Assembly (NCBI RefSeq): GCF_000313135.1
Contig: NW_004457702.1
Location: forward strand, 1,046,001 to 1,110,000
Source: Acanthamoeba castellanii str. Neff
Taxonomy: Eukaryota > Discosea > Longamoebia > Acanthamoebidae
DNA: 64,000 nt
Direction of reading: 5' to 3'
In this document: in pieces, positions 1 to 64,000 of the stretch
Layout: each line of letters starts with the position of its first letter
How positions within the stretch are numbered: the first letter of the stretch is position 1
Program-made: the position numbers and the translations under genes
Notes under the pieces: generated by a model
Seen by the model: only the letters and a program-made list of their open reading frames with translations
Told to the model about the DNA's origin: nothing
The model's database searches: none

Positions 1-129
1 TAACTGTTGAGGCTCAGTCGGTATACTGGTTGAGCTGCTTGAAAAGAACCAACACTGATTTCAGTGTTCGATTGCTCCAAGGCAAATCTCTTTCTTGTTG
101 ACCTAACCTGATTTTCCGTTCAATGTCAG

Positions 130-414
130 GTCGCGCGAGCTCCGCATAGCTGCCGCTCCGGTGCAGACCTGGCCAGTGTCCCATCCAAGGTGCGCACTCG
201 CTTTCTCTTCATCAATTTTACCGTGGCGTCGTGATGTATCTTTCAACAATTGTTACTATTGAGTCCCTCGGGATCAATGAGAATAACTAAGGGGTTTATC
301 TGAACACTCGCCATTTGCCTGCCATCTTCTTTTCACTCCTTTGAGTGTGCAACCCTTTCTAACTCCTCCTCCTTGCTTCTTCAGGTTCGTACGATGCCTC
401 CTCCTCTTGAATAG
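130..414 (+). CDS. 3' end of an unrecognised spliced gene (partial)
   Basis: Two short pieces look like the last exons of a gene that begins before the window. One runs from after the AG at 128-129 to 189, and the other from 385 to the TAG at 412-414. Joining them across a GT-AG intron (190-384) keeps one open frame of about 30 codons that ends in three prolines, Leu and Glu. The frame has no start and no recognisable motif. The bases before 130 have a branch-point-like CTAAC and a polypyrimidine stretch. The alternative is that this is non-coding sequence that happens to splice well. Confidence 0.35.
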
Positions 415-843
415 ATCACCTTTTTCCGGTCACTTTCAATAAATCGTTGGTTACTACACTTTTGGCTCCTGACTCTTGACTCTCCGAATCTTGTAAGGTG
501 GGTGCGCACGCGAAAGGGTGCTGGTCTTCTTGTTCCAAGGAATGAGACTGTGGTGCACCTTCGTCTTCACAGTCACGACCTGTGCCACTGTTCGTGGGTG
601 AAGAGGCACCACAGACCCAAAAAGGCGAAATAAAATAAAAATATCCCGTCCTCCTGTCCTTGAGCACCTCGCCCACGCACGGTCCTGCGCAAGTGGCGGT
701 GATGGCAGCTGCCGCCTTGCGTTGGGACTCGCTCATGGTGCGCGATCGCTGTCGCTCGGCGCTTGTACTTGGCATGCCGACCTCCGCCAGTCGTGCGCCA
801 CGCTTGTGCCCGCGGAAGCAGGAATGCAAGTGTTGGTGTGCTA
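415..843. other. Convergent 3' flank, no gene seen
   Basis: This stretch lies between the end of the plus-strand fragment and the stop codon of the minus-strand DPH4 gene. A minus-strand open frame crosses it (416-829), but it has no motif, no splice partner and a composition like a non-coding shadow. I see no RNA gene. Confidence 0.4.
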
Positions 844-1459
844 CTAGTCGTCTTCATCGTCAGCGGTTTGGTAGATGATGCGGATGACAAACGAGCAGCC
901 GGCACACGAGTGTGTGTCCATTCCCTTCTCCAGCGCTTCTTCGCTCACCTGCGATCGTGGCGTAATGTCAGTACGCGCGGACCGCCGCCGGCACACAATC
1001 GCTGCTTGCAAGCGGACAAGGAACAAAGGCAAGATGGATGCACCTCGTAGCGATGGCCACAACGACAAGGATGCGAGTATGTGCCACTGCACTCGTCAAA
1101 CGCCATGTCGTCCAGATCCACCTCCGCCCCCACCGGCAGTTCTCCTGCCTGTCCGGCTGCGGCGGCCGGTGAGTTGATGGCAAAGAGTAGAAGTCAAGAG
1201 GAGGCGTTCGGGGCGGCATACCAACACGCTGTGCATCGTACGTGGTACGCGATTGAAAATCACTGAGAATGCGCCATGCCTCCTGAACTCGCCGAAATCG
1301 AGCATTTTCATCTTCCCTCTCATCTCCACAAGCTGCACCTGCTGGCAGTTTGTCCGGGTGGCATTCGAGGGCCAATCGGCGGTAGTTCTCCTTGATCTCC
1401 ACTAACGAGGCCTTAGGGTGTACCCCCAACACCGCGTAGAGATCATCTCGTGAGGACAT
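844..1459 (-). CDS. DPH4: DPH4/DNAJC24-like J-domain and CSL zinc-finger protein
   Basis: Co-chaperone-type protein of diphthamide synthesis. In the family, the CSL zinc domain binds iron and passes electrons to DPH1/DPH2, which modify a histidine of elongation factor 2. The ATG at 1457-1459 opens a J domain with the HPD motif (ECHPDKL) and a typical helix IV. A small intron near 1180-1235 shifts the frame into the CSL domain, which has the Cys pair CRCG after FDECSGTYSHP. A second intron (949-1043) joins in phase to an exon with the last Cys pair (CAGC) and the end FVIRI plus an acidic tail. Size and domain order match DPH4. The position of the first intron is approximate. Two EF-2-like genes lie further along the window. 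Confidence 0.85.
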
Positions 1460-1594
1460 TCGACAGATGCAAAGGGGGGTGGTTGGTTCTAAACCGGGAA
1501 ATGAGCGCACAACATTCCTTGAATGAAAGATCTGTCTGATATATTATATTATATCTATTTTCTGAGGAGGATTTGAATTTCCCTACACAGTCTG

Positions 1595-3615
1595 ATGGAT
1601 GCCACGTCTGTACTGTTCTCCAGGCACATCAATGGTCCGCCTCATGCCTTGCTTGCCGCGCCACTCTCTTAATCTCAAAGGTTGAATGCAAGTGCAGGAG
1701 AGTCAAGAGATTTGACTCAGGCATTCAAACTGGCGCGTGCCGAGGCAAGGGAGAAGGTGGACGCCATGATCGTCCAGCTCCTCGCAGCCGCGCCCACGGT
1801 ACCTTTCTCCTCTTGTGCACTTCATGCTAGGGCATGTGGTCGTGTGCCGAAAGCACACACCAGCAGCTTACACAAGACCGCAATGTAGTGCATATCAGGG
1901 GACAAGAAGCAAGTGTCCATCGGGTCACTTCTCTCTCCTCGCCAGCGATGTGCGTCGTGTGGGTATGCTCTCTCCGCTCTACCATGCAGCTCTGCGGCCT
2001 GATCTGCAGCGTGCATGTGCACGGGCGTAGCACGTTGCTCGCATGCATGCTCGTGGCTCACCGATTCCGACGTGCGCATGGTGCTTCAGAACCGAGTTTG
2101 GGCTGTGGGAGCGACGGGCCACCTGTTTCATGTGCCAGAAGGAGCACTGCGCCAAGTGCGCCTCACTCCTATCGTACGCCCAGATCGCCGGCGACCCGAA
2201 GCTCCACCTTCTGCTCACCCTGCGACGACGCGAAATCGAACGCGAACGTCTCAAGGCACAGCTTCCCGCCGGTGCCACCGTGCCACCCCAGCCACAACAG
2301 CCCCAGCAGCCAGAAGAGTTCTTGGCATGCACCAAGTGCGCGATCGTGGTCACGCGCCAGGAGAAGGCGCGCATGTACAGGGAGGTGTTCGCGTGGGGCC
2401 GGAGGGACAATCGTCTGCGCATCATCTACGAGGAGGGCGTCGTGTGGAGCCGACGCGAAATGGAGAAGCTGTTCCCGCGCTATGCCCGGCTGGTCGACGC
2501 CATCTCCCGGGAGGGCAGCGGGAAGGTGTTCGACCCCTTCTCGAATCCCAAGACCGTGGGCTTCTCTGTTGACCACTCGGCCAACGACATTGACGCCGAC
2601 TTCATCCACAACTACGAGGTGCGCTCGCCCTCGCTCACCACGAATCTCATGCGTGCGTGCCGTCTTTGCTTGTCTGATTGTTTCACCAACCTACAGGCAG
2701 CGCTGACCGTTCAGGCCAATTTGGAAAAGGTCACCAAGCTGTTCGAGCGCGCGGTGAAGGAGATCTCCCTTATACGACCACCCACCGAGGCCGAGAGGTG
2801 CGACCTTTTTTCCCTTGTAGTGAGTGAAGGCCAAACACAATGCTTAATCCCCCTCTGGGACAACCTTGCTCGGCCTGCAGGCGCGTGAACGAAGTGATCA
2901 AGTCGGCCTGCGTCCTCTTTTCGCAGGACCTCATCGCACCGTTTCGAGTTATGAAAAAGGTACCGACACAGCCGGCCAATATTGATACATCATGGTGAAC
3001 CAACGCTGAAATCGCTCTCTCTACTCTACAGAGGGTGATTCACCTGCAGATGAACAAAGCTGCGCAGCTGTACCTTCTCATGTATCAGCTGGTGTGGGAG
3101 GACAAGCAGCACCAGAAGTTCTGGACCCAGTTCGGGGAGTCCTTACTGTACACCCTTCCCTCTCCGCCTCTTGGCTTTTGCACCTCAACTGCGCACTTAC
3201 ACCATGACACACTCGCAGGAACGGCTTGTCGATGATGAAGACCGAACTCCACGACGTGGTGTCGAAGGCCGGCGAGGACTGGGACAAGTACCGAACAAAG
3301 GTCGAGGACTTTCTGGTCGACTGGGAGCGACACAACACCGCACTCCTTCGGTACTCCTCCACCCCCCCCCCACTATGTGTTCTCGATCGCATGCACACTC
3401 CACCACCGAGATGAGGCTCATTGGGGGCGGTCGGCAGAGTGTCGGCAGCGGATCAGACGGAAGGGACGGTGCTGCGGAAGAACGTGATGATCGTAAAGAA
3501 GGCCATGAAACAGATCGACACCTCCGTGGGCGCCTCCAAGCTGCCGCAGACCAAGCGAGCGCTGACCCTACTCCTCAGCCTCCTCGAACGCACCTACGAC
3601 CAATACACTCGATGA
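1595..3615 (+). CDS. FYVE-like zinc-finger protein with helical C-terminal half
   Basis: Multi-exon gene. The first exon is uncertain; the ATG at 1595 with a tiny exon is the best guess. Later exons are about 1681-1798, 2031-2618, 2697-2797, 2881-2959, 3032-3156, 3220-3350 and from about 3440 to the TGA at 3615, and most joins keep phase. Four CxxC pairs (CAWC, CFMC, CAKC, CTKC) are spaced as in a FYVE-type finger, but the last pair is separated by a long Pro/Gln-rich linker and the basic phosphoinositide-binding RRHHC core is not obvious. The rest is predicted to be helical, with charged segments up to the C-terminus. A role in phosphoinositide or membrane binding follows only from the finger. 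No closer family was recognised. Confidence 0.6.
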
Positions 3616-3661
3616 CGGCCAGCTCTGCTTTGCACTTTTCATTTTTATTTCCAAGAAGAAG

Positions 3662-7126
<3,465 letters not shown>

Positions 7127-7243
7127 TGACATCAATGGCGAACTAACGCGAGTGGCGTGTGAATAAATAGGAGGTAAAGCTACAGCACTGCACGCGCGCG
7201 TGTGCGTGTGCGGTTGTGTTGTGTTGTGGCTGGCGTCAGCGGC

Positions 7244-8444
7244 TTAGTCATCTCGCTTCTTGAGGCCGTGGACGGCCCATCGGCCGGTGGAGAAGAGCCA
7301 CGAGTCCTTCCCGAACTCCTTGGTGAGGTCGTCCTTGAGGCCCAGCGTGATGACGTCGCAGTTGTGTGGGTTGGCGATCGTGTCAAAGTCGGCCACCTTC
7401 AAGTGCAGATACCGCATCACGAAGCATCTGCGCTCACGGCACACGACACGCACCGCACACGACACGCACGACACGCACGCCACACGCCACACACGCCACA
7501 CGCAGTCAGACCACCGTCAAGAGAAAAGAGGTGGGCGGCGGAACCTGATGGTCAGGCCATGCGACACGATGAGGACCTTGACCGGCTTGTTCTCCCGCTC
7601 GGCCTTGCGTTCTACCTGCCGAATCAGGCTCTCCATGAAGATGCTCGTTCTACGTAGGACGCGAACCAACCACGATCAGTCTGGCGGGTCAGCACGCCCG
7701 AGAGCTCGGTGCGGGTGGTCACCGATCGTAACAGTCGGCGGGGCTCTCGCCTCCGTTGAATCGGTAGTAGAACCAGCCGTGGCGCTCGCGCTTGGCCTCC
7801 TGGGCCTGCAGGTCCTCGTACCCATGGTCCACCTCCCTGCACACACACACCACTGCATGAGCTCTACGTTCGCACGCGTGTGCGTGTGCGGTACTGTGTG
7901 CGTACCTCAGTCGAGGGTCTTCGCGTATGCGGTAGGGGCGAGGCGGGTTGTCGCCAGCTCTTTCTTCATCCTCTTCGCTACTGCTGCCATCTTCTTCATC
8001 ATTGGAGGAGTCCAGATCGTCGACGTCGTCTTGGGCGCCCGCCCCCTGCTGGAGGTAGTCCTCCTGCACGCCGCCACCCCTGAGGATCTCCTCGAGCGTC
8101 TGCTGTGCCCGTCGATAGGGCGAGCAGAAGATGAGACAATCGTCGATGAAGGCAGGCCCGACCCTGGTGCCGGCTTGTCGGGCCTGTTTGCGGCCTCGGG
8201 CGGTGAGGGGGATGAGGAAGTCGCCCACCTCGAGGTGGGACAGGTGGCCCGTGTTGGCCATCGATTCGCCATGGCGCACGAGCTTGATCGTCGCTCGGAA
8301 AGAGGCTGTCCATCTTCGATGTGGATTTATGTAATGTCGAAGATGGGGCAGGGATTGTAACGAGGAGGAAGAGGAGGAAGGGAAGGATGACAGGAAGGGA
8401 AGCGAGAGTGAAGCATGGCTGCTGCGCCACGAGTGTCGAAGCAT
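7244..8444 (-). CDS. Histidine phosphatase (phosphoglycerate mutase-like) family protein
   Basis: Four exons are read on the minus strand: about 8444-7906, 7836-7723, 7649-7545 and 7427-7244. The catalytic RHG motif is in KLVRHGESMANTG, and the second histidine is in VLIVSHGLTIR. The segment YYRFNGGESPADCYDR is typical of eukaryotic PGM-like broad phosphatases. An acidic Ser/Glu insert sits between the two halves. The in-frame ATG at 8444 gives a leader of about 50 residues rich in Ser, Arg and His with no acids, perhaps a targeting peptide. A later start next to the catalytic core would need an unseen intron, so the 5' end is uncertain. Substrate cannot be read from the sequence. It is convergent with the RecQ gene. 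Confidence 0.85.
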
Positions 8445-9097
8445 CCCAGCAGAAAGCAAACCAAATGAAGACCAAAAGGAAATGGCAAAAGAAAATAATT
8501 CAGAAATCATGAAGTTGACGTCATCTTCAAGAAATGCGTGCAATTTCTGCCCTTCTCTTTGGCTGAAATTTTGGCGAAAGGGCGAGGAACTCGCGCCATC
8601 TAAAGCTGCGTTCGCCTTCGGCTCTTCGTGGGAGGGTTTCTGTTTCTTTTCAGAGACGTTGACTGTGCGTCACTGTGGCTCAGCAGAGGTGGTGGCCCAC
8701 CAGTGGTTGGTTGGTGTCTGTCAGGGAGGGTTGGGGGGGAGGCAGGTCCCCCACTCGTCGAAAAGCCAACAGCCACTCCGCGGGCCGAGCTCGGAGTCAC
8801 GCAGCTCCAGTCGGAGCGGCGCCATCGCAGGTGGGTCCAGCGTGAGTGTCACACGCCCGTCACCCGACCTGGTCCACAATCTCGAAGGATAGGCGACAAC
8901 CACGGAAGTCAGAAGGCCAGCAGCACACAAAAGCACTCCATCAACGAAAGCTTCATCATTCACCACCACAGCCTCTCTCCACCATCACAACATCGACAGA
9001 TAGACACACAGCAGCTCACCAAACCAACACCACCACCACACACACACACGCACGACAGAAGATATAGAAGAAGAAAAAGAGTCTACTTGAAGAAAAG
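8445..9097. other. Divergent intergenic region, no gene seen
   Basis: This region lies upstream of both the phosphatase and the small zinc-protein gene and probably holds both promoters. It ends with a purine-rich 5' leader and AC-rich tract before the ATG at 9098. A plus-strand open frame (8482-8892) has no motif and no coding-like composition. Confidence 0.5.
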
Positions 9098-9523
9098 ATG
9101 CTTAGCGTGAAGAACAACTTTGTGGTGGAGAGGAACGTGATGCTCATGCACCGCGGGCCGACGTACGCGCCGTCGTATCCGCTGCTGAAGGAGGACAAGG
9201 ACGAGATGCGACGTCTCAAGGCGGCGGTAGCGCAGGAGCAGAAGCGGGGAGAGATCCAGAAGAGGATGGAGCCGAAGAAGTTGGAGAAGGAGAAGTTCGA
9301 CGCCGAGGAAGAAGAGGAAAAGGAGGTGCGACCATTGCTCGTCGACGAGATCTGCCATGTGTGCGCGACGTGCGCCAAGGTGACCGAGCGCGACTTCAAG
9401 TCGAAGGACGGCGCCAAGTGCTTCTGCTCCTACACGTGCAAGCTCAAGGGCGAGCGGCCGCAGATGTCCCTCGGCATGCGAAGTCAGGAGGACATGCTGC
9501 AGGCCACCCAGATGAAGAAGTGA
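9098..9523 (+). CDS. Small FCS-type zinc-binding protein, function unknown
   Basis: A single exon encodes 141 residues. The N-terminal third is basic, the middle is an acidic/lysine-rich helix, and the C-terminal third holds six cysteines in the order CHVCATC, then CFCSYTC. The FCSxxC end resembles FCS/MYM-type zinc ribbons, which bind zinc and protein or RNA partners. No intron is needed, and the stop is followed by a short 3' region. I do not recognise a named ortholog. A spliceosome or chromatin role would be a guess. Confidence 0.65.
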   Translation: MLSVKNNFVVERNVMLMHRGPTYAPSYPLLKEDKDEMRRLKAAVAQEQKRGEIQKRMEPKKLEKEKFDAEEEEEKEVRPLLVDEICHVCATCAKVTERDFKSKDGAKCFCSYTCKLKGERPQMSLGMRSQEDMLQATQMKK

Positions 9524-9727
9524 GCCGCGCTTCCTCCTCCTCCTCCTCTTCGGCGAGTTCTGCTCGGGCTCTGTCTGTACACGTAAATAGGGAAGAGTGT
9601 GCGGTGTGTGTGGAGATATACATATGTACATAAACACACACATTACCGTCAAAACTGTGGCGCAGCCGCTCGTGCCGTCTATTGGTTTTCTCATCCATAG
9701 ATGCCTGTGACAAGTGTACACAAGCTC

Positions 9728-11167
9728 TCATAACGTCAGCTTGTTGGCGTCTGACCCGGAGCGCTCGCCGCCCTTGTCCTTTTTGACCTGGTGGGGAGAG
9801 GTTCAAACGATCTGGAATTATGATGATGATCTACTTGTGTGCGTGGGCGGATGTAGAGATAAGATTATACCTTGAACAAGAGGTAGTACATCACCTCCTC
9901 TTCTCCAAGGAATTCGCGCACGTCCTTGTATTTGATGATCAGCTCGAAGCCGAGCTGCTTGAGCGTCAGTTCATACCACTCCACTGAAAAGTGACCTATT
10001 GACGTATGTCGCACGATTCAGCACGCACACGGTTAACCCATGCACACGTGGTGCGTGTCGTGCGCACGCGGGGGGGGGTAACGCACTCCAATACATGGTC
10101 GAGCCTCCCAGCCAGTTGTTCGAGGTGCCCTCGCCTGCCTCTTCGGGCACTGAGATGAGCAGCGGTGCACCGCTCTTCATGATTCTGCATACACACACGC
10201 CATCATCATGTGACGCTAGATCAGCAAACCTGCTCGTTGCAGCGCGAAGCGAACACGCATATACAAGACGTGGTCGCGAGTGATGTGTACCGTTTGATGT
10301 TCATGAAGAGCTCGATGTGCGTTGCTCGAGGCAGATGGAACACTGTGAACAGCGACAGTACGCCGCAAAACGAGTTGTCCTTCTGGCATCTGTCCAGAGA
10401 AATGGAGTTGGTCCAGACCGAACGCACAACCGATCTCTCTCACTCTCTATGGGCAACGTACCTGGTGAACTCCAACATCTCGCCGACACGGAACTGCTCG
10501 GCGTACGACGGATACTGCTCTGTGGTGGTGTGGCTCGGTGAGCACCACTACTGCACATGGACGGCCACATCATCACAACTTGAACATCTCCTATACAGGC
10601 CAACACGTACTCTTGGCCAGTTGGACCTGCACACAAAAAGGGAATAATAGTGTGAGGAGAAGCGTGTACGTGGTGCGTGTAGTGCGCTGGTGTGCCGCAA
10701 TAGACGGTGGCGGGCATGTACCTGTGTCTCGCAGAGATCAATGCCCAGGTACGACGTCGACGTACCGTGCAGCCGCGCGCAGATGTAGCCCGCCACCGGT
10801 TCCCCTTGAAACGAATAAAATACAAAATGAACGAATGATCGAAGGTGGGATGAATGACAGCCTGCAAGGTCGTACCACAACCGCAGCCCAACTCGAGCAC
10901 GACGTTGTCACTTGCCTGCTGGCGCATTTCGCGTTGAAACGATGAGGAAGGGGAAGAGGAAAGAACGGAGGTGGGCGCCGGGCCGGCAGCGAGGGATGCG
11001 AAGATGTCGTGTCCATCTTGCCCGAGGTCGGGATAGAAGGGCAGGAGGTCGACGAAGTGCGTGAAGACCGGAAGCTTCACCAGCGATTCTTCCCTCGTTT
11101 CTTTGTACGGCAGCGAGGCCTCTCGATAGCCATCGCGCACCAAATTTACCAACTCGAGAAAGTTCAT
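9728..11167 (-). CDS. Class I SAM-dependent methyltransferase
   Basis: The gene has about eight exons on the minus strand, with an ATG at 11165-11167 and a TGA at 9728-9730. Motif I is VLELGCGCGTT and the post-motif acidic loop is YLGIDLCETQ. A later strand/helix element reads CGVLSLFTVFHLPR, as in motif IV of small-molecule and protein methyltransferases. The C-terminal region contains a WYELTLKQLGFE segment and ends Leu-Thr-Leu. Overall it looks like a small cytosolic methyltransferase with a helical N-terminal cap. The substrate cannot be told. The small exon between motif I and motif IV is only partly resolved. Confidence 0.75.
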
Positions 11168-11553
11168 CTCGATCTTCTGATCTGATGCGGGCAACGCGAG
11201 TCTCAACAAATTCGAGGACTGCTACGTGGTGTTCGATTTCTTCCCCGAGCAGTACGCCTCGCCCAACCGGTCCCGAAGTGCATGTAATTTCTGCACCCTA
11301 TCTCGGCCGAAGATCTTCGGCCCACAGGATGACGTGGCATTCTGCTATGCATAGTATTTCGTGTAATTGGGGCGCCGGTTGATTTGTTGGAAGATTCCCA
11401 CCTTCACCACAACTTTCCCACCTTCGCCCGGCCCGGGAGTCGGCGTTTTCATATCCCCGCAGCCACTATTTAGCTCTCGATAGCAATCATGTTTCTCAAC
11501 TCAACAGCCAACAACAACCAGCACTACTACACCACACTACATTCAACATCAGC
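11168..11553. other. Divergent promoter region with an orphan protein-like stretch
   Basis: The region lies between the methyltransferase start and the FMN reductase start. On the plus strand, 11184-11353 is open without an ATG and reads like real protein (for example CYVVFDFFPEQYASPNR). It ends at a TAG, and I found no splice partner. The last 100 bases before 11554 look like an ordinary 5' leader. Confidence 0.4.
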
Positions 11554-12469
11554 ATGAGCAGCAGCGGCAGGAAGATCAAGATCGTCGCCTTCTCCGGCGC
11601 TCTCCGCAAGAGCTCGGCCAACGCCGGACTGGTGCGCGCGGCCGCCGAGCTGGCCAAGGGCGTCGACGGCATCGAGTTTGAAGTGGTCACCGACCTCATC
11701 GGCCAGCTGCCGCTCTACGACGGCGACATCGAGACCGAGGGCTTCAAGGGCGTCGTCAAGCAGTGGCGCGAGGTCATCCGATCGGCCGACGCGCTGCTCA
11801 TCGCCACGCCCGAGTACAACTACAGCATTCCCGGCACCCTCAAGAACGCCATCGATTGGGCGTCGCGGCCCGACGACCAGACCTACTCGTCGTTCCCCAC
11901 CTTCGACAAGCCGGTCGCCATCATGGGCGCCGGTGGCGGCATGGGTGCGTTGCCCACTTCCACTGACACACACACACCACAACACACCGCGCATTGTGAC
12001 TCACAGCACAATCATTGCAGGCACGAGCCGGGCGCAGTATCACTTGAGGCAGGTGGGCGTCTACCTCAACTGGCACTTCGTCAACCGACCGGAGGTCAAC
12101 GTCAACCTGTGGGGCGGCAAGCAGATCGCCGACTCCGACGGCAACCTCATCGACGACGCCGTACGACTCGACTCGCTCACGCCCACGTTTTCATTCTGTT
12201 CTATGTCTAACCTTCTTCCTTCCTTCTTTGTTCATTTTCGTTCTTCTTCGCTCTTCGTTCTTCTTGACCAGACCCGAGGCCAGGTGAAGGCGCTGCTGGA
12301 CGCGCTGGTCGAGTGGACCAAGCGACTCAACGCCGGCAAGTTCGGAGCCGGAGCGAGCGCCGAAGCTAAGGAGAGCAACAAGACCGATAGCGACAGCGGC
12401 AAGAAGGAGAAGAAGGCCAAGAAGGAGAAGAAGGAAAAGAAGGCCAAGAAGGAGAAGAGCTCGCAATAA
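11554..12469 (+). CDS. NADPH-dependent FMN reductase (flavodoxin-like) with lysine-rich tail
   Basis: Three exons (11554-11944, 12021-12160, 12272-12469) give 242 residues with exact phase. The N-terminal strand is followed by FSGALRKSSANAGL, the FMN phosphate-binding loop of the NADPH-dependent FMN reductase family. The motif TPEYNYSIPGTLKNAIDW is the family hallmark for ring binding. Members reduce quinones, chromate or azo dyes using NAD(P)H. After the fold there is an added tail of about 35 residues made of Lys/Glu/Ala runs (KKEKKAKKEKKEKK), which could bind nucleic acid or acidic surfaces. The two introns are 76 and 111 nt. Confidence 0.92.
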
Positions 12470-12513
12470 TGAACATGTAATTAGCAAAAATATAAAACAA
12501 ACATACCACAACC

Positions 12514-15500
12514 TTACTCATCTCCCCGTGCCCTGCTGCTCTTGGAGACTCGTTTCTTCTTCTCGCCGGTGGCGGTGGTGCTCTTGGCCGCCGTGGTCCT
12601 CTCCTTCAAGTCGGCCTTTCTCGATGATGATGAGAAGGACCGCTCGTCTTGACTCTCTTCTCTGCGGTCCCTGTCGGAGCGCTCGCCGACGGACCTGCTG
12701 GGCCGATCTCGTTCTCGGTCTCGTTCTCGATCGCGGTCCCTGTCGCGCTCTCGGCTCCTGCTCGTCGTGAGGGAAGGTGGGTCGGCCGACGATTCGGCGG
12801 TGAGGCCCTTTCTGGTCCTCTGCGCGTACCACTCGTCCGCCTGCATCGTATCACGCGTCAGAAGCCGCACTACACACGACACGACCGACGACACACGTGA
12901 TCACCTTGATAATGGTTTGAGGCTCAGAGCCGGATGATCGGCAGTAGGCGATGACCGCCCGCTGTATCATCTCCATCAGGCTCGTGTTCACCTCTTCGCC
13001 GCACTTGAAGCGGGCAGAGAACTGCATGAGGTAGCGCTGGTCGACGATGAACTGCTGAATGCCTGGCGGCGGCGACAGACAGCGGCAAGCAGAGAGAGAG
13101 AGAGAGAGAATGAGTTGATGAGGAAACCGCATAAAGGCGCACGCGCGCAGGAGCGAGGTGGGTTGTTCGTACCACCAGCGCCGAACTTGGCGGACTTTGA
13201 GTCCTGTTCCTTCTCGAAAGCCCAGAACAGTGTGTCCCCTGCGAACAGTTTGACACACACGACACACACGACACACGACATTTTGAGTCTGAGTACCACC
13301 GCACACGCGCATAACCCCTTGGGGGAGGGAGGAGCTGTACGACTAGCGAGGCGAACGACGATGTGAGACATGATGGCCGAGGCAATAGGTGTGGCACACG
13401 CGGGATCGAGCTCGTCGGCGATCCACTCCGTCAGCTGCTTGAGGTATTCGTACAGCCGCACGAACTTGCCCGACGGACCCTCCACATCCACGCTCGACTG
13501 TCGTGTGGTGAATTCGACCGCGAGTGTCAGTGTGTGTGTGTGTGTTGTGTGTTGTGTGTGTGTTGTGTGTGTGTGTGTGTGTGTGTTACGAAGGAGAACG
13601 CACGGAAGAGTAGTCGGTCTCATTCCACTTGAGCTTCTCGAAGACAATGTTGTCGGCGCGGGTGTTGGCGAACGAGTTCCACACGCGCTTCTCGGCCTTT
13701 TCGATGGCCAGCTCTACAGTCGCACTGCGCGCTCGCGTTTGTTCCTGATCTTTCGCCTGATTTGTGCGCGTATGCATTCGTGCGTGTGCGTGTTAATGCG
13801 TTTCTGGTCTCGCAATATGACGTGGGCAAGGCAGGTGGATACATAGAACAGGCCAAGCACGTTGGGCAGCAGTTGGTGCACAGCCACCCGGCAATTCACC
13901 AGGATGGCGAGGACCTGCTTGTCGTTGAGACTGGGCGACTTGAGCTGTTGGGCCAGCGTGTTCAGGTACTCGACCAGCATGGCGCACACCATGCTGACCA
14001 CCTTGTTCACCATCTGATCGCATACGATCGACACGCGGTGTCAGACGACTGACACGCACGAACGTGGGCCAAGACGTGCGTGTGTGCGAGAGTACCGTGG
14101 GGTGCAGCACAAGTGCGGCGTTGTCGGCGAAGGCTTGGAGGGAAGAGTACAGATATTTCCCGCTCTCGGAAAGCTTGAGCTCCACCTGGCCCTCGTGTTC
14201 GTCGGTCTCTGTGTTGTTGTTGTTGTTGGGCGCGGTGGTGGTTGTTTCAAGCAGTGAGCCGTGCTCAGGGCGCAGCAGCAGCAGCAGAACAAGGTGGCGG
14301 GGGGATACGTTGGCGGGGCACAGAGTCGTAGACCCAGTGCATGCGTGCCACCCAGTTTTCGTTGGCTACTTGATTCGAGAGGGCGTTGCGAATGCTGAAG
14401 GCGGCAAGACGGGCGAGTCAGCCACTCACATACCACACACACACACACACACACGATGCACATAAAAGTCACTGGGTACCGTTGGGCATAGGCCTGGAGC
14501 GAGGCGAGCAGTTGTTCGGAGAAGAGCGTCCACAGCTTCCAGCCGAGGGCCAGGCCCTTGTCCTCGGTGAGCTTGCTGAAGAGCATCGCCACGTGCACGC
14601 AGCGCGCCATGGCATGAAAGTCGTTCGACGCGAACACGACCCGCTTCAGCCGCTGGGCGAACTTGCTCACCTCCTCGACGGCCCACACCACCAGCCCGGA
14701 GGAGAGCGACGGGTCGGGGAAGTGGGCGCGGAATTCGTCGCACGAGGCGGCGATCGTGGTGAAGACGATGCGCGAGAGCTCCTCCACGTGTTTCACCAGA
14801 TCGCCGTCGAACTGCAGCTTTCGGATGTCCGCCCGAATGCGCTCCGACCTCGCATCTGTTCATTCACCGTGAGTTCTTCGGGACACGACACGACACGACA
14901 CGACACAAGAGGGAGAAGCAATACCGAGGAATAGATCGCGTGCAACGAGCGGAAGACCCAGGTTGAGGAGGCATGTGATCAGCAGACGGTGCTCGCTCTT
15001 GTGCAGCGCGGGGCTCTTGAGGTCGTGCATGAGAAGGCGTGCCAGCTGCTGCCGCTGCTTTTCGATCCGCTTCTGCAGCTCGTTGGCCTTCCGGCCCTTG
15101 CCCAGGCTCGAGTCGAGCCGGGCGTGCTGGTCGACGATGGTCTCGACCCGCTGCAGCAGGTCCGACGCCTCGCGGTAGCGCCGCTCGCCGATGTAGACGT
15201 CGAGTTCTGAGAGGAGGTCGTCGAGCGGCACGCCCTCGTCGCTGAAGTCAGCGAGGCCAGCAAGGCCCGTCGGCGGCTTGATGGCGAGGCCCGGCTTTGT
15301 GATTCCTGCGCATCACTCCCATCAGCTACCGAACATGACACGACCCACGGCCCACGACACACGCCACACGACACACACGAGGTAACACGACACACGACAC
15401 ACGACACACGACACACGACACACGACACACGACACACGACACACGACACACGACACACGACACGCAAGGCAACACGCAACACGCAACAACAAACGACCTT

Positions 15501-16016
15501 CTTTGGCCTGCGATGTGACTTGGGTGCCCTCGAGCGTCTTGAGAATGCCGCCGCACTTGGTCATCATGTTGCGCACCTCAAGCATGTCCTCCTCCATACC
15601 TTAACGCTCGCACCGATGAGCACAGCACACAGCACGCGCACATGAAAGCGCCGCGAGATGGGGCGTGGCGCAGGGGGCGAGTGTGTACTCTGTATTTCCT
15701 TGGAGGTGGAGATGAAGCGCGGGTAGTTGTGGAAGACGTTGTTCTGCAGCGCGTGGGCGGCGACCTCCTTCTTCTTCTGCAGCTCTGTGAACAGCTGCCG
15801 CAGCTGCTCCTCTGATCCATTCAGGAAGTGCTTGCGGACCCCTGCAAGGCAATGCCATTCAAAAGTTGTAGGTGATTAAATGCAAAATAATCAATTCAGG
15901 GTGGGTGTACATTTGTCTTTATCGAATCGGTCATCTGCGAAAGTGGATTTAAGCAGGCCATCAAGCTCGCGAGAGCTTTCCCTGGCCGCCACCGTGTCAC
16001 TGCGGCCGCTCTTCAT
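12514..16016 (-). CDS. EXOC8: Exocyst complex subunit EXO84 (EXOC8)
   Basis: A minus-strand gene of about 13 exons. The ATG is at 16014-16016 and the stop at 12514-12516. The N-terminal region has the Exo84 pattern of a helical Vps51-like segment (NNVFHNYPRFISTSKEIQ, then EDMLEVRNMM). The central part has DDLLSELDVYIGERRYREA, the start of the conserved Exo84 C-terminal helical bundles, followed by long alpha-helical repeats. Exo84 helps the exocyst tether secretory vesicles to the plasma membrane. No PH domain is evident. The last exon adds a tail of RD/RE dipeptides and Ser/Lys stretches that is unlike the family. Several exon ends in 12900-14400 are approximate. Its start lies 49 bases from a divergent small gene. 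Confidence 0.85.
15388..15465. repeat. CGACACA heptamer tandem repeat in an EXO84 intron
   Basis: About ten near-perfect copies of a seven-base unit (CGACACA on the plus strand) lie in the intron between exons near 15498 and 15305. On the sense strand of EXO84 it reads as TGTGTCG. Confidence 0.9.
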
Positions 16017-16065
16017 CCTCACCAAAAGAAAGAAACAAAGAAAATGTTTTTCTTGACTCTTGTTG
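16017..16065. promoter_or_regulatory. Very short shared region between two divergent genes
   Basis: Only 49 bases separate the ATG of EXO84 (minus strand) from the ATG of the Dad2-like gene (plus strand). The region is A-rich on the plus strand. Both transcripts must start in this gap or inside the other gene, so a shared bidirectional promoter is the simplest reading. No TATA box is clear. Confidence 0.55.
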
Positions 16066-16342
16066 ATGGAAGGCGAGCAGCTGCGAGCAGAGGCCGCCGC
16101 GCTCAAGGAGGTGCGCTCTGCACTAGAGCGCCTCCAAGGAACACTCACCGGCTCCTTGTACGTGCGCATTTGCCGCAAGCTTTGTCCTTCCATTTGCCCG
16201 AAGCGGTACTGACCCCTTCATTCCTTGAATCAGGCAAGATTTGGAGGCGATGGCAGAGAAGATGGAACGATTTGCCGCCCTGAACCAAGCTTGGGCTGTC
16301 GTATTTGAAGGCAAGCCACCCCTTGATGAAGAGCCGGTGTAA
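16066..16342 (+). CDS. Tiny coiled-coil protein, possibly Dad2-like (DASH complex)
   Basis: Two exons (16066-16157 and 16234-16342) join in phase to 66 residues, with a TAA at 16340-16342. The protein is one heptad-rich helix (ALKEVRSALERLQ, then MAEKMERFAALNQAWAVVF) and a short acidic end. The length, the paired helices and the W-x-x-VF end resemble DASH subunit Dad2, which helps kinetochores hold microtubules in fungi and some other eukaryotes. With so few informative residues, another small coiled-coil family (for example a BLOC or prefoldin-like subunit) is possible. It is divergent from EXO84. Confidence 0.5.
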
Positions 16343-16797
16343 ACGACACCTTGCGTGATAAACAACTCGCGTCTTCCAAAGCTCTGGTTATTCGACCCAA
16401 GCCACTGTGTGTCGTGCGTCGTGTGTCGTGCGAACGTGTTCTCGACCCTGATGAGGCTTATGCCTTGCATCAATCAACAGGCTCATCGGTCTTGGAGGCC
16501 GTGGCCGCACCACCAGCATCAGCGCAAAGAAGGGCCAGTAGGTGATCTCACGGAGAAGAACTCGGCGCGCGTGCAGCCCAGCGTGCCTTTCTGCAGGTGC
16601 GCTGGGCTATCATGGGGGTGCGGGCAAACGCAATAAAGAAAAAGAAATAAAAAACTCGAATTTAAGGGTTCTGCTGAGGTCAGCAGTAGTTCGCTCTGCG
16701 ACGAAACCAAACTCACCGCAACGGCACAACTGATTCATTAAAACACGCTCTTCATTCGTCCAGACTACACCGGCTCGCTCGCAAGTTCAAGTCGAAG
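16343..16797. other. Intergenic region with a hairpin
   Basis: No gene is seen. A perfect nine-base inverted repeat (arms 16575-16583 and 16600-16608, loop of 16) could form a hairpin in RNA. AATAAA-like bases follow near 16630, so part of this is probably 3' or 5' untranslated sequence. Confidence 0.45.
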
Positions 16798-19700
16798 ATG
16801 GCGTCGTCGCGACGAACAGGAAGAGATTCGTCAGAGCGGGGTGGGTCGGGCGGGGCGCCTTCCATTTCCCAATTGACCGCCGATTTAGAGGCAGAGAAGA
16901 GCATGAAGGATCTGATAGAAAAGCAGAAGAACAGGCTCAAGCAAAAGGTAGATGAATTGGAGACGAGACTCAAGACGGAATCCGACGCCAGGGATGAAAT
17001 GGAGAGCGAGGCTCGTAAGGCCAAGCTCGACCTCAGGCGGATGGAGCGCGAACTGAAGGCCGCTGTTGAAGATAGGGACATGTTGGTACGTAGTCGTGTT
17101 CACCTCTCGCTATCGATCCGGAAAGCAATTTTTTGCAATTTTCATAACTGATAAAGGGTCTGAGCAGGAGAAGGAGGTCAAGGAAAAAAGAGATGAAATC
17201 AGGAGCCTCAAGCGCAAAATAGACGAGTTGGAGTTCAACCAGCCCTCGATCAACTCTCGCACCTCCTCCCAACGCCCTGGCACCACTGGTACTCCCCAGA
17301 CAAGCCTTATTATGCACCACGATTTTTTTTTATTATTATCAAACTTTTAATTTCATGTCAAGTAATGGCTGCAAACATTATTTGATGGATTCGCCACAGC
17401 ACAGGTGGGCCACCATTAGATTTTTTAAAAGATGCATATTCTTATTTTTGGAGGCATTTATTTATACGTTTGCCGACTTGGACTTACGCACGTGCTCCAA
17501 CGACAGAGGACTCAGCCGAGGTCAAGGCAGAGCTGGAGAAGCTCAAGAAGCAGCTGGCGGCCGAGACCAAGGTTTTTTCCCTTCTCTCTCCGTGTAACAC
17601 TTGTTGGGTGTTGATGTTGATGTTGACACACGCATGATGGGTCGCTTTCTGCGTGCGGCTGAGAACAGGCGAAGGAAGAGCTGCAGGAACAGCTGAACGC
17701 TGCCTCGAGCAGGCGAGGCGCCTCGGAGCGGGACGTCGGGCGAGGCACGAGGGAGCTCGACAAGCTGCAGCGCGACCTGGACGACGCCAACAAGCGACAC
17801 AAGGAGACCGAGAAGGAGAAGCAGGAGGCGCTGGACAAGGTGCGCGAGCTGGAGGCCAAGGTGCGCGAGGAGAAGAGGCTGAAGCTCAGCATCGAGGACG
17901 AGCTCGACACGCTCAAGCGCGCGGCCCAGCGCGCGGAGCGCGAGGAGAGCCGGGCCAGCAGCCGGCGGGGCGCCAGGGAGGACCGCGAGACGCAGGAGAA
18001 GCTGGAGCGACTCGAGAAGGAATCCAAGGAATGGGAGCGCAAGTATCAGGAGGAGCGCAAGGCCAAGGACGAGGAGCGACGCAAGCGAACCGACGTCGAA
18101 GACGAGGTGCGGCGGCTGGAGCGCGAGCGCGATCGGGAGAAGCGGCGGGAGAGCTACAGCAGCTCCAGGCGTCGGCCCGGCGGCGACGACGAGTCGGAGA
18201 AGAAGCTCGCCGAGCTCACCCAGGAGGTGGAGAAGCTGAAGGCCGAGAAAGAAACGCTCACCAAGGAGGCCGCCCAGACCAAGGCCGAGCTCGAGGAGGA
18301 GTCGCGCAAGCGCAAGGAGGAGGAGGAGAAGAGCGCCGAGCTCGAGGAGGATATCACCGACATGGAGAAGAAGATCAAGAGCCTCATGGAGAAGGTCGCC
18401 CAGGCCTCGCAGGCTTCGGCGGCCCCGGCGGCGGCGGCCAACAACCCCGAGCTGGAGAAGACCGTGGAGAAGCTCAAGAAGCAAAACGAGCAGCTGAAGA
18501 ACGAGCTCACGATTCTCGAGGGCGACCTGGAGGAGGTCGAGAAGAAGAGCGCCAAGGCGGACAAGGAGAAGAAGGCCATGCAGAAGGGGATCGACGAGAT
18601 GGAGGAGGAGAACGAGCGCCTCAGGCGCGAGAAGATGAAGCTCAAGAAGGAGGTCGAGACCCTGCTGCTCGACGACAGCGGCGGCAGCGACACCAAGGTG
18701 AGCGTGCTCATGGCCGAGGTCGACGAGCTCAAGGAGAAGCTCGAGCTCGAGGCCGAGGAGCGCACCGAGGCCGAGGCCCTGCACAAGCAGGAGATGCAGC
18801 TCATCGAAGACGAGAAGCTCGAGCTCGAGTCCGAGCTGGCCACGCTCAAGAAGAAAGTGCAGGAGGATCGCGCCAAGCTCCAGGAGGAGATCGAACAGCT
18901 GGAAGAGCAGCGCGATAAGCTGCTCAAGGAGGTCAAGGCGCTCAAGAGCGGCAGCGGCGCCGCCGTGTCCGCGTCGCCCACACAGTCGCCCCACGGCAGC
19001 CAGCGCGGTGCCAGCAGCGGCTGCGACGAGGACGAGAAGGAGGACGACTTCGCCAAGGAGAAGACCGTCGAGCGGGAAGGCAGCGGCCGGGAGAGCGCCG
19101 TCGGCAAGAGCTCGCCCCTTGGCCGCGGTGCCAGCAGCCGAGCCAGCAAGGAGCGTACGTCACCCCCCCTCTTCGCTCTTTCTTTCTCTTCGCTCTTCGC
19201 TCTTCTTGTTTGGCGATGCACGTGAGCGACTCACTTTTTGTCTCTCTCACTTTCGTTCTTTCTTTGGTCGCCGTAGCCAAGAAGCCCGAGAAGCCGCAGA
19301 AGAAGGTGCTGATCCAGCTCAAGGGCAAGAACAGGATCCACGTGCGGCAGGTCGAGCTCTCGAGCAAGACCCTCAACAAGGCCGACGTGTTCATTCTCGA
19401 TCTCGGCGACAGGGTAATCACCACCACTTCTTCTCTTTGTTATCACCACTTTATTATTATTATTTGTTTTTGTTTATACATTTAATTGAGCGCTGTCTGT
19501 CTCGCGATCAGATCTACGATTGGAACGGCGCCGCCGCCGACAGGAAGAAGCGAGAGAAGGGCGTGGAAGTGGCCAACCGTCTGAGCGAGGAGAAGCGAAA
19601 GCGAGCCGTGGGCAAGATCAAGAAGCCCGGTACATCTTCTTCTGCACTTCCTTCTTCTTCATCATCGCTCATCGCAACCGAGGTTCTTGATGCTGACGCT

Positions 19701-20778
19701 ACGTCGATTTCCCCATCAACCAGAAATCATCATCTTGGAGGATGGCCACATGGAGCCGCCGAAGGACTTCTGGGACGCGCTGGGCGGCAGGCCCGACAGC
19801 ATCCCCACGGCCCCGCCGGGCGACGACGAGAAGATGGAGAAGCAGTGGGAGGCGGCCGACAAGCTCTACAGGGTCAACCCCGGTAACGAGCTGTTCCCCA
19901 TCGACAGCAAGTTCACCAAGGCCAAGCTGGACACCAAGTTCAACTTCATCTTCGACTGTCACGAGGAGATGTACTACTGGTGTGGCAAGGTTGGCGCCCT
20001 CTCCGCTCGTTTATTATTATTTGTTTTGTTGCTTTTATTATTATTCTTATTATTCTTCTTCTTTGTTATTATTATTAATCTCGGTTGGTGTATCTCACTT
20101 TTGCTCTTTCTTTGGCGATGTGCACAGGCAACGGACAAGAACAGGCGCGAGGAGAACATGAAGAAGGCCAAGGAGCTGTTCGCCAAGAAGACAGACCGTC
20201 CCAAATGGTCGACGCTCAAGAAGATCAACGAGGGCATGGAGCCAGTACTGTTCCAGGAGAAGTTCCACCAGTGGTTCACCACCGACTCCCGGTCATCGAA
20301 GAGGGCCTCGTCTCGGTGCGTAGCCCTCCCCCCCGCGTGACTCGATTGCGCTTATGGCTTACCGTCGTCGTTCTTTCCTTCGTTCTTCGTCCTTCGTTCT
20401 TCTTCGTTCTTCGTCTGTGCAGTGCGCCGGCACACAGGGCCTCTCCGGCTGCGGGCAATGAGATGCGCGAGGAGGGCAGCGTCGATCAGATCCTGAAGGA
20501 GTACGAGAAGACCTACACCCACCAGCAGCTCAAGGACGGCGACTACCCGGCGTCCCTCGACACAACGAAGAAGGAGGCGTATCTCTCGGAAGCCGAGTTC
20601 CAGAGCGTGCTTGGCATGTCGAAGGCCGAGTTCAAGAGACAGCCCAAATGGTGCGTGGTTGCAGCATCTTTTTTCCGCTTCTTCTTTCTTATTGCCGCTG
20701 TGCTCACAACATCTTCGTGTTGGTTGGTCCGAGTACAGGAAGCAGGACCACTTGAAGAAGGAAAAGGAACTCTTCTAG
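16798..20778 (+). CDS. Coiled-coil / gelsolin-repeat / villin-headpiece fusion protein
   Basis: Ten exons (16798-17085, 17168-17288, 17507-17571, 17669-19154, 19277-19413, 19512-19629, 19724-19989, 20128-20315, 20423-20650, 20739-20778) sum to exactly 978 residues. Residues about 1-650 are a long charged coiled coil. Then come two gelsolin repeats: LNKADVFILDLGDRIYDWNG begins the first, and KFNFIFDCHEEMYYWCGK marks the second. The protein ends in a villin headpiece with the core LKDGDYPASLD, PKWKQ and the final KELF. These modules bind and cap or bundle actin, so a dimeric actin-binding protein is likely. Six gelsolin repeats are usual in villin; only two are here. It lacks a signal peptide. 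Confidence 0.9.
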
Positions 20779-21354
20779 GGGCTGCGCTGCACTCTGGCTC
20801 TGCCCTGGCTATTATTTTCGCATGAGCGAGATAAATAATCGTAGTATAATAAACAGACAAGGCACTTTGTGTATTCTATTCAACAGATCAGATGTTGATC
20901 GCCGCACCGCAACGATGCCCTCGAGGTGAGCCGAACCAACTGTTGGTGATCAACAAGTGGTTTACACGAATATCGATGGTTTTATTACTCTACAAATGGA
21001 TAATAAAACTACAAATGAACAGGTGAAAAAGAAGTGGAGGAGGTGTCGATGTTGATGTCGGTGGTTGGATGATGATGCAGCCAGTCGGTTCGTGGTGAAA
21101 GGGAGATCATCGAGAGACCCATGCCGTAGACTGTCGAATAGACCGCGCGTGTAGCGGGTGGTGATAGTAAAGATAAAGATATATATTCACAGCAGGCGGA
21201 GATAGGGTCGATCGAGTCGAAGAAGAAGGCTAGCATCATCTCGTCCTTCCTCCGGTGTCCGTTCAGATGCAGAAACCAGTTATCCTGGAGGTCGAGGTGA
21301 TGGTGATGATGAAGGAGACGATCGAGGGAGACGAAGAGGCGGACTAGGTCAGAC
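20779..21354. other. Convergent intergenic region, no gene seen
   Basis: The 3' ends of the villin-headpiece gene and the F-box/MORN gene face each other here. Two AT-rich spots with AATAA-like polyadenylation signals lie near 20830-20855 and 20990-21010. No coding or RNA gene was recognised. Confidence 0.5.
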
Positions 21355-23300
21355 CTAGGACCGGGAGGTGAGGGCGTTCTTGCCCCAGGCTCGGGGGTCC
21401 TCGCGGCCCTTCTGGGAGAACTCGAGGTTCATCCGTCGGGTCTCCTCCTCCTCGAGCTCGCGCTGCTTCTTCTCTCGGATGAGCTTGTTGATCTCGGGGA
21501 GGTAGATCTGCTCCCACATGTCCATCGGCATGGCGAAGTAGTAGTCGTACTTCTTGGCCCACGAGGCGCCGATGGTCTGCGGGACCTCGCGGCTGTCGGT
21601 GCCGAAGTAGCGGCCGTCGCCGCGGCGGTCAAAGTTCCATTCGCCCTGGAACTTGGCCGAGTCGGGCCACACCATCGTGCCGTCGCCGTGGCGCACGCCG
21701 TTGCGCCAGTTGCCGGCGAACATGGCGCCGTCGGGCCAGTAGTACTCGCCGACGCCGTGCTTCTTGTTGGCCGAGAAGTTGCCCTTGTAGGTGCGGCCGT
21801 CGGGCCACTTGTAGACGCCGTAGCCCTCGTGCGCGCACTGCAGCCACTTGCCCTCGTAGGACGAGCCGTTGGGCCACGCGTAGAGGCCGTAGCCCGTGCG
21901 GGTGCCGTGCACCCAGTCGCCCTCGTAGCGGTCGCCGTCGGCCCACGTCCGCACGCCCTTGCCGTGCTCGATGCCCTTCTGCCACTGCCCGATGTACTTG
22001 GCCTTCTCCGACCACGTGTAGGTCCCGTGGCCGTGGCGGAAGCCCTCCTTGAACTCGCCCTCGTAGAAGGTCTTGTTGGGCCAGTGGTAGAACCCGAAGC
22101 CCTCGCGGTCGCCCTCCTTCCACTCGCCCTCGTAGTAGTGGTCCTCCTCGAACAGCCGCTTGCCGCGGCCGTGCTCCTTGCCCTCCTTCCACTCGCCCTC
22201 GTAGTAGGGCAGCACCGGCTGCTTGCGCTTGGCCTGCGCCGCCGCCCGCTTGGGCATCGACTGCTGGTGCTGGTCGGCCATCGACTGCTGGTTGGTCTCC
22301 GGCGCCGCGGCGTCGGCCGCCGCCGTGCCCTCGACCAGCGCGTTGCCGTCGTCGCCGTTCTCCTCCTTGGCCTCCTCGGACTTGATGTTCTGCAGAAGGA
22401 CACCAAGACGATCACGTGATGGTGAATTTTCTGACCACCTTTCCGCGGTACTCGGGCAGTGGTCAGGTCATGAAGATGAAGAAGTGTTGTGTACCTTCCA
22501 GATCTTCCTGCCGTGGCCGTGGTGTTTGCCGTCCTTCCACTCGCCCTCGTAGATGTACTCGGCGCTCTCGTGGCGCCCGACAACGGCCATGGCGCCGATG
22601 CGCGCCAGGTCGCTGATGGCCAGGTTGCGGCTCTGGTAGAGCCACTTCCAGCTCTTCTGGGCGGGCTTGGTCAGCTCCTCAGTAAACTCGGACTTCTGCT
22701 GGGTGCGCCTCAACAAGTCGAGCCAGAGCTGTAGTAGAACGTCACATAAAGGATGTTAAACTTTTGACAACCTCATAAATGGAGATGTTCAATAAAGATG
22801 GACGGAAATGGACCAGGAGGAGGAGAAGAAATAGTGGTGATGCATACCTGATCGTCGAGGGCGAGGCGACGCCAGTTGCGACAGACCTTCTGAACGCCGT
22901 TGGCGATGTCGCTTCCGTGGAGGAAGGTGAAGATGAGGTAGACGAGCTCCTCCGGCATGTCGTCGAAGCAGGCGCGGTCAGTGAAGGCGCCAGTGGTGAA
23001 ATAGGCCAGGTCGGCCATCTCCATCATGTCCTCCGCCTCGAGAGTGTCGTCGTCGAGCTGGTTGATCGAGCTCGGTCGGGTGAACAGCGCGGTCGCCTTC
23101 TTGTTCGAGTAGAAATCGCAGGTCATGAAAGATGGAGCACTCTCACTCCCGGCCACCATCAACGAAGAAGAATCCCTCTTCTTGTTGTTGGCGATGGTTG
23201 TCGTGGACCCCGTTGCGTTGGCGCCGCTTCCGTAGTCGACATCCATTATGTTGGCGTTGTAGGTCGCCGGTTCGAATACCGTGGCAGCCATTCCGAGCAT
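21355..23300 (-). CDS. F-box protein with MORN repeats
   Basis: Three exons (23300-22848, 22728-22495, 22389-21355) give 573 residues with exact phase. The start ATG at 23300 is followed nine bases later by another in-frame ATG. Residues about 120-165 form an F-box (DMPEELVYLIFTFLHGSDI, then VCRNWRRLALDDQLW). About ten MORN repeats of 23 residues follow, starting with YEGEWKDGKHHGHG and ending near GRYFG. F-boxes join substrates to SCF ubiquitin ligases, and MORN repeats bind lipids or proteins at membranes. A linker and a helical C-terminal tail surround the repeats. The pairing suggests an SCF adaptor that recognises a membrane-linked target, which is inference. Confidence 0.92.
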
Positions 23301-24303
23301 CTTGCAAGATGAAGGTGCTGTGTGTCGAATAGTTGCAGGTGCGTTCGAGATGAGACGAGACGCTTCTCTAGATGATGTAGAGAGAGCTTCTAGAAAGAGA
23401 AAGACTCTAGTGGTGGTGTAGCGAGGTGATGATGATGGTGCGCGGGTGTTAGTGTAGCTGAGGGAGTACACTAGACGGTAGAGTAGTCTCGCGGGTGGTT
23501 TGGATGAAGAAGGAGAAGAAGGGGACACCCTGCACTCTTTATACGGCCAACCGATGACGGGCAAAGTCCGGCCCAGTCCTCCCGTCTCCGCGTCTGAGTC
23601 CCGATGATGGGTCCGTGCGCCCTCAGCTGCCACCCACAAGAAGGGGGGGGGCTGCAATAGACTTCAGAACGCGACGCGCTCGACAAGGCGACCACCGTCG
23701 TCTCCCGTGGTTGCCAGAGGCGGTCGTGTGCGACGTCAAGCTCGCTCTCGCGCTCGATAGGCCGACGAGCCCACGCGACCTTCCGCACCTGCAGCGAGAA
23801 TTCTGAGGAAGCGGTTGGTCGCCTGCCACCGCTGTTCGCGAGCTGGGCCCGTTCTGCGGTCTGGGGTGTGTCTCACTGCAGCCCCAGTGCGCTACGATCT
23901 CTGCCAGACGAGAAAGGGCAGGTGGAGCAACAAGGAGTGTGGAGGAGAAGAGGCGGGAGAGAACGAGGCGGGACGAGGGGAGTGACGGAGGAAGTCGAGG
24001 GTGACGAGGACTGCGCTCTAGAGCGGCAGCAGCAGTGAGACGCGACACTCTGGCCCCTGCGGCAGCTGCTTCACTTGATGAGGCGAGCGGGATCGCGGCC
24101 ACACCATCTGCACGGTCTGGTTCTGCGCGTGTCGTTTGGCGTTCGGCGCCACCACTTCAAAAAGAGGGCTGGTGGCGGAGCAAGATCGCCTTTGAAGGAG
24201 GGCGGAGGGGTAGCCTGCTTTATTAGCGGAGGAGGGCAATCGAGCACGCATAACCTCAGCTGTTCCGTTTCCTTGCGCTGTGTTGTGGAGGGGTATGCTA
24301 CAC
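23301..24303. other. About 1 kb intergenic region, no gene seen
   Basis: It contains the promoter side of the F-box/MORN gene and the 3' side of mago. A poly-C/G run is present near 23640. Open frames on both strands are short, Arg/Ser/Pro-rich and without motifs. There is no tRNA-like fold that I can see. Confidence 0.5.
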
Positions 24304-25119
24304 TTAACCGATGGGCTTGATCTGTGTACGCGACGATGGAGTGCCGTGAGTCATCAACTCCAGCGGAGAATGCAGAAACGAGCAATGGGCAGAGCCAAGG
24401 CAGACAAAGACTGCGGTGGAGCGCCACGCAGTGCCAAAGAAACAAGGATATGCAACGAACCTTGAAGTTGAGAGAGATGAGAGAGAAGACAAAGCACTTG
24501 AGATCCTGGACAAGGTAGTAGAAAATCCTAAGACCCTCAGGGTCCTGGCTGCCCTGCACGTCGAGCAGCGATCCGATCTTTGAAGTCTGCACAGCGCCAA
24601 TCATGATTAGAACGTCATTCAGAAATTGTCGCAGTTCGGCAGTACCGTGAACGAGATGTGGTCATTGCCAATCACAATCTCAAGCTCCTGCTTGCCGACT
24701 CTGTCGGGCTGAGGCCAGTGCTTGTCATCTTCCCTGCTCATTCACATGCCACGCACGATCAGCAACTTGTTGTTTTGTTGCCAGTAAAATCTATCACATG
24801 AGGGGGGGGGGACGCACTTCAAGACTTCGCTGTCGATGATGATCCGCTTGAGCTCCTTCAGCACAGCGGGGCTGACGAAGGCTAATCAATTGGAATTGGT
24901 GGTGAGTGGCAGCTTCGAGATGAAGTGGAAGCTGCGGCAAATCCAATTTTCCTCCTCCTGCGTACCCTCCTTCCTGATCAGCGTTTCGTTCTTGTAGTGC
25001 GAATTGTTGGCGTATCTGAGCTTTCCATCAGGATTGAACTCAAACTCGAGGAACTCGTGGCCGAACTTGCCCTTGTGGCCCACATAGTAGCGCACATAGA
25101 AATCAGCATCCTCCGCCAT
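24304..25119 (-). CDS. mago: Mago nashi homolog (exon junction complex core)
   Basis: Five exons (25119-24966, 24881-24818, 24733-24646, 24586-24461, 24321-24304) give 149 residues, the usual Mago length. The sequence is highly conserved: [20 protein letters not shown] at the start, [15 protein letters not shown] in the middle and [20 protein letters not shown] near the end. Mago binds Y14 and is deposited upstream of splice junctions, where it acts in mRNA localisation and decay. The last exon is only 18 bases and encodes five residues plus the stop. That fits a genome this rich in introns. The next gene upstream is SFT2 on the same strand. Confidence 0.98.
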
Positions 25120-25266
25120 TGTTATGTGATTGATTGTGTTCGAACGATCAAAACCGCCCACTGAAAAAAGAAAATATTTTTCCTTCGCTGCCCGGTAATA
25201 TCCGGCGATTCGAACAAGACGCAACCAACTCGTGTCTGTACAAAGGCAAGGTGATGTATTGGAGAA

Positions 25267-26485
25267 CTAAACGCTGGTGATGCTGTCCGCACACGCGCCG
25301 CAGCACTTCTTCAACAGCGTCTGCGCGAAAGGCAGATAGCTCGCCACATACCTTGGAGATTACACGAGTTAGAGAGAGAACCGAGAGTCTGCTCCTCACA
25401 CAAGAGCATGAACTCGAGCTCAAGGGAGGGGTGTGCAACGTACCACACGATGGCGCAGATTTGGATGATGACGCAGATCAGCACGAGCAGGGCTGACTTG
25501 GTCTGGAGTGGAAACAGAGGAAGGGCGTCAGCATGTGCGACACAAAAAACCATCAATTGAGATCATACGTAGATGGCCACGAAGAGGGTCATGCCCAGTG
25601 CGCCGAGGTAGATGATGGTGGCGATTAGTCGAATGGGCTTGAACATCATCTTGAGCTGTCGCGTCGGACCGATCAAAAAGAAGGAGCTGGAGATGCAGCG
25701 ATCGGTCAGTCTCACGTGCAACCCACCTCTCTTGAAGCGATAGAATATACCTTCCCAAGAGGCAAAGGTTGCCGATGGTGTAGAACACGCCAAAGGCGGC
25801 GAAAAGCAAGATGTAGATGAACAGCACCGACTGTGGATTGCGTGATTAGCAACAAAACTGGTGCAGAAGCCCTGGCGATGTCGCGAGCCGGTGGTGCGTA
25901 CCAGGAAGAAGAAGAGAATCGACACGGCCAAACAGATGCCAAAGCCATACAACCGCTGTGGTTGCCAAAGACACGCAACAGAAGATAAGCACTACAACGC
26001 AACGCGATCTGGCCCAGCGACTGCCGTGTGTGTGTGGAAAGCTGAAGGAGCGTACGTTTTTGTAAGAGAGCGTGGTGGCTTCGTTGAACTCGTCCATAAG
26101 CGTGGGTTCGCGTCGCGGACCCAACCCCACCATCCCCATCACCGAGTCTAGCTTGCTGCAAATCAAATAAAACATCAATAAATCATAAAAAAACATCACA
26201 AATAATCATCTGTACGCACCTGGCAGGCGGGGGCGGAGGGGGTGGGGCCAGGCCGATCGTGCGGCGGAAGGAGGAGAGAAGGCCCTCTTCATCGGCAGGA
26301 GGGGGTGGCGGTGGCGGTGGGGGCGCGCCACCGAACCAGCTCATGAGCCCTCCGCCAGAGTCTGCTGCACGAGTGCTCCCGCTGATGGTGCTGGTTGTGC
26401 CAAAGGATCGCGAGGAGCTGCTGGTGGCTGAGACAGGCGCTGATTTGCTACCACCACCGCCCAGGCCCGACCAAAACGAAGACAT
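25267..26485 (-). CDS. SFT2: SFT2-like vesicle transport membrane protein
   Basis: Seven exons (26485-26220, 26155-26056, 25955-25902, 25830-25751, 25686-25569, 25502-25444, 25351-25267) give 253 residues. The C-terminal half has four membrane segments in the SFT2/Got1 pattern, with the signature FFLIGPTRQLKMMFKP between helices two and three. SFT2 acts in retrograde traffic to the Golgi. The N-terminal half is longer than usual: a Gly/Ser-rich stretch and two polyproline runs of eight and seven prolines, which could bind WW or SH3 domains. The last residues include a CCGAC motif that could be palmitoylated. Both features are inferences from composition. Confidence 0.9.
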
Positions 26486-26785
26486 GATTTTTTGGATGTG
26501 CGCAAAGATGGAAGGATGTAGCGGGCGATCTTGGAGAGTGCGCGAAGAAGGGAGAGACGTGGCTGTCGCGATCGATAGAAGTATTGTTCGCTTGTTCCCT
26601 GCTGCGGGTTTTCCGGTCTCTTTTCCTTCCGACTTTCGTGATCCGCAGTCCTTGAAGACGGAGGGACCACCACTCGATGATGAAGGTTAGCGAAGACTGT
26701 TCAGACCGAAGCGATCGGCCTCACCTCCCTGGTGGAGGTGAGAATGTACACTCATAGCGGACACAAAAATAAATAAATTATAACA

Positions 26786-28210
26786 TCAACTTTGGTCGCC
26801 AGTGGGCCGGAGGAGAAGGGAGACGAGGTGGTCCATCATCTCTTGATGCTGGGTCGATCGGTCGTTCATGAGGTGCAAGATGAAATCCGAATGGCCCACG
26901 CCCTCCACCAGGTGCAACTCGACATCGTGTCCGCCCTTCTTGAGCGCCTCGGCAAACTTCACGCTCGAGCTGCTCGGCACCGTACCGTCAACAGTGCCTG
27001 ACCACGCTCACGAAGCAGAGCGTCAGCACCACAGGCTCGACCCCGCGTGGGTATGTGGGCAAGAAGTGGTGGGAGGCCTCGCACCATGGAGGAGATAGGT
27101 CGGCGGCAGTGCGCCGGGTTGCAGCTCCGCCTCGTTGAGCAGAGCCGTGGGCGAGTGATGGTCAAAGTTGGGAATGCCCCCCATTGCGGGCTTCATGGCC
27201 GACAGGTTCTCAACGCCGCGGCTCGATTCGTGCACATAGTGGTCGGCGATGTGGTAGGGGCCGCCGATGCCCACGAACCTACACCACACCATGCTAGTCA
27301 GTACGGTCTTCTCCATGTCGCACACCGCACACATAGCACGGCACACAGCACACCCGAGAGAGAGAGAGAGAGATGACTTACGCTTGTATGGTGATGTCGG
27401 ACAGCAGGTGGGTGTCGTCTAAGAACGAGCGGTAGTGTTCGCCAAGGCCGATCTCTTCGCCGTGTTGCTTGAGCAGGGCCAGTCGCGCCATGTACAGCGC
27501 CAACAGATGCGCCCCAGCGCTGTGGCCGACCACATACACACGCCTCTGTCACACCCCGTTCGTTAGGGAATGCAGCGACCCGGTTCACGCACAACATGAA
27601 CACGACACACGACATCGCCGCACGACACAACACACTCACCACTAACATTCATACCGACACGCCACACACGCCACACACACACACACACACCACACACGAG
27701 TCGCGCATTTAAGAGTGGGTGCAGAGGTACGAGGTCGGCGCCAAAGGAGTGCGCATTGCGTTCGATGAACTTGAAGAGGAGTGCGAGGTCGCGCACCATC
27801 TGCTGGACCTGACCCGCGGGGTGGAGGGTGTAGTTGGCCACGGCCACCGCCAGGCCTCGCGCCTGCAGCGCCCGGGCCAGCGTGCCATACTGGTGCTTCC
27901 CGCCCGAAGACCACGCCCCGCCGTGGATGAAGACGACCATCGGTGCGAGCACGGCACACTCTTGGGCGACATCTGGAATGGCATTGAGGTCCTGCTTTGT
28001 GGTGGGCTGGGTGTACACATCAACCCTGTTTCGTGGCAGGGGTCCGTAGGCAAGATCGAGGCTGGCATCTTTGGCGCGATTATGAGAGATGAAGTAGCCG
28101 TGGTACATGCGCAGCCCAAATGGCGCGATTTTGACGTAGAACCACAGCATCTCCACCAGCACTCGCAAAATCTTCCACCATCTCGTTGCCGTGTCCGCGA
28201 GGGACCACAT
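26786..28210 (-). CDS. Alpha/beta hydrolase, isoprenylcysteine methylesterase-like
   Basis: Four exons (28210-27731, 27545-27382, 27278-27085, 26997-26786) give 349 residues. The oxyanion loop HGGAWSSG, the nucleophile elbow VVGHSAGAH, an acidic residue in TVDGTVPSSSS and the histidine in EGVGHSDF form a complete catalytic set of the HGG esterase type. The N-terminus has an amphipathic membrane-associated region (residues about 10-40). The closest match I recognise is the plant ICME group, which removes the methyl ester from prenylated cysteines. A kynurenine formamidase or lipase is also possible. A 5' untranslated intron between 28211 and about 28310 is likely. The start chosen is the first ATG after that acceptor. 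Confidence 0.85.
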
Positions 28211-28348
28211 CACCGCCCTGCGTTCGCAGCACTGGACCAATAAAATTGATCGAAAAGAAAAAAACAAATAATATAAGGCCAATGAGTATTTTATTGTCCT
28301 TCACCGTGACGTAGACCCCACCGCGCAATGCATCTCCCCCTGAGCAGG

Positions 28349-31300
28349 CTAGAGGGCCTTTTTGGCTTCGTTGAGCCAGTCGACATTGGCCAGCGCACGG
28401 TCAGCTGCGGTCTCGCGACGCAACCACCGGCGCGACTTGTCCGCCATCATAGCCCAGTCGTCGGCGATGGCGCCCAGCCGGCTCTCCAGGAAGGCCAGCG
28501 CCAGCGCCGTGGCCCACACCTGCTGCTGCTTGCCTTCGCTCGCTTCGCCCGAGCAGATGCGGCGCAGCTTCGCGTGCAGCTCGCTCAAGGAGACGCCGAT
28601 GAGTTGAGCCAGCTTGTCGTTGAGCTCGAACGATCCGTTGGCGCGTTGAAGTACCACCAGCCGGGCCAGCTGGCCGTGGCCGTTCTTCTCGCCTTGGGCG
28701 CCCGCCAGCGCCCGGTCGATCTGCATCTCATCGAAGTTCTCTCCTTCGTCTTCGTCAATGGAGGCACTCTGGCGCGCGCGCCCGCGCTTACGCTTGACGC
28801 CAACCTCGCGCGTTGGACTGCGCGAGCGCGATCGTTCTCTGTCGCGGTGGTCTGTCCGGTCGGCTTCGTCGAATCGGAATCCCTGGCCCCCGTAGCCTGA
28901 ACCACCGTAGGCAGCAGCTCCGCCGAAGCCACCGCGACCGCCACTTCCTAGACCTCCTCCCCTCCCGCCACGACTGCCGCCACGACTACCTCCGCGCCCT
29001 CCACGCCCGCCTCCTCTTCCGCCTCCTCCAAACGCGGCCCCGAACAGCGCTCCGCTAACTGTGAGCGCAGTAAAGTAAGTAAACCTGGTTAGACAAGACT
29101 GCTTGCAGGTGGAGACGCGGTGATGATGGCGATGGAATTGTACCGTTGTAGCTGGGAACCACCCGCCTCTGCATGGTGCCCTGTGTGGCTTCGTCGCGTT
29201 CGTCCCTGGCCACGAACGACGTGTGTGCGGTGGCCAGTTGATATCTGCCCAATCATTCATCCAAGAGCATAGTCAGTCAGTGCTCTGTCAAACCAGGGCA
29301 AGTAGGAGAATGGCTGTGAGGGGGGGGGCGTATTGCTGCGTACTTGACGCCGAGGGCTTCGATCTCGGCCTTGAACTTGTCCTTCTCGGTACGGAATGCG
29401 TCGGCCTCCTTTTGGGCGAGCTCGCTGATCCGGTGCTTGGCCGCCAGCGTGCGCACGACCGACGTCGAAGCCGTCGCGGCTGCGGCCGGCGGGAATTCCA
29501 GCGTCTCCCTCTCCCTCGTCGCCGGCGAGGTGTAGGACACCTGCACGGGCTCCTCCGCACCTGAGCCACATGAGTCGAGAAATAATGAGCTGATGGTCCT
29601 GCATGGTGAGCACATGAGGGAGCTAATGGGGAGTGGTACCCTGCGGCAAGGCGGCGTCGGGCTTGACGAGACCGAAGAGGCACAGGCGGGTGCCGTCGAA
29701 CAGGGGTGGCGGGGTCTCCGGAGCCTGGGCGAGCACGGGACCCCAGCCGGCGCCCCAGTCGACGGTCACGTCATCGACGGAAGGCTGCATCGCCAGCCTG
29801 AGCTGGCGCACCACCTTGGATTCGAGGCGCTCGCCCGGCACCACAAACTCTGATGAGAGACGAAAAAAGGGTTGAGTCAAGGTGAAGCTGTTGAAACTCG
29901 ATCGAGCTGTTCTTGATGATGCACGTACCGGCAGTTCCGCGGCCAGCTGCAGCCATGCCGAGCACGAGCTCGCGCGATACGGCAGCGCCGATGCCCAGAG
30001 CGAACACGCGCAATTGCACCGTGGGCGGCAACGAGATGGGTTTGCGCCCTTCCTCCGGTGTACGAGCTCGGCAGCGGTGGTCACGAGCGCTGCCGCAATC
30101 ACTGTGGTGGGAACATAGAAAGAGAAGGTGAGCTCGTCGTACCACAGATGGGCCAGTAGCGGGTCGTCTTACCAGAAGAAGCCACCGTAGCGCGGCTCTA
30201 GGTCGTGATCCTTGTGGCACACCTCCTTGCACACCACGCAGCAGCCAGACATCGGGTCGCTGCTACACGCCGGAGAGGAGTAGAGATGAAAACGTGAGCT
30301 TGTTGAGCTTCGGGGGTGATAAGGGAGAGCAGGTGCGCACCTGTAACAGGTCTTACAGTGATACCAGAACTGGTCCGCAAAGTGCCGGGCTCCTTGATAT
30401 GTGCACACGCCTCTCTCAACGGCGCTCATGACCTCGTCCGACATCTTCCGGCCTGTATGTTTCCATCATCCGCCACATACAAGCCCACGATATATATCAA
30501 TCGTCCAATAAGAGTCAACAAATAAAAAACCATGGTGATCGTGATTGGAGAAGCGAGCAGCGTACCAGTTCGTTCACGAATGGTGCGAAGCACGGCCTCG
30601 GTGTTGGACACCTCGCCGTCGGTCAGCACGAAGATCTGGCGCGAGTAGGAGGGGTCGGAGTGGTCTTCGAGAATCTCCGTGATGGGCGCAAGTAGCTCCG
30701 TGCCGCCCATGTTTGCGTTCATCCGAGGCACCGCGTCGCTGGCCTCCTGCAGGCTGCGGTCATCGTAGGCCCTCGATTGCCTGAAGAGGAACTCGTACTT
30801 GGAGCCGAATCCCACAACTGGTTGTGGTCGTCGTACAAAGTTCAGTTGTTAGTTGATGAGCTAAGTGATGTTTTTGAATGAATGAAGATTGGATTAGGTG
30901 TCACCGTACTGTTGAATTTGCAGCCCTCGGGCAGACTGCGCAGGAAGAGCTGCAGCGCGTTCTTGGCGTCGTTCATGCTCGAACCCGCCATGCTGCCAGA
31001 GCGATCCACTACGCCACGAAAAAGAGAAAAAGAATGAAAACGATAAGAAATAGGCCGCTCTATGAGAGAATGAAGGTGCGGAAGACGTACGAAGGAAGAT
31101 GAACTCGCGCTTCTGCTCCACCTCGATGAACTTGGGGTAGAGCGAGAGCATCACGGCCTGCCGCTCGCTGTCGACCCAGAGGCCCGGCTGGTGGGCGTCC
31201 TTCTGCTGGATCATCAGCACGAAGTCGCGGTCCAGCGCGGTCTCCTGCGTGGCCAGCGTCACGCGCCCCTTCGTGGGCGTATCGCCGTTCAGCTGGAACC

Positions 31301-32306
31301 TGATCGGGTGCGACGGAGACTCAACGCTGCATCGACACCACACGCACTCGGAACTGGTTGAGCGAAATAAAAGGCTGGGAGGGCGAAAGTGTAGATCGCA
31401 AACATACCTGAGAACGGGCGACGGCATCTCGATGGCGATGTCCAACTCGAGGCCGTAGGGCTTGGACGATGACGAAGAAGAAGAGGTCGACGACATGGTG
31501 GTGACTTCCTTGAGTGCCTCGCGCTCGCTGGCCGTGGTGCCTTGGCCCTGGTAGCGCGGGGCGATGGTGGTGGGCAGCGTGAACCGCACCATCTCGCCCT
31601 CGAGCGGTAGCTCGGCCACGTACGTGATCTGTTTGTCGGCCGAGATATATGTACATCTTAGTCAAACATTACATTGTAACACAGAATGACAACCAGTCAA
31701 CTTGAAGGAGTTCATACGTAAATAGTGCATTCCTTGCCCGGCGGCAGGTTGCCCACGTTCATCTGGAATATCTCTTCTTTCTCTGCGCCCGCGACCGACA
31801 GTCAGCGACATGTTGTGGGGTACATGCACTCACTACACGACACTCAAGAAGATACTAAACTACACTACACTACACTAAAAGGGCACTACACCACCGAGGG
31901 AGAACTCACTTTGTTCAAGGAGGTAGGCGCCACTGCCTTCGGCGATGGCATCGCCGTAGGCGTCGCGCGCCTGGGCGTGGGGCAGCACGCTGCCTACCAC
32001 CCGCTTGCCATCGAGCTCGACTTCGAACCGACACACGGCCGCGCGCGAGTCCAGCGGGAACGTGTAGCCGACCTCGAGCGGCACCTCTTCGTCGTTCCTG
32101 TAGCGCTGAACGAGGGTCACCTCGCACGCTACGTCCGTGATGGTGGCCGACGCCTTCACGCCCACCAGCGGGATGTTGGTGTGCGGCTCCTCTTCTTCAC
32201 GGTACTGGAGGGCCTGCGCCCGCCCAGTGCTTCGTGCTACGTGGCCGCAGCGACACCGGAGGCCAAACGCGGGCCGGACAAGTCTGGGGCGTTTTGCAAC
32301 CTGCAT
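28349..32306 (-). CDS. VIT and vWA domain protein with an inserted UBR-type zinc finger
   Basis: Thirteen exons (32306-31910, 31782-31718, 31628-31408, 31326-31091, 31008-30910, 30817-30566, 30452-30341, 30262-30173, 30101-29929, 29849-29640, 29560-29344, 29244-29144, 29058-28349) add up to 960 codons in phase. Residues about 40-160 are a VIT domain (RNDEEVPLEVGYTFPLDSRA). A vWA domain follows with the MIDAS motif DRSGSMAGSS and the strand FVLTDGEVS. Between that strand and the next vWA strand (LRVFALGIG) lies a UBR box: CTYQG, WYHCKTC, GCCVVCKEVCHKDHD and FFCDCG. The C-terminal end has a Gly/Arg-rich and RS-rich stretch, then a helical domain as in VWA5A proteins. UBR boxes read N-degrons or act as zinc modules. 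Confidence 0.9.
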
Positions 32307-32687
32307 TGCAGCTTGTTGGGTGCTGTTGTACTTTGTTGTTGTGGTATGTGCTGGTGGTTGCTGTTCGCACTCGACCTCTCTGTTCGACCTCTCTTTCACG
32401 TTTGGTGAAGCGACGGGTTGGTGGTATGGTTGGCGCTGCACTCAAAAATTTTGGGCAGCTGCGACTGCTGGCCGTTTGTTTGTGCGTTGTGGTGTTGTTG
32501 TGGGTCTCTGCGGCTTTGACTGGGTGGTTGCTTCGTCCACAGTTGACTCCCCTTTTTATTGCTTCGGCTGGCGCAGAAATGTTCAGGAAAAAGGGTGGCC
32601 CGCTGAAGTGAAAAAAGAAAATACACTGTCGACGATAATTCATAAAAGAGTCAACGGGAAGCTGCAACACCGGAGAAAGCCGGCTCA
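32307..32687. other. Upstream region of the VIT-vWA-UBR gene, no separate gene seen
   Basis: The region holds the promoter of the gene to its left and the 3' end of the RING gene to its right (same strand). It is rich in GTT/GTG on the plus strand. A plus-strand frame with hydrophobic stretches (32234-32611) overlaps the first exon of the neighbour antisense and is rejected. Confidence 0.45.
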
Positions 32688-35010
32688 TCAAGCCCGATAC
32701 GTGCGCACGACTCGGGCGATGGGCTTGGCACAAACGGGGCAGTCCTTCTTCGACTTCTGCACCTTCTGCGAGCACGGCGTGCACAGAATGTTGTGGCCAC
32801 ACCACAACAACACCTGGCCACACAACGATCGACCACGTGTGAGAATGAAAGTAACACAAGCCCGCTTCTCTCTTTCTGCACGAAGTTGAGGTACCGTTTC
32901 GATCTTCTTGTCCATGCAGATGCGACACCAGGTGTCCTCCTCGAGGACGGAGATCTTGTCGTCCTTGGCCAGCAGCTCCCGATCCTTCTCGGCGAGCCTG
33001 GCCTCGAGCTGCTGGATCTGCGCCAGCAGCTGATCCACCTCGCCGCCCGTTGCCGACGACGTGGCCTTGGCGGAAGTCGTCTGGACCACAACCGTCATCT
33101 GCGACGTGTTGGTCTTGATGGCGACCGAGGCGGATGCGGACACTGTCGTCGACCGGGCCACATCAGTGGGCTGGGCGAGCGGGTGCGTGAGGGCCAGGGT
33201 CGTCGTGGAGGAGGGCTTGGTGCTGGTGCTGGTGGGGAAGATGTCCTCTTCATCATCGCCCTCGTCGTCGGGGAAGAGCGACGCGATCATGCCCTGCCAT
33301 TGGTTCTGCTCCTGCTCGTCATCGTCTTCAGCTTCCAGGTCGGCCCACGAGACCTTGCGCCCACTGTGGCTGTGGCTGTGGCTGGTCGAGCTGCTGACCT
33401 CCTTGCCCTTGGGCACGTAGTCGTCTTCGTCGTCGTCATCACCAAAGCCGAACAGGTCGGTCAGGCCGCCCTCGGCCTTCTCCTCTTTCTCCGACGACGA
33501 CGACGTGGTGTGGCTGGGCCACGCGGTGGACTCCTCGGCATCGAACAGCGAGAGGTCATCGTCATCGTCATCGTCATCGCCGAAGAGGGAGGGTCCAGCC
33601 GGCCGGCGCGGTGGTGGCGCGTAGCTCCGCTGCCCTCGGACGATCTTGCGCTCGACCTGCACCGGCAGCGCGAGCGCGGCGGTCTGCCGTTTTCGCTCGT
33701 TCTCCTGCCGTCGCCTCTCCCGCTGGCTTTGCTGACTTGCGCCGCCCGTCGCCGCTTCGATCAGCACCGAAATCAGCTCCGGGTTGTCGTTGCGTAGCGC
33801 GTACTCTGCAGGGCGTTGAAAGCGAGTGGGGTAGGAGTTAAGCGTCGGGCGTAGGAAGCCGAACCACTCGTCAGTCGGTCGGGGCAGTGACGTACCCAGA
33901 GCCGTGTTACCCTCGTTGTCCTGCAGCTGCATGTTGGCGCCATTTTCGATCAACGTCAACGCAACGCTGGTCTTGTCTGTTTGCGAAAAAATGTACATCA
34001 AAGCGGGTTAACGCGTCAGCGCATGGTGAGACTCACACCGTCACTGGCAAGCTCGTACCCGAGAGCACGGCGATGTGGAGGGGCGAGTAGCCGGCAGCCT
34101 GCTTCTGGTCAACATCGGCGCCCTTTCCGAGGAGGTAGTTCACGATGTGCGTGTGCCCGTTCTGCGCTGCCAGATGCAGCGGTGTGTACCCGAAGTCGTC
34201 CTCCTGTGTTCAGCCACACGGCACACACACGATCGCCCACGCACGACGATAAGGGTGAGATCACTGATCGGGCCTGCTTTACAGGCAAGTTGACTGGACT
34301 TGGGGCGCACAAGGTACCTGAAATAGGGCCGTCGGGTTGCTGTCGACGACAGCGCTCACGCTGGCGAGGCCGCCCGATCGCACAGCGGCGAAGAAGGTGG
34401 AGGCGTTGAACGTCGTCGACGTCGACGCCGGCGAGGAGGTGGCCCCTCGGTCCCGCCGTGCGCGCAGCCACGTCGTCGACGCGTCGCTCGTCGTGCCGCC
34501 CTGATCCGCATTTTTTGTTGTGCTGTAGCTGCTCCATGCAGGCGGCCACGTCGGACGTGCAGTCTGACTGAATGGCGCGACACGGCGATCGATGTGCGAG
34601 AGTGGTGGTGAGGGTTTCATCAAACATTTGAAGGAAGGGCATGTCGTGAGGGAGAGGCACTCTCACCTGGCCAGATGGGTGGCCAACTCCACAATGCGGG
34701 AGTCATTCCGGTACCTGCACGCGCATGAAGTGCAATGCATGAAGACTTTAATCAGGTTTTTTTTATATGAAAGTACATTTCTTATTTTTTTTGCATTTAT
34801 GGCGAATTATTCACGTTATTGATTATAAAAGGGAAGAAGGGCGACGTACTTGGCGTAGGCGGCGGGGTTGGACCTGAGCTCGCCGACGATACGGCAAACG
34901 TCAGCCTGGCCCATGTACTTGGCGGTGGCTGGGTTCTGCATCAGGAGGGAGTAGATCTGTTCCTGCTGAAACAGCTGCCCCTTCCGCATTTCTGGATTGT
35001 CGGTGGCCAT
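32688..35010 (-). CDS. Ankyrin-repeat RING finger protein with an STI1-like N-terminus
   Basis: A minus-strand gene of eight or more exons, with the ATG at 35008-35010 and a TGA at 32688-32690. The N-terminus has an STI1/chaperonin-binding-like helix pair (LLMQNPATAKYMGQADVCRI). Three ankyrin repeats follow (FGYTPLHLAAQNGHTHIVNY, then AAGYSPLHIAVLSG, then a third). A long acidic low-complexity linker has runs of eight Asp and many Ser/Thr. A coiled coil leads into a C-terminal RING: CRICMD, LLWCGHNILCTPC and CPVC. The likely role is an E3 ubiquitin ligase that recruits substrates or chaperones by its ankyrin and STI1 parts. The exact splice phases around 34500-34700 were checked; the ligase activity is inferred. 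Confidence 0.85.
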
Positions 35011-35273
35011 GACTTCTTTCTTCTTCGCTCTTCTTCTTTGCCCCAGCAGACGCGTCAATCAAAATCATTCAAGTTTTGGTCAAAAAAAAAGAGAGCAAAA
35101 CGTACCAGGAGGGACACCAATCCACGCCAGGTGATACAAGATGTGCGGTTGCGTTGGGTTGTGTGCGAACGAAAAAGAAAGCACCGCTTCAATTTCACGT
35201 AATTGGAAATACGAATAAAATGGGATATTTATTTTGGCGCGAACGAGCAAATCGCAGGGATGACAATGCCAGC

Positions 35274-35357
35274 ATGGGCTGCACCCGCAGCTGTGGGTGC
35301 AGCCATGAGATCTGTGGTTGCTGCTGCAAAGGACAGCGACGATGCAGCGCCTGTTGA
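35274..35357 (+). CDS. Candidate metallothionein-like cysteine-rich micro-ORF
   Basis: ATG to TGA encodes 27 residues, nine of them cysteine, with CxC, CxCCC and C-x-x-C spacing (for example CGCSHEICGCCCKGQRRC). No aromatic residues are present. This is the composition of a metallothionein or copper thiolate peptide, which binds metals in the cytosol. Against it: the frame is very short, it overlaps another open frame that starts at 35263 and reads as Ala-rich protein, and a hairpin lies in its first half. No splice sites are needed. It is a candidate only. Confidence 0.35.
   Translation: MGCTRSCGCSHEICGCCCKGQRRCSAC
35277..35304. repeat. Perfect ten-base inverted repeat (hairpin)
   Basis: Arms at 35277-35286 and 35295-35304 are perfect complements around an eight-base loop. 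The stem is GC-rich and overlaps the start of the micro-ORF. It could be an RNA structural element. Confidence 0.8.
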
Positions 35358-36069
35358 GAACGAAAAAATGAGGTTAGCGGAAGAGCAAGGGAGGAGAGTG
35401 CGGAGTGATTAATTTGAGTGTGTTCAGAAAGACTAATCGAAGCTCCACTGGCCTTCTCAATTGAAGACCGTCAGGCTATTTATGTATCCTCATGTTGTGG
35501 CCTAGAGTCAGGCGAAGGGAAGATGAGTTGGTACCTTGGCGGCCATCGTCTGTCGCAAATCGCGTTCGGCCTACACGCCTAAATCGCGATTTCATTGACC
35601 TGCAGCAAGGAGTAAAAGCCCGCACGGCGGACTTGAGTTGATCGCCTTCACTCAATGCCATAAGCATTCGAGAACACCAGGTGCATGTTGTGGCCTTGCG
35701 TGCTTGTCTTGTTCTCGCGGATGACGATAATCGGATAGCCCAGACAAAGACATAAAGAAAAGATAAATAAAAAACACCGGAAACTCCGCCACTGTTCCTT
35801 AGCTGCAGACGTCTCTTCTCTCAGCTTCTTGTTGGCGCCTGCTGGAGCTGCGGAGCAGTGTCTTCACCTGCGCGTGGACCCACGACGCCAGAGTGGTCGA
35901 GTTACGAAGTGGGAACTGGTCGGTCCACATTTCCCCTACTCTTCGCTCCCTTCTCCAAGACTCGGTGCCGGCTTTGGGCAAATGGTGCCCAAAGGCGCCC
36001 GGCGCTCCCGCACAAAGAGCAGATTCTGATCAAGAACCAAAAGAAGCAGAAGAAGAAGCATCAACGAAC

Positions 36070-36384
36070 ATGGCCGACGTACCCACACTCTTGGAGCACA
36101 ACCTGGGCGACCCGAAGAAGTTGCAGGAGGAGCAGCAGGAACAGGACCACAAGGCGTTGGAAAACAACCCCAACAACGACGCCTTCTGGAACCAGCGCGG
36201 GCTGAAGCGGCCCGACGACCTGGACGAGGCCATCAAGGAGGGCCAACGCATCCTCCACCACGAGAAGGGCCACACCGGGCAGCCCGTCACCGGCGCGGGC
36301 TATCTGTACAACAAAGCGCACCACGAGAAGACCGTGCCCGACCAGCACCATCACCGCGACCGCAAGGTGGGCGAACACGTGTGA
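36070..36384 (+). CDS. Small hydrophilic protein of unknown function
   Basis: One exon encodes 104 residues. The frame is open further upstream, but the first ATG with a good leader is at 36070. The protein is very rich in charged residues and His, Asn and Gln, has no hydrophobic core, and is probably unstructured (for example HHEKGHTGQPVTGAGYLYNK). The composition resembles small stress or LEA-like proteins, but no family signature was recognised. It is convergent with the HAD phosphatase gene, only 84 bases away. Confidence 0.6.
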   Translation: MADVPTLLEHNLGDPKKLQEEQQEQDHKALENNPNNDAFWNQRGLKRPDDLDEAIKEGQRILHHEKGHTGQPVTGAGYLYNKAHHEKTVPDQHHHRDRKVGEHV

Positions 36385-36468
36385 AGCCAAGCACCGACAG
36401 CTGTAGGTGTAATGGCGGTGCTTAGTTCCAATGCAAAACACGATGCGCCGCTACAGCGCTGTGGCTGC

Positions 36469-37294
36469 CTACTGGGAAGGAGGAAGGCCGTAGGCCTCCG
36501 GGCGGAAGTCGTTGAGGGTCTTGATGATGAGGTTGGCCCGCGGGTACCTGTCGTGGGGCATGATGGGATCGGGCACGGCCACCACGATGCCGCCGGCGTT
36601 GGCGCCGGCCTCGGCACCCGATGGCGAGTCCTCGAAGACGAGGCAGTGCGCGGGGTCGATATTGATGCCACGAGCGGCGGCAAGGAAGATGTCGGGCGCG
36701 GGCTTGCCGTTCTTCACCTGCTCGTTATCGCCAGAGATAAGGTAGGTGAAGACCTTGAACCACTCCTGATGCTTCTGCAGCTTCAACGTGACAGCATCCC
36801 TGTGGCTGCTGGTAGCTACCGCCATCGGGATGTTGTTCTTGTGGAAGTAGGCCGTCAGCTCCTTCGCGCCTGTTCGACGTTGTTGGTCAGCTCAACTAGG
36901 TCTTTAAGTTTTTGTATGAGATCCACGGCAGCCACGTACCGGGCATAGGCTCAGCGGTGGGGAAGAGCTCTTTGAGGTGCACCTCGCGCTTCTCGAGGAA
37001 CTCGTGCGGGCCGAGAGGCAGGGTCTTGGTGTTGATGATGAGGTTGGCGCCCTCCACCTCGCCCCGGCCGATTACGTGCGACCTCAGCTCCTGGTCGTAC
37101 ACGTGCCCGTACTCAGCCAGGACCGCTGCGATGGCCTGCGGCCAGGAGCAAAAGAGGCACCAAAAATTAGCCCAAAAAACAAAAAAAAGAGGGAGGAGTA
37201 GTACCTTCTCGTAGAGGGGCTCAGTGTCCAGAAGGAGTCCGTCGAGGTCGAACAGCACCCCCTTGATTTCCTTCGGCGTAGCGGCAGTGTTCAT
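36469..37294 (-). CDS. HAD-superfamily phosphatase (pseudouridine-5'-phosphatase/HDHD1-like)
   Basis: Three exons (37294-37205, 37135-36940, 36869-36469) give 228 residues. The nucleophile motif is VLFDLDGLLLDTEP, motif II is AVATSSHRD, and motif III/IV is NGKPAPDIFLAAA with LVFEDSPSGAEAG. A helical cap lies between. This subfamily dephosphorylates sugar phosphates or pseudouridine monophosphate; the substrate cannot be fixed here. It is cytosolic with no signal. The length is normal for the family. Confidence 0.92.
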
Positions 37295-37520
37295 CTTTGA
37301 ATTGAAACGGCTGGCGATTAAACAAGGAGTGTTTGAGGTGGTGTTGTTAGAAAAACACTGTGGCAAGACGAACAGGAGCTAAGGCTGAAGCGCCACGTAC
37401 GTGCTTCTCCTCCGTGGTTCCTGCTCGAAAGGCGCAAAAGCCGGGGCTTCACCGCTGACGTCAGCAGAGGAAAAAGGGAAAAATAGATGGAAAAAAACAT
37501 AAATAAATTGAACAACGAAG

Positions 37521-38658
37521 ATGAGGCGGACAAGAATAGTCGTCGCCGGAACGACTCTGCGGAGGCCGCAAGTGACGTCGCTGGCGGCAGTTCGTGCATC
37601 GGCCTCTACGAGGCTGCTGCTCCGATCATCAACCGCAACACCTACCAGATTTTATTGTACGGACAATTACATCTTTTTTTGCTCAAGGTGCTTGTGGGTT
37701 GCCTGGCGTTCACGACGTCGTTCTAGTGAGGACGTGGTCGAGGGTGCAAGCGCCGGAGAAAGGAGAGCAGGGCGGCAACCACAGGACAGGGCAGGTGGCC
37801 AACAACGCCATCGCAGAGCTGCAGCGGATAGAGGGGGAGCTTGCGCGGATCAAGGAAAGCGACCAGGCTGACAAAGTCGCTGGCGAAGCGACGCAGATCG
37901 TCACTCGGCTTGAGACGCTCGGCAAAGAGCTCAAGGTACGCGGGTTCACTGCACTCTTGATGACCCATGCACAGTTGGTCTTAGGCTTATTCGAATGTAC
38001 GGACCTGTGGCGCCCACAGATCACAGTGATCGAAGATGAAGGCCAGCAGATCGAGCTGCCCGAGAACGAGGACGAGAAGAAGCTCTTCACCAAGCTCAAG
38101 GCAGAAGGGTACGCCCACTCTTTTACTCTTATGAGCGTGGGAGAGACGACGTTGGAACCCACTTGAAGGTGACTGACGACATGTTTCTTGATCAATGCGC
38201 AGCCTCTATCTTTGCGGTGATGCTCTCCTCTGCCTGGGGCGGCATCAGGAAGCGCTGAGCTATCTTGACCGAGTCATTGAAATGCGGCCCAACCACATCG
38301 ACGCCCTCCTCGCGCGCGGCGAGGTGTACATGGACCTCGGGGACGACAAGAGTGCCATGAGGGACTTCAACGAGGTACGCAATCGCGTGGCGTGTGTTCA
38401 ATGTTTGATCGTATTGAAGCGTGAGCTGACATTGGCTCGTGCTGTGCCGCGCTGAAGGTGCGATTCTGGGACCCCAACAACCCGGATGCTCTGTTCTACG
38501 CTGCCTCGCTGCTCCGCAAGACGATGAAAAAGATCGCGGGAGACAAGCAGGATCTCGACAACTACTTCCCTCCCGCGACCCCTGGTGGTGGTGACGAAGC
38601 CACCCAGAGCTCACAGCCCGAGCACAAAGAGCAGGACAGTGACCTCGCCACCAAATAA
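37521..38658 (+). CDS. Tetratricopeptide-repeat protein with a mitochondrial-type leader
   Basis: About five exons. The first 45 residues are Arg/Thr/Ser/Ala-rich without acids (RRPQVTSLAAVRASASTRLL), like a mitochondrial presequence. A charged helix follows, then two TPR units (LYLCGDALLCLGRHQEALSY and ALLARGEVYMDLGDDKSAMR). The C-terminus is acidic and Gln/Ser-rich. The exon 1 donor is at about 37657 and the acceptor is one of two choices (37688 or 37791), so 30-100 bases are unsure. Later exons (38020-38108, 38203-38374, 38458-38658) are firm. The stop TAA is followed at once by an AATAAA-like signal. Role unknown; TPRs bind proteins. Confidence 0.7.
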
Positions 38659-38753
38659 AAACGGAAATGTGGGAAATTAATAAAACAAACAAAAGAAAAA
38701 GAGGAACGGTGGTAGCCACAGCCCACAGATGTGATGGAGGCTTCCAGTGAGTG

Positions 38754-41177
38754 CCTGGACATTGGGGCGAACACTTCTACGACCCCGACACAAAGAAATG
38801 GTGCGTGTTGGCTTTCACGCACGGATAGGGGCTGCTTTCAACTAACACTGGGTGGGGGAGGGGGTGCAGGCTGGGCACCAGCGTATCGGCGACGACGGGC
38901 AAGAAGTTGCGGAGGGGCTTTTGCCAGTTCGTTCTGGGACCCATCTACAAGCTCATCCGTGGCTGCGTGGGCGGACCCGATAAGCGCGAAGCACTTCACA
39001 GGCATCTCGAACAGCTGGGAATCGACATCACAGATGCCTCGGAAGAAGGCGAGGGCTTGATCAAGAGGGTCATGGCCAATTTTCTTCCTCTGCCCGATGC
39101 ACGTCCGCTTTCCCCTCATTGTTCCTGCTCGTGCTTGCTTGATTGCTCATCGTCTTTTCTGGAGATTAGGCGCTGATGGACGCTATTGCGACGCATCTGC
39201 CATCGTCGGTGGTGGCGCAAAAGTATCGCATGGAAGCCCTGTACGCGGGTCCGATAGACGATGAATGCGCCTTGGCCATCTCGCTCTGCGACAAGGACGG
39301 TATGACGCCACATTCTGGGAAACTGTATGTAGAGCCGAGCACACTCACCCAAGCTTACATTCGGCGCGCCCTCATTAGGTCCTCTGATGTTGTACGTAGC
39401 GAATCTGGCCCCCTCCACCCACGAAGAGAACAGGTTCTACGCGTTCGGCCGCGTGTTCTCGGGCACTCTGGTCGCGGGGCAGCAAGTGCGCATCTTGGGT
39501 CCAGACGACCGACCCGGTCAAAAGGTCTCTCCCCTTCCCTTGGGCTCTTCTCTGCGCGTTCCACCAGGTGGCTTACTGGTTACGTCTATTCTTTGGGTGG
39601 CTGTGACATTCTAGGGTGTTATCAAGGTGAAGGACATTGAAAGGCTACTGGTCGCCGGGCATGGCCGCCTAGAAGAGACGGATGCAGTGTCGGCGGGCAA
39701 CCTGGTCTACCTGGCCGGTCATTTCCTGGTAGACTCCAGCACCATCACCTCGAGCCCGACCGCGCACCCGTTCAAGCCCATCCGGAAGCCTTTACCCGTC
39801 GTTCATCAGAGTATTCAGCCAAACGTACTACTCCTCTACCCCCCCCCCCAAGCATGAGCACAACACCGCACCTTCAATGCTTGATGATGACCGAATGGCA
39901 ATGGCGTTGACACTCGGTCCCTGTTCACAGAACCCAGCCGACTTACCCAAGGTGATCGAGGCCCTACGCAAGATGTCACGCACACACCTGGACGGAGGGG
40001 CTGCGATGGACGAGCGAACGGGCGAGCTGGTGGTCTCTGGCATGAGCGAGCGGCACCTGGAGATGCTCTTGGGCCCGCTGGCCAGGGACCTCGCCGCGGT
40101 GGGCGTCGGGTTCGCTCGGTCGTCGGTGCCCGCAATATCCTTACGGGAGACCGTGGTGGCGCGCTCGAGCCAGACGTGCATGGCCAAGTCGCCCAACAAG
40201 CACACCCGGCTGTGGATGACCGCAGAGCCCCTCCCCGCGGGTCTGGCCGACGCCATCGAGAGCGGCTCTTTCAATACCAGCGCCGACCGGGCCGCTCTCA
40301 GCAGCCAGCTTCACACTTGGGAGGTCCTGGTGCGTCTCCTACTCTGCTTCTTTCTTTAACGAAACAAGTACAAGAACGAAAATGACGCTATGATCGCAAC
40401 AATACAACATTAACAATAATCATTATTATCAAACGGACAGGATGCGAGGCGGATCTGGTGCTGGGGACCGGACGGGAGGGGACCCAACGCCATGTCCGAG
40501 GAGTTCAAGTATCCGCTGCAGTACGTCGGCGAGATCAGGGGCTTAGTCGAGCAGACGTTCCAGTGGGGCACGCGCGAGGGTGCGCTGTGCGAGGAGCCTC
40601 TGCGCGGCGTGCGGTTCAAACTGGTCGACTTCGTACTCACGACCGACGCCATCCACCGGGGCGCCGGCCAGCTCATTCCGGCGGGGCGTCGCGTGCTGCG
40701 CGCGGCGCAACTCGACTCACGGCCGCGGCTCATGGAGCCCGTCTACCTCGTCGAGACCCACGCGCGCCAGTCGGACATTGACGTCGTCACGACCATCATC
40801 GCCGAGCGGCGCGGCCAGGTCATGCTGTCGTCTGCCTGCGACGGCGGCGGCATGTGCCGGGTCAAAGCGTACCTCCCGGTCGTCGAGTCCTTTGGCTTCG
40901 CGTCCGCTCTTCGCCAGGCCACCGGTACCCTGCTCACCAGCAGTCGCCAGACCCACAATTGCTCGTGGTCGGCGCCCACTACTTGGCTGAACTCAACTCG
41001 GTGTGTGTGTACACAGGGCGGCCGGCTGGCGAGTGCGTGTTCGATCACTGGCAGATGGTGGAGGGCGACCCGCTCCAGGCGCACAGCACCGCTGCCGAGT
41101 TGATGCTGGCCGTGCGCCGACGCAAGGGCCTCAAGGAGGAGATCCCGTCCCTCGACACCTACCTGGACCGGCTGTGA
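38754..41177 (+). CDS. EF-2-like protein A, lacking the GTP-binding domain (truncated or pseudogene)
   Basis: Eight pieces (to 38800, 38870-39095, about 39172-39299, 39379-39524, 39615-39834, 39931-40329, 40441-40924, 41017-41177) match eukaryotic EF-2 from the end of the G' region to the C-terminus. Landmarks are [51 protein letters not shown] and AIHRGAGQ. The GTPase domain is absent: upstream is a complete TPR gene 96 bases away, and the first piece has an in-frame stop just before it and no ATG. One intron starts with GC instead of GT (39096-39171) at the same place where paralog B has GTAAGT. The diphthamide histidine is kept (codon 40654-40656). It is either a decayed copy or a domain IV/V-only protein. 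Confidence 0.8.
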
Positions 41178-41318
41178 ATTGCCATTCGCGGGGCTGGACA
41201 TTGTCAAGGCCTTTGAGGCCCCTCGTTCCAGCACCTCTCCAGGCAGTTTGAAGCCGCTTGCGCCATTGGCCACCACGAAAAGGTTTGGGGGTGCAACACA
41301 GTTTTTTTGGGTGGTGTA

Positions 41319-42805
41319 ATGGAGGCTCTGTCTGATGAGCTGTTGCTCCTCGTCTTCCAGTTACGTGACAGCTTCCCCTCTACCTTCTCCCAAGTCTCTC
41401 GGGGTGCCTTCCTCATCTTCCGTGTGGTGGTGGTGTGAAACAGAGAGGTGGGTTGGGAGGGGACCGTGCGGGGCGCTACGGCCGTGTGTCGCCGGTGGCA
41501 CGCGATAAGCTGCGACGACAGCCTCTGGCGCTTCTTCTTCCACTCCCGCTACCGTGCCCCCCCCCTCTTCACTCTTTCTTTTGATTCATTTTCTTTTATG
41601 CCATTTTGTTTATGACCGAAAACACAGCCTCGCCGAAGGAGAGAGCTACGGACAGCGGCGACTGGAAGGGCGCCTTCATCCGAGAGGCTACGGTGCGCCG
41701 GTGGTGGCAGTCTCTCTCGTTCACGCCGCCTCCGCTTCCGTACAAAGGGCTCAGCAGCATTCCGACGGCACCACGCGAGCAAACCGGTTCCGAGATTCGT
41801 TTGGTGTGTGAGCTTGTGGGTGGCTGTGACAACCAGCTGATGACTAATTGCATTGTGCGCAGGTGGTGCTTGGCTGCCCCGGTACCGGGAAAACCTGCCT
41901 GACTGTACAATATTGCGTGGTACGGCTGGACTCTCGCTTTGTTGTGCTCTGACCTGCTCATAATGTAATGGCGGCACGGCCCAGAATCATTTCATTGAGC
42001 GCTGGGACCCGAACATTGGTACCGCACTGGCTCAGCCACACACGGTTGAATGCCCCGACGTTGCGCCGACAATGTGGGCTCGGAGCTGAGCTGTGCGCAT
42101 GTGGACGATGTGCAGGGGACTCCTACCGGAAGCGCGTGATGCTGGATGGCACCGCGAGAGTGCTCGATATCCTGGACACCGCAGGCAACGAAGAATTCTC
42201 CGTACCGCGCCGTCTGCCCCCAACCTCCTCCATTGTGGCGGACTCAAATGACCTTAAGCCGAGGCGCGCGCACGCGCACACACCGCACACAGGCGCTCAG
42301 GCCTCAGTGGATACAGTCCAGTGCGGCGTTCTTGGTGGTCTACAGCGCTACTTCCTTCGCCTCGTTCCGCCGCTGCGAGGAGTTTATCAAAGAAGTGTGG
42401 CTCCGTGCCTCCCCTCTCCTCACTGGCCGACCGAGCGGCGATGAGACTAACCAACAGCCGCGGCTGCTCCCACAAAACCACTGCACTGCTGCTACCAAAC
42501 CTCTTCAGGTCCTGCAGGTGAAGGAGGAGCCCGCGGTGGTGCCGGTGGTCATGGTGGAGAACAAGATCGATCTACGCGACGAGCGCGAGGTGCCCCCGGA
42601 TGCGGGACCGGCGGCGGCTCAGGCCATGGGCTGCTTCTTTGCCCGGGTGAGCTGCAAGACGCGCGAGGGCGTCGACGAGGCCATGCTGGGAGCAGCGCGC
42701 CTGGCGCTGGCCATTACGACCGGCAAGATCTTGGACGCCGCCAGTACGACGACCACGACCAGGACGAAGAAGAATAAGAAGTCCGACCCCTGCCTCCTCG
42801 CGTAA
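41319..42805 (+). CDS. F-box / Ras-family GTPase fusion with C-terminal CaaX
   Basis: Eight exons (41319-41359, 41444-41553, 41628-41803, 41863-41916, 41985-42018, 42116-42201, 42293-42394, 42509-42805) sum to 299 codons with exact phase. Residues 1-60 form an F-box (ALSDELLLLVFQ, then VCRRWHAISCDDSLWRFFF). After a linker, a whole Ras fold follows: P-loop GCPGTGKT, DSYRKRVMLDG, DILDTAGNEEFSALR, VENKIDL and VSCKTREG. The tail is Lys-rich and ends CLLA, a CaaX-type prenylation site. Compared with Ras, Thr-35 is Asn and Gln-61 is Asn, and the SAK motif is SCK. The parts suggest an SCF adaptor whose substrate end is a membrane-anchored GTPase. That is inference. Confidence 0.9.
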
Positions 42806-43071
42806 ACTGCCACCAGCTCAGCAGTAGCGCCGCTCGGCCAGAGTGTGGTGTGTTTAAATGTGAAATGGATTCCACAAAACAGAAATGTCCGCAACTGTTT
42901 AAATTAGGAGATTTCGGCCGATGACCAACCAAGAGCCCCCGACCCCTCTTTGGTCTATGTCCTGGCGGTGCGCCAGCAGACGCCTCAGCCCTTCGCGCTG
43001 CCGGCTTGTTGTGATGATACTTCTCTCTAACGGAGCATCGGCCAAGCAACAACAAGAGCAAGAGCAAGAAG

Positions 43072-43879
43072 ATGAACGAGCTGCCGACGGAGATGGTGCT
43101 GGCGGTGCTCGAGTGGCTGGACGCACGCGGCCTGTTTTCGGCCCAGCACGTGTGCCGCTTGTGGCGCAGCCTCTGCGCCAAGAATAGGTGGAAGGCCCTG
43201 TGGCGGGACGCGTACCACCGCACCTGGCCGCCTCCGCTCTTGGCCCTCCAGGATGTGCCCAACGAGCCCATATTCTGGTGGGCTCTGTGCAGGGACCGCC
43301 TCACCCGAGCGCTACAGTATCCCCCTCCTCCTGTCTTGTTTCGTTCATTGGGCGCTGCACCAGCTGGTGGCGGGGAGGGGGGGGGCTGACGAGGCTGTGT
43401 GTCATGTGTCGTGAGAAGGTGACCCCAAGGTGCAGATGGTCAAGTTGGCCGGCGTCGTGGGTGAGATTGCCGAATCTGTTCAGCAAAAAGACGATGAGCC
43501 GAAGACGTGGCAGCGCGGAGAGAAACGTACGAGGGTCGAGATGGAGCCTGCGGGTGAGCCTCGTCATTCACCGAAGAAGCAGAAGAGGGCAGGCGGCCTC
43601 AACAATTCAGACCACTGGTCATCATCCTTGGCAGATGATTCGTCGTCAGACGAATCATCATCCTCGGCAGATGATGAGTCTTCCTCCTTCTCCGAGGAGT
43701 CTGAGGAGGAAGAGAACGAAGATGAAGCGCCGCAGGGTGGTATGGTTGTCTGGACGAAGCCGCAGCAGGTCGCGAAGGCGAAGCGTCTTGCCCGCCAGGT
43801 GCAGGAGATCGCAACTTCGCTCCACCAGATAAGTTTCATGCGCCACAGCCTGGCCCAGTTGCTCTCGTCCATCACGTAA
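43072..43879 (+). CDS. F-box protein with an acidic serine-rich tail
   Basis: The ATG at 43072 starts directly with an F-box (NELPTEMVLAVLEWLDARG, then HVCRLWRSLCAKNRWKALW). One intron follows, with a donor near 43330 and an acceptor near 43435. The second exon has a basic patch, a bipartite nuclear-signal-like KKQKR stretch, and a long run of Ser, Asp and Glu. The C-terminus is helical. It lies 267 bases after the F-box/Ras gene on the same strand, so the two could be relics of a local duplication, but outside the F-box they share nothing I can see. The exact intron ends are uncertain. Confidence 0.75.
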
Positions 43880-43955
43880 ACTCCACCTGACGTGCCAGCT
43901 TGCTCACCGAGACTCACTACTCTCTTTGTGTGTGCGTGTAAATGAATGGCACAGC

Positions 43956-44503
43956 ATGGAGGGGAAGCGTTGGCGCGAAGTGCATCGTTTGCTACTCGGC
44001 CTTTCCAAGAACACGCTCTACGTCAGGGTCACTGCGTACGTGCGACGTCATCCTCATCAACCAAGCGCAAGTCTGTTAACTACCTGGCCGTCATCATCAG
44101 CGAGAGGTGGGAAGGCCTGTGGGCGCACTACGTGGAGGCCGAGATCTACAGCCTGACCACCGGGCTGACCTGGAGCTGTAATGATGCAGAGGCCACCGAA
44201 GAGCTCACCGCGTTTTGTACGACTCGGCTTGTCCTTCCACACGCTCAGCTCGGATGAGCCCGACCTTTTGATGGCACTTTGACAGATCGCATCTTCCCCC
44301 CAACAGGTGGCGAGACCGGTACTCCCTTTCCAGCCCTCGAAGGTGGTCACGGTGGGGAACCAGAGGAAGAAGTGGAACAAGTGATGGAGTTCCTCTTTGG
44401 CCCGGCACGCGCCCTGGTGGTGCCACCGCGGGAGCTGGCCCGCTTCTTCACAGCCATCCTCACGCCCAGAAAATGTCCAACCGAGTTGGAGCTGGGCTGG
44501 TGA
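43956..44503 (+). CDS. Unknown three-exon gene
   Basis: Three exons (43956-44027, 44072-44216, 44307-44503) join in phase to 137 residues. The middle exon encodes a helical region with aromatic residues (NYLAVIISERWEGLWAHY). The last exon ends in a helical, proline-interrupted segment (RELARFFTAILTPRKCP). I do not recognise the family. It follows the F-box gene on the same strand by 77 bases and is convergent with the acyltransferase gene. No signal peptide or membrane helix is evident. Confidence 0.55.
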
Positions 44504-44660
44504 GGCCAAGCACCCACCAAACACCACAACCCAACCGCTGCCCAGTGCGCATGTTGGTTAAAAAGCAACACACACTCTCCCACAACTGACGTGTCTTGCG
44601 ATTGATTCATCAACACCACCAGGAAAAGTGGAGAGAGAACTTGTATTGATGCTGCCGCGT

Positions 44661-45160
44661 TCAAGAAGTGGGGGAGGAGAGTGAATGGTACGATTCGCTT
44701 CTGCGCGGGAGTGTGCTGGAGCTGGGTCGTCGTGGCGGCTTGACCCCGAGGAAGGGGGCCACGGCGGGGATCTTGAGCAGGAGGTAGACCGTGAGGTAGC
44801 TCATCCCAAACGTGACCACGTTCAGTATCAGCTGAGTGGTCGAAGCAAAAGAGAGGTGGGTGTCAGCCAAGGGCGGCTCGTGAACCGTGAAAGAAGCGAC
44901 GTACAGCTTTCTGGCCCCAGGTGTACACGTTCATGCCCCACCAGCCCGCATTCATGGAGCACGCCATGAGGTACTGAACACGCGTGTGCGGTGGTGCGTG
45001 TGCGGTGGGTTGGTTAGTCCCTCTCGCGTAGTGGACGGGAGGGAAAAGGAAACAGTAGGGCGGGAGCAGGTGGGGTGTGTAACCTCGAAGACGGGGTGAA
45101 TGATGAACAGCCCGAAGGTGCTGTCCCGGATGAACTGCTGCAGCTTACTGGAGCGTAGAG

Positions 45161-45205
<45 letters not shown>

Positions 45206-47600
45206 CCGCGAGAGCGGTTAAGCAGCACATATGAGTAGAAGGGCGTCGATGCGTTGTGGCTAACCTTTGGAAGGGGTAGTTGCCATGGTATTTACAAAGT
45301 TGGCTATAGATCCTGTGTACGTACCAAGTCAGCATTCGACAAAAGCAGCAAGTGCTGCGCTGCTGAGTCCAAAGAAAAAGAGACGTACCACATCCAATAC
45401 CAGCTCCCCACGCTGCGAAAGAGTAAAACGATGGTGATGGTGAAGACGAAGAGAAACGGTTGGGTGAGCCACGCTAGGCGCGAGTGGCGCGAGGGTGGCA
45501 CACGTACACGTAGAAGAATCGCTGGAGGCGAGGCTTGTAGGTGATGTAGCCCGGACCTACGAACACGAACCCCTCCTGGTCCGGGAACGACCACTTCAAC
45601 AGGCACTGCACAGAAAAAGAACGAAATGAGCCACACACCGCTTCGCTTTCGTTCTTTTTTACTGGTGCCGGGGGGGGGAGCAGCGTACGATGTTCATGAA
45701 GAAGTAGAAGGCGAGGCTGAGATTGGAGCAGGCGGTCCAGAAGCAGGGCAGACGGTCTTCGAACAGCATCCACGCGAAGCCGAACACGTAGAAGGCCGAG
45801 TGTGAGACGCTGGTGAAGAACGAGGTGCCCAGCGAGCGGCTCGTGTCGGGGCTCAGCGACACCAGGCCGCCGAAGAACGAAGTGGGCGAGGGAATCTCGT
45901 CCGGACCCAGGATGTCGGGCGCGCTGATGATTAGCACATGGCCCGCCACGATCGAGAACAGGCTCACCAGCGGCAGATTGATCGACAGCGCGAGCCGCGA
46001 CGCCGCTCGGCTCTGCGCCTTGCGTCCATCGATCACATCATCAGAGCCGAAGCGGGCGGCCGACGATGACGACGACGAAGACGACGAGGCGGCGCCGTAG
46101 GTGGAGGTGACGTGGCACGAGGTGAGGGAGGAGAAGTGGAGGGTGATGGCGGTGGGCAGCGGGAAGGCGGCGGTGAGTAGGGGCAGCACGTAGACCAGCA
46201 CGATGCCGGTGTTGATGAGGAGCGATGAGAAGTACTGGTTGGCCCACGTCAGCATCAACGAGGGCGCCAGGGTGCTCATTGGGATCATCCACTCGTACTG
46301 GAGGTCGAAGTAGTACTCCATGAACCGGCCCAGCGTGAGCTGCGCGTGGTGCGCCAGCGCGGGCAGCGACAGCAGCGCGCCGGCGCCGCTGGGCTTGGCC
46401 CGGGCGAGGTGGGAGAGGAGGAAGGCCGACGCGCCCAGGACGAACCCGACCAGCGTGCCGTAGGCCAGGCCCAGCCAGCACCACATCCACAGCAGCGGGG
46501 CCACCACCGTGCCGCACACGAACAGCGCCATCGACCAGGCCGACCTGTGTCGGTTCAGCCTCTGCTCTCCACCACCACCACGCATCGTGAGCGACCGTTA
46601 GCTGTGTGTCTCATCTGAGTTCTCACACACGACACACACGACACACGACACACACGACACACGACACACGACACACACAACACACAACACACAACACACA
46701 ACACACAACACACAACACACAACACACAACTGGTGGTACCTGAGAGGTGTCAAAAGTGGGTGTGGTAGTGGTGGTGGTGGTGGTGGTGGAAGAGGAGAGC
46801 CAGCGGGAGTTGGTGTCGTAGCAGGCCTTCATGACGCAGAAGAGCGGCAGGTGGAGGACCCACAGGGCGAACATGTAGGGCAGGAAGTAGAGCTGGCCGG
46901 GCGAGGTGAAGAGCACCTCCTTCCAGGCGTCGGCCGAGGCGTTGATGATGGTGCCCTCCTTGTAGAGCAGCATGATGAGCGACACGGGCAGGCCCATGAT
47001 GAGGAACCCGAAGAAGAAGGCCACGATGAGCTTGAAGAAGCGCTCGCCCACCACGCGCCACAGGTTCTGCTTCTCCTTCATGCTCAGGATGTTCGACGCG
47101 CCGCTCAGCACGAAGAACATATTGAGCCCCACCTGCAAGATGCCCCTCTGCACGCTGTGGACCGCTCCCTGGTGACCACATGTGATGGCAGAATATTCCA
47201 ATCAGTATTCCGATTTAAATATGAACTAATAAATGAACAAATAATTGAAATCTAAAAAATCTAAATATTTATCACGTATTAAAATTATTCTACCACGTAG
47301 AGGAATGATTTTTGAGTTTTTATTGATTGATTAAAAATGATTAAAAATACAGATTGATTAAACCACAGAGAGGCGTACCATGTAGTGTCGCACGCTGGCG
47401 ATGTCGTCGAGAGGCGGCACGGGGTTGACTCGCAACCAGTTGCGCTTGCCATCGAAGAAGCGCATGTTGTGGTAGTAGACCAGGAAGTTGGCCTGGACCA
47501 CCCGCACGCTCTCCATCCAGTGCTGCCTCCCTCCACCTCCGCCGCCACCCCCTCCAGTCCCCGCGCTGGGCTTGGCCGCCGCCGCCTCCTCCATCTTCAT
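44661..47600 (-). CDS. Acyltransferase-3 family membrane protein
   Basis: A minus-strand gene of about nine exons. The ATG is at 47598-47600 and the stop at 44661-44663. Ten or so hydrophobic segments follow an N-terminal soluble part. The segments NMFFVLSGASNILSMKEKQ and GERFFKLIVAFFFGFL match the second and third helices of the acyltransferase-3 (AT3) family, and DSTFGLFIIHPVFE matches the conserved C-terminal region. AT3 proteins move acetyl or other acyl groups to sugars or lipids in membranes. A Ser-run and a Thr-run lie in loops. Exon ends in 44.9-45.7 kb are approximate. The introns carry AC repeats and one very AT-rich block. Confidence 0.75.
45164..45203. repeat. (CA)n microsatellite in an acyltransferase intron
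   Basis: About twenty CA units on the plus strand lie inside an intron of the acyltransferase-3 gene. Confidence 0.95.
46622..46730. repeat. AC-rich compound microsatellite
   Basis: A run of ACACGAC-like units passes into ACACA-AC units, all in an intron of the acyltransferase gene. The pattern resembles the CGACACA block in the EXO84 intron. Confidence 0.9.
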
Positions 47601-47676
47601 GTGGCAAGGTGGGTCGTCTCACACCGATTTCTTTTATCTTTTCCTCTCTTCCTATTGGAGCTATCACCCCCCCTGT

Positions 47677-49279
47677 TCACTCGTAGCTGCCATCGTAGTT
47701 GTTGTCGGCGGGGGCGTCGTCTTCGTTGTGGTGATGGTGGTGTTCGCTGGCCTCCTCGGGTTCGTTATATGCCTCGGGCTCGGGATAGGCAGGTTCAGGC
47801 TCGGCCTCGGCTTCGACGACGGGCGGCTCGGGCAGGGGTGGTTCCTCGGGCTGGTCTTCGACGGGCTTGGGCGGCGCCCTGGAGGGTGCGCCCTGAGTGG
47901 CGATCACCTGCGCAGCGGCCTTGGCCAGCTTCACCTTCTCTCTACGCGATTGGATCGCATCCATCTGCTTCTCCAGCTGGCCATCAAATGTTAGTATGTG
48001 CGTGTGCGGTGGTGTGTGTGCGTGCGGTGGTGCGTGCGGTGCGTGTGGTGATGAGTACCTCATCGTTGCATTTCTGTTGGAGCTTGGCGTATTCCTTCTT
48101 GCGCCTTTGCGCGGCGGCGTGCATCTCGGACTCCTGCTTTTCCATGAGCTGCTCCTCTTCCTCGTGCTGGTCGGCAGCGGTCTTCTGCAGGTCGTCCTGA
48201 TGCTTGAGCGCCGCCTTCATCTCTTTCTTCGACTGCTGCTGCTGGAGGGCCAGCATCTCCTTCTCCTGCTTGCGCGCGAGCAGCTTGATCTGCTTCTTTC
48301 GCTTGAGCTCGTCGGGCTCCGACGGGTTGTTCTTCTCCTGAATCTTATCGGCCAGGTCCTCCACCTCCTCCTTGTGGTCGTACTCCTGCCTCCTCTTCTC
48401 ATCGGCATGCCTGTGCGCGCAACAGTGAGTACCTGCGTTTCAATGTAACAGCGCACTCGTGTAAGCGAGTTGGTGGAGCGCAGCGCGCACCTCCACTCCA
48501 GCTCGATCTCGTCTCTGACGTTCTTTCGCTTCTGGTTGCCTGCTTCGCGGGCGTGCTTGCGCCTCATGATCTGCTTCTGCTTCTGGTGGTTGATCCGCTG
48601 CTTCTCCTGCTCGTGGTCGTCCTGCTCCCTCTGGCTCTCGGCCCGGTTGTCCTCTTCCTGCCGTACCCTCGCCGCCCGTCTGGCCAGGTCGGCCGGCTCC
48701 GTCGCCACCCGCATGCCCACCTGGTGTTGCGTTCCATGACAGTACAGCGTCGGCGTAGGCGTCAATGACGCTGGCAGGCCAGGCGACCAAGTGTAGTGAG
48801 AGAGGGGAGGTGTGAGCGTACGGCGGTGATGGCGTTGAACCACCCGTCGAGCAGCATGGCGTTCTCCGCGGAGAAGAGGTAGGGTCCCTTCTGCGTGGTG
48901 AGCCTGAAGGCGTGCTCGTGGCCCGTCACGTACTCCTTCTCGATAAGGTAGCTTGTCACGTCCAGCACAACACTGGGTGCCTGTTCAGCCACAACACACA
49001 CAGCAAAATGATTGTCGGGGATGAACGAAGATCAGCGCAACCACGCCCCTGAGCAAAGAGATTGAGAGTTTGTTGCACCTTTACAACGTCTTCTTGCTTC
49101 TTGTAGATGGAGATGGCCCGCTCGCTGGGCCTGAGCACCAGGAACCGTCTATCCTTGACTCCCTACTCAGACGATGCCACTATTATGAGCTCACGCCCTT
49201 CGCAAAGAAGTTTACAAACGTTTACCTTGAAGGTGCGCGCATCACTTGAATGCAGAAGCCAGCCGGAATATTCGCTCAT
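47677..49279 (-). CDS. PH-domain protein with a long charged coiled coil
   Basis: Six exons (49279-49226, 49162-49079, 48980-48822, 48720-48491, 48410-48059, 47976-47677) give 392 residues in phase. Residues 1-105 are a PH domain (SGWLLHSSDARTFK, RRFLVLRPSERAISIYKK, and the end YLFSAENAMLLDGWFNAI). The middle 200 residues are an uninterrupted Glu/Lys/Gln-rich coiled coil. The C-terminus has a Pro/Glu-rich acidic region, five histidines and further acids. PH domains bind phosphoinositides or proteins, and the coiled coil should make dimers. The combination suggests a membrane-linked scaffold; no named family was recognised. The next gene lies 290 bases away. Confidence 0.85.
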
Positions 49280-49569
49280 GATTGAGGAGTCGTTGTTGAT
49301 CTACGCGTTGGTGCCCTGGTTTGTTCTTCTTCAGCTCGTTACGGCCGTGTTGTTGTGGAGAGAGGCGTTGGCCTTCCTTTTTCTGAACAATGCCCCAAAA
49401 TAAAATAAATAAAAATAATAAACAAAAGATGAGCTTCATGATGGGGAGCAGGGGAGAGAAGAGGCTTGATTTACTACGAGAACCTTGCCGTGTAGGCGAA
49501 CAAAATAAAATCATGAGAGCAGAGGACTGAATCGAAGGAGAGAGCCGTTTGGGGGGGAGGTGATTGTGT

Positions 49570-49935
49570 TTACATGCTGGCATAACTCTTGGCCAGTTTG
49601 TTCTTCTTGTTCTTGGTGTCTGATTTCTTCCGTCGCTCGTTCGTCGTACGTCGTTCGTCAACATCGTCCTCATCATCGAGATCTTTGTCGTCTTCCTCAT
49701 CATCGTCGTGTTCGTCGTGATCCGCAGATCCATCATCATCATCCCCCTCGTCATCCTTCTCCTCGTCATCGCCTTCCTCGGTGTCGATGTTGGGTTCGAC
49801 GTCGCGTTTGTCGTGCTGCAAATCGGTGGCAGTCTTATCGTGTGCCGTTCGGAAACCGATGACGAAGAAGGCCAGAGCCCAGATGAGAAGGGTGCCATAC
49901 AGCACCCACTTGGTACCCCTGGGATCGAACAGCAT
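49570..49935 (-). CDS. Small single-pass membrane protein with acidic tail
   Basis: A single exon of 121 residues with the ATG at 49933-49935. One hydrophobic helix (residues about 10-30, WVLYGTLLIWALAFFVIGF) is followed by a tail of more than 60 residues that is mostly Asp, Glu and Lys. The tail ends with basic KKNKKNK. The short N-terminus and helix suggest a membrane-anchored acidic protein. The side of the tail is not clear. I do not recognise a family. The simple-sequence tail makes homology searches weak, so the call rests on the open frame and the helix. Confidence 0.55.
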   Translation of the reverse strand: MLFDPRGTKWVLYGTLLIWALAFFVIGFRTAHDKTATDLQHDKRDVEPNIDTEEGDDEEKDDEGDDDDGSADHDEHDDDEEDDKDLDDEDDVDERRTTNERRKKSDTKNKKNKLAKSYASM

Positions 49936-50107
49936 CTTATCTTCTGTTGTTCAGATCTCTCTCTATGATCCGCCTGGCTCTTCCTCTTCGATCACCGACG
50001 ATGAAAGCAACAAAATAAAATAAAACAAAAATGCCAAAAACACCCAAAAAAAGGCCTATCCCTGCCTGCCACGTCAGCTAAACAAAATAAAAATTCTGTT
50101 CTGCCGG

Positions 50108-51247
50108 TCACTCCGGTTTGCAGGAGGTGAGGGTGTAGAGATAGAAGGTTCGGGCGAGGGTGGCGCCACCGGGTCCTCCGCTGCCGTCTCCGTTGCTGTT
50201 AGCATTGCTTCGGCCGCCACCGCCCTTCTTGCCCTCGCGACCGGCAGCCACGGTGGACCGATCGAAGGTGTCGGCCTGCACCTCCCAGTCCACGTCGTCG
50301 CTGATGTAGAAGTAGGGATTGGTGATGAAGCTGTCGTTCTTGGAGAAGATGAGGAACTTGGCGCCCGGCTTGAGCACTCGATACACCTCGCGCATCATCT
50401 GTTGGATCGTTTCGTTCGTTCCCTCCTCCGCCTCACCCGTTGACAACAGGGCATCTACAACACATTGCGGTCAGTTACTGATTGTGTGCGGCGTGCGTGT
50501 GTCGTGTGTGCGGCGTGTGTGTCGTATCGTCGTGTGCACACCTAGGCAGCCTTTGTCAAGGCAGAGATCGAATGAGTTGTCTTCTAGGGTCATGTTCTCG
50601 ACGCCCATGAGCTCGTAGGTGCATCGTGACAGCATTTCATCGATGTCCGGCGCAGCTCCGCCGCCGTGGCCGCTCTTGCCTGCCGCTCTTCGCTTCTTGT
50701 CGGCAGACGTCTGTCCGCGGCCCGATGGCTTTGTCGTCGACGCTGAAGCGGCAGCGCTGTAGGCTTCTCGCTGCCGTTCGCGCATCTTCTCCACGATGAG
50801 CTCGCAGTTGTCGATGTTGACCACCGTCACTCCCGTCGGCAGCTCCGGGTCGTTCACGATCTTCTCGCCCACCACCGAGTTGCCACAACCTGCACTTTCC
50901 GCAGCATATTTTTACATTTATATTTAGAGACATATTTTTAGTTAACTTATTTAAAAAATGTTACTAATTAATTGAAGATAAACATTAAATAATCAAATTA
51001 GGAATTATTTTAGATAAATAGATAAATTATCTAAAATAAGCTTATTATATAAATATTATTAATAAATATCGCAGTGCGTACCGATGTGAAGAATCCGTTG
51101 GCCCTCGGCTGGGAGATTGGCGACGAGGAAGGGTCGAATGTCGGGATAGAGGAGGTACCACTCGTAGGTGTCCACATAGCCCGGTCCGCCCTCACTGTAG
51201 AAATCGTCCCAGTAGTTCACACAAGAAGGTGTGCTCCGCTCCGCCAT
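50108..51247 (-). CDS. Methyltransferase of the METTL13/EEF1AKMT4 type
   Basis: Three exons (51247-51082, 50889-50542, 50454-50108) give 286 residues. The N-terminus NYWDDFYSEGGPGYVDTYEW is typical of eEF1A lysine methyltransferase-like proteins. Motif I is split by the first intron (ILHIG, then CGNSVVG), the acidic loop is VVNIDNC, and the motif IV region is DLCLDKGCL. A Gly/Lys/Ala-rich insert separates them. The family methylates eEF1A or related proteins using SAM; the exact target is not shown. The intron that splits motif I is about 190 bases and unusually AT-rich. The gene is divergent from TRAPPC5. Confidence 0.85.
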
Positions 51248-51317
51248 CTTTTGTTCTCTTGGCAGCAGTGCAAAAGAAACTCAAGAAAATACCAACATAA
51301 ATCATAAATCACAAAAC
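51248..51317. promoter_or_regulatory. 70-base divergent promoter gap
   Basis: Only 70 bases separate the ATG of the methyltransferase gene (minus strand) and the ATG of TRAPPC5 (plus strand). Promoter elements for both must lie here or in 5' coding sequence. It is AC/A-rich on the plus strand. Confidence 0.55.
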
Positions 51318-52308
51318 ATGAATTCAATCCAGAAGGAGATGAACAACGTGACCCAAACGGCAACCGAGTTCTTCACAGCCGCCAAAAAGACGCCCCTCAA
51401 CATTATCGATCGACCACTCAACAAGCCCAAGAAAGATGTACCTACCCCACCCCAGTCTTGAATTTACATAACATCCAGCCACATGGATTTATTTTATTCA
51501 TTTGGCATGCTGTCGTGTGGGGTGCAGGTGAGCTTGAGCGCCTATGCCTATTTGTTCTCTGAGTTGGTGCAATACGCCCAAACCAAGGTCACAAACATCT
51601 CCAAAGCCGAGGAGCGGTGCGTCTCGAAGGCTTCTCTTGTCTCCAGCTGCTCCTGTCAACTGGTCCTTGGCTGACACATCACAATGCACCCTGCACCCTG
51701 CACCCTGCTGCTGCTGGTGGTATGGGACAGGCTGTGGGAGGTGGGCTACCAGGTGGGTCTCCGAATGCTGGAGCTGCAGAGCTTCCGGGAGAAGAAGGTC
51801 AAGCGGGAGCTGGAGATCGTGGGCATCCTCGGCTTCATCTCGGTCAACGTGTGGAAGGCCCTCTTTGGCGAACGCGCCGACTCGCTCGAGCGAAGCACCG
51901 AACACGAGGACGAGTGTACGATCTCTCGCCTCGCTTCGCTTCTCTTCACTTCTTTGCTGTGACCGCTCACGCTCTTTTTTGCAGACATGATCAGAATAAG
52001 CGGCGACGTGCTGGTGAACAAGTATGTGTCCTTGCGAGACGGAGGCCTCAACACGGCCGCCTTCGTGGCCGGAGTGGTGAACGGCGTGCTCGATGCCGCC
52101 GAGTTTGTGCGCACACCCACTCACATCCATTCCTCTCTGCAATGCCTCATCACCGTCAGAGCTAATCGCTCATCTTTCTTCTCTTGCAAACCAACTACCA
52201 TCGCAGCCGTCCAAGGTGTCGGCGCACTACGTCAAGCCCAAGACAGTGATCCTGATCAAGTTCGAGCCCGAGGTCATCGCCCGCGAGAAGCGGCTCAAGG
52301 GAGCCTAA
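51318..52308 (+). CDS. TRAPPC5: TRAPP complex subunit 5 (Trs31 homolog)
   Basis: Five exons (51318-51437, 51528-51616, 51731-51915, 51985-52106, 52207-52308) give 205 residues. The Bet3-like fold is recognised by SAYAYLFSELVQYAQTKV, VGYQVGLRMLELQSFREKK, VWKALFGERADSLERS and the end TVILIKFEPEVIAREKR. TRAPPC5 is a core subunit of TRAPP, which activates Rab GTPases in ER-to-Golgi and Golgi traffic. The N-terminus has a short charged extension. The length fits the family. It is divergent from the methyltransferase gene. Confidence 0.95.
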
Positions 52309-52858
52309 AAGGGCGTTAGAATGCTGACGTGGCATACGTTGGTGTGTGAGAATGTGAAATATTTGCGATCAATTTCAAGATGGAAATTTCCGATTCCACA
52401 GAGTGCCTTGTGGTGTCGATGTGGGGCGGTGGTGCGTTTAGGTCGGATTTCGGTGGGCTGTGGGTCGACAACGGCCAAGAGGCACGAGCAGGGCTGGCCA
52501 GTAGTGGATGTTCGAGAGGCCAACCAGTACGTTCACACAGGACTCCGACCGTCAAGCACCCCAACAACACGCGTATTGCGAGAGCCAACAACAGCCAACT
52601 CTTCTCCAGCCCCGAGCCGAAGCAACCTTTTCCCTTCACGAGCGGTACGCCGAACTGAGCTCCTTCGTGTGAGACATCCGGTTCTGCGGATGTGGGTGTG
52701 GCTTGAGCCCCAGCCCAAGCGGCTTACTCACTGCATTGGCCCATAGAAGGTAACAACCACTCCACTCTACTCTGCGCAGCGCAGCACACGACAAGCAGGC
52801 GAACCAACTAGTCCAGGCTAGGCTCCTAGAACCAAGCAAGGCCAAGTAAGTAGAGAAG
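52309..52858. other. Intergenic region, no gene seen
   Basis: It lies between TRAPPC5 and the FYVE membrane protein, both on the plus strand. A plus-strand frame (52321-52746) has no motif and odd composition. The last 60 bases look like a 5' leader. Confidence 0.5.
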
Positions 52859-54109
52859 ATGACGATGACCGACTTGGGCGTGGAATGTGTGGTCGGGCTA
52901 TGCATGGCGGCGGCCATCTGGTGGGTCGCGCGTAGGAGGTGTCGCTCCCACACGGAGGAGCCCAAGACGCGCCTCGACTCGGCCGACCCGGCCAAGGTCA
53001 TGGCCCTCGCCGACGACGCCGCAGCCGCCGCCCACGACGCGCTCCTGGCCGAGTGCGACAGCACCAGCGAAGCCGACGATGACGACAGCAGCGTGCATTC
53101 TCTAGACGAGCAACCTCCTCAACCTCCTCAACACCAACACGAAGACTCGCCGTTGAACAAGGAGGAAGATGATGATGAAGATGAAGATGACGACGACGAT
53201 GAAGCGGCTGAGACGGACGTGACCGAGCATGATGATGGCGGCGACGAAGAGGTCGAGGACGAAGATGACGAAGACGACAACAACGAAGATAGACCCTTGA
53301 TAGACGAGAAGATGATGGAGGAGACGATGGCGCGGGCGATGGCGATGGCGGCCAACATGGGCGTCAACATGTCCGAGAGCTTCATGGCCATGGAAGAGTT
53401 CCTGGTGCTCGATACGCCTCAGCCCGCCGCCGCCATCGAGGAGGAGCGCATGCGGATGGAGGACCCCGCCTCGTTCGTCCACCTCGACGATGCCGGCATC
53501 GACGACAACAGCGACGACAACGACAACGAGCATGAAGGGGAGGACGAAGAGGAAGAAGAGAACGAGGAGGAGGAGGAAGAGATGGAGAAGGAGAAGTCGG
53601 TGGGTGGCGAGGGCGAGCGTGAGCCGTCGTCGCAGGGTTTGATGTCGGCGTTCTGGGCCAAGTGCGAGTACAAGGACGAGTGCAACCTGTGCCACTCGCC
53701 CTTCTCCTTCCTCGTCAGAAGGGTACCGCCCCGTCGCCCCCTTCCCCCCCTCTCCCTCTCTGTTCTCTCACTTGTCCGCCCTCCCTCGCAGCACCACTGC
53801 CGCAAGTGCTGCGCCTCAGTCTGTAGCGGGTACGACGCACTGCAACGCGCTGCTGCGATGACGATGACGATGACGATGCTGTGTCCTGATGATGTGGATA
53901 TGGAACGCAGGTGTTCGTCGAACAGCGCGGCGTTGGAGGAGTTCGGCGGCAGCGTGGAGCGGGTGTGCGACCGCTGCTGGGCCTCGGTGCAGATGGCGGC
54001 CGCCGACGATCGCCACCAGGAGGAGGACCACGACGCCGATGACCAGCAGGACTCCGACGACGACGGCGGCGAAGATGACAACGAGGCGGAGAAGGCGCTC
54101 TCCTCCTGA
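52859..54109 (+). CDS. Membrane-anchored FYVE zinc-finger protein with a long acidic linker
   Basis: Three exons (52859-53722, 53792-53829, 53911-54109) give 366 residues. A hydrophobic helix near the N-terminus (CVVGLCMAAAIWWVARRR) is a likely signal anchor. A linker of about 200 residues is mainly Asp and Glu. The FYVE finger is complete: CNLCHSPF, RRHHCRKCCASVC, SGCSS and RVCDRC. The basic RRHHCRKC core is typical for binding phosphatidylinositol-3-phosphate on endosomes. The last part is acidic again. A transmembrane FYVE protein with so long an acidic linker is unusual. The FYVE is split across all three exons. Confidence 0.88.
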   Translation: MTMTDLGVECVVGLCMAAAIWWVARRRCRSHTEEPKTRLDSADPAKVMALADDAAAAAHDALLAECDSTSEADDDDSSVHSLDEQPPQPPQHQHEDSPLNKEEDDDEDEDDDDDEAAETDVTEHDDGGDEEVEDEDDEDDNNEDRPLIDEKMMEETMARAMAMAANMGVNMSESFMAMEEFLVLDTPQPAAAIEEERMRMEDPASFVHLDDAGIDDNSDDNDNEHEGEDEEEEENEEEEEEMEKEKSVGGEGEREPSSQGLMSAFWAKCEYKDECNLCHSPFSFLVRRVPPRRPLPPLSLSVLSLVRPPSQHHCRKCCASVCSGYDALQRAAAMTMTMTMLCPDDVDMERRCSSNSAALEEFGGSVERVCDRCWASVQMAAADDRHQEEDHDADDQQDSDDDGGEDDNEAEKALSS

Positions 54110-54296
54110 ACGAAGCCACTGCGTGCGGCAGCCGAGCCTGGTGCATCACCAACAACTCACCAACCACCACCATCATCAACAACAATACGACCACTACCAC
54201 ACGACCGCGAGAAGAAGAGCTTCCACCTCCCATAATAAAGGGGACCACGGGTAGTTGGTAATTGAATTGATGACGAGTGGGAAGGCCGCATCTGAT

Positions 54297-55891
54297 CTAT
54301 TGGGTGAGTTCGCGGTAGAGCTCGGTTCGGCGTTCGAGGTGGATGGGGTCGCGGTCCCGCGACTCTTGGTAGTCGGCCCGCTTCGGTTCGATGTCAGTGA
54401 ACAGCAGCTCGCCGCTCTCCTCGCCCGCCTTGCACGCGCAGTCCCTGCACAGCGGTGCGTCAAGTCAACACGCTCCCTGGGAGACCATAGTAGTAGTAGT
54501 GTTTCATCGTCGTACCCGTTGGGCGTCACCACAGAGCTCAGCCCGCAGAAACGCGATCCGTTCTCCTCGCCGGCTCGGTTGACGTAGGCCACGAAGAGCT
54601 GTGTTTGGAGGAGGTGGTGGTGGTGATGATGATGGTAATGATAATTATGAGGTGTTGATGACAAAACACGCACAAGATTTATACCTTGTTCTCAAAGGCG
54701 CGCGCTCGGACGGTCACCTCCGGCGCAAAGCTGGTCATGCACGCGGTGGGCACCAGGATGAGGTCGGCTCCGCGCAGCATCAGCACGCGCGAGGGCTCGG
54801 GGAACTCCACGTCTGCCCCCCCCCCAAGCCACCCATGCATGCCACGGTCAGCAAGTTGTTGTTGTTGTTGTTGTTGTTGGGTGCCCACGCCACCAGCCAC
54901 GTACCCCAGCAAATGAGCAGGCCCACGGACACCTCTGGTGCGCACAAGCACGATGCACGCACACGCACCACCGCACACGCACCACCGCACACGCACCACC
55001 GCACACGCACACGCACAACCGCACGCGCGAGCGAAGTGGTTAGGGCATCGCTCCCAACACATAAGAGTCAATAAAAGTTGGCTGCAGGAGCCCTGCAAAC
55101 AGAGGAACGCGAACCGCCGATCTTGACCACGGGCGCAAGGCTGCTCCCGGGCGTGAAGTACTTCTTTTCGTAGGGACCCCACAGGTGCGTCTTCCTGTAG
55201 TCCACACAACCACCATCAGCACCATCAGTACCATCAGCAGCAGCACGTGTAAAAGAAGACATAACAACTGTACCGGTAGTTGAGGAGGACCTCGCCCTCG
55301 GCGCTGATGAAGATGGCCGAGTTGTAGTAGGTAGTGGTGGTCTGGTCGTTGTCCACCGCCTTCTCCGGGTAGCCAAACACGAGGTGCACTCTGTTGGCCT
55401 TGGCCAGCTCTGCCATGACCTGCCACCCGCCGCCACACGCACCACCCGTTCACAGCACGTACACGCAAGACATGCTTTTCTACACTGTTACGTATAGTGT
55501 TGGCAACCTTGATGGAAGGGCCGTCGACCGGCTCGGCATCACGGTGAAGGACGTCGCCCACGTTGTAGCCCGTCAAGAACAGCTGTGTGCGAAAGGATGT
55601 CAAAGATATGCAATAAAAGATGAAAGATGAACGATGAGATTACAATTTTGGGGGGGGGGAGAGTACCTCAGGAAAGCAAAGAAGGAGCGGCACAGCCGCA
55701 GAAGAGGAGGTGCAGTGAGTGGCCGCGGCCTTGGCCACCACCTGCGCCGCGTTGGCCAGGTTGGTGGCCTTGTCGTCCGCTCCGCCGCACTGCAGTGACC
55801 ACCCACTTTCAGGTCAGGCGGGCGTCTCCATCTACCAACCAACGAGGCGAGGTGGGCAGTGGCATGCCTGATAAAGCCCCAGGCGCAGCAT
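54297..55891 (-). CDS. Carbon-nitrogen hydrolase (nitrilase superfamily)
   Basis: Nine exons (55891-55868, 55789-55667, 55582-55508, 55419-55274, 55194-55115, 54934-54905, 54812-54685, 54598-54516, 54444-54297) sum to 278 codons. The catalytic Glu is in LLLCFPELFLTGYN, the Lys is in RKTHLWGPYEK, and the Cys is in LLICWDVEFPE. These hydrolyse amides or nitriles in the cytosol; the substrate is unknown. Exon 1 is 24 bases and its intron starts with GC. The catalytic cysteine is in a 30-base exon. The length is normal for amidases of this family. Confidence 0.9.
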
Positions 55892-56000
55892 GACGGTCGT
55901 GTGGGGTGGCGAGTACAACCTGGTCGGCCTTTCTTGCTTCTAACGGCGAAAATAGGAGTTACATGTCTTGAAGCTGTTGTCGCTGTGTGGGTGCTGGGAT

Positions 56001-59000
56001 TCAGAGCTTGTCCACAAGGTCGTCGAGGGAGGGGATCTCCTCCTTGAGGCCCTTGCGTCGTCGCACGCCGAGCACCAGCTGTCCCGCGCGGCTGCTTGGG
56101 TCGCGTGGATCTCCCTCCACCAGCTGCCAGTGGTCGAACACGAATTGCACGTTGGCGCCTCCTTCACTCCACACACACCACACAGGCACACCGCACACGC
56201 ACGCATCAGCGCAAACATGTTGCAGGGGGGGACTGCAACGGTAATGGACTGGGTTGCATACGCACCAGTGGCCTCGCGGAGAGCAGCCCAGAAGCCCAAT
56301 GACTCGGCCACCGGCAGGTACGCCACTATCGCGTGCTTTGGCTCATTGTGGTCGGTGGTCAGGCCGCCAGTGCTGTCGTTGACGTTGGTGCGGCGGTCCG
56401 GATGAGGCGAGAGAACTTGGCCGCGCCGTTGGGCGATGAGGGCGCACGCGGCGTCGATGTTGGCCTCGTTCGCGCGAGCCTCGATCAGATAGACGGGCTC
56501 CATGAGCCGCGGCTGCGCGGCCATTAGCGCGGCCCACACCCCGCGACGAGCCGTTGGTATTATCTGACCGGCGCCTCTTCGCCTGGCATCGGGGTGCAGG
56601 GTGGTGTCCACCAGGTTGAAGCGCACGCCGCGTACGGGCTCGCCGCACAAGACGCCCTCCTGCGTTGCGAAGTTGAACCCTGACACGACGGCGCTCTTCA
56701 CCTCGTGACGGTACGGGTAGCAGTACCGGCCGGTGTCCAGCACCATGTCGAACAGCGCATTGGGACCCCTTTCGTTCGGTCCCCAGCCCCACATCTGCCT
56801 TGAGTCCTGATTATTGGATTGCGTTACTACTGTAGTTTCCGTGTGCGTGTGCGTGTGCGTGTGTGTGCGGGCGCGCGCATGTGCAAGTGTAAAAACTACT
56901 ACCAAAGCGAAAGGAGCAGCGCACCACGACGTTCCAGGTGTAGAGCTGGCGGCTGAGAATGTGCGGATCTGCAGACGGATCGACGTCATGGGTGTCGATG
57001 GCGTCGGCCAGACCCGGCGGGAGGGGCTCCGCGGTCATGTACAGTCGGTTGTTTTTGTTGGGCGACTTGGTGAGGCACACCTGGCTCGACGGGGCGGTCA
57101 CGGTCTCTCGCAGGGAGACCGCCGGTGCCGAGTGCGAAGTGAACTCGACCCCCAGCGAGGCAAGATATGTGGTCGCCCGGCCCACGAGGAGCTCTAGGGG
57201 CTGCGTGCCCGCGCCGCAGATCACCAGCCCCTCGTCAGCGTATTCGTCCAGCCAACACTGGCCACCGAGGCATGTTCCCGAGAGCCGGCGCAAGGCAGCG
57301 GTGATATCTCTAGGCAACGAGGTTGTGTTCTGTGGTGTGGGCGTGGGCGTGTGCGTGTGCGTGTGCGTGTGCGTGTGCGTGTGCGTGTGCGTGTGCGTGT
57401 GCGTGAGTGTGTGCGTGGTTAGTATGTGCCCGGCCCTCCTCAAGATTGTCGTGTGTGTACCTTTAACTGAAGCGCTGTCCCTATGACGAAAGAAGGTCTC
57501 AGTATAGGCCTGAAGCTGTGCTTGAGCGTGATATCGCTCGAGGTGATGGTGCCGGAGTCGAAGAAGCAGTCGTCTGGAAGGATCACAATGTCGCCTGCCG
57601 TGGCAGCATCCACGGGCTCGAAGCGACCGTGCACGACAGCGTATAGGCCCGCCACCGACCCCAGCTTGCTCTCGGGCTGAGCGGCATAGTTAGCTCCTTG
57701 CGCCCAAACAATATAGTGCTTCCAAGAGCCTAAGCAGGACGCACCCTGTCCCAGTAGAATCGGTTGTGTGATGAAGCCAAGACGCGCACCTGCCGCCCCG
57801 GCACGACGGTGCCTGCGAACACGCGACCCAAAGCGTAGAAGGTTCGCTCCTTGGCGTCGTGCCCCGGAGATAGCACAAGCTTGGCAATGTGCAGCATCAG
57901 CGGTCCTGCGTGGACGACGTGTGTCGAGTGTGATGTGTGATGTGTGTTATTAGTCAGCATTATTCGTGCGCCTACTCGCACGTACCGTCTTCGTCACAGC
58001 GCGCGATGGCCATGGAGCATTCGTCGTCCGCTGAGCCCGCGTACAGTACCTCCGCGCGGTACACTTGGGCCTCCATAGGCGATGGCAAATGCTCAGCGAT
58101 CGTCTTCACCAACGCCTGACCAATGTCACGCCAAAGATGAGTAAAAGTACTCAGGAAGGCCGAGGCAACCTTATGGTAGGAGCAGACTTACACCGGGTAG
58201 CGGAAGAAGCGTGGCCATTGTGCTCTTCATCACTTCCGTGGCATCAGAGATGTGGTCGTAGCCGTCGAGTTTGATGTCCAGCTGGCGGAGGTGTGTCTTG
58301 CGGAATCGACGCTTATCGGACCCGCCCAGGCATCCGCGGATGATCTTGTAGATGGGTTCCAGCACGAACCGACAAAAGCCGCGGCGCAGCTTCTTACCCG
58401 TCGTGTGGCATACACTGGTCGTAAGCCTGTTGATGTGCTCACTGGTCGTGAGTGTTTTGAAACAACACAACCAACACACTTGGCGCCAAGTGAATCGCAG
58501 ATCGCACCATGTCTTCGTGTCGGGGTCATAGAAGTGGTCACCCCACAGACGCTTTGTGATTTGCGCCGCCTCGCCTTCACCGCCAAGTGCCTTCCGGAGC
58601 CTCTCGGCGAATGTGTGCAGTGTGAAGCCCCTGATAACAAAAACGTGAGCATCGGACGGTGATGACGCGGCTCGGGGAGAGAGTGCTTGGGCGCACCAGC
58701 CATGGAGACCCGAGGCGAACACGACCGAGCCTTCGTCTGGTCGCGCCAGCGAGTCGCTCATGCCTTCGGATCGCAGGGTGGAGACCAGGCCGTTGAACGC
58801 CGCAACGATCGCACACAAACGTTCGTACAGAGCCTCGGGCTTCTGCAAGTGGATGTCTTACTTAGTTTCTTACTTGCTGGTGTTGTGTGCTGTGTGTATT
58901 CACCAGTTTGTGCTCCAGTATGGCTTGGTCGAGCTTGCTTATTACGAGCACCGGCTTCACTCTCTCCGACAGCGCATACCGCAGCGCCGTCTCGGTGAGG

Positions 59001-59521
59001 AGGCGCATGCCCTCCATGCAGTCGACCACCACCAGAGCGCCGTCTGTCAAACGCAGCCCTGCACCCACCTGCATCCGCACGTGTCAGGCCTCGTCGTGGC
59101 ACTAGTGCTGCATATGAACGTCACATGTGGGCACCTCTGCAAGCAGGTCACCTTGGCCAGGAGTGTCGACTACGTTGAGCCGTCGACAAGGTTCGTGCGC
59201 GGGCAGCTGGACTGACGACCAACCGAGCAGCCCATCGCCACTACTCGAGTCTGCCTGCGCTTGGTCTGTGCCCTGTGCAGCTGCTGCCAGCGTGTGCCCC
59301 AGTGCCCCTGCGTGGGCGTGGTGATGCCGGCAGGGCCGTGGCACGGTGTCAAGGACTCCAGAGGGAGTAGGTATTTCTTTTGCTATTGGGGGCAACGCGG
59401 TCGTACGTGCGAGGACAGACTTGCCATGACCGACGGCGCCCACGATGCTCACGTTTCGTATGCACCGCTGGTCAAGCCGGCGCTTCGAAGCTCCCTCCCC
59501 CCTGCACCCTGGTGCCTCCAT
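56001..59521 (-). CDS. EF-2-like protein B with altered GTPase motifs and no diphthamide histidine
   Basis: Twelve exons (59521-59407, 59376-59135, 59068-58904, 58842-58697, 58630-58508, 58414-58192, 58115-57986, 57905-57745, 57676-57461, 57329-56925, 56806-56266, 56161-56001) sum to 875 codons. The G1 loop is GAVGHGKS. The switch-I segment with its conserved Thr is replaced by an unrelated Pro/His/Ala stretch. G3 reads DTPGQGD (Gly-His becomes Gly-Gln) and G4 is SKLD, not NKLD. Domains II-V are clear ([36 protein letters not shown]). At the diphthamide site the expected AIHRGGGQ is ARRRGAGQ, so His is Arg (codon 56579-56581). The protein is not a normal translocase, but every exon is open. 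Confidence 0.88.
57339..57405. repeat. (GTGTGC)n repeat in an EF-2-like intron
   Basis: About eleven copies of a GTGTGC-type hexamer lie in the intron 57330-57460. It is also Z-DNA-type alternating purine/pyrimidine. Confidence 0.9.
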
Positions 59522-59606
59522 CTCTGCCCAAAGTAGAGGCGTGGCCCGACGTTGGAGGCTTGCTGCAGGATTGCTGCTTCGGTGTCGACAACAAAGAAAA
59601 CAAAAC

Positions 59607-59952
59607 TCATCGCCGACGCAGCGCTGGGCTGGCAGCCACACGCCGCCAGCTGAAGATGCCAAGGACGGCATAGAGCACCAGCGTGTGACTCACTATCGAT
59701 TCGTGTGTGTCGTGTGGATCGTGAGAAGATGGTATGCTCGAACGACCACAGAGCGTGAAATGGTGAGATGGGGGAACGTACGAGAGATGAGGACGAGCGG
59801 ATGAGAGAAAGTGGTGGCATCCTTGATGGGGATGCACATGGCGATCACGTTGTTGGCCACGTGCAGGGCGATCGATTCCCAAATCGATCCGAGAAGCAGA
59901 AAGCGAGCGCTGTAGAAGAGGCCGATCTCGATACCAAGCGCCACCTGCCGCG

Positions 59953-59991
<39 letters not shown>

Positions 59992-60024
59992 TAGCCGTGC
60001 AGTGTGAGAGAAAAGAGCAGAGTG

Positions 60025-60075
<51 letters not shown>

Positions 60076-61506
60076 ACTCGGACGTGCCTGCATCAGGACG
60101 TAAACAGACGAGAACCGGCCGTTGAAGAGGTTGATGAGGTGGAAGAGTCCAAACAAAATGTTGGCGATCACCGCACAGGTGCCCGCCTTGTGAGACCTGC
60201 GCACCACATCGACCACGGGTGGTTAGCCCCCACCACATACTCCCTCTACTGAGCAGTCGGCGAGGGAGGAGGGAAGAGGGAAGAGAAGAGACCTGTGATA
60301 GAGGACGTAGAAGAGGCAGCCCCGGAAGATGATCTCCTCCTTGATGGGGTCGAAGAAGATGAGGTTGAAGATGTTGTAGTAGCCCACCAATTTCGGACCC
60401 TCTCCGGCAGCACCAGCACCGTGAGCCTCGGCAGCGCTCGCGTCCGGAGCGAAAAAGTTGGAGAAACCCATGTACCAGCTTCCAGTCGCCGCCTAGTGGT
60501 GATGGTCGCGTCGCATCGCGATGAAGAGTAACATGTCAGACTGCCGGGGTCATCAATAAGAAAGATGAAGACCCTAACCTGAATACAGACGAGCAGGAGA
60601 GTGACGACGAGCTGGTAGGCGATCAGCTGCATGGCCAGGTAGCTCACTCGAGGCTTCAGCAATCCCAGCCTGTCCGCAGAGAGTCGAGCGCGAGAGTTGA
60701 GTTAAATCACGTTCAGCGCAAGCTACGGAGTGGAGGGACGAACCACTCGGGGAGAGCTCGAATCTTGGCCTGCGTCGGGCGCACCGTGCGGTACAGCAGC
60801 CAGCCCACGACCGTCGCACACGCCAATGCGGCAAGCACTGCGTGCAGCACGATTGCGAACGCATCACTGCAGGGAAAGGCGCGTGCGGGTCAATTACAGT
60901 CTGGAGTCAGTGCCAGCTAGCCCCGACTCAACGCGCGCGCGTGTTTGCAACCAACCAACCTTGTGATGATGCAGCCGAGTGTTTGCGCCCACTGCCACAC
61001 GACGCCGAACCCTGTAGCCGCTTCCTCGCTCGAAAACACGCACTGTGACACCCCCTTACGTCGGTCAAGGCGCTGACAGTGACAAAGAAGAGAAAAGGAA
61101 GGAGAGATACCGAGCGCAGGACGCGCGGGTAGGTCGGCGGGGTGTCGAGAACGGAGAGGACCAGGCCGGCGATCGTGGGGCAGAGCAGCACCAGCACAAA
61201 GTACTCGGCCATGCTGAACACCGCCTCCACGGTGCCGAACACCAGCGAATTCTCGAGCCTCCTCCTCATCGTGCTCCCATCTGCCGCCGCCTCCGCCGCT
61301 CGTTCTGCTCAGCCCCCCCCCCCGCGGATGTGGGTGAGGCATTGCCCTGCCCCAGCTCTACTGGCCACAGGCCAGTTGCCTTTTTTGGAGGGGGGGGGAG
61401 AACCTGCGGTTGGTGGTGCTTCTGATCGCTCAGCTGGCAAGGGAGGTGGGACGGGAGGCAGCCGCCCGGCGTCAGCCAGACGGGTCTTCACACGCTTCGT
61501 GGCCAT
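59607..61506 (-). CDS. CPBP/Rce1-type intramembrane metalloprotease
   Basis: Minus-strand gene of about seven exons, ATG at 61504-61506, stop at 59607-59609. The N-terminal 40 residues are basic and proline-rich. Several membrane helices follow. The glutamate motif is KEEIIFRGCLFYVLY (EExxxR), the second is FGLFHLINLF (FxxxH) and the third is HVANNV (HxxxN), the metal-binding set of the CPBP family. Members such as Rce1 cut the last three residues from CaaX proteins; other members act in stress or peptide processing. Exon ends in 60500-61300 are approximate. The window also contains a CaaX-ended Ras fusion. Confidence 0.85.
59950..59988. repeat. (AC)n microsatellite in the CPBP gene
   Basis: About 19 AC units next to an exon end of the CPBP protease gene, within an intron. 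Confidence 0.9.
60027..60076. repeat. (GTGC)n tetranucleotide repeat
   Basis: About twelve GTGC units in the same intron as the AC repeat. Two different simple repeats 40 bases apart make this intron hypervariable. Confidence 0.9.
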
Positions 61507-61630
61507 AGATCTATGTGAGGTGCGGAAGAACGAAAAGAAGAAAAGGAAAATTTAAAGAAATAACAATTCCTCACAGCGCAGGCACCCCTATTTATTTGCT
61601 CGAAGTGCAACAGGGCCGACCCTTCTTTCA

Positions 61631-63999
<2,369 letters not shown>

Positions 64000-64000
64000 A

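Follow-up and report, generated by a model that had tools for sequence, protein, structure and literature searches.

An F-box joined to a Ras-type GTPase with a CaaX end in Acanthamoeba castellanii, and candidate F-box–GTPase fusions elsewhere in the same genome

A gene at positions 41319-42805 of a 64,000-nucleotide stretch of the Acanthamoeba castellanii str. Neff genome (hereafter the window; G+C content, 58%) raises the question of whether an F-box and a Ras-type GTPase can belong to a single protein and, if so, what such a protein might do. An initial annotation of the window had read this gene as an N-terminal F-box fused to a complete Ras fold and a prenylation-type terminus, with altered residues in both switch regions.

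Results

The gene model joins an F-box, a Ras-type G domain, and a CaaX motif

The gene lies on the forward strand and comprises eight exons separated by seven GT-AG introns of 84, 74, 59, 65, 97, 91, and 114 nt, in that order (Table 1). All phases agree, and the exon coordinates, phases, and splice sites of the initial annotation match the sequence throughout. The coding sequence of 903 nt specifies 300 amino acids and a stop codon, and the resulting polypeptide consists of the F-box, a linker of ~60 residues, the Ras-type G domain, a basic tail, and the CaaX motif. It ends in KKNKKSDPCLLA, with CLLA directly before the stop codon, as the initial annotation had it. Since intron 7 is in frame and stop-free, its retention could add a 38-residue insert; it is spliced out in the public protein P0001, and the open-reading-frame protein P0002 reads across it. 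Alternative intron-1 donors at 41365 and 41394 were rejected, as P0001 instead carries the 41359/41444 junction.

Table 1 Features of the F-box–Ras gene (positions in the window unless residues are stated).
Feature	Position	Strand	Content
Exon 1	41319..41359	+	Start codon and first F-box part, MEALSDELLLLVFQ; identical to P0001
Exon 2	41444..41553	+	Remaining F-box, EVGWEGTVRGATAVCRRWHAISCDDSLWRFFFHSRY; PF12937 at residues 6-46
Exon 3	41628..41803	+	F-box tail, DWKGAFIREATVRRWW, and start of strand β1 (SEIRL)
Strand in predicted structure, begun in exon 3	residues 106-113		Structure model
Exon 4	41863..41919	+	P-loop GCPGTGKT (41872-41895), helix 1
Exon 5	41985..42018	+	Switch I NHFIERWDPNI, with Asn at Ras position 35
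Exon 6	42116..42201	+	Strands 2-3, switch II DTAGNEE, with Asn at Ras position 61
Exon 7	42293..42394	+	ALRPQWIQSSAAFLVVYS... as far as helix 3
Intron 7	42395..42508	+	In frame, stop-free; possible retained-intron isoform
Exon 8	42509..42805	+	NKID (G4), SCK (G5), basic tail, CLLA (42791-42802), stop

The claimed N-terminal F-box is confirmed by the Pfam F-box-like model PF12937, which scores above its curated cut-off (30.1 versus 24.3 bits, E 4.2e-7), while the F-box model PF00646 remains below its own (11.5 versus 20.5 bits). In the AlphaFold2 model, which was built on 54 sequences, the N-terminus is poorly determined (block values of 35-67 for residues 1-100) and contains helices at residues 6-15, 22-35, and 41-47.

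Several other reading frames share the window. Two divergent EF-2-like frames lie at 40492-41177 on the forward strand and 55940-56989 on the reverse strand; the first stops ~140 bases 5′ of the F-box–Ras start codon, and EFG_IV and EFG_C exceed their Pfam cut-offs in both pieces scanned. Further F-box exons are found at 43075-43206 on the forward strand (PF12937, 38.9 bits), within a gene that begins directly 3′ of the F-box–Ras gene, and at 22848-22967 on the reverse strand (37.8 bits). A 308-codon open frame at 21355-22281 on the reverse strand contains repeated YxGxWxxGxxxGxG-like units that appear MORN-like by eye.

The two halves appear to be parts of one spliced protein

A search of about 5.8 billion proteins identified the public protein P0001, which matches the gene model residue for residue over all 300 positions and supports the fusion proposed in the initial annotation. 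The P0001 cluster contains three member sequences and two contigs, the longest of 1457 bases, and its source code, 'lgn', presumably denotes assemblies of sequencing runs. Because these contigs reach at most 1457 bases compared with 1487 for the gene and its seven introns, we take them to derive from spliced RNA. cDNAs stopping before the P-loop exon at 41863 had been named as the outcome that would undo the fusion, and P0001 speaks against it.

That two adjoining genes, one for an F-box protein and one for a Ras protein, have been misread as one, or are joined only by rare read-through splicing, is highly improbable. F-box genes are common in this genome and one sits directly downstream (43075-43206), but a two-gene or mis-spliced model is contradicted by the 300-residue identity of P0001. 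Strand β1 (SEIRL|VVLG) is divided between the F-box-tail exon and the P-loop exon, which also argues against two genes, as does the lack of a start codon for the Ras half. Methionine occurs in the model only at residues 1, 148, 217, 242, and 261, so that none of its ATG codons could start a product restricted to the Ras half and still containing the P-loop, and the exon-4 frame contains three stops within the 60 bases 5′ of the exon.

A search with a 104-residue query returned two hits among 25 candidates, P0001 and the metagenome protein P0121. The latter (60% identity over 45% of the query) carries LSDELLLLIF, an apparent in-frame read-through of intron 1, and then EVGWEGTARTVSAVCRRWHAVS. 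Two protein searches found no whole-length relative outside the P0001 cluster, and the window copy may therefore be young. A scan of viral contigs gave three pattern matches and no relative.

The G domain is of Ras type with altered switch residues

The Ras family model PF00071 matches residues 108-266 with 134.8 bits (cut-off 21.6, E 2.7e-39), and the predicted structure gives this part a Ras-like fold, in keeping with the Ras fold claimed at the outset. Confidence in this part of the AlphaFold2 model is high, with block pLDDT values of 80-98 across residues 101-270 except for 67 at residues 161-170. The closest structure in the PDB is K-Ras (TM-score 0.89 by target length), and the best 50 of 1994 structural matches are Ras proteins. 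Likewise, the best 60 of 812 solved relatives found by sequence are all Ras proteins (best E 1.8e-37). By these comparisons, the G domain is closest to Ras and not to Rho, Rab, or Arf.

To number its residues, P0001 was aligned to the HRas sequence and compared with 133 other Ras hits. The P-loop GCPGTGKT with G15-K16-T17, the DTAG motif, N116-K117-D119 (NKID), and S145-x-K147 (SCK) are all intact. Pro, Trp, Asn, Gly, and Asn occupy Ras positions 12, 32, 35, 37, and 61, respectively, and the Asn at position 35 changes the G2 motif. Both asparagines noted in the initial annotation are thus present, and neither occurs in the compared domains, of which 130 have Thr35 and 127 have Gln61; Pro at position 12 appears in one and Gly at position 37 in three. 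The conserved motifs and the predicted fold make nucleotide binding likely, and the altered residues make normal switching doubtful. Without Thr35 and Gln61, the domain might just as well be locked or switch only weakly. A literature search found no published data on Ras G12P/Q61N.

We propose, with moderate confidence, that the F-box–Ras protein, made as one polypeptide, is anchored in a membrane and serves an SCF (Skp1-Cul1-F-box) ubiquitin ligase as its substrate receptor. Docking on Skp1 would fall to the F-box and recruitment to the G domain, whose target is probably a component of a Ras pathway or a protein of the membrane, and the prenylated CLLA end together with the Lys-rich tail would place the complex on a membrane; GTP/GDP binding and ligase activity are likewise parts of this proposal. 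The genome contains three matches to Skp1 genes and 21 exon matches to cullin genes. The 'nucleotide-dependent' character of the proposed action is the weakest part of the receptor idea for the window copy.

Further F-box–GTPase candidates occur in the genome

Besides the window gene, nine loci in the genome assembly (38.4 Mb, 250 contigs) are candidate F-box–GTPase fusions. They fall into a Ras kind, a Rho/Rac kind, and an ankyrin–F-box–Rab-like kind. Two Acanthamoeba 18S primers, JDP1 and JDP2, match nowhere in this assembly when up to 2 mismatches are allowed, and the rDNA may be absent from it. Scoring covered 150 of 436 Ras, 452 PF12937, 310 PF00646, and 260 Roc candidates, and 20 of the 99 regions drawn up were taken as listed. 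One set of 176 GTPase matches entered the survey as far as its matches were listed, so the genome should contain at least this many fusions.

A comparison of positions between 191 F-box exons and 153 GTPase loci (merged and including the window P-loop exon; both lists compiled by hand) placed an F-box exon upstream of the GTPase, in the same orientation and no more than 1.3 kb away, at nine of the 153 loci. The corresponding counts were one downstream on the same strand, one upstream on the opposite strand, and none downstream on the opposite strand, with ~0.5 expected by chance from the densities in each position class. The single downstream same-strand case is the next gene in the window. 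The window gene itself, whose F-box is split by an intron, stands outside the nine upstream cases.

The Ras-type candidate, L036, encodes its F-box and P-loop in a single 464-codon exon. A public, spliced protein, P0122, matches it with 98% identity (458 aa; cluster of 11 member sequences and one contig of 2175 bases), shows three L036 junctions that had been predicted beforehand and a fourth that had not, and contains F-box and Ras domains that both pass their Pfam cut-offs. All of the nine other than L036 are candidates read from genome sequence alone. Among them, L033 has Rac1 as its best solved relative (E 4.2e-55); its F-box lies in a single open frame with strand β1 and the first half of the P-loop, and in a hand-spliced model the F-box and Ras domains both score above the Pfam cut-off. 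L037 is Rho-like by eye. L093 is Rab-like by search (Rab-35, E 1.7e-24), and a single open frame of 626 codons contains its ankyrin, F-box, and Ras domains, each of which exceeds its Pfam cut-off. L034, L035, L094, L095, and L096 were judged Rab-like by eye; ankyrin repeats give a Pfam match in the L095 piece and were seen by eye in L096. A weak F-box piece upstream of the GTPase at L052 (14.2 bits) and a second, identical occurrence of the L036 F-box stretch near a contig end (C128:28580) were left out of the count.

The F-box–Ras protein might instead be a scaffold that is tethered to a membrane and has lost G-domain activity, its Ras fold kept as a non-switching binding surface beside the F-box. 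Asn at positions 35 and 61, Trp32, and Gly37 would suit such a role, and so would the sister gene L036, which carries G15D and has SHAD in place of NKxD and is probably impaired in nucleotide binding. However, the window copy preserves GCPGTGKT, NKID, and SCK, and L033, of Rac type, retains GKT, DTAGQ, TKAD, and the Thr of switch I; we consider the scaffold reading unlikely.

A public protein of 487 aa, P0135, combines a U-box (29.9 bits) with a Rab-like domain and ends in CLIM. By its domain content, it is a further case of a small GTPase fused to a module of ubiquitin ligases.

Most of the fusion candidates end in a CaaX-type motif

C-termini were read at the stop codon of the gene-end open frame, with anchor peptides picked by eye and L096 left out. 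Eight of the nine F-box–GTPase proteins and candidates read in this way have C-x-x-[Q/A] at the stop: CLLA in the window protein, CSMQ in L033, CLLQ in both L037 and L093, CLVQ in L094, CTLQ in L034, and CVLQ in both L035 and L095. P0122 (L036) ends in WRENNRT and has no CaaX. A spliced protein confirms the CaaX tail only for the window gene. A CaaX motif in which X is Gln or Ala points to farnesylation, and prenyltransferase subunits are encoded in the genome (seven exon matches in two places). Rab proteins usually end in CC or CxC; the CaaX motifs found in their place suggest that the Rab-like candidates have functional reading frames and a common design.

Comparison with known systems

The pairing of an F-box with a Ras-like GTPase is already published, in the form of the FYVE–F-box–Ras-like GTPase protein TbFRP from trypanosomes and other Euglenozoa (PMC3593210), whose authors describe the full three-part combination as unique to Euglenozoa (PMC3593210). 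As described there, TbFRP resembles the window protein in the order of these parts, with the F-box ahead of a Ras-like GTPase at the C-terminus, and in being directed to membranes (PMC3593210). It differs in its N-terminal FYVE domain, which binds PI3P and serves as its membrane part (PMC3593210), and in being cleaved, whereas the window protein ends in CaaX. Pfam finds no FYVE domain in the window protein at E values up to 10, so it does not have the architecture of a TbFRP orthologue.

TbFRP also raises the prospect that the F-box of the window protein acts on the Ras-family GTPase to which it is joined, either for self-limiting turnover or for a TbFRP-like cleavage that releases the GTPase. 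The F-box does stand in cis with the GTPase, and TbFRP is reported to be rapidly proteolysed with release of the intact GTPase, the F-box perhaps being coupled to this process (PMC3593210). The altered residues 35 and 61 could, in addition, make removal of the protein the end of its signal. On the other side, F-boxes paired with Ras, Rac, Rab, and ankyrin fit receptors at least equally well, and the window copy is anchored at its GTPase end, so that after cleavage the GTPase would still be membrane-bound. We judge self-directed turnover or cleavage to be a serious though less probable alternative. The receptor reading itself calls for caution given the cleavage of TbFRP, the absence of a significant effect of its silencing on proliferation (PMC3593210), and the unclear role of its F-box, which may be tied to turnover, with the authors favoring rapid protein turnover (PMC3593210).

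Other systems share single features with the proposed receptor. RhoBTB proteins combine a Rho-class GTPase with BTB domains and work with Cul3, and the F-box protein FBXL2 binds its targets through an LRR part. Rab40 unites a small GTPase and a cullin-ligase docking element in one polypeptide and, in the accounts cited, acts on Rap2 (PMC4812663, PMC6088270); RhoBTB–Cul3 is a second analogue (PMC4812663, PMC6088270). Rab40 differs in its SOCS box, its use of Elongin BC and Cul5, and its Rab class, and RhoBTB in its BTB domains, Cul3, and Rho class, whereas the window protein has an N-terminal F-box and is of Ras class. Neither a SOCS box nor a BTB domain is found in the window protein by Pfam at E values up to 10, and it therefore belongs to neither the Rab40 nor the RhoBTB family. 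By analogy with Rab40 (Cul5) and RhoBTB (Cul3), it is plausible that a GTPase could hold the target for an SCF ligase.

Similar to the window protein, FBXL2 is an F-box protein with a C-terminal CaaX motif, which is reported to be needed for its geranylgeranylation, membrane location, and substrate interaction (PMC5627969), as well as for its interaction with IP3R3 and neddylated CUL1 (PMC5627969); it has no GTPase. The membrane-anchored Legionella effector AnkB contains ankyrin repeats, an F-box, and, in some strains, a CaaX motif (PMC7542358). This domain set resembles that of the ankyrin–F-box–Rab–CaaX candidates of the genome minus the Rab-like domain, although AnkB is bacterial and the account cited names no GTPase domain for it (PMC7542358).

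The fusions may have arisen more than once

A further F-box–Ras protein, P0130, is present in EukProt, with an F-box at residues 166-213 and a Ras domain at residues 362-525, both above the Pfam cut-off. It differs from the window protein in its long linker and tail, in keeping Thr35 and Gln61, and in lacking a CaaX end. Against this genome, P0130 gives 65 matches, all within its Ras part (residues 336-536) and the best at 46%, and as far as this search shows it is not a gene of this genome.

In a tree of 30 rows, in which the window protein, L036, and P0130 were labelled as F-box–Ras, the labels require three changes, at least two of them forced by well-supported branches. A single origin of the three proteins appears in 0% of 200 bootstrap trees, the labels cluster no more than shuffled ones do (500 of 500 shuffles were as low), and a clade of the window protein and L036 is weakly rejected (p-AU 0.033). 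Because the window row is a long branch, the tree is only indicative on the origins of the F-box–Ras proteins. The division of small GTPases into Ras, Rac, and Rab classes predates this genome, and the simplest reading is consequently one of at least three separate F-box–GTPase joinings; exchange of the G domain behind a single F-box is also conceivable.

Discussion

Relative to TbFRP, the window protein is new in having no FYVE domain, in its CaaX end, and in its occurrence in another lineage; new as well is that a single genome appears to have fused F-boxes to GTPases of three classes, most of them with CaaX ends. Among the papers covered, our literature search recognized no F-box–GTPase fusion beyond TbFRP, and the main text of the A. 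castellanii genome paper contains no mention of F-boxes (PMC4053784).

A broader and more tentative reading, which we regard as doubtful on balance, is that these genes represent a class of prenylated SCF receptors, repeatedly arisen, in which Ras, Rac, and Rab domains replace LRR, WD40, or kelch parts, and membrane identity together with nucleotide state would pick the target. The ankyrin–F-box–Rab–CaaX candidates would then possibly be the host type that AnkB imitates.

Known fusions of GTPases to cullin adaptors employ Cul5 (Rab40) or Cul3 (RhoBTB), with one F-box–GTPase, TbFRP, in Euglenozoa. If several proteins of one genome combine F-box, GTPase, and CaaX, some with intact and others with altered switches, they would allow a test of whether nucleotide state and membrane anchoring can gate SCF action, and such a set in an unrelated genome would also test repeated arrival at this design. 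The F-box–GTPase set suggests a membrane-bound way to select proteins for destruction.
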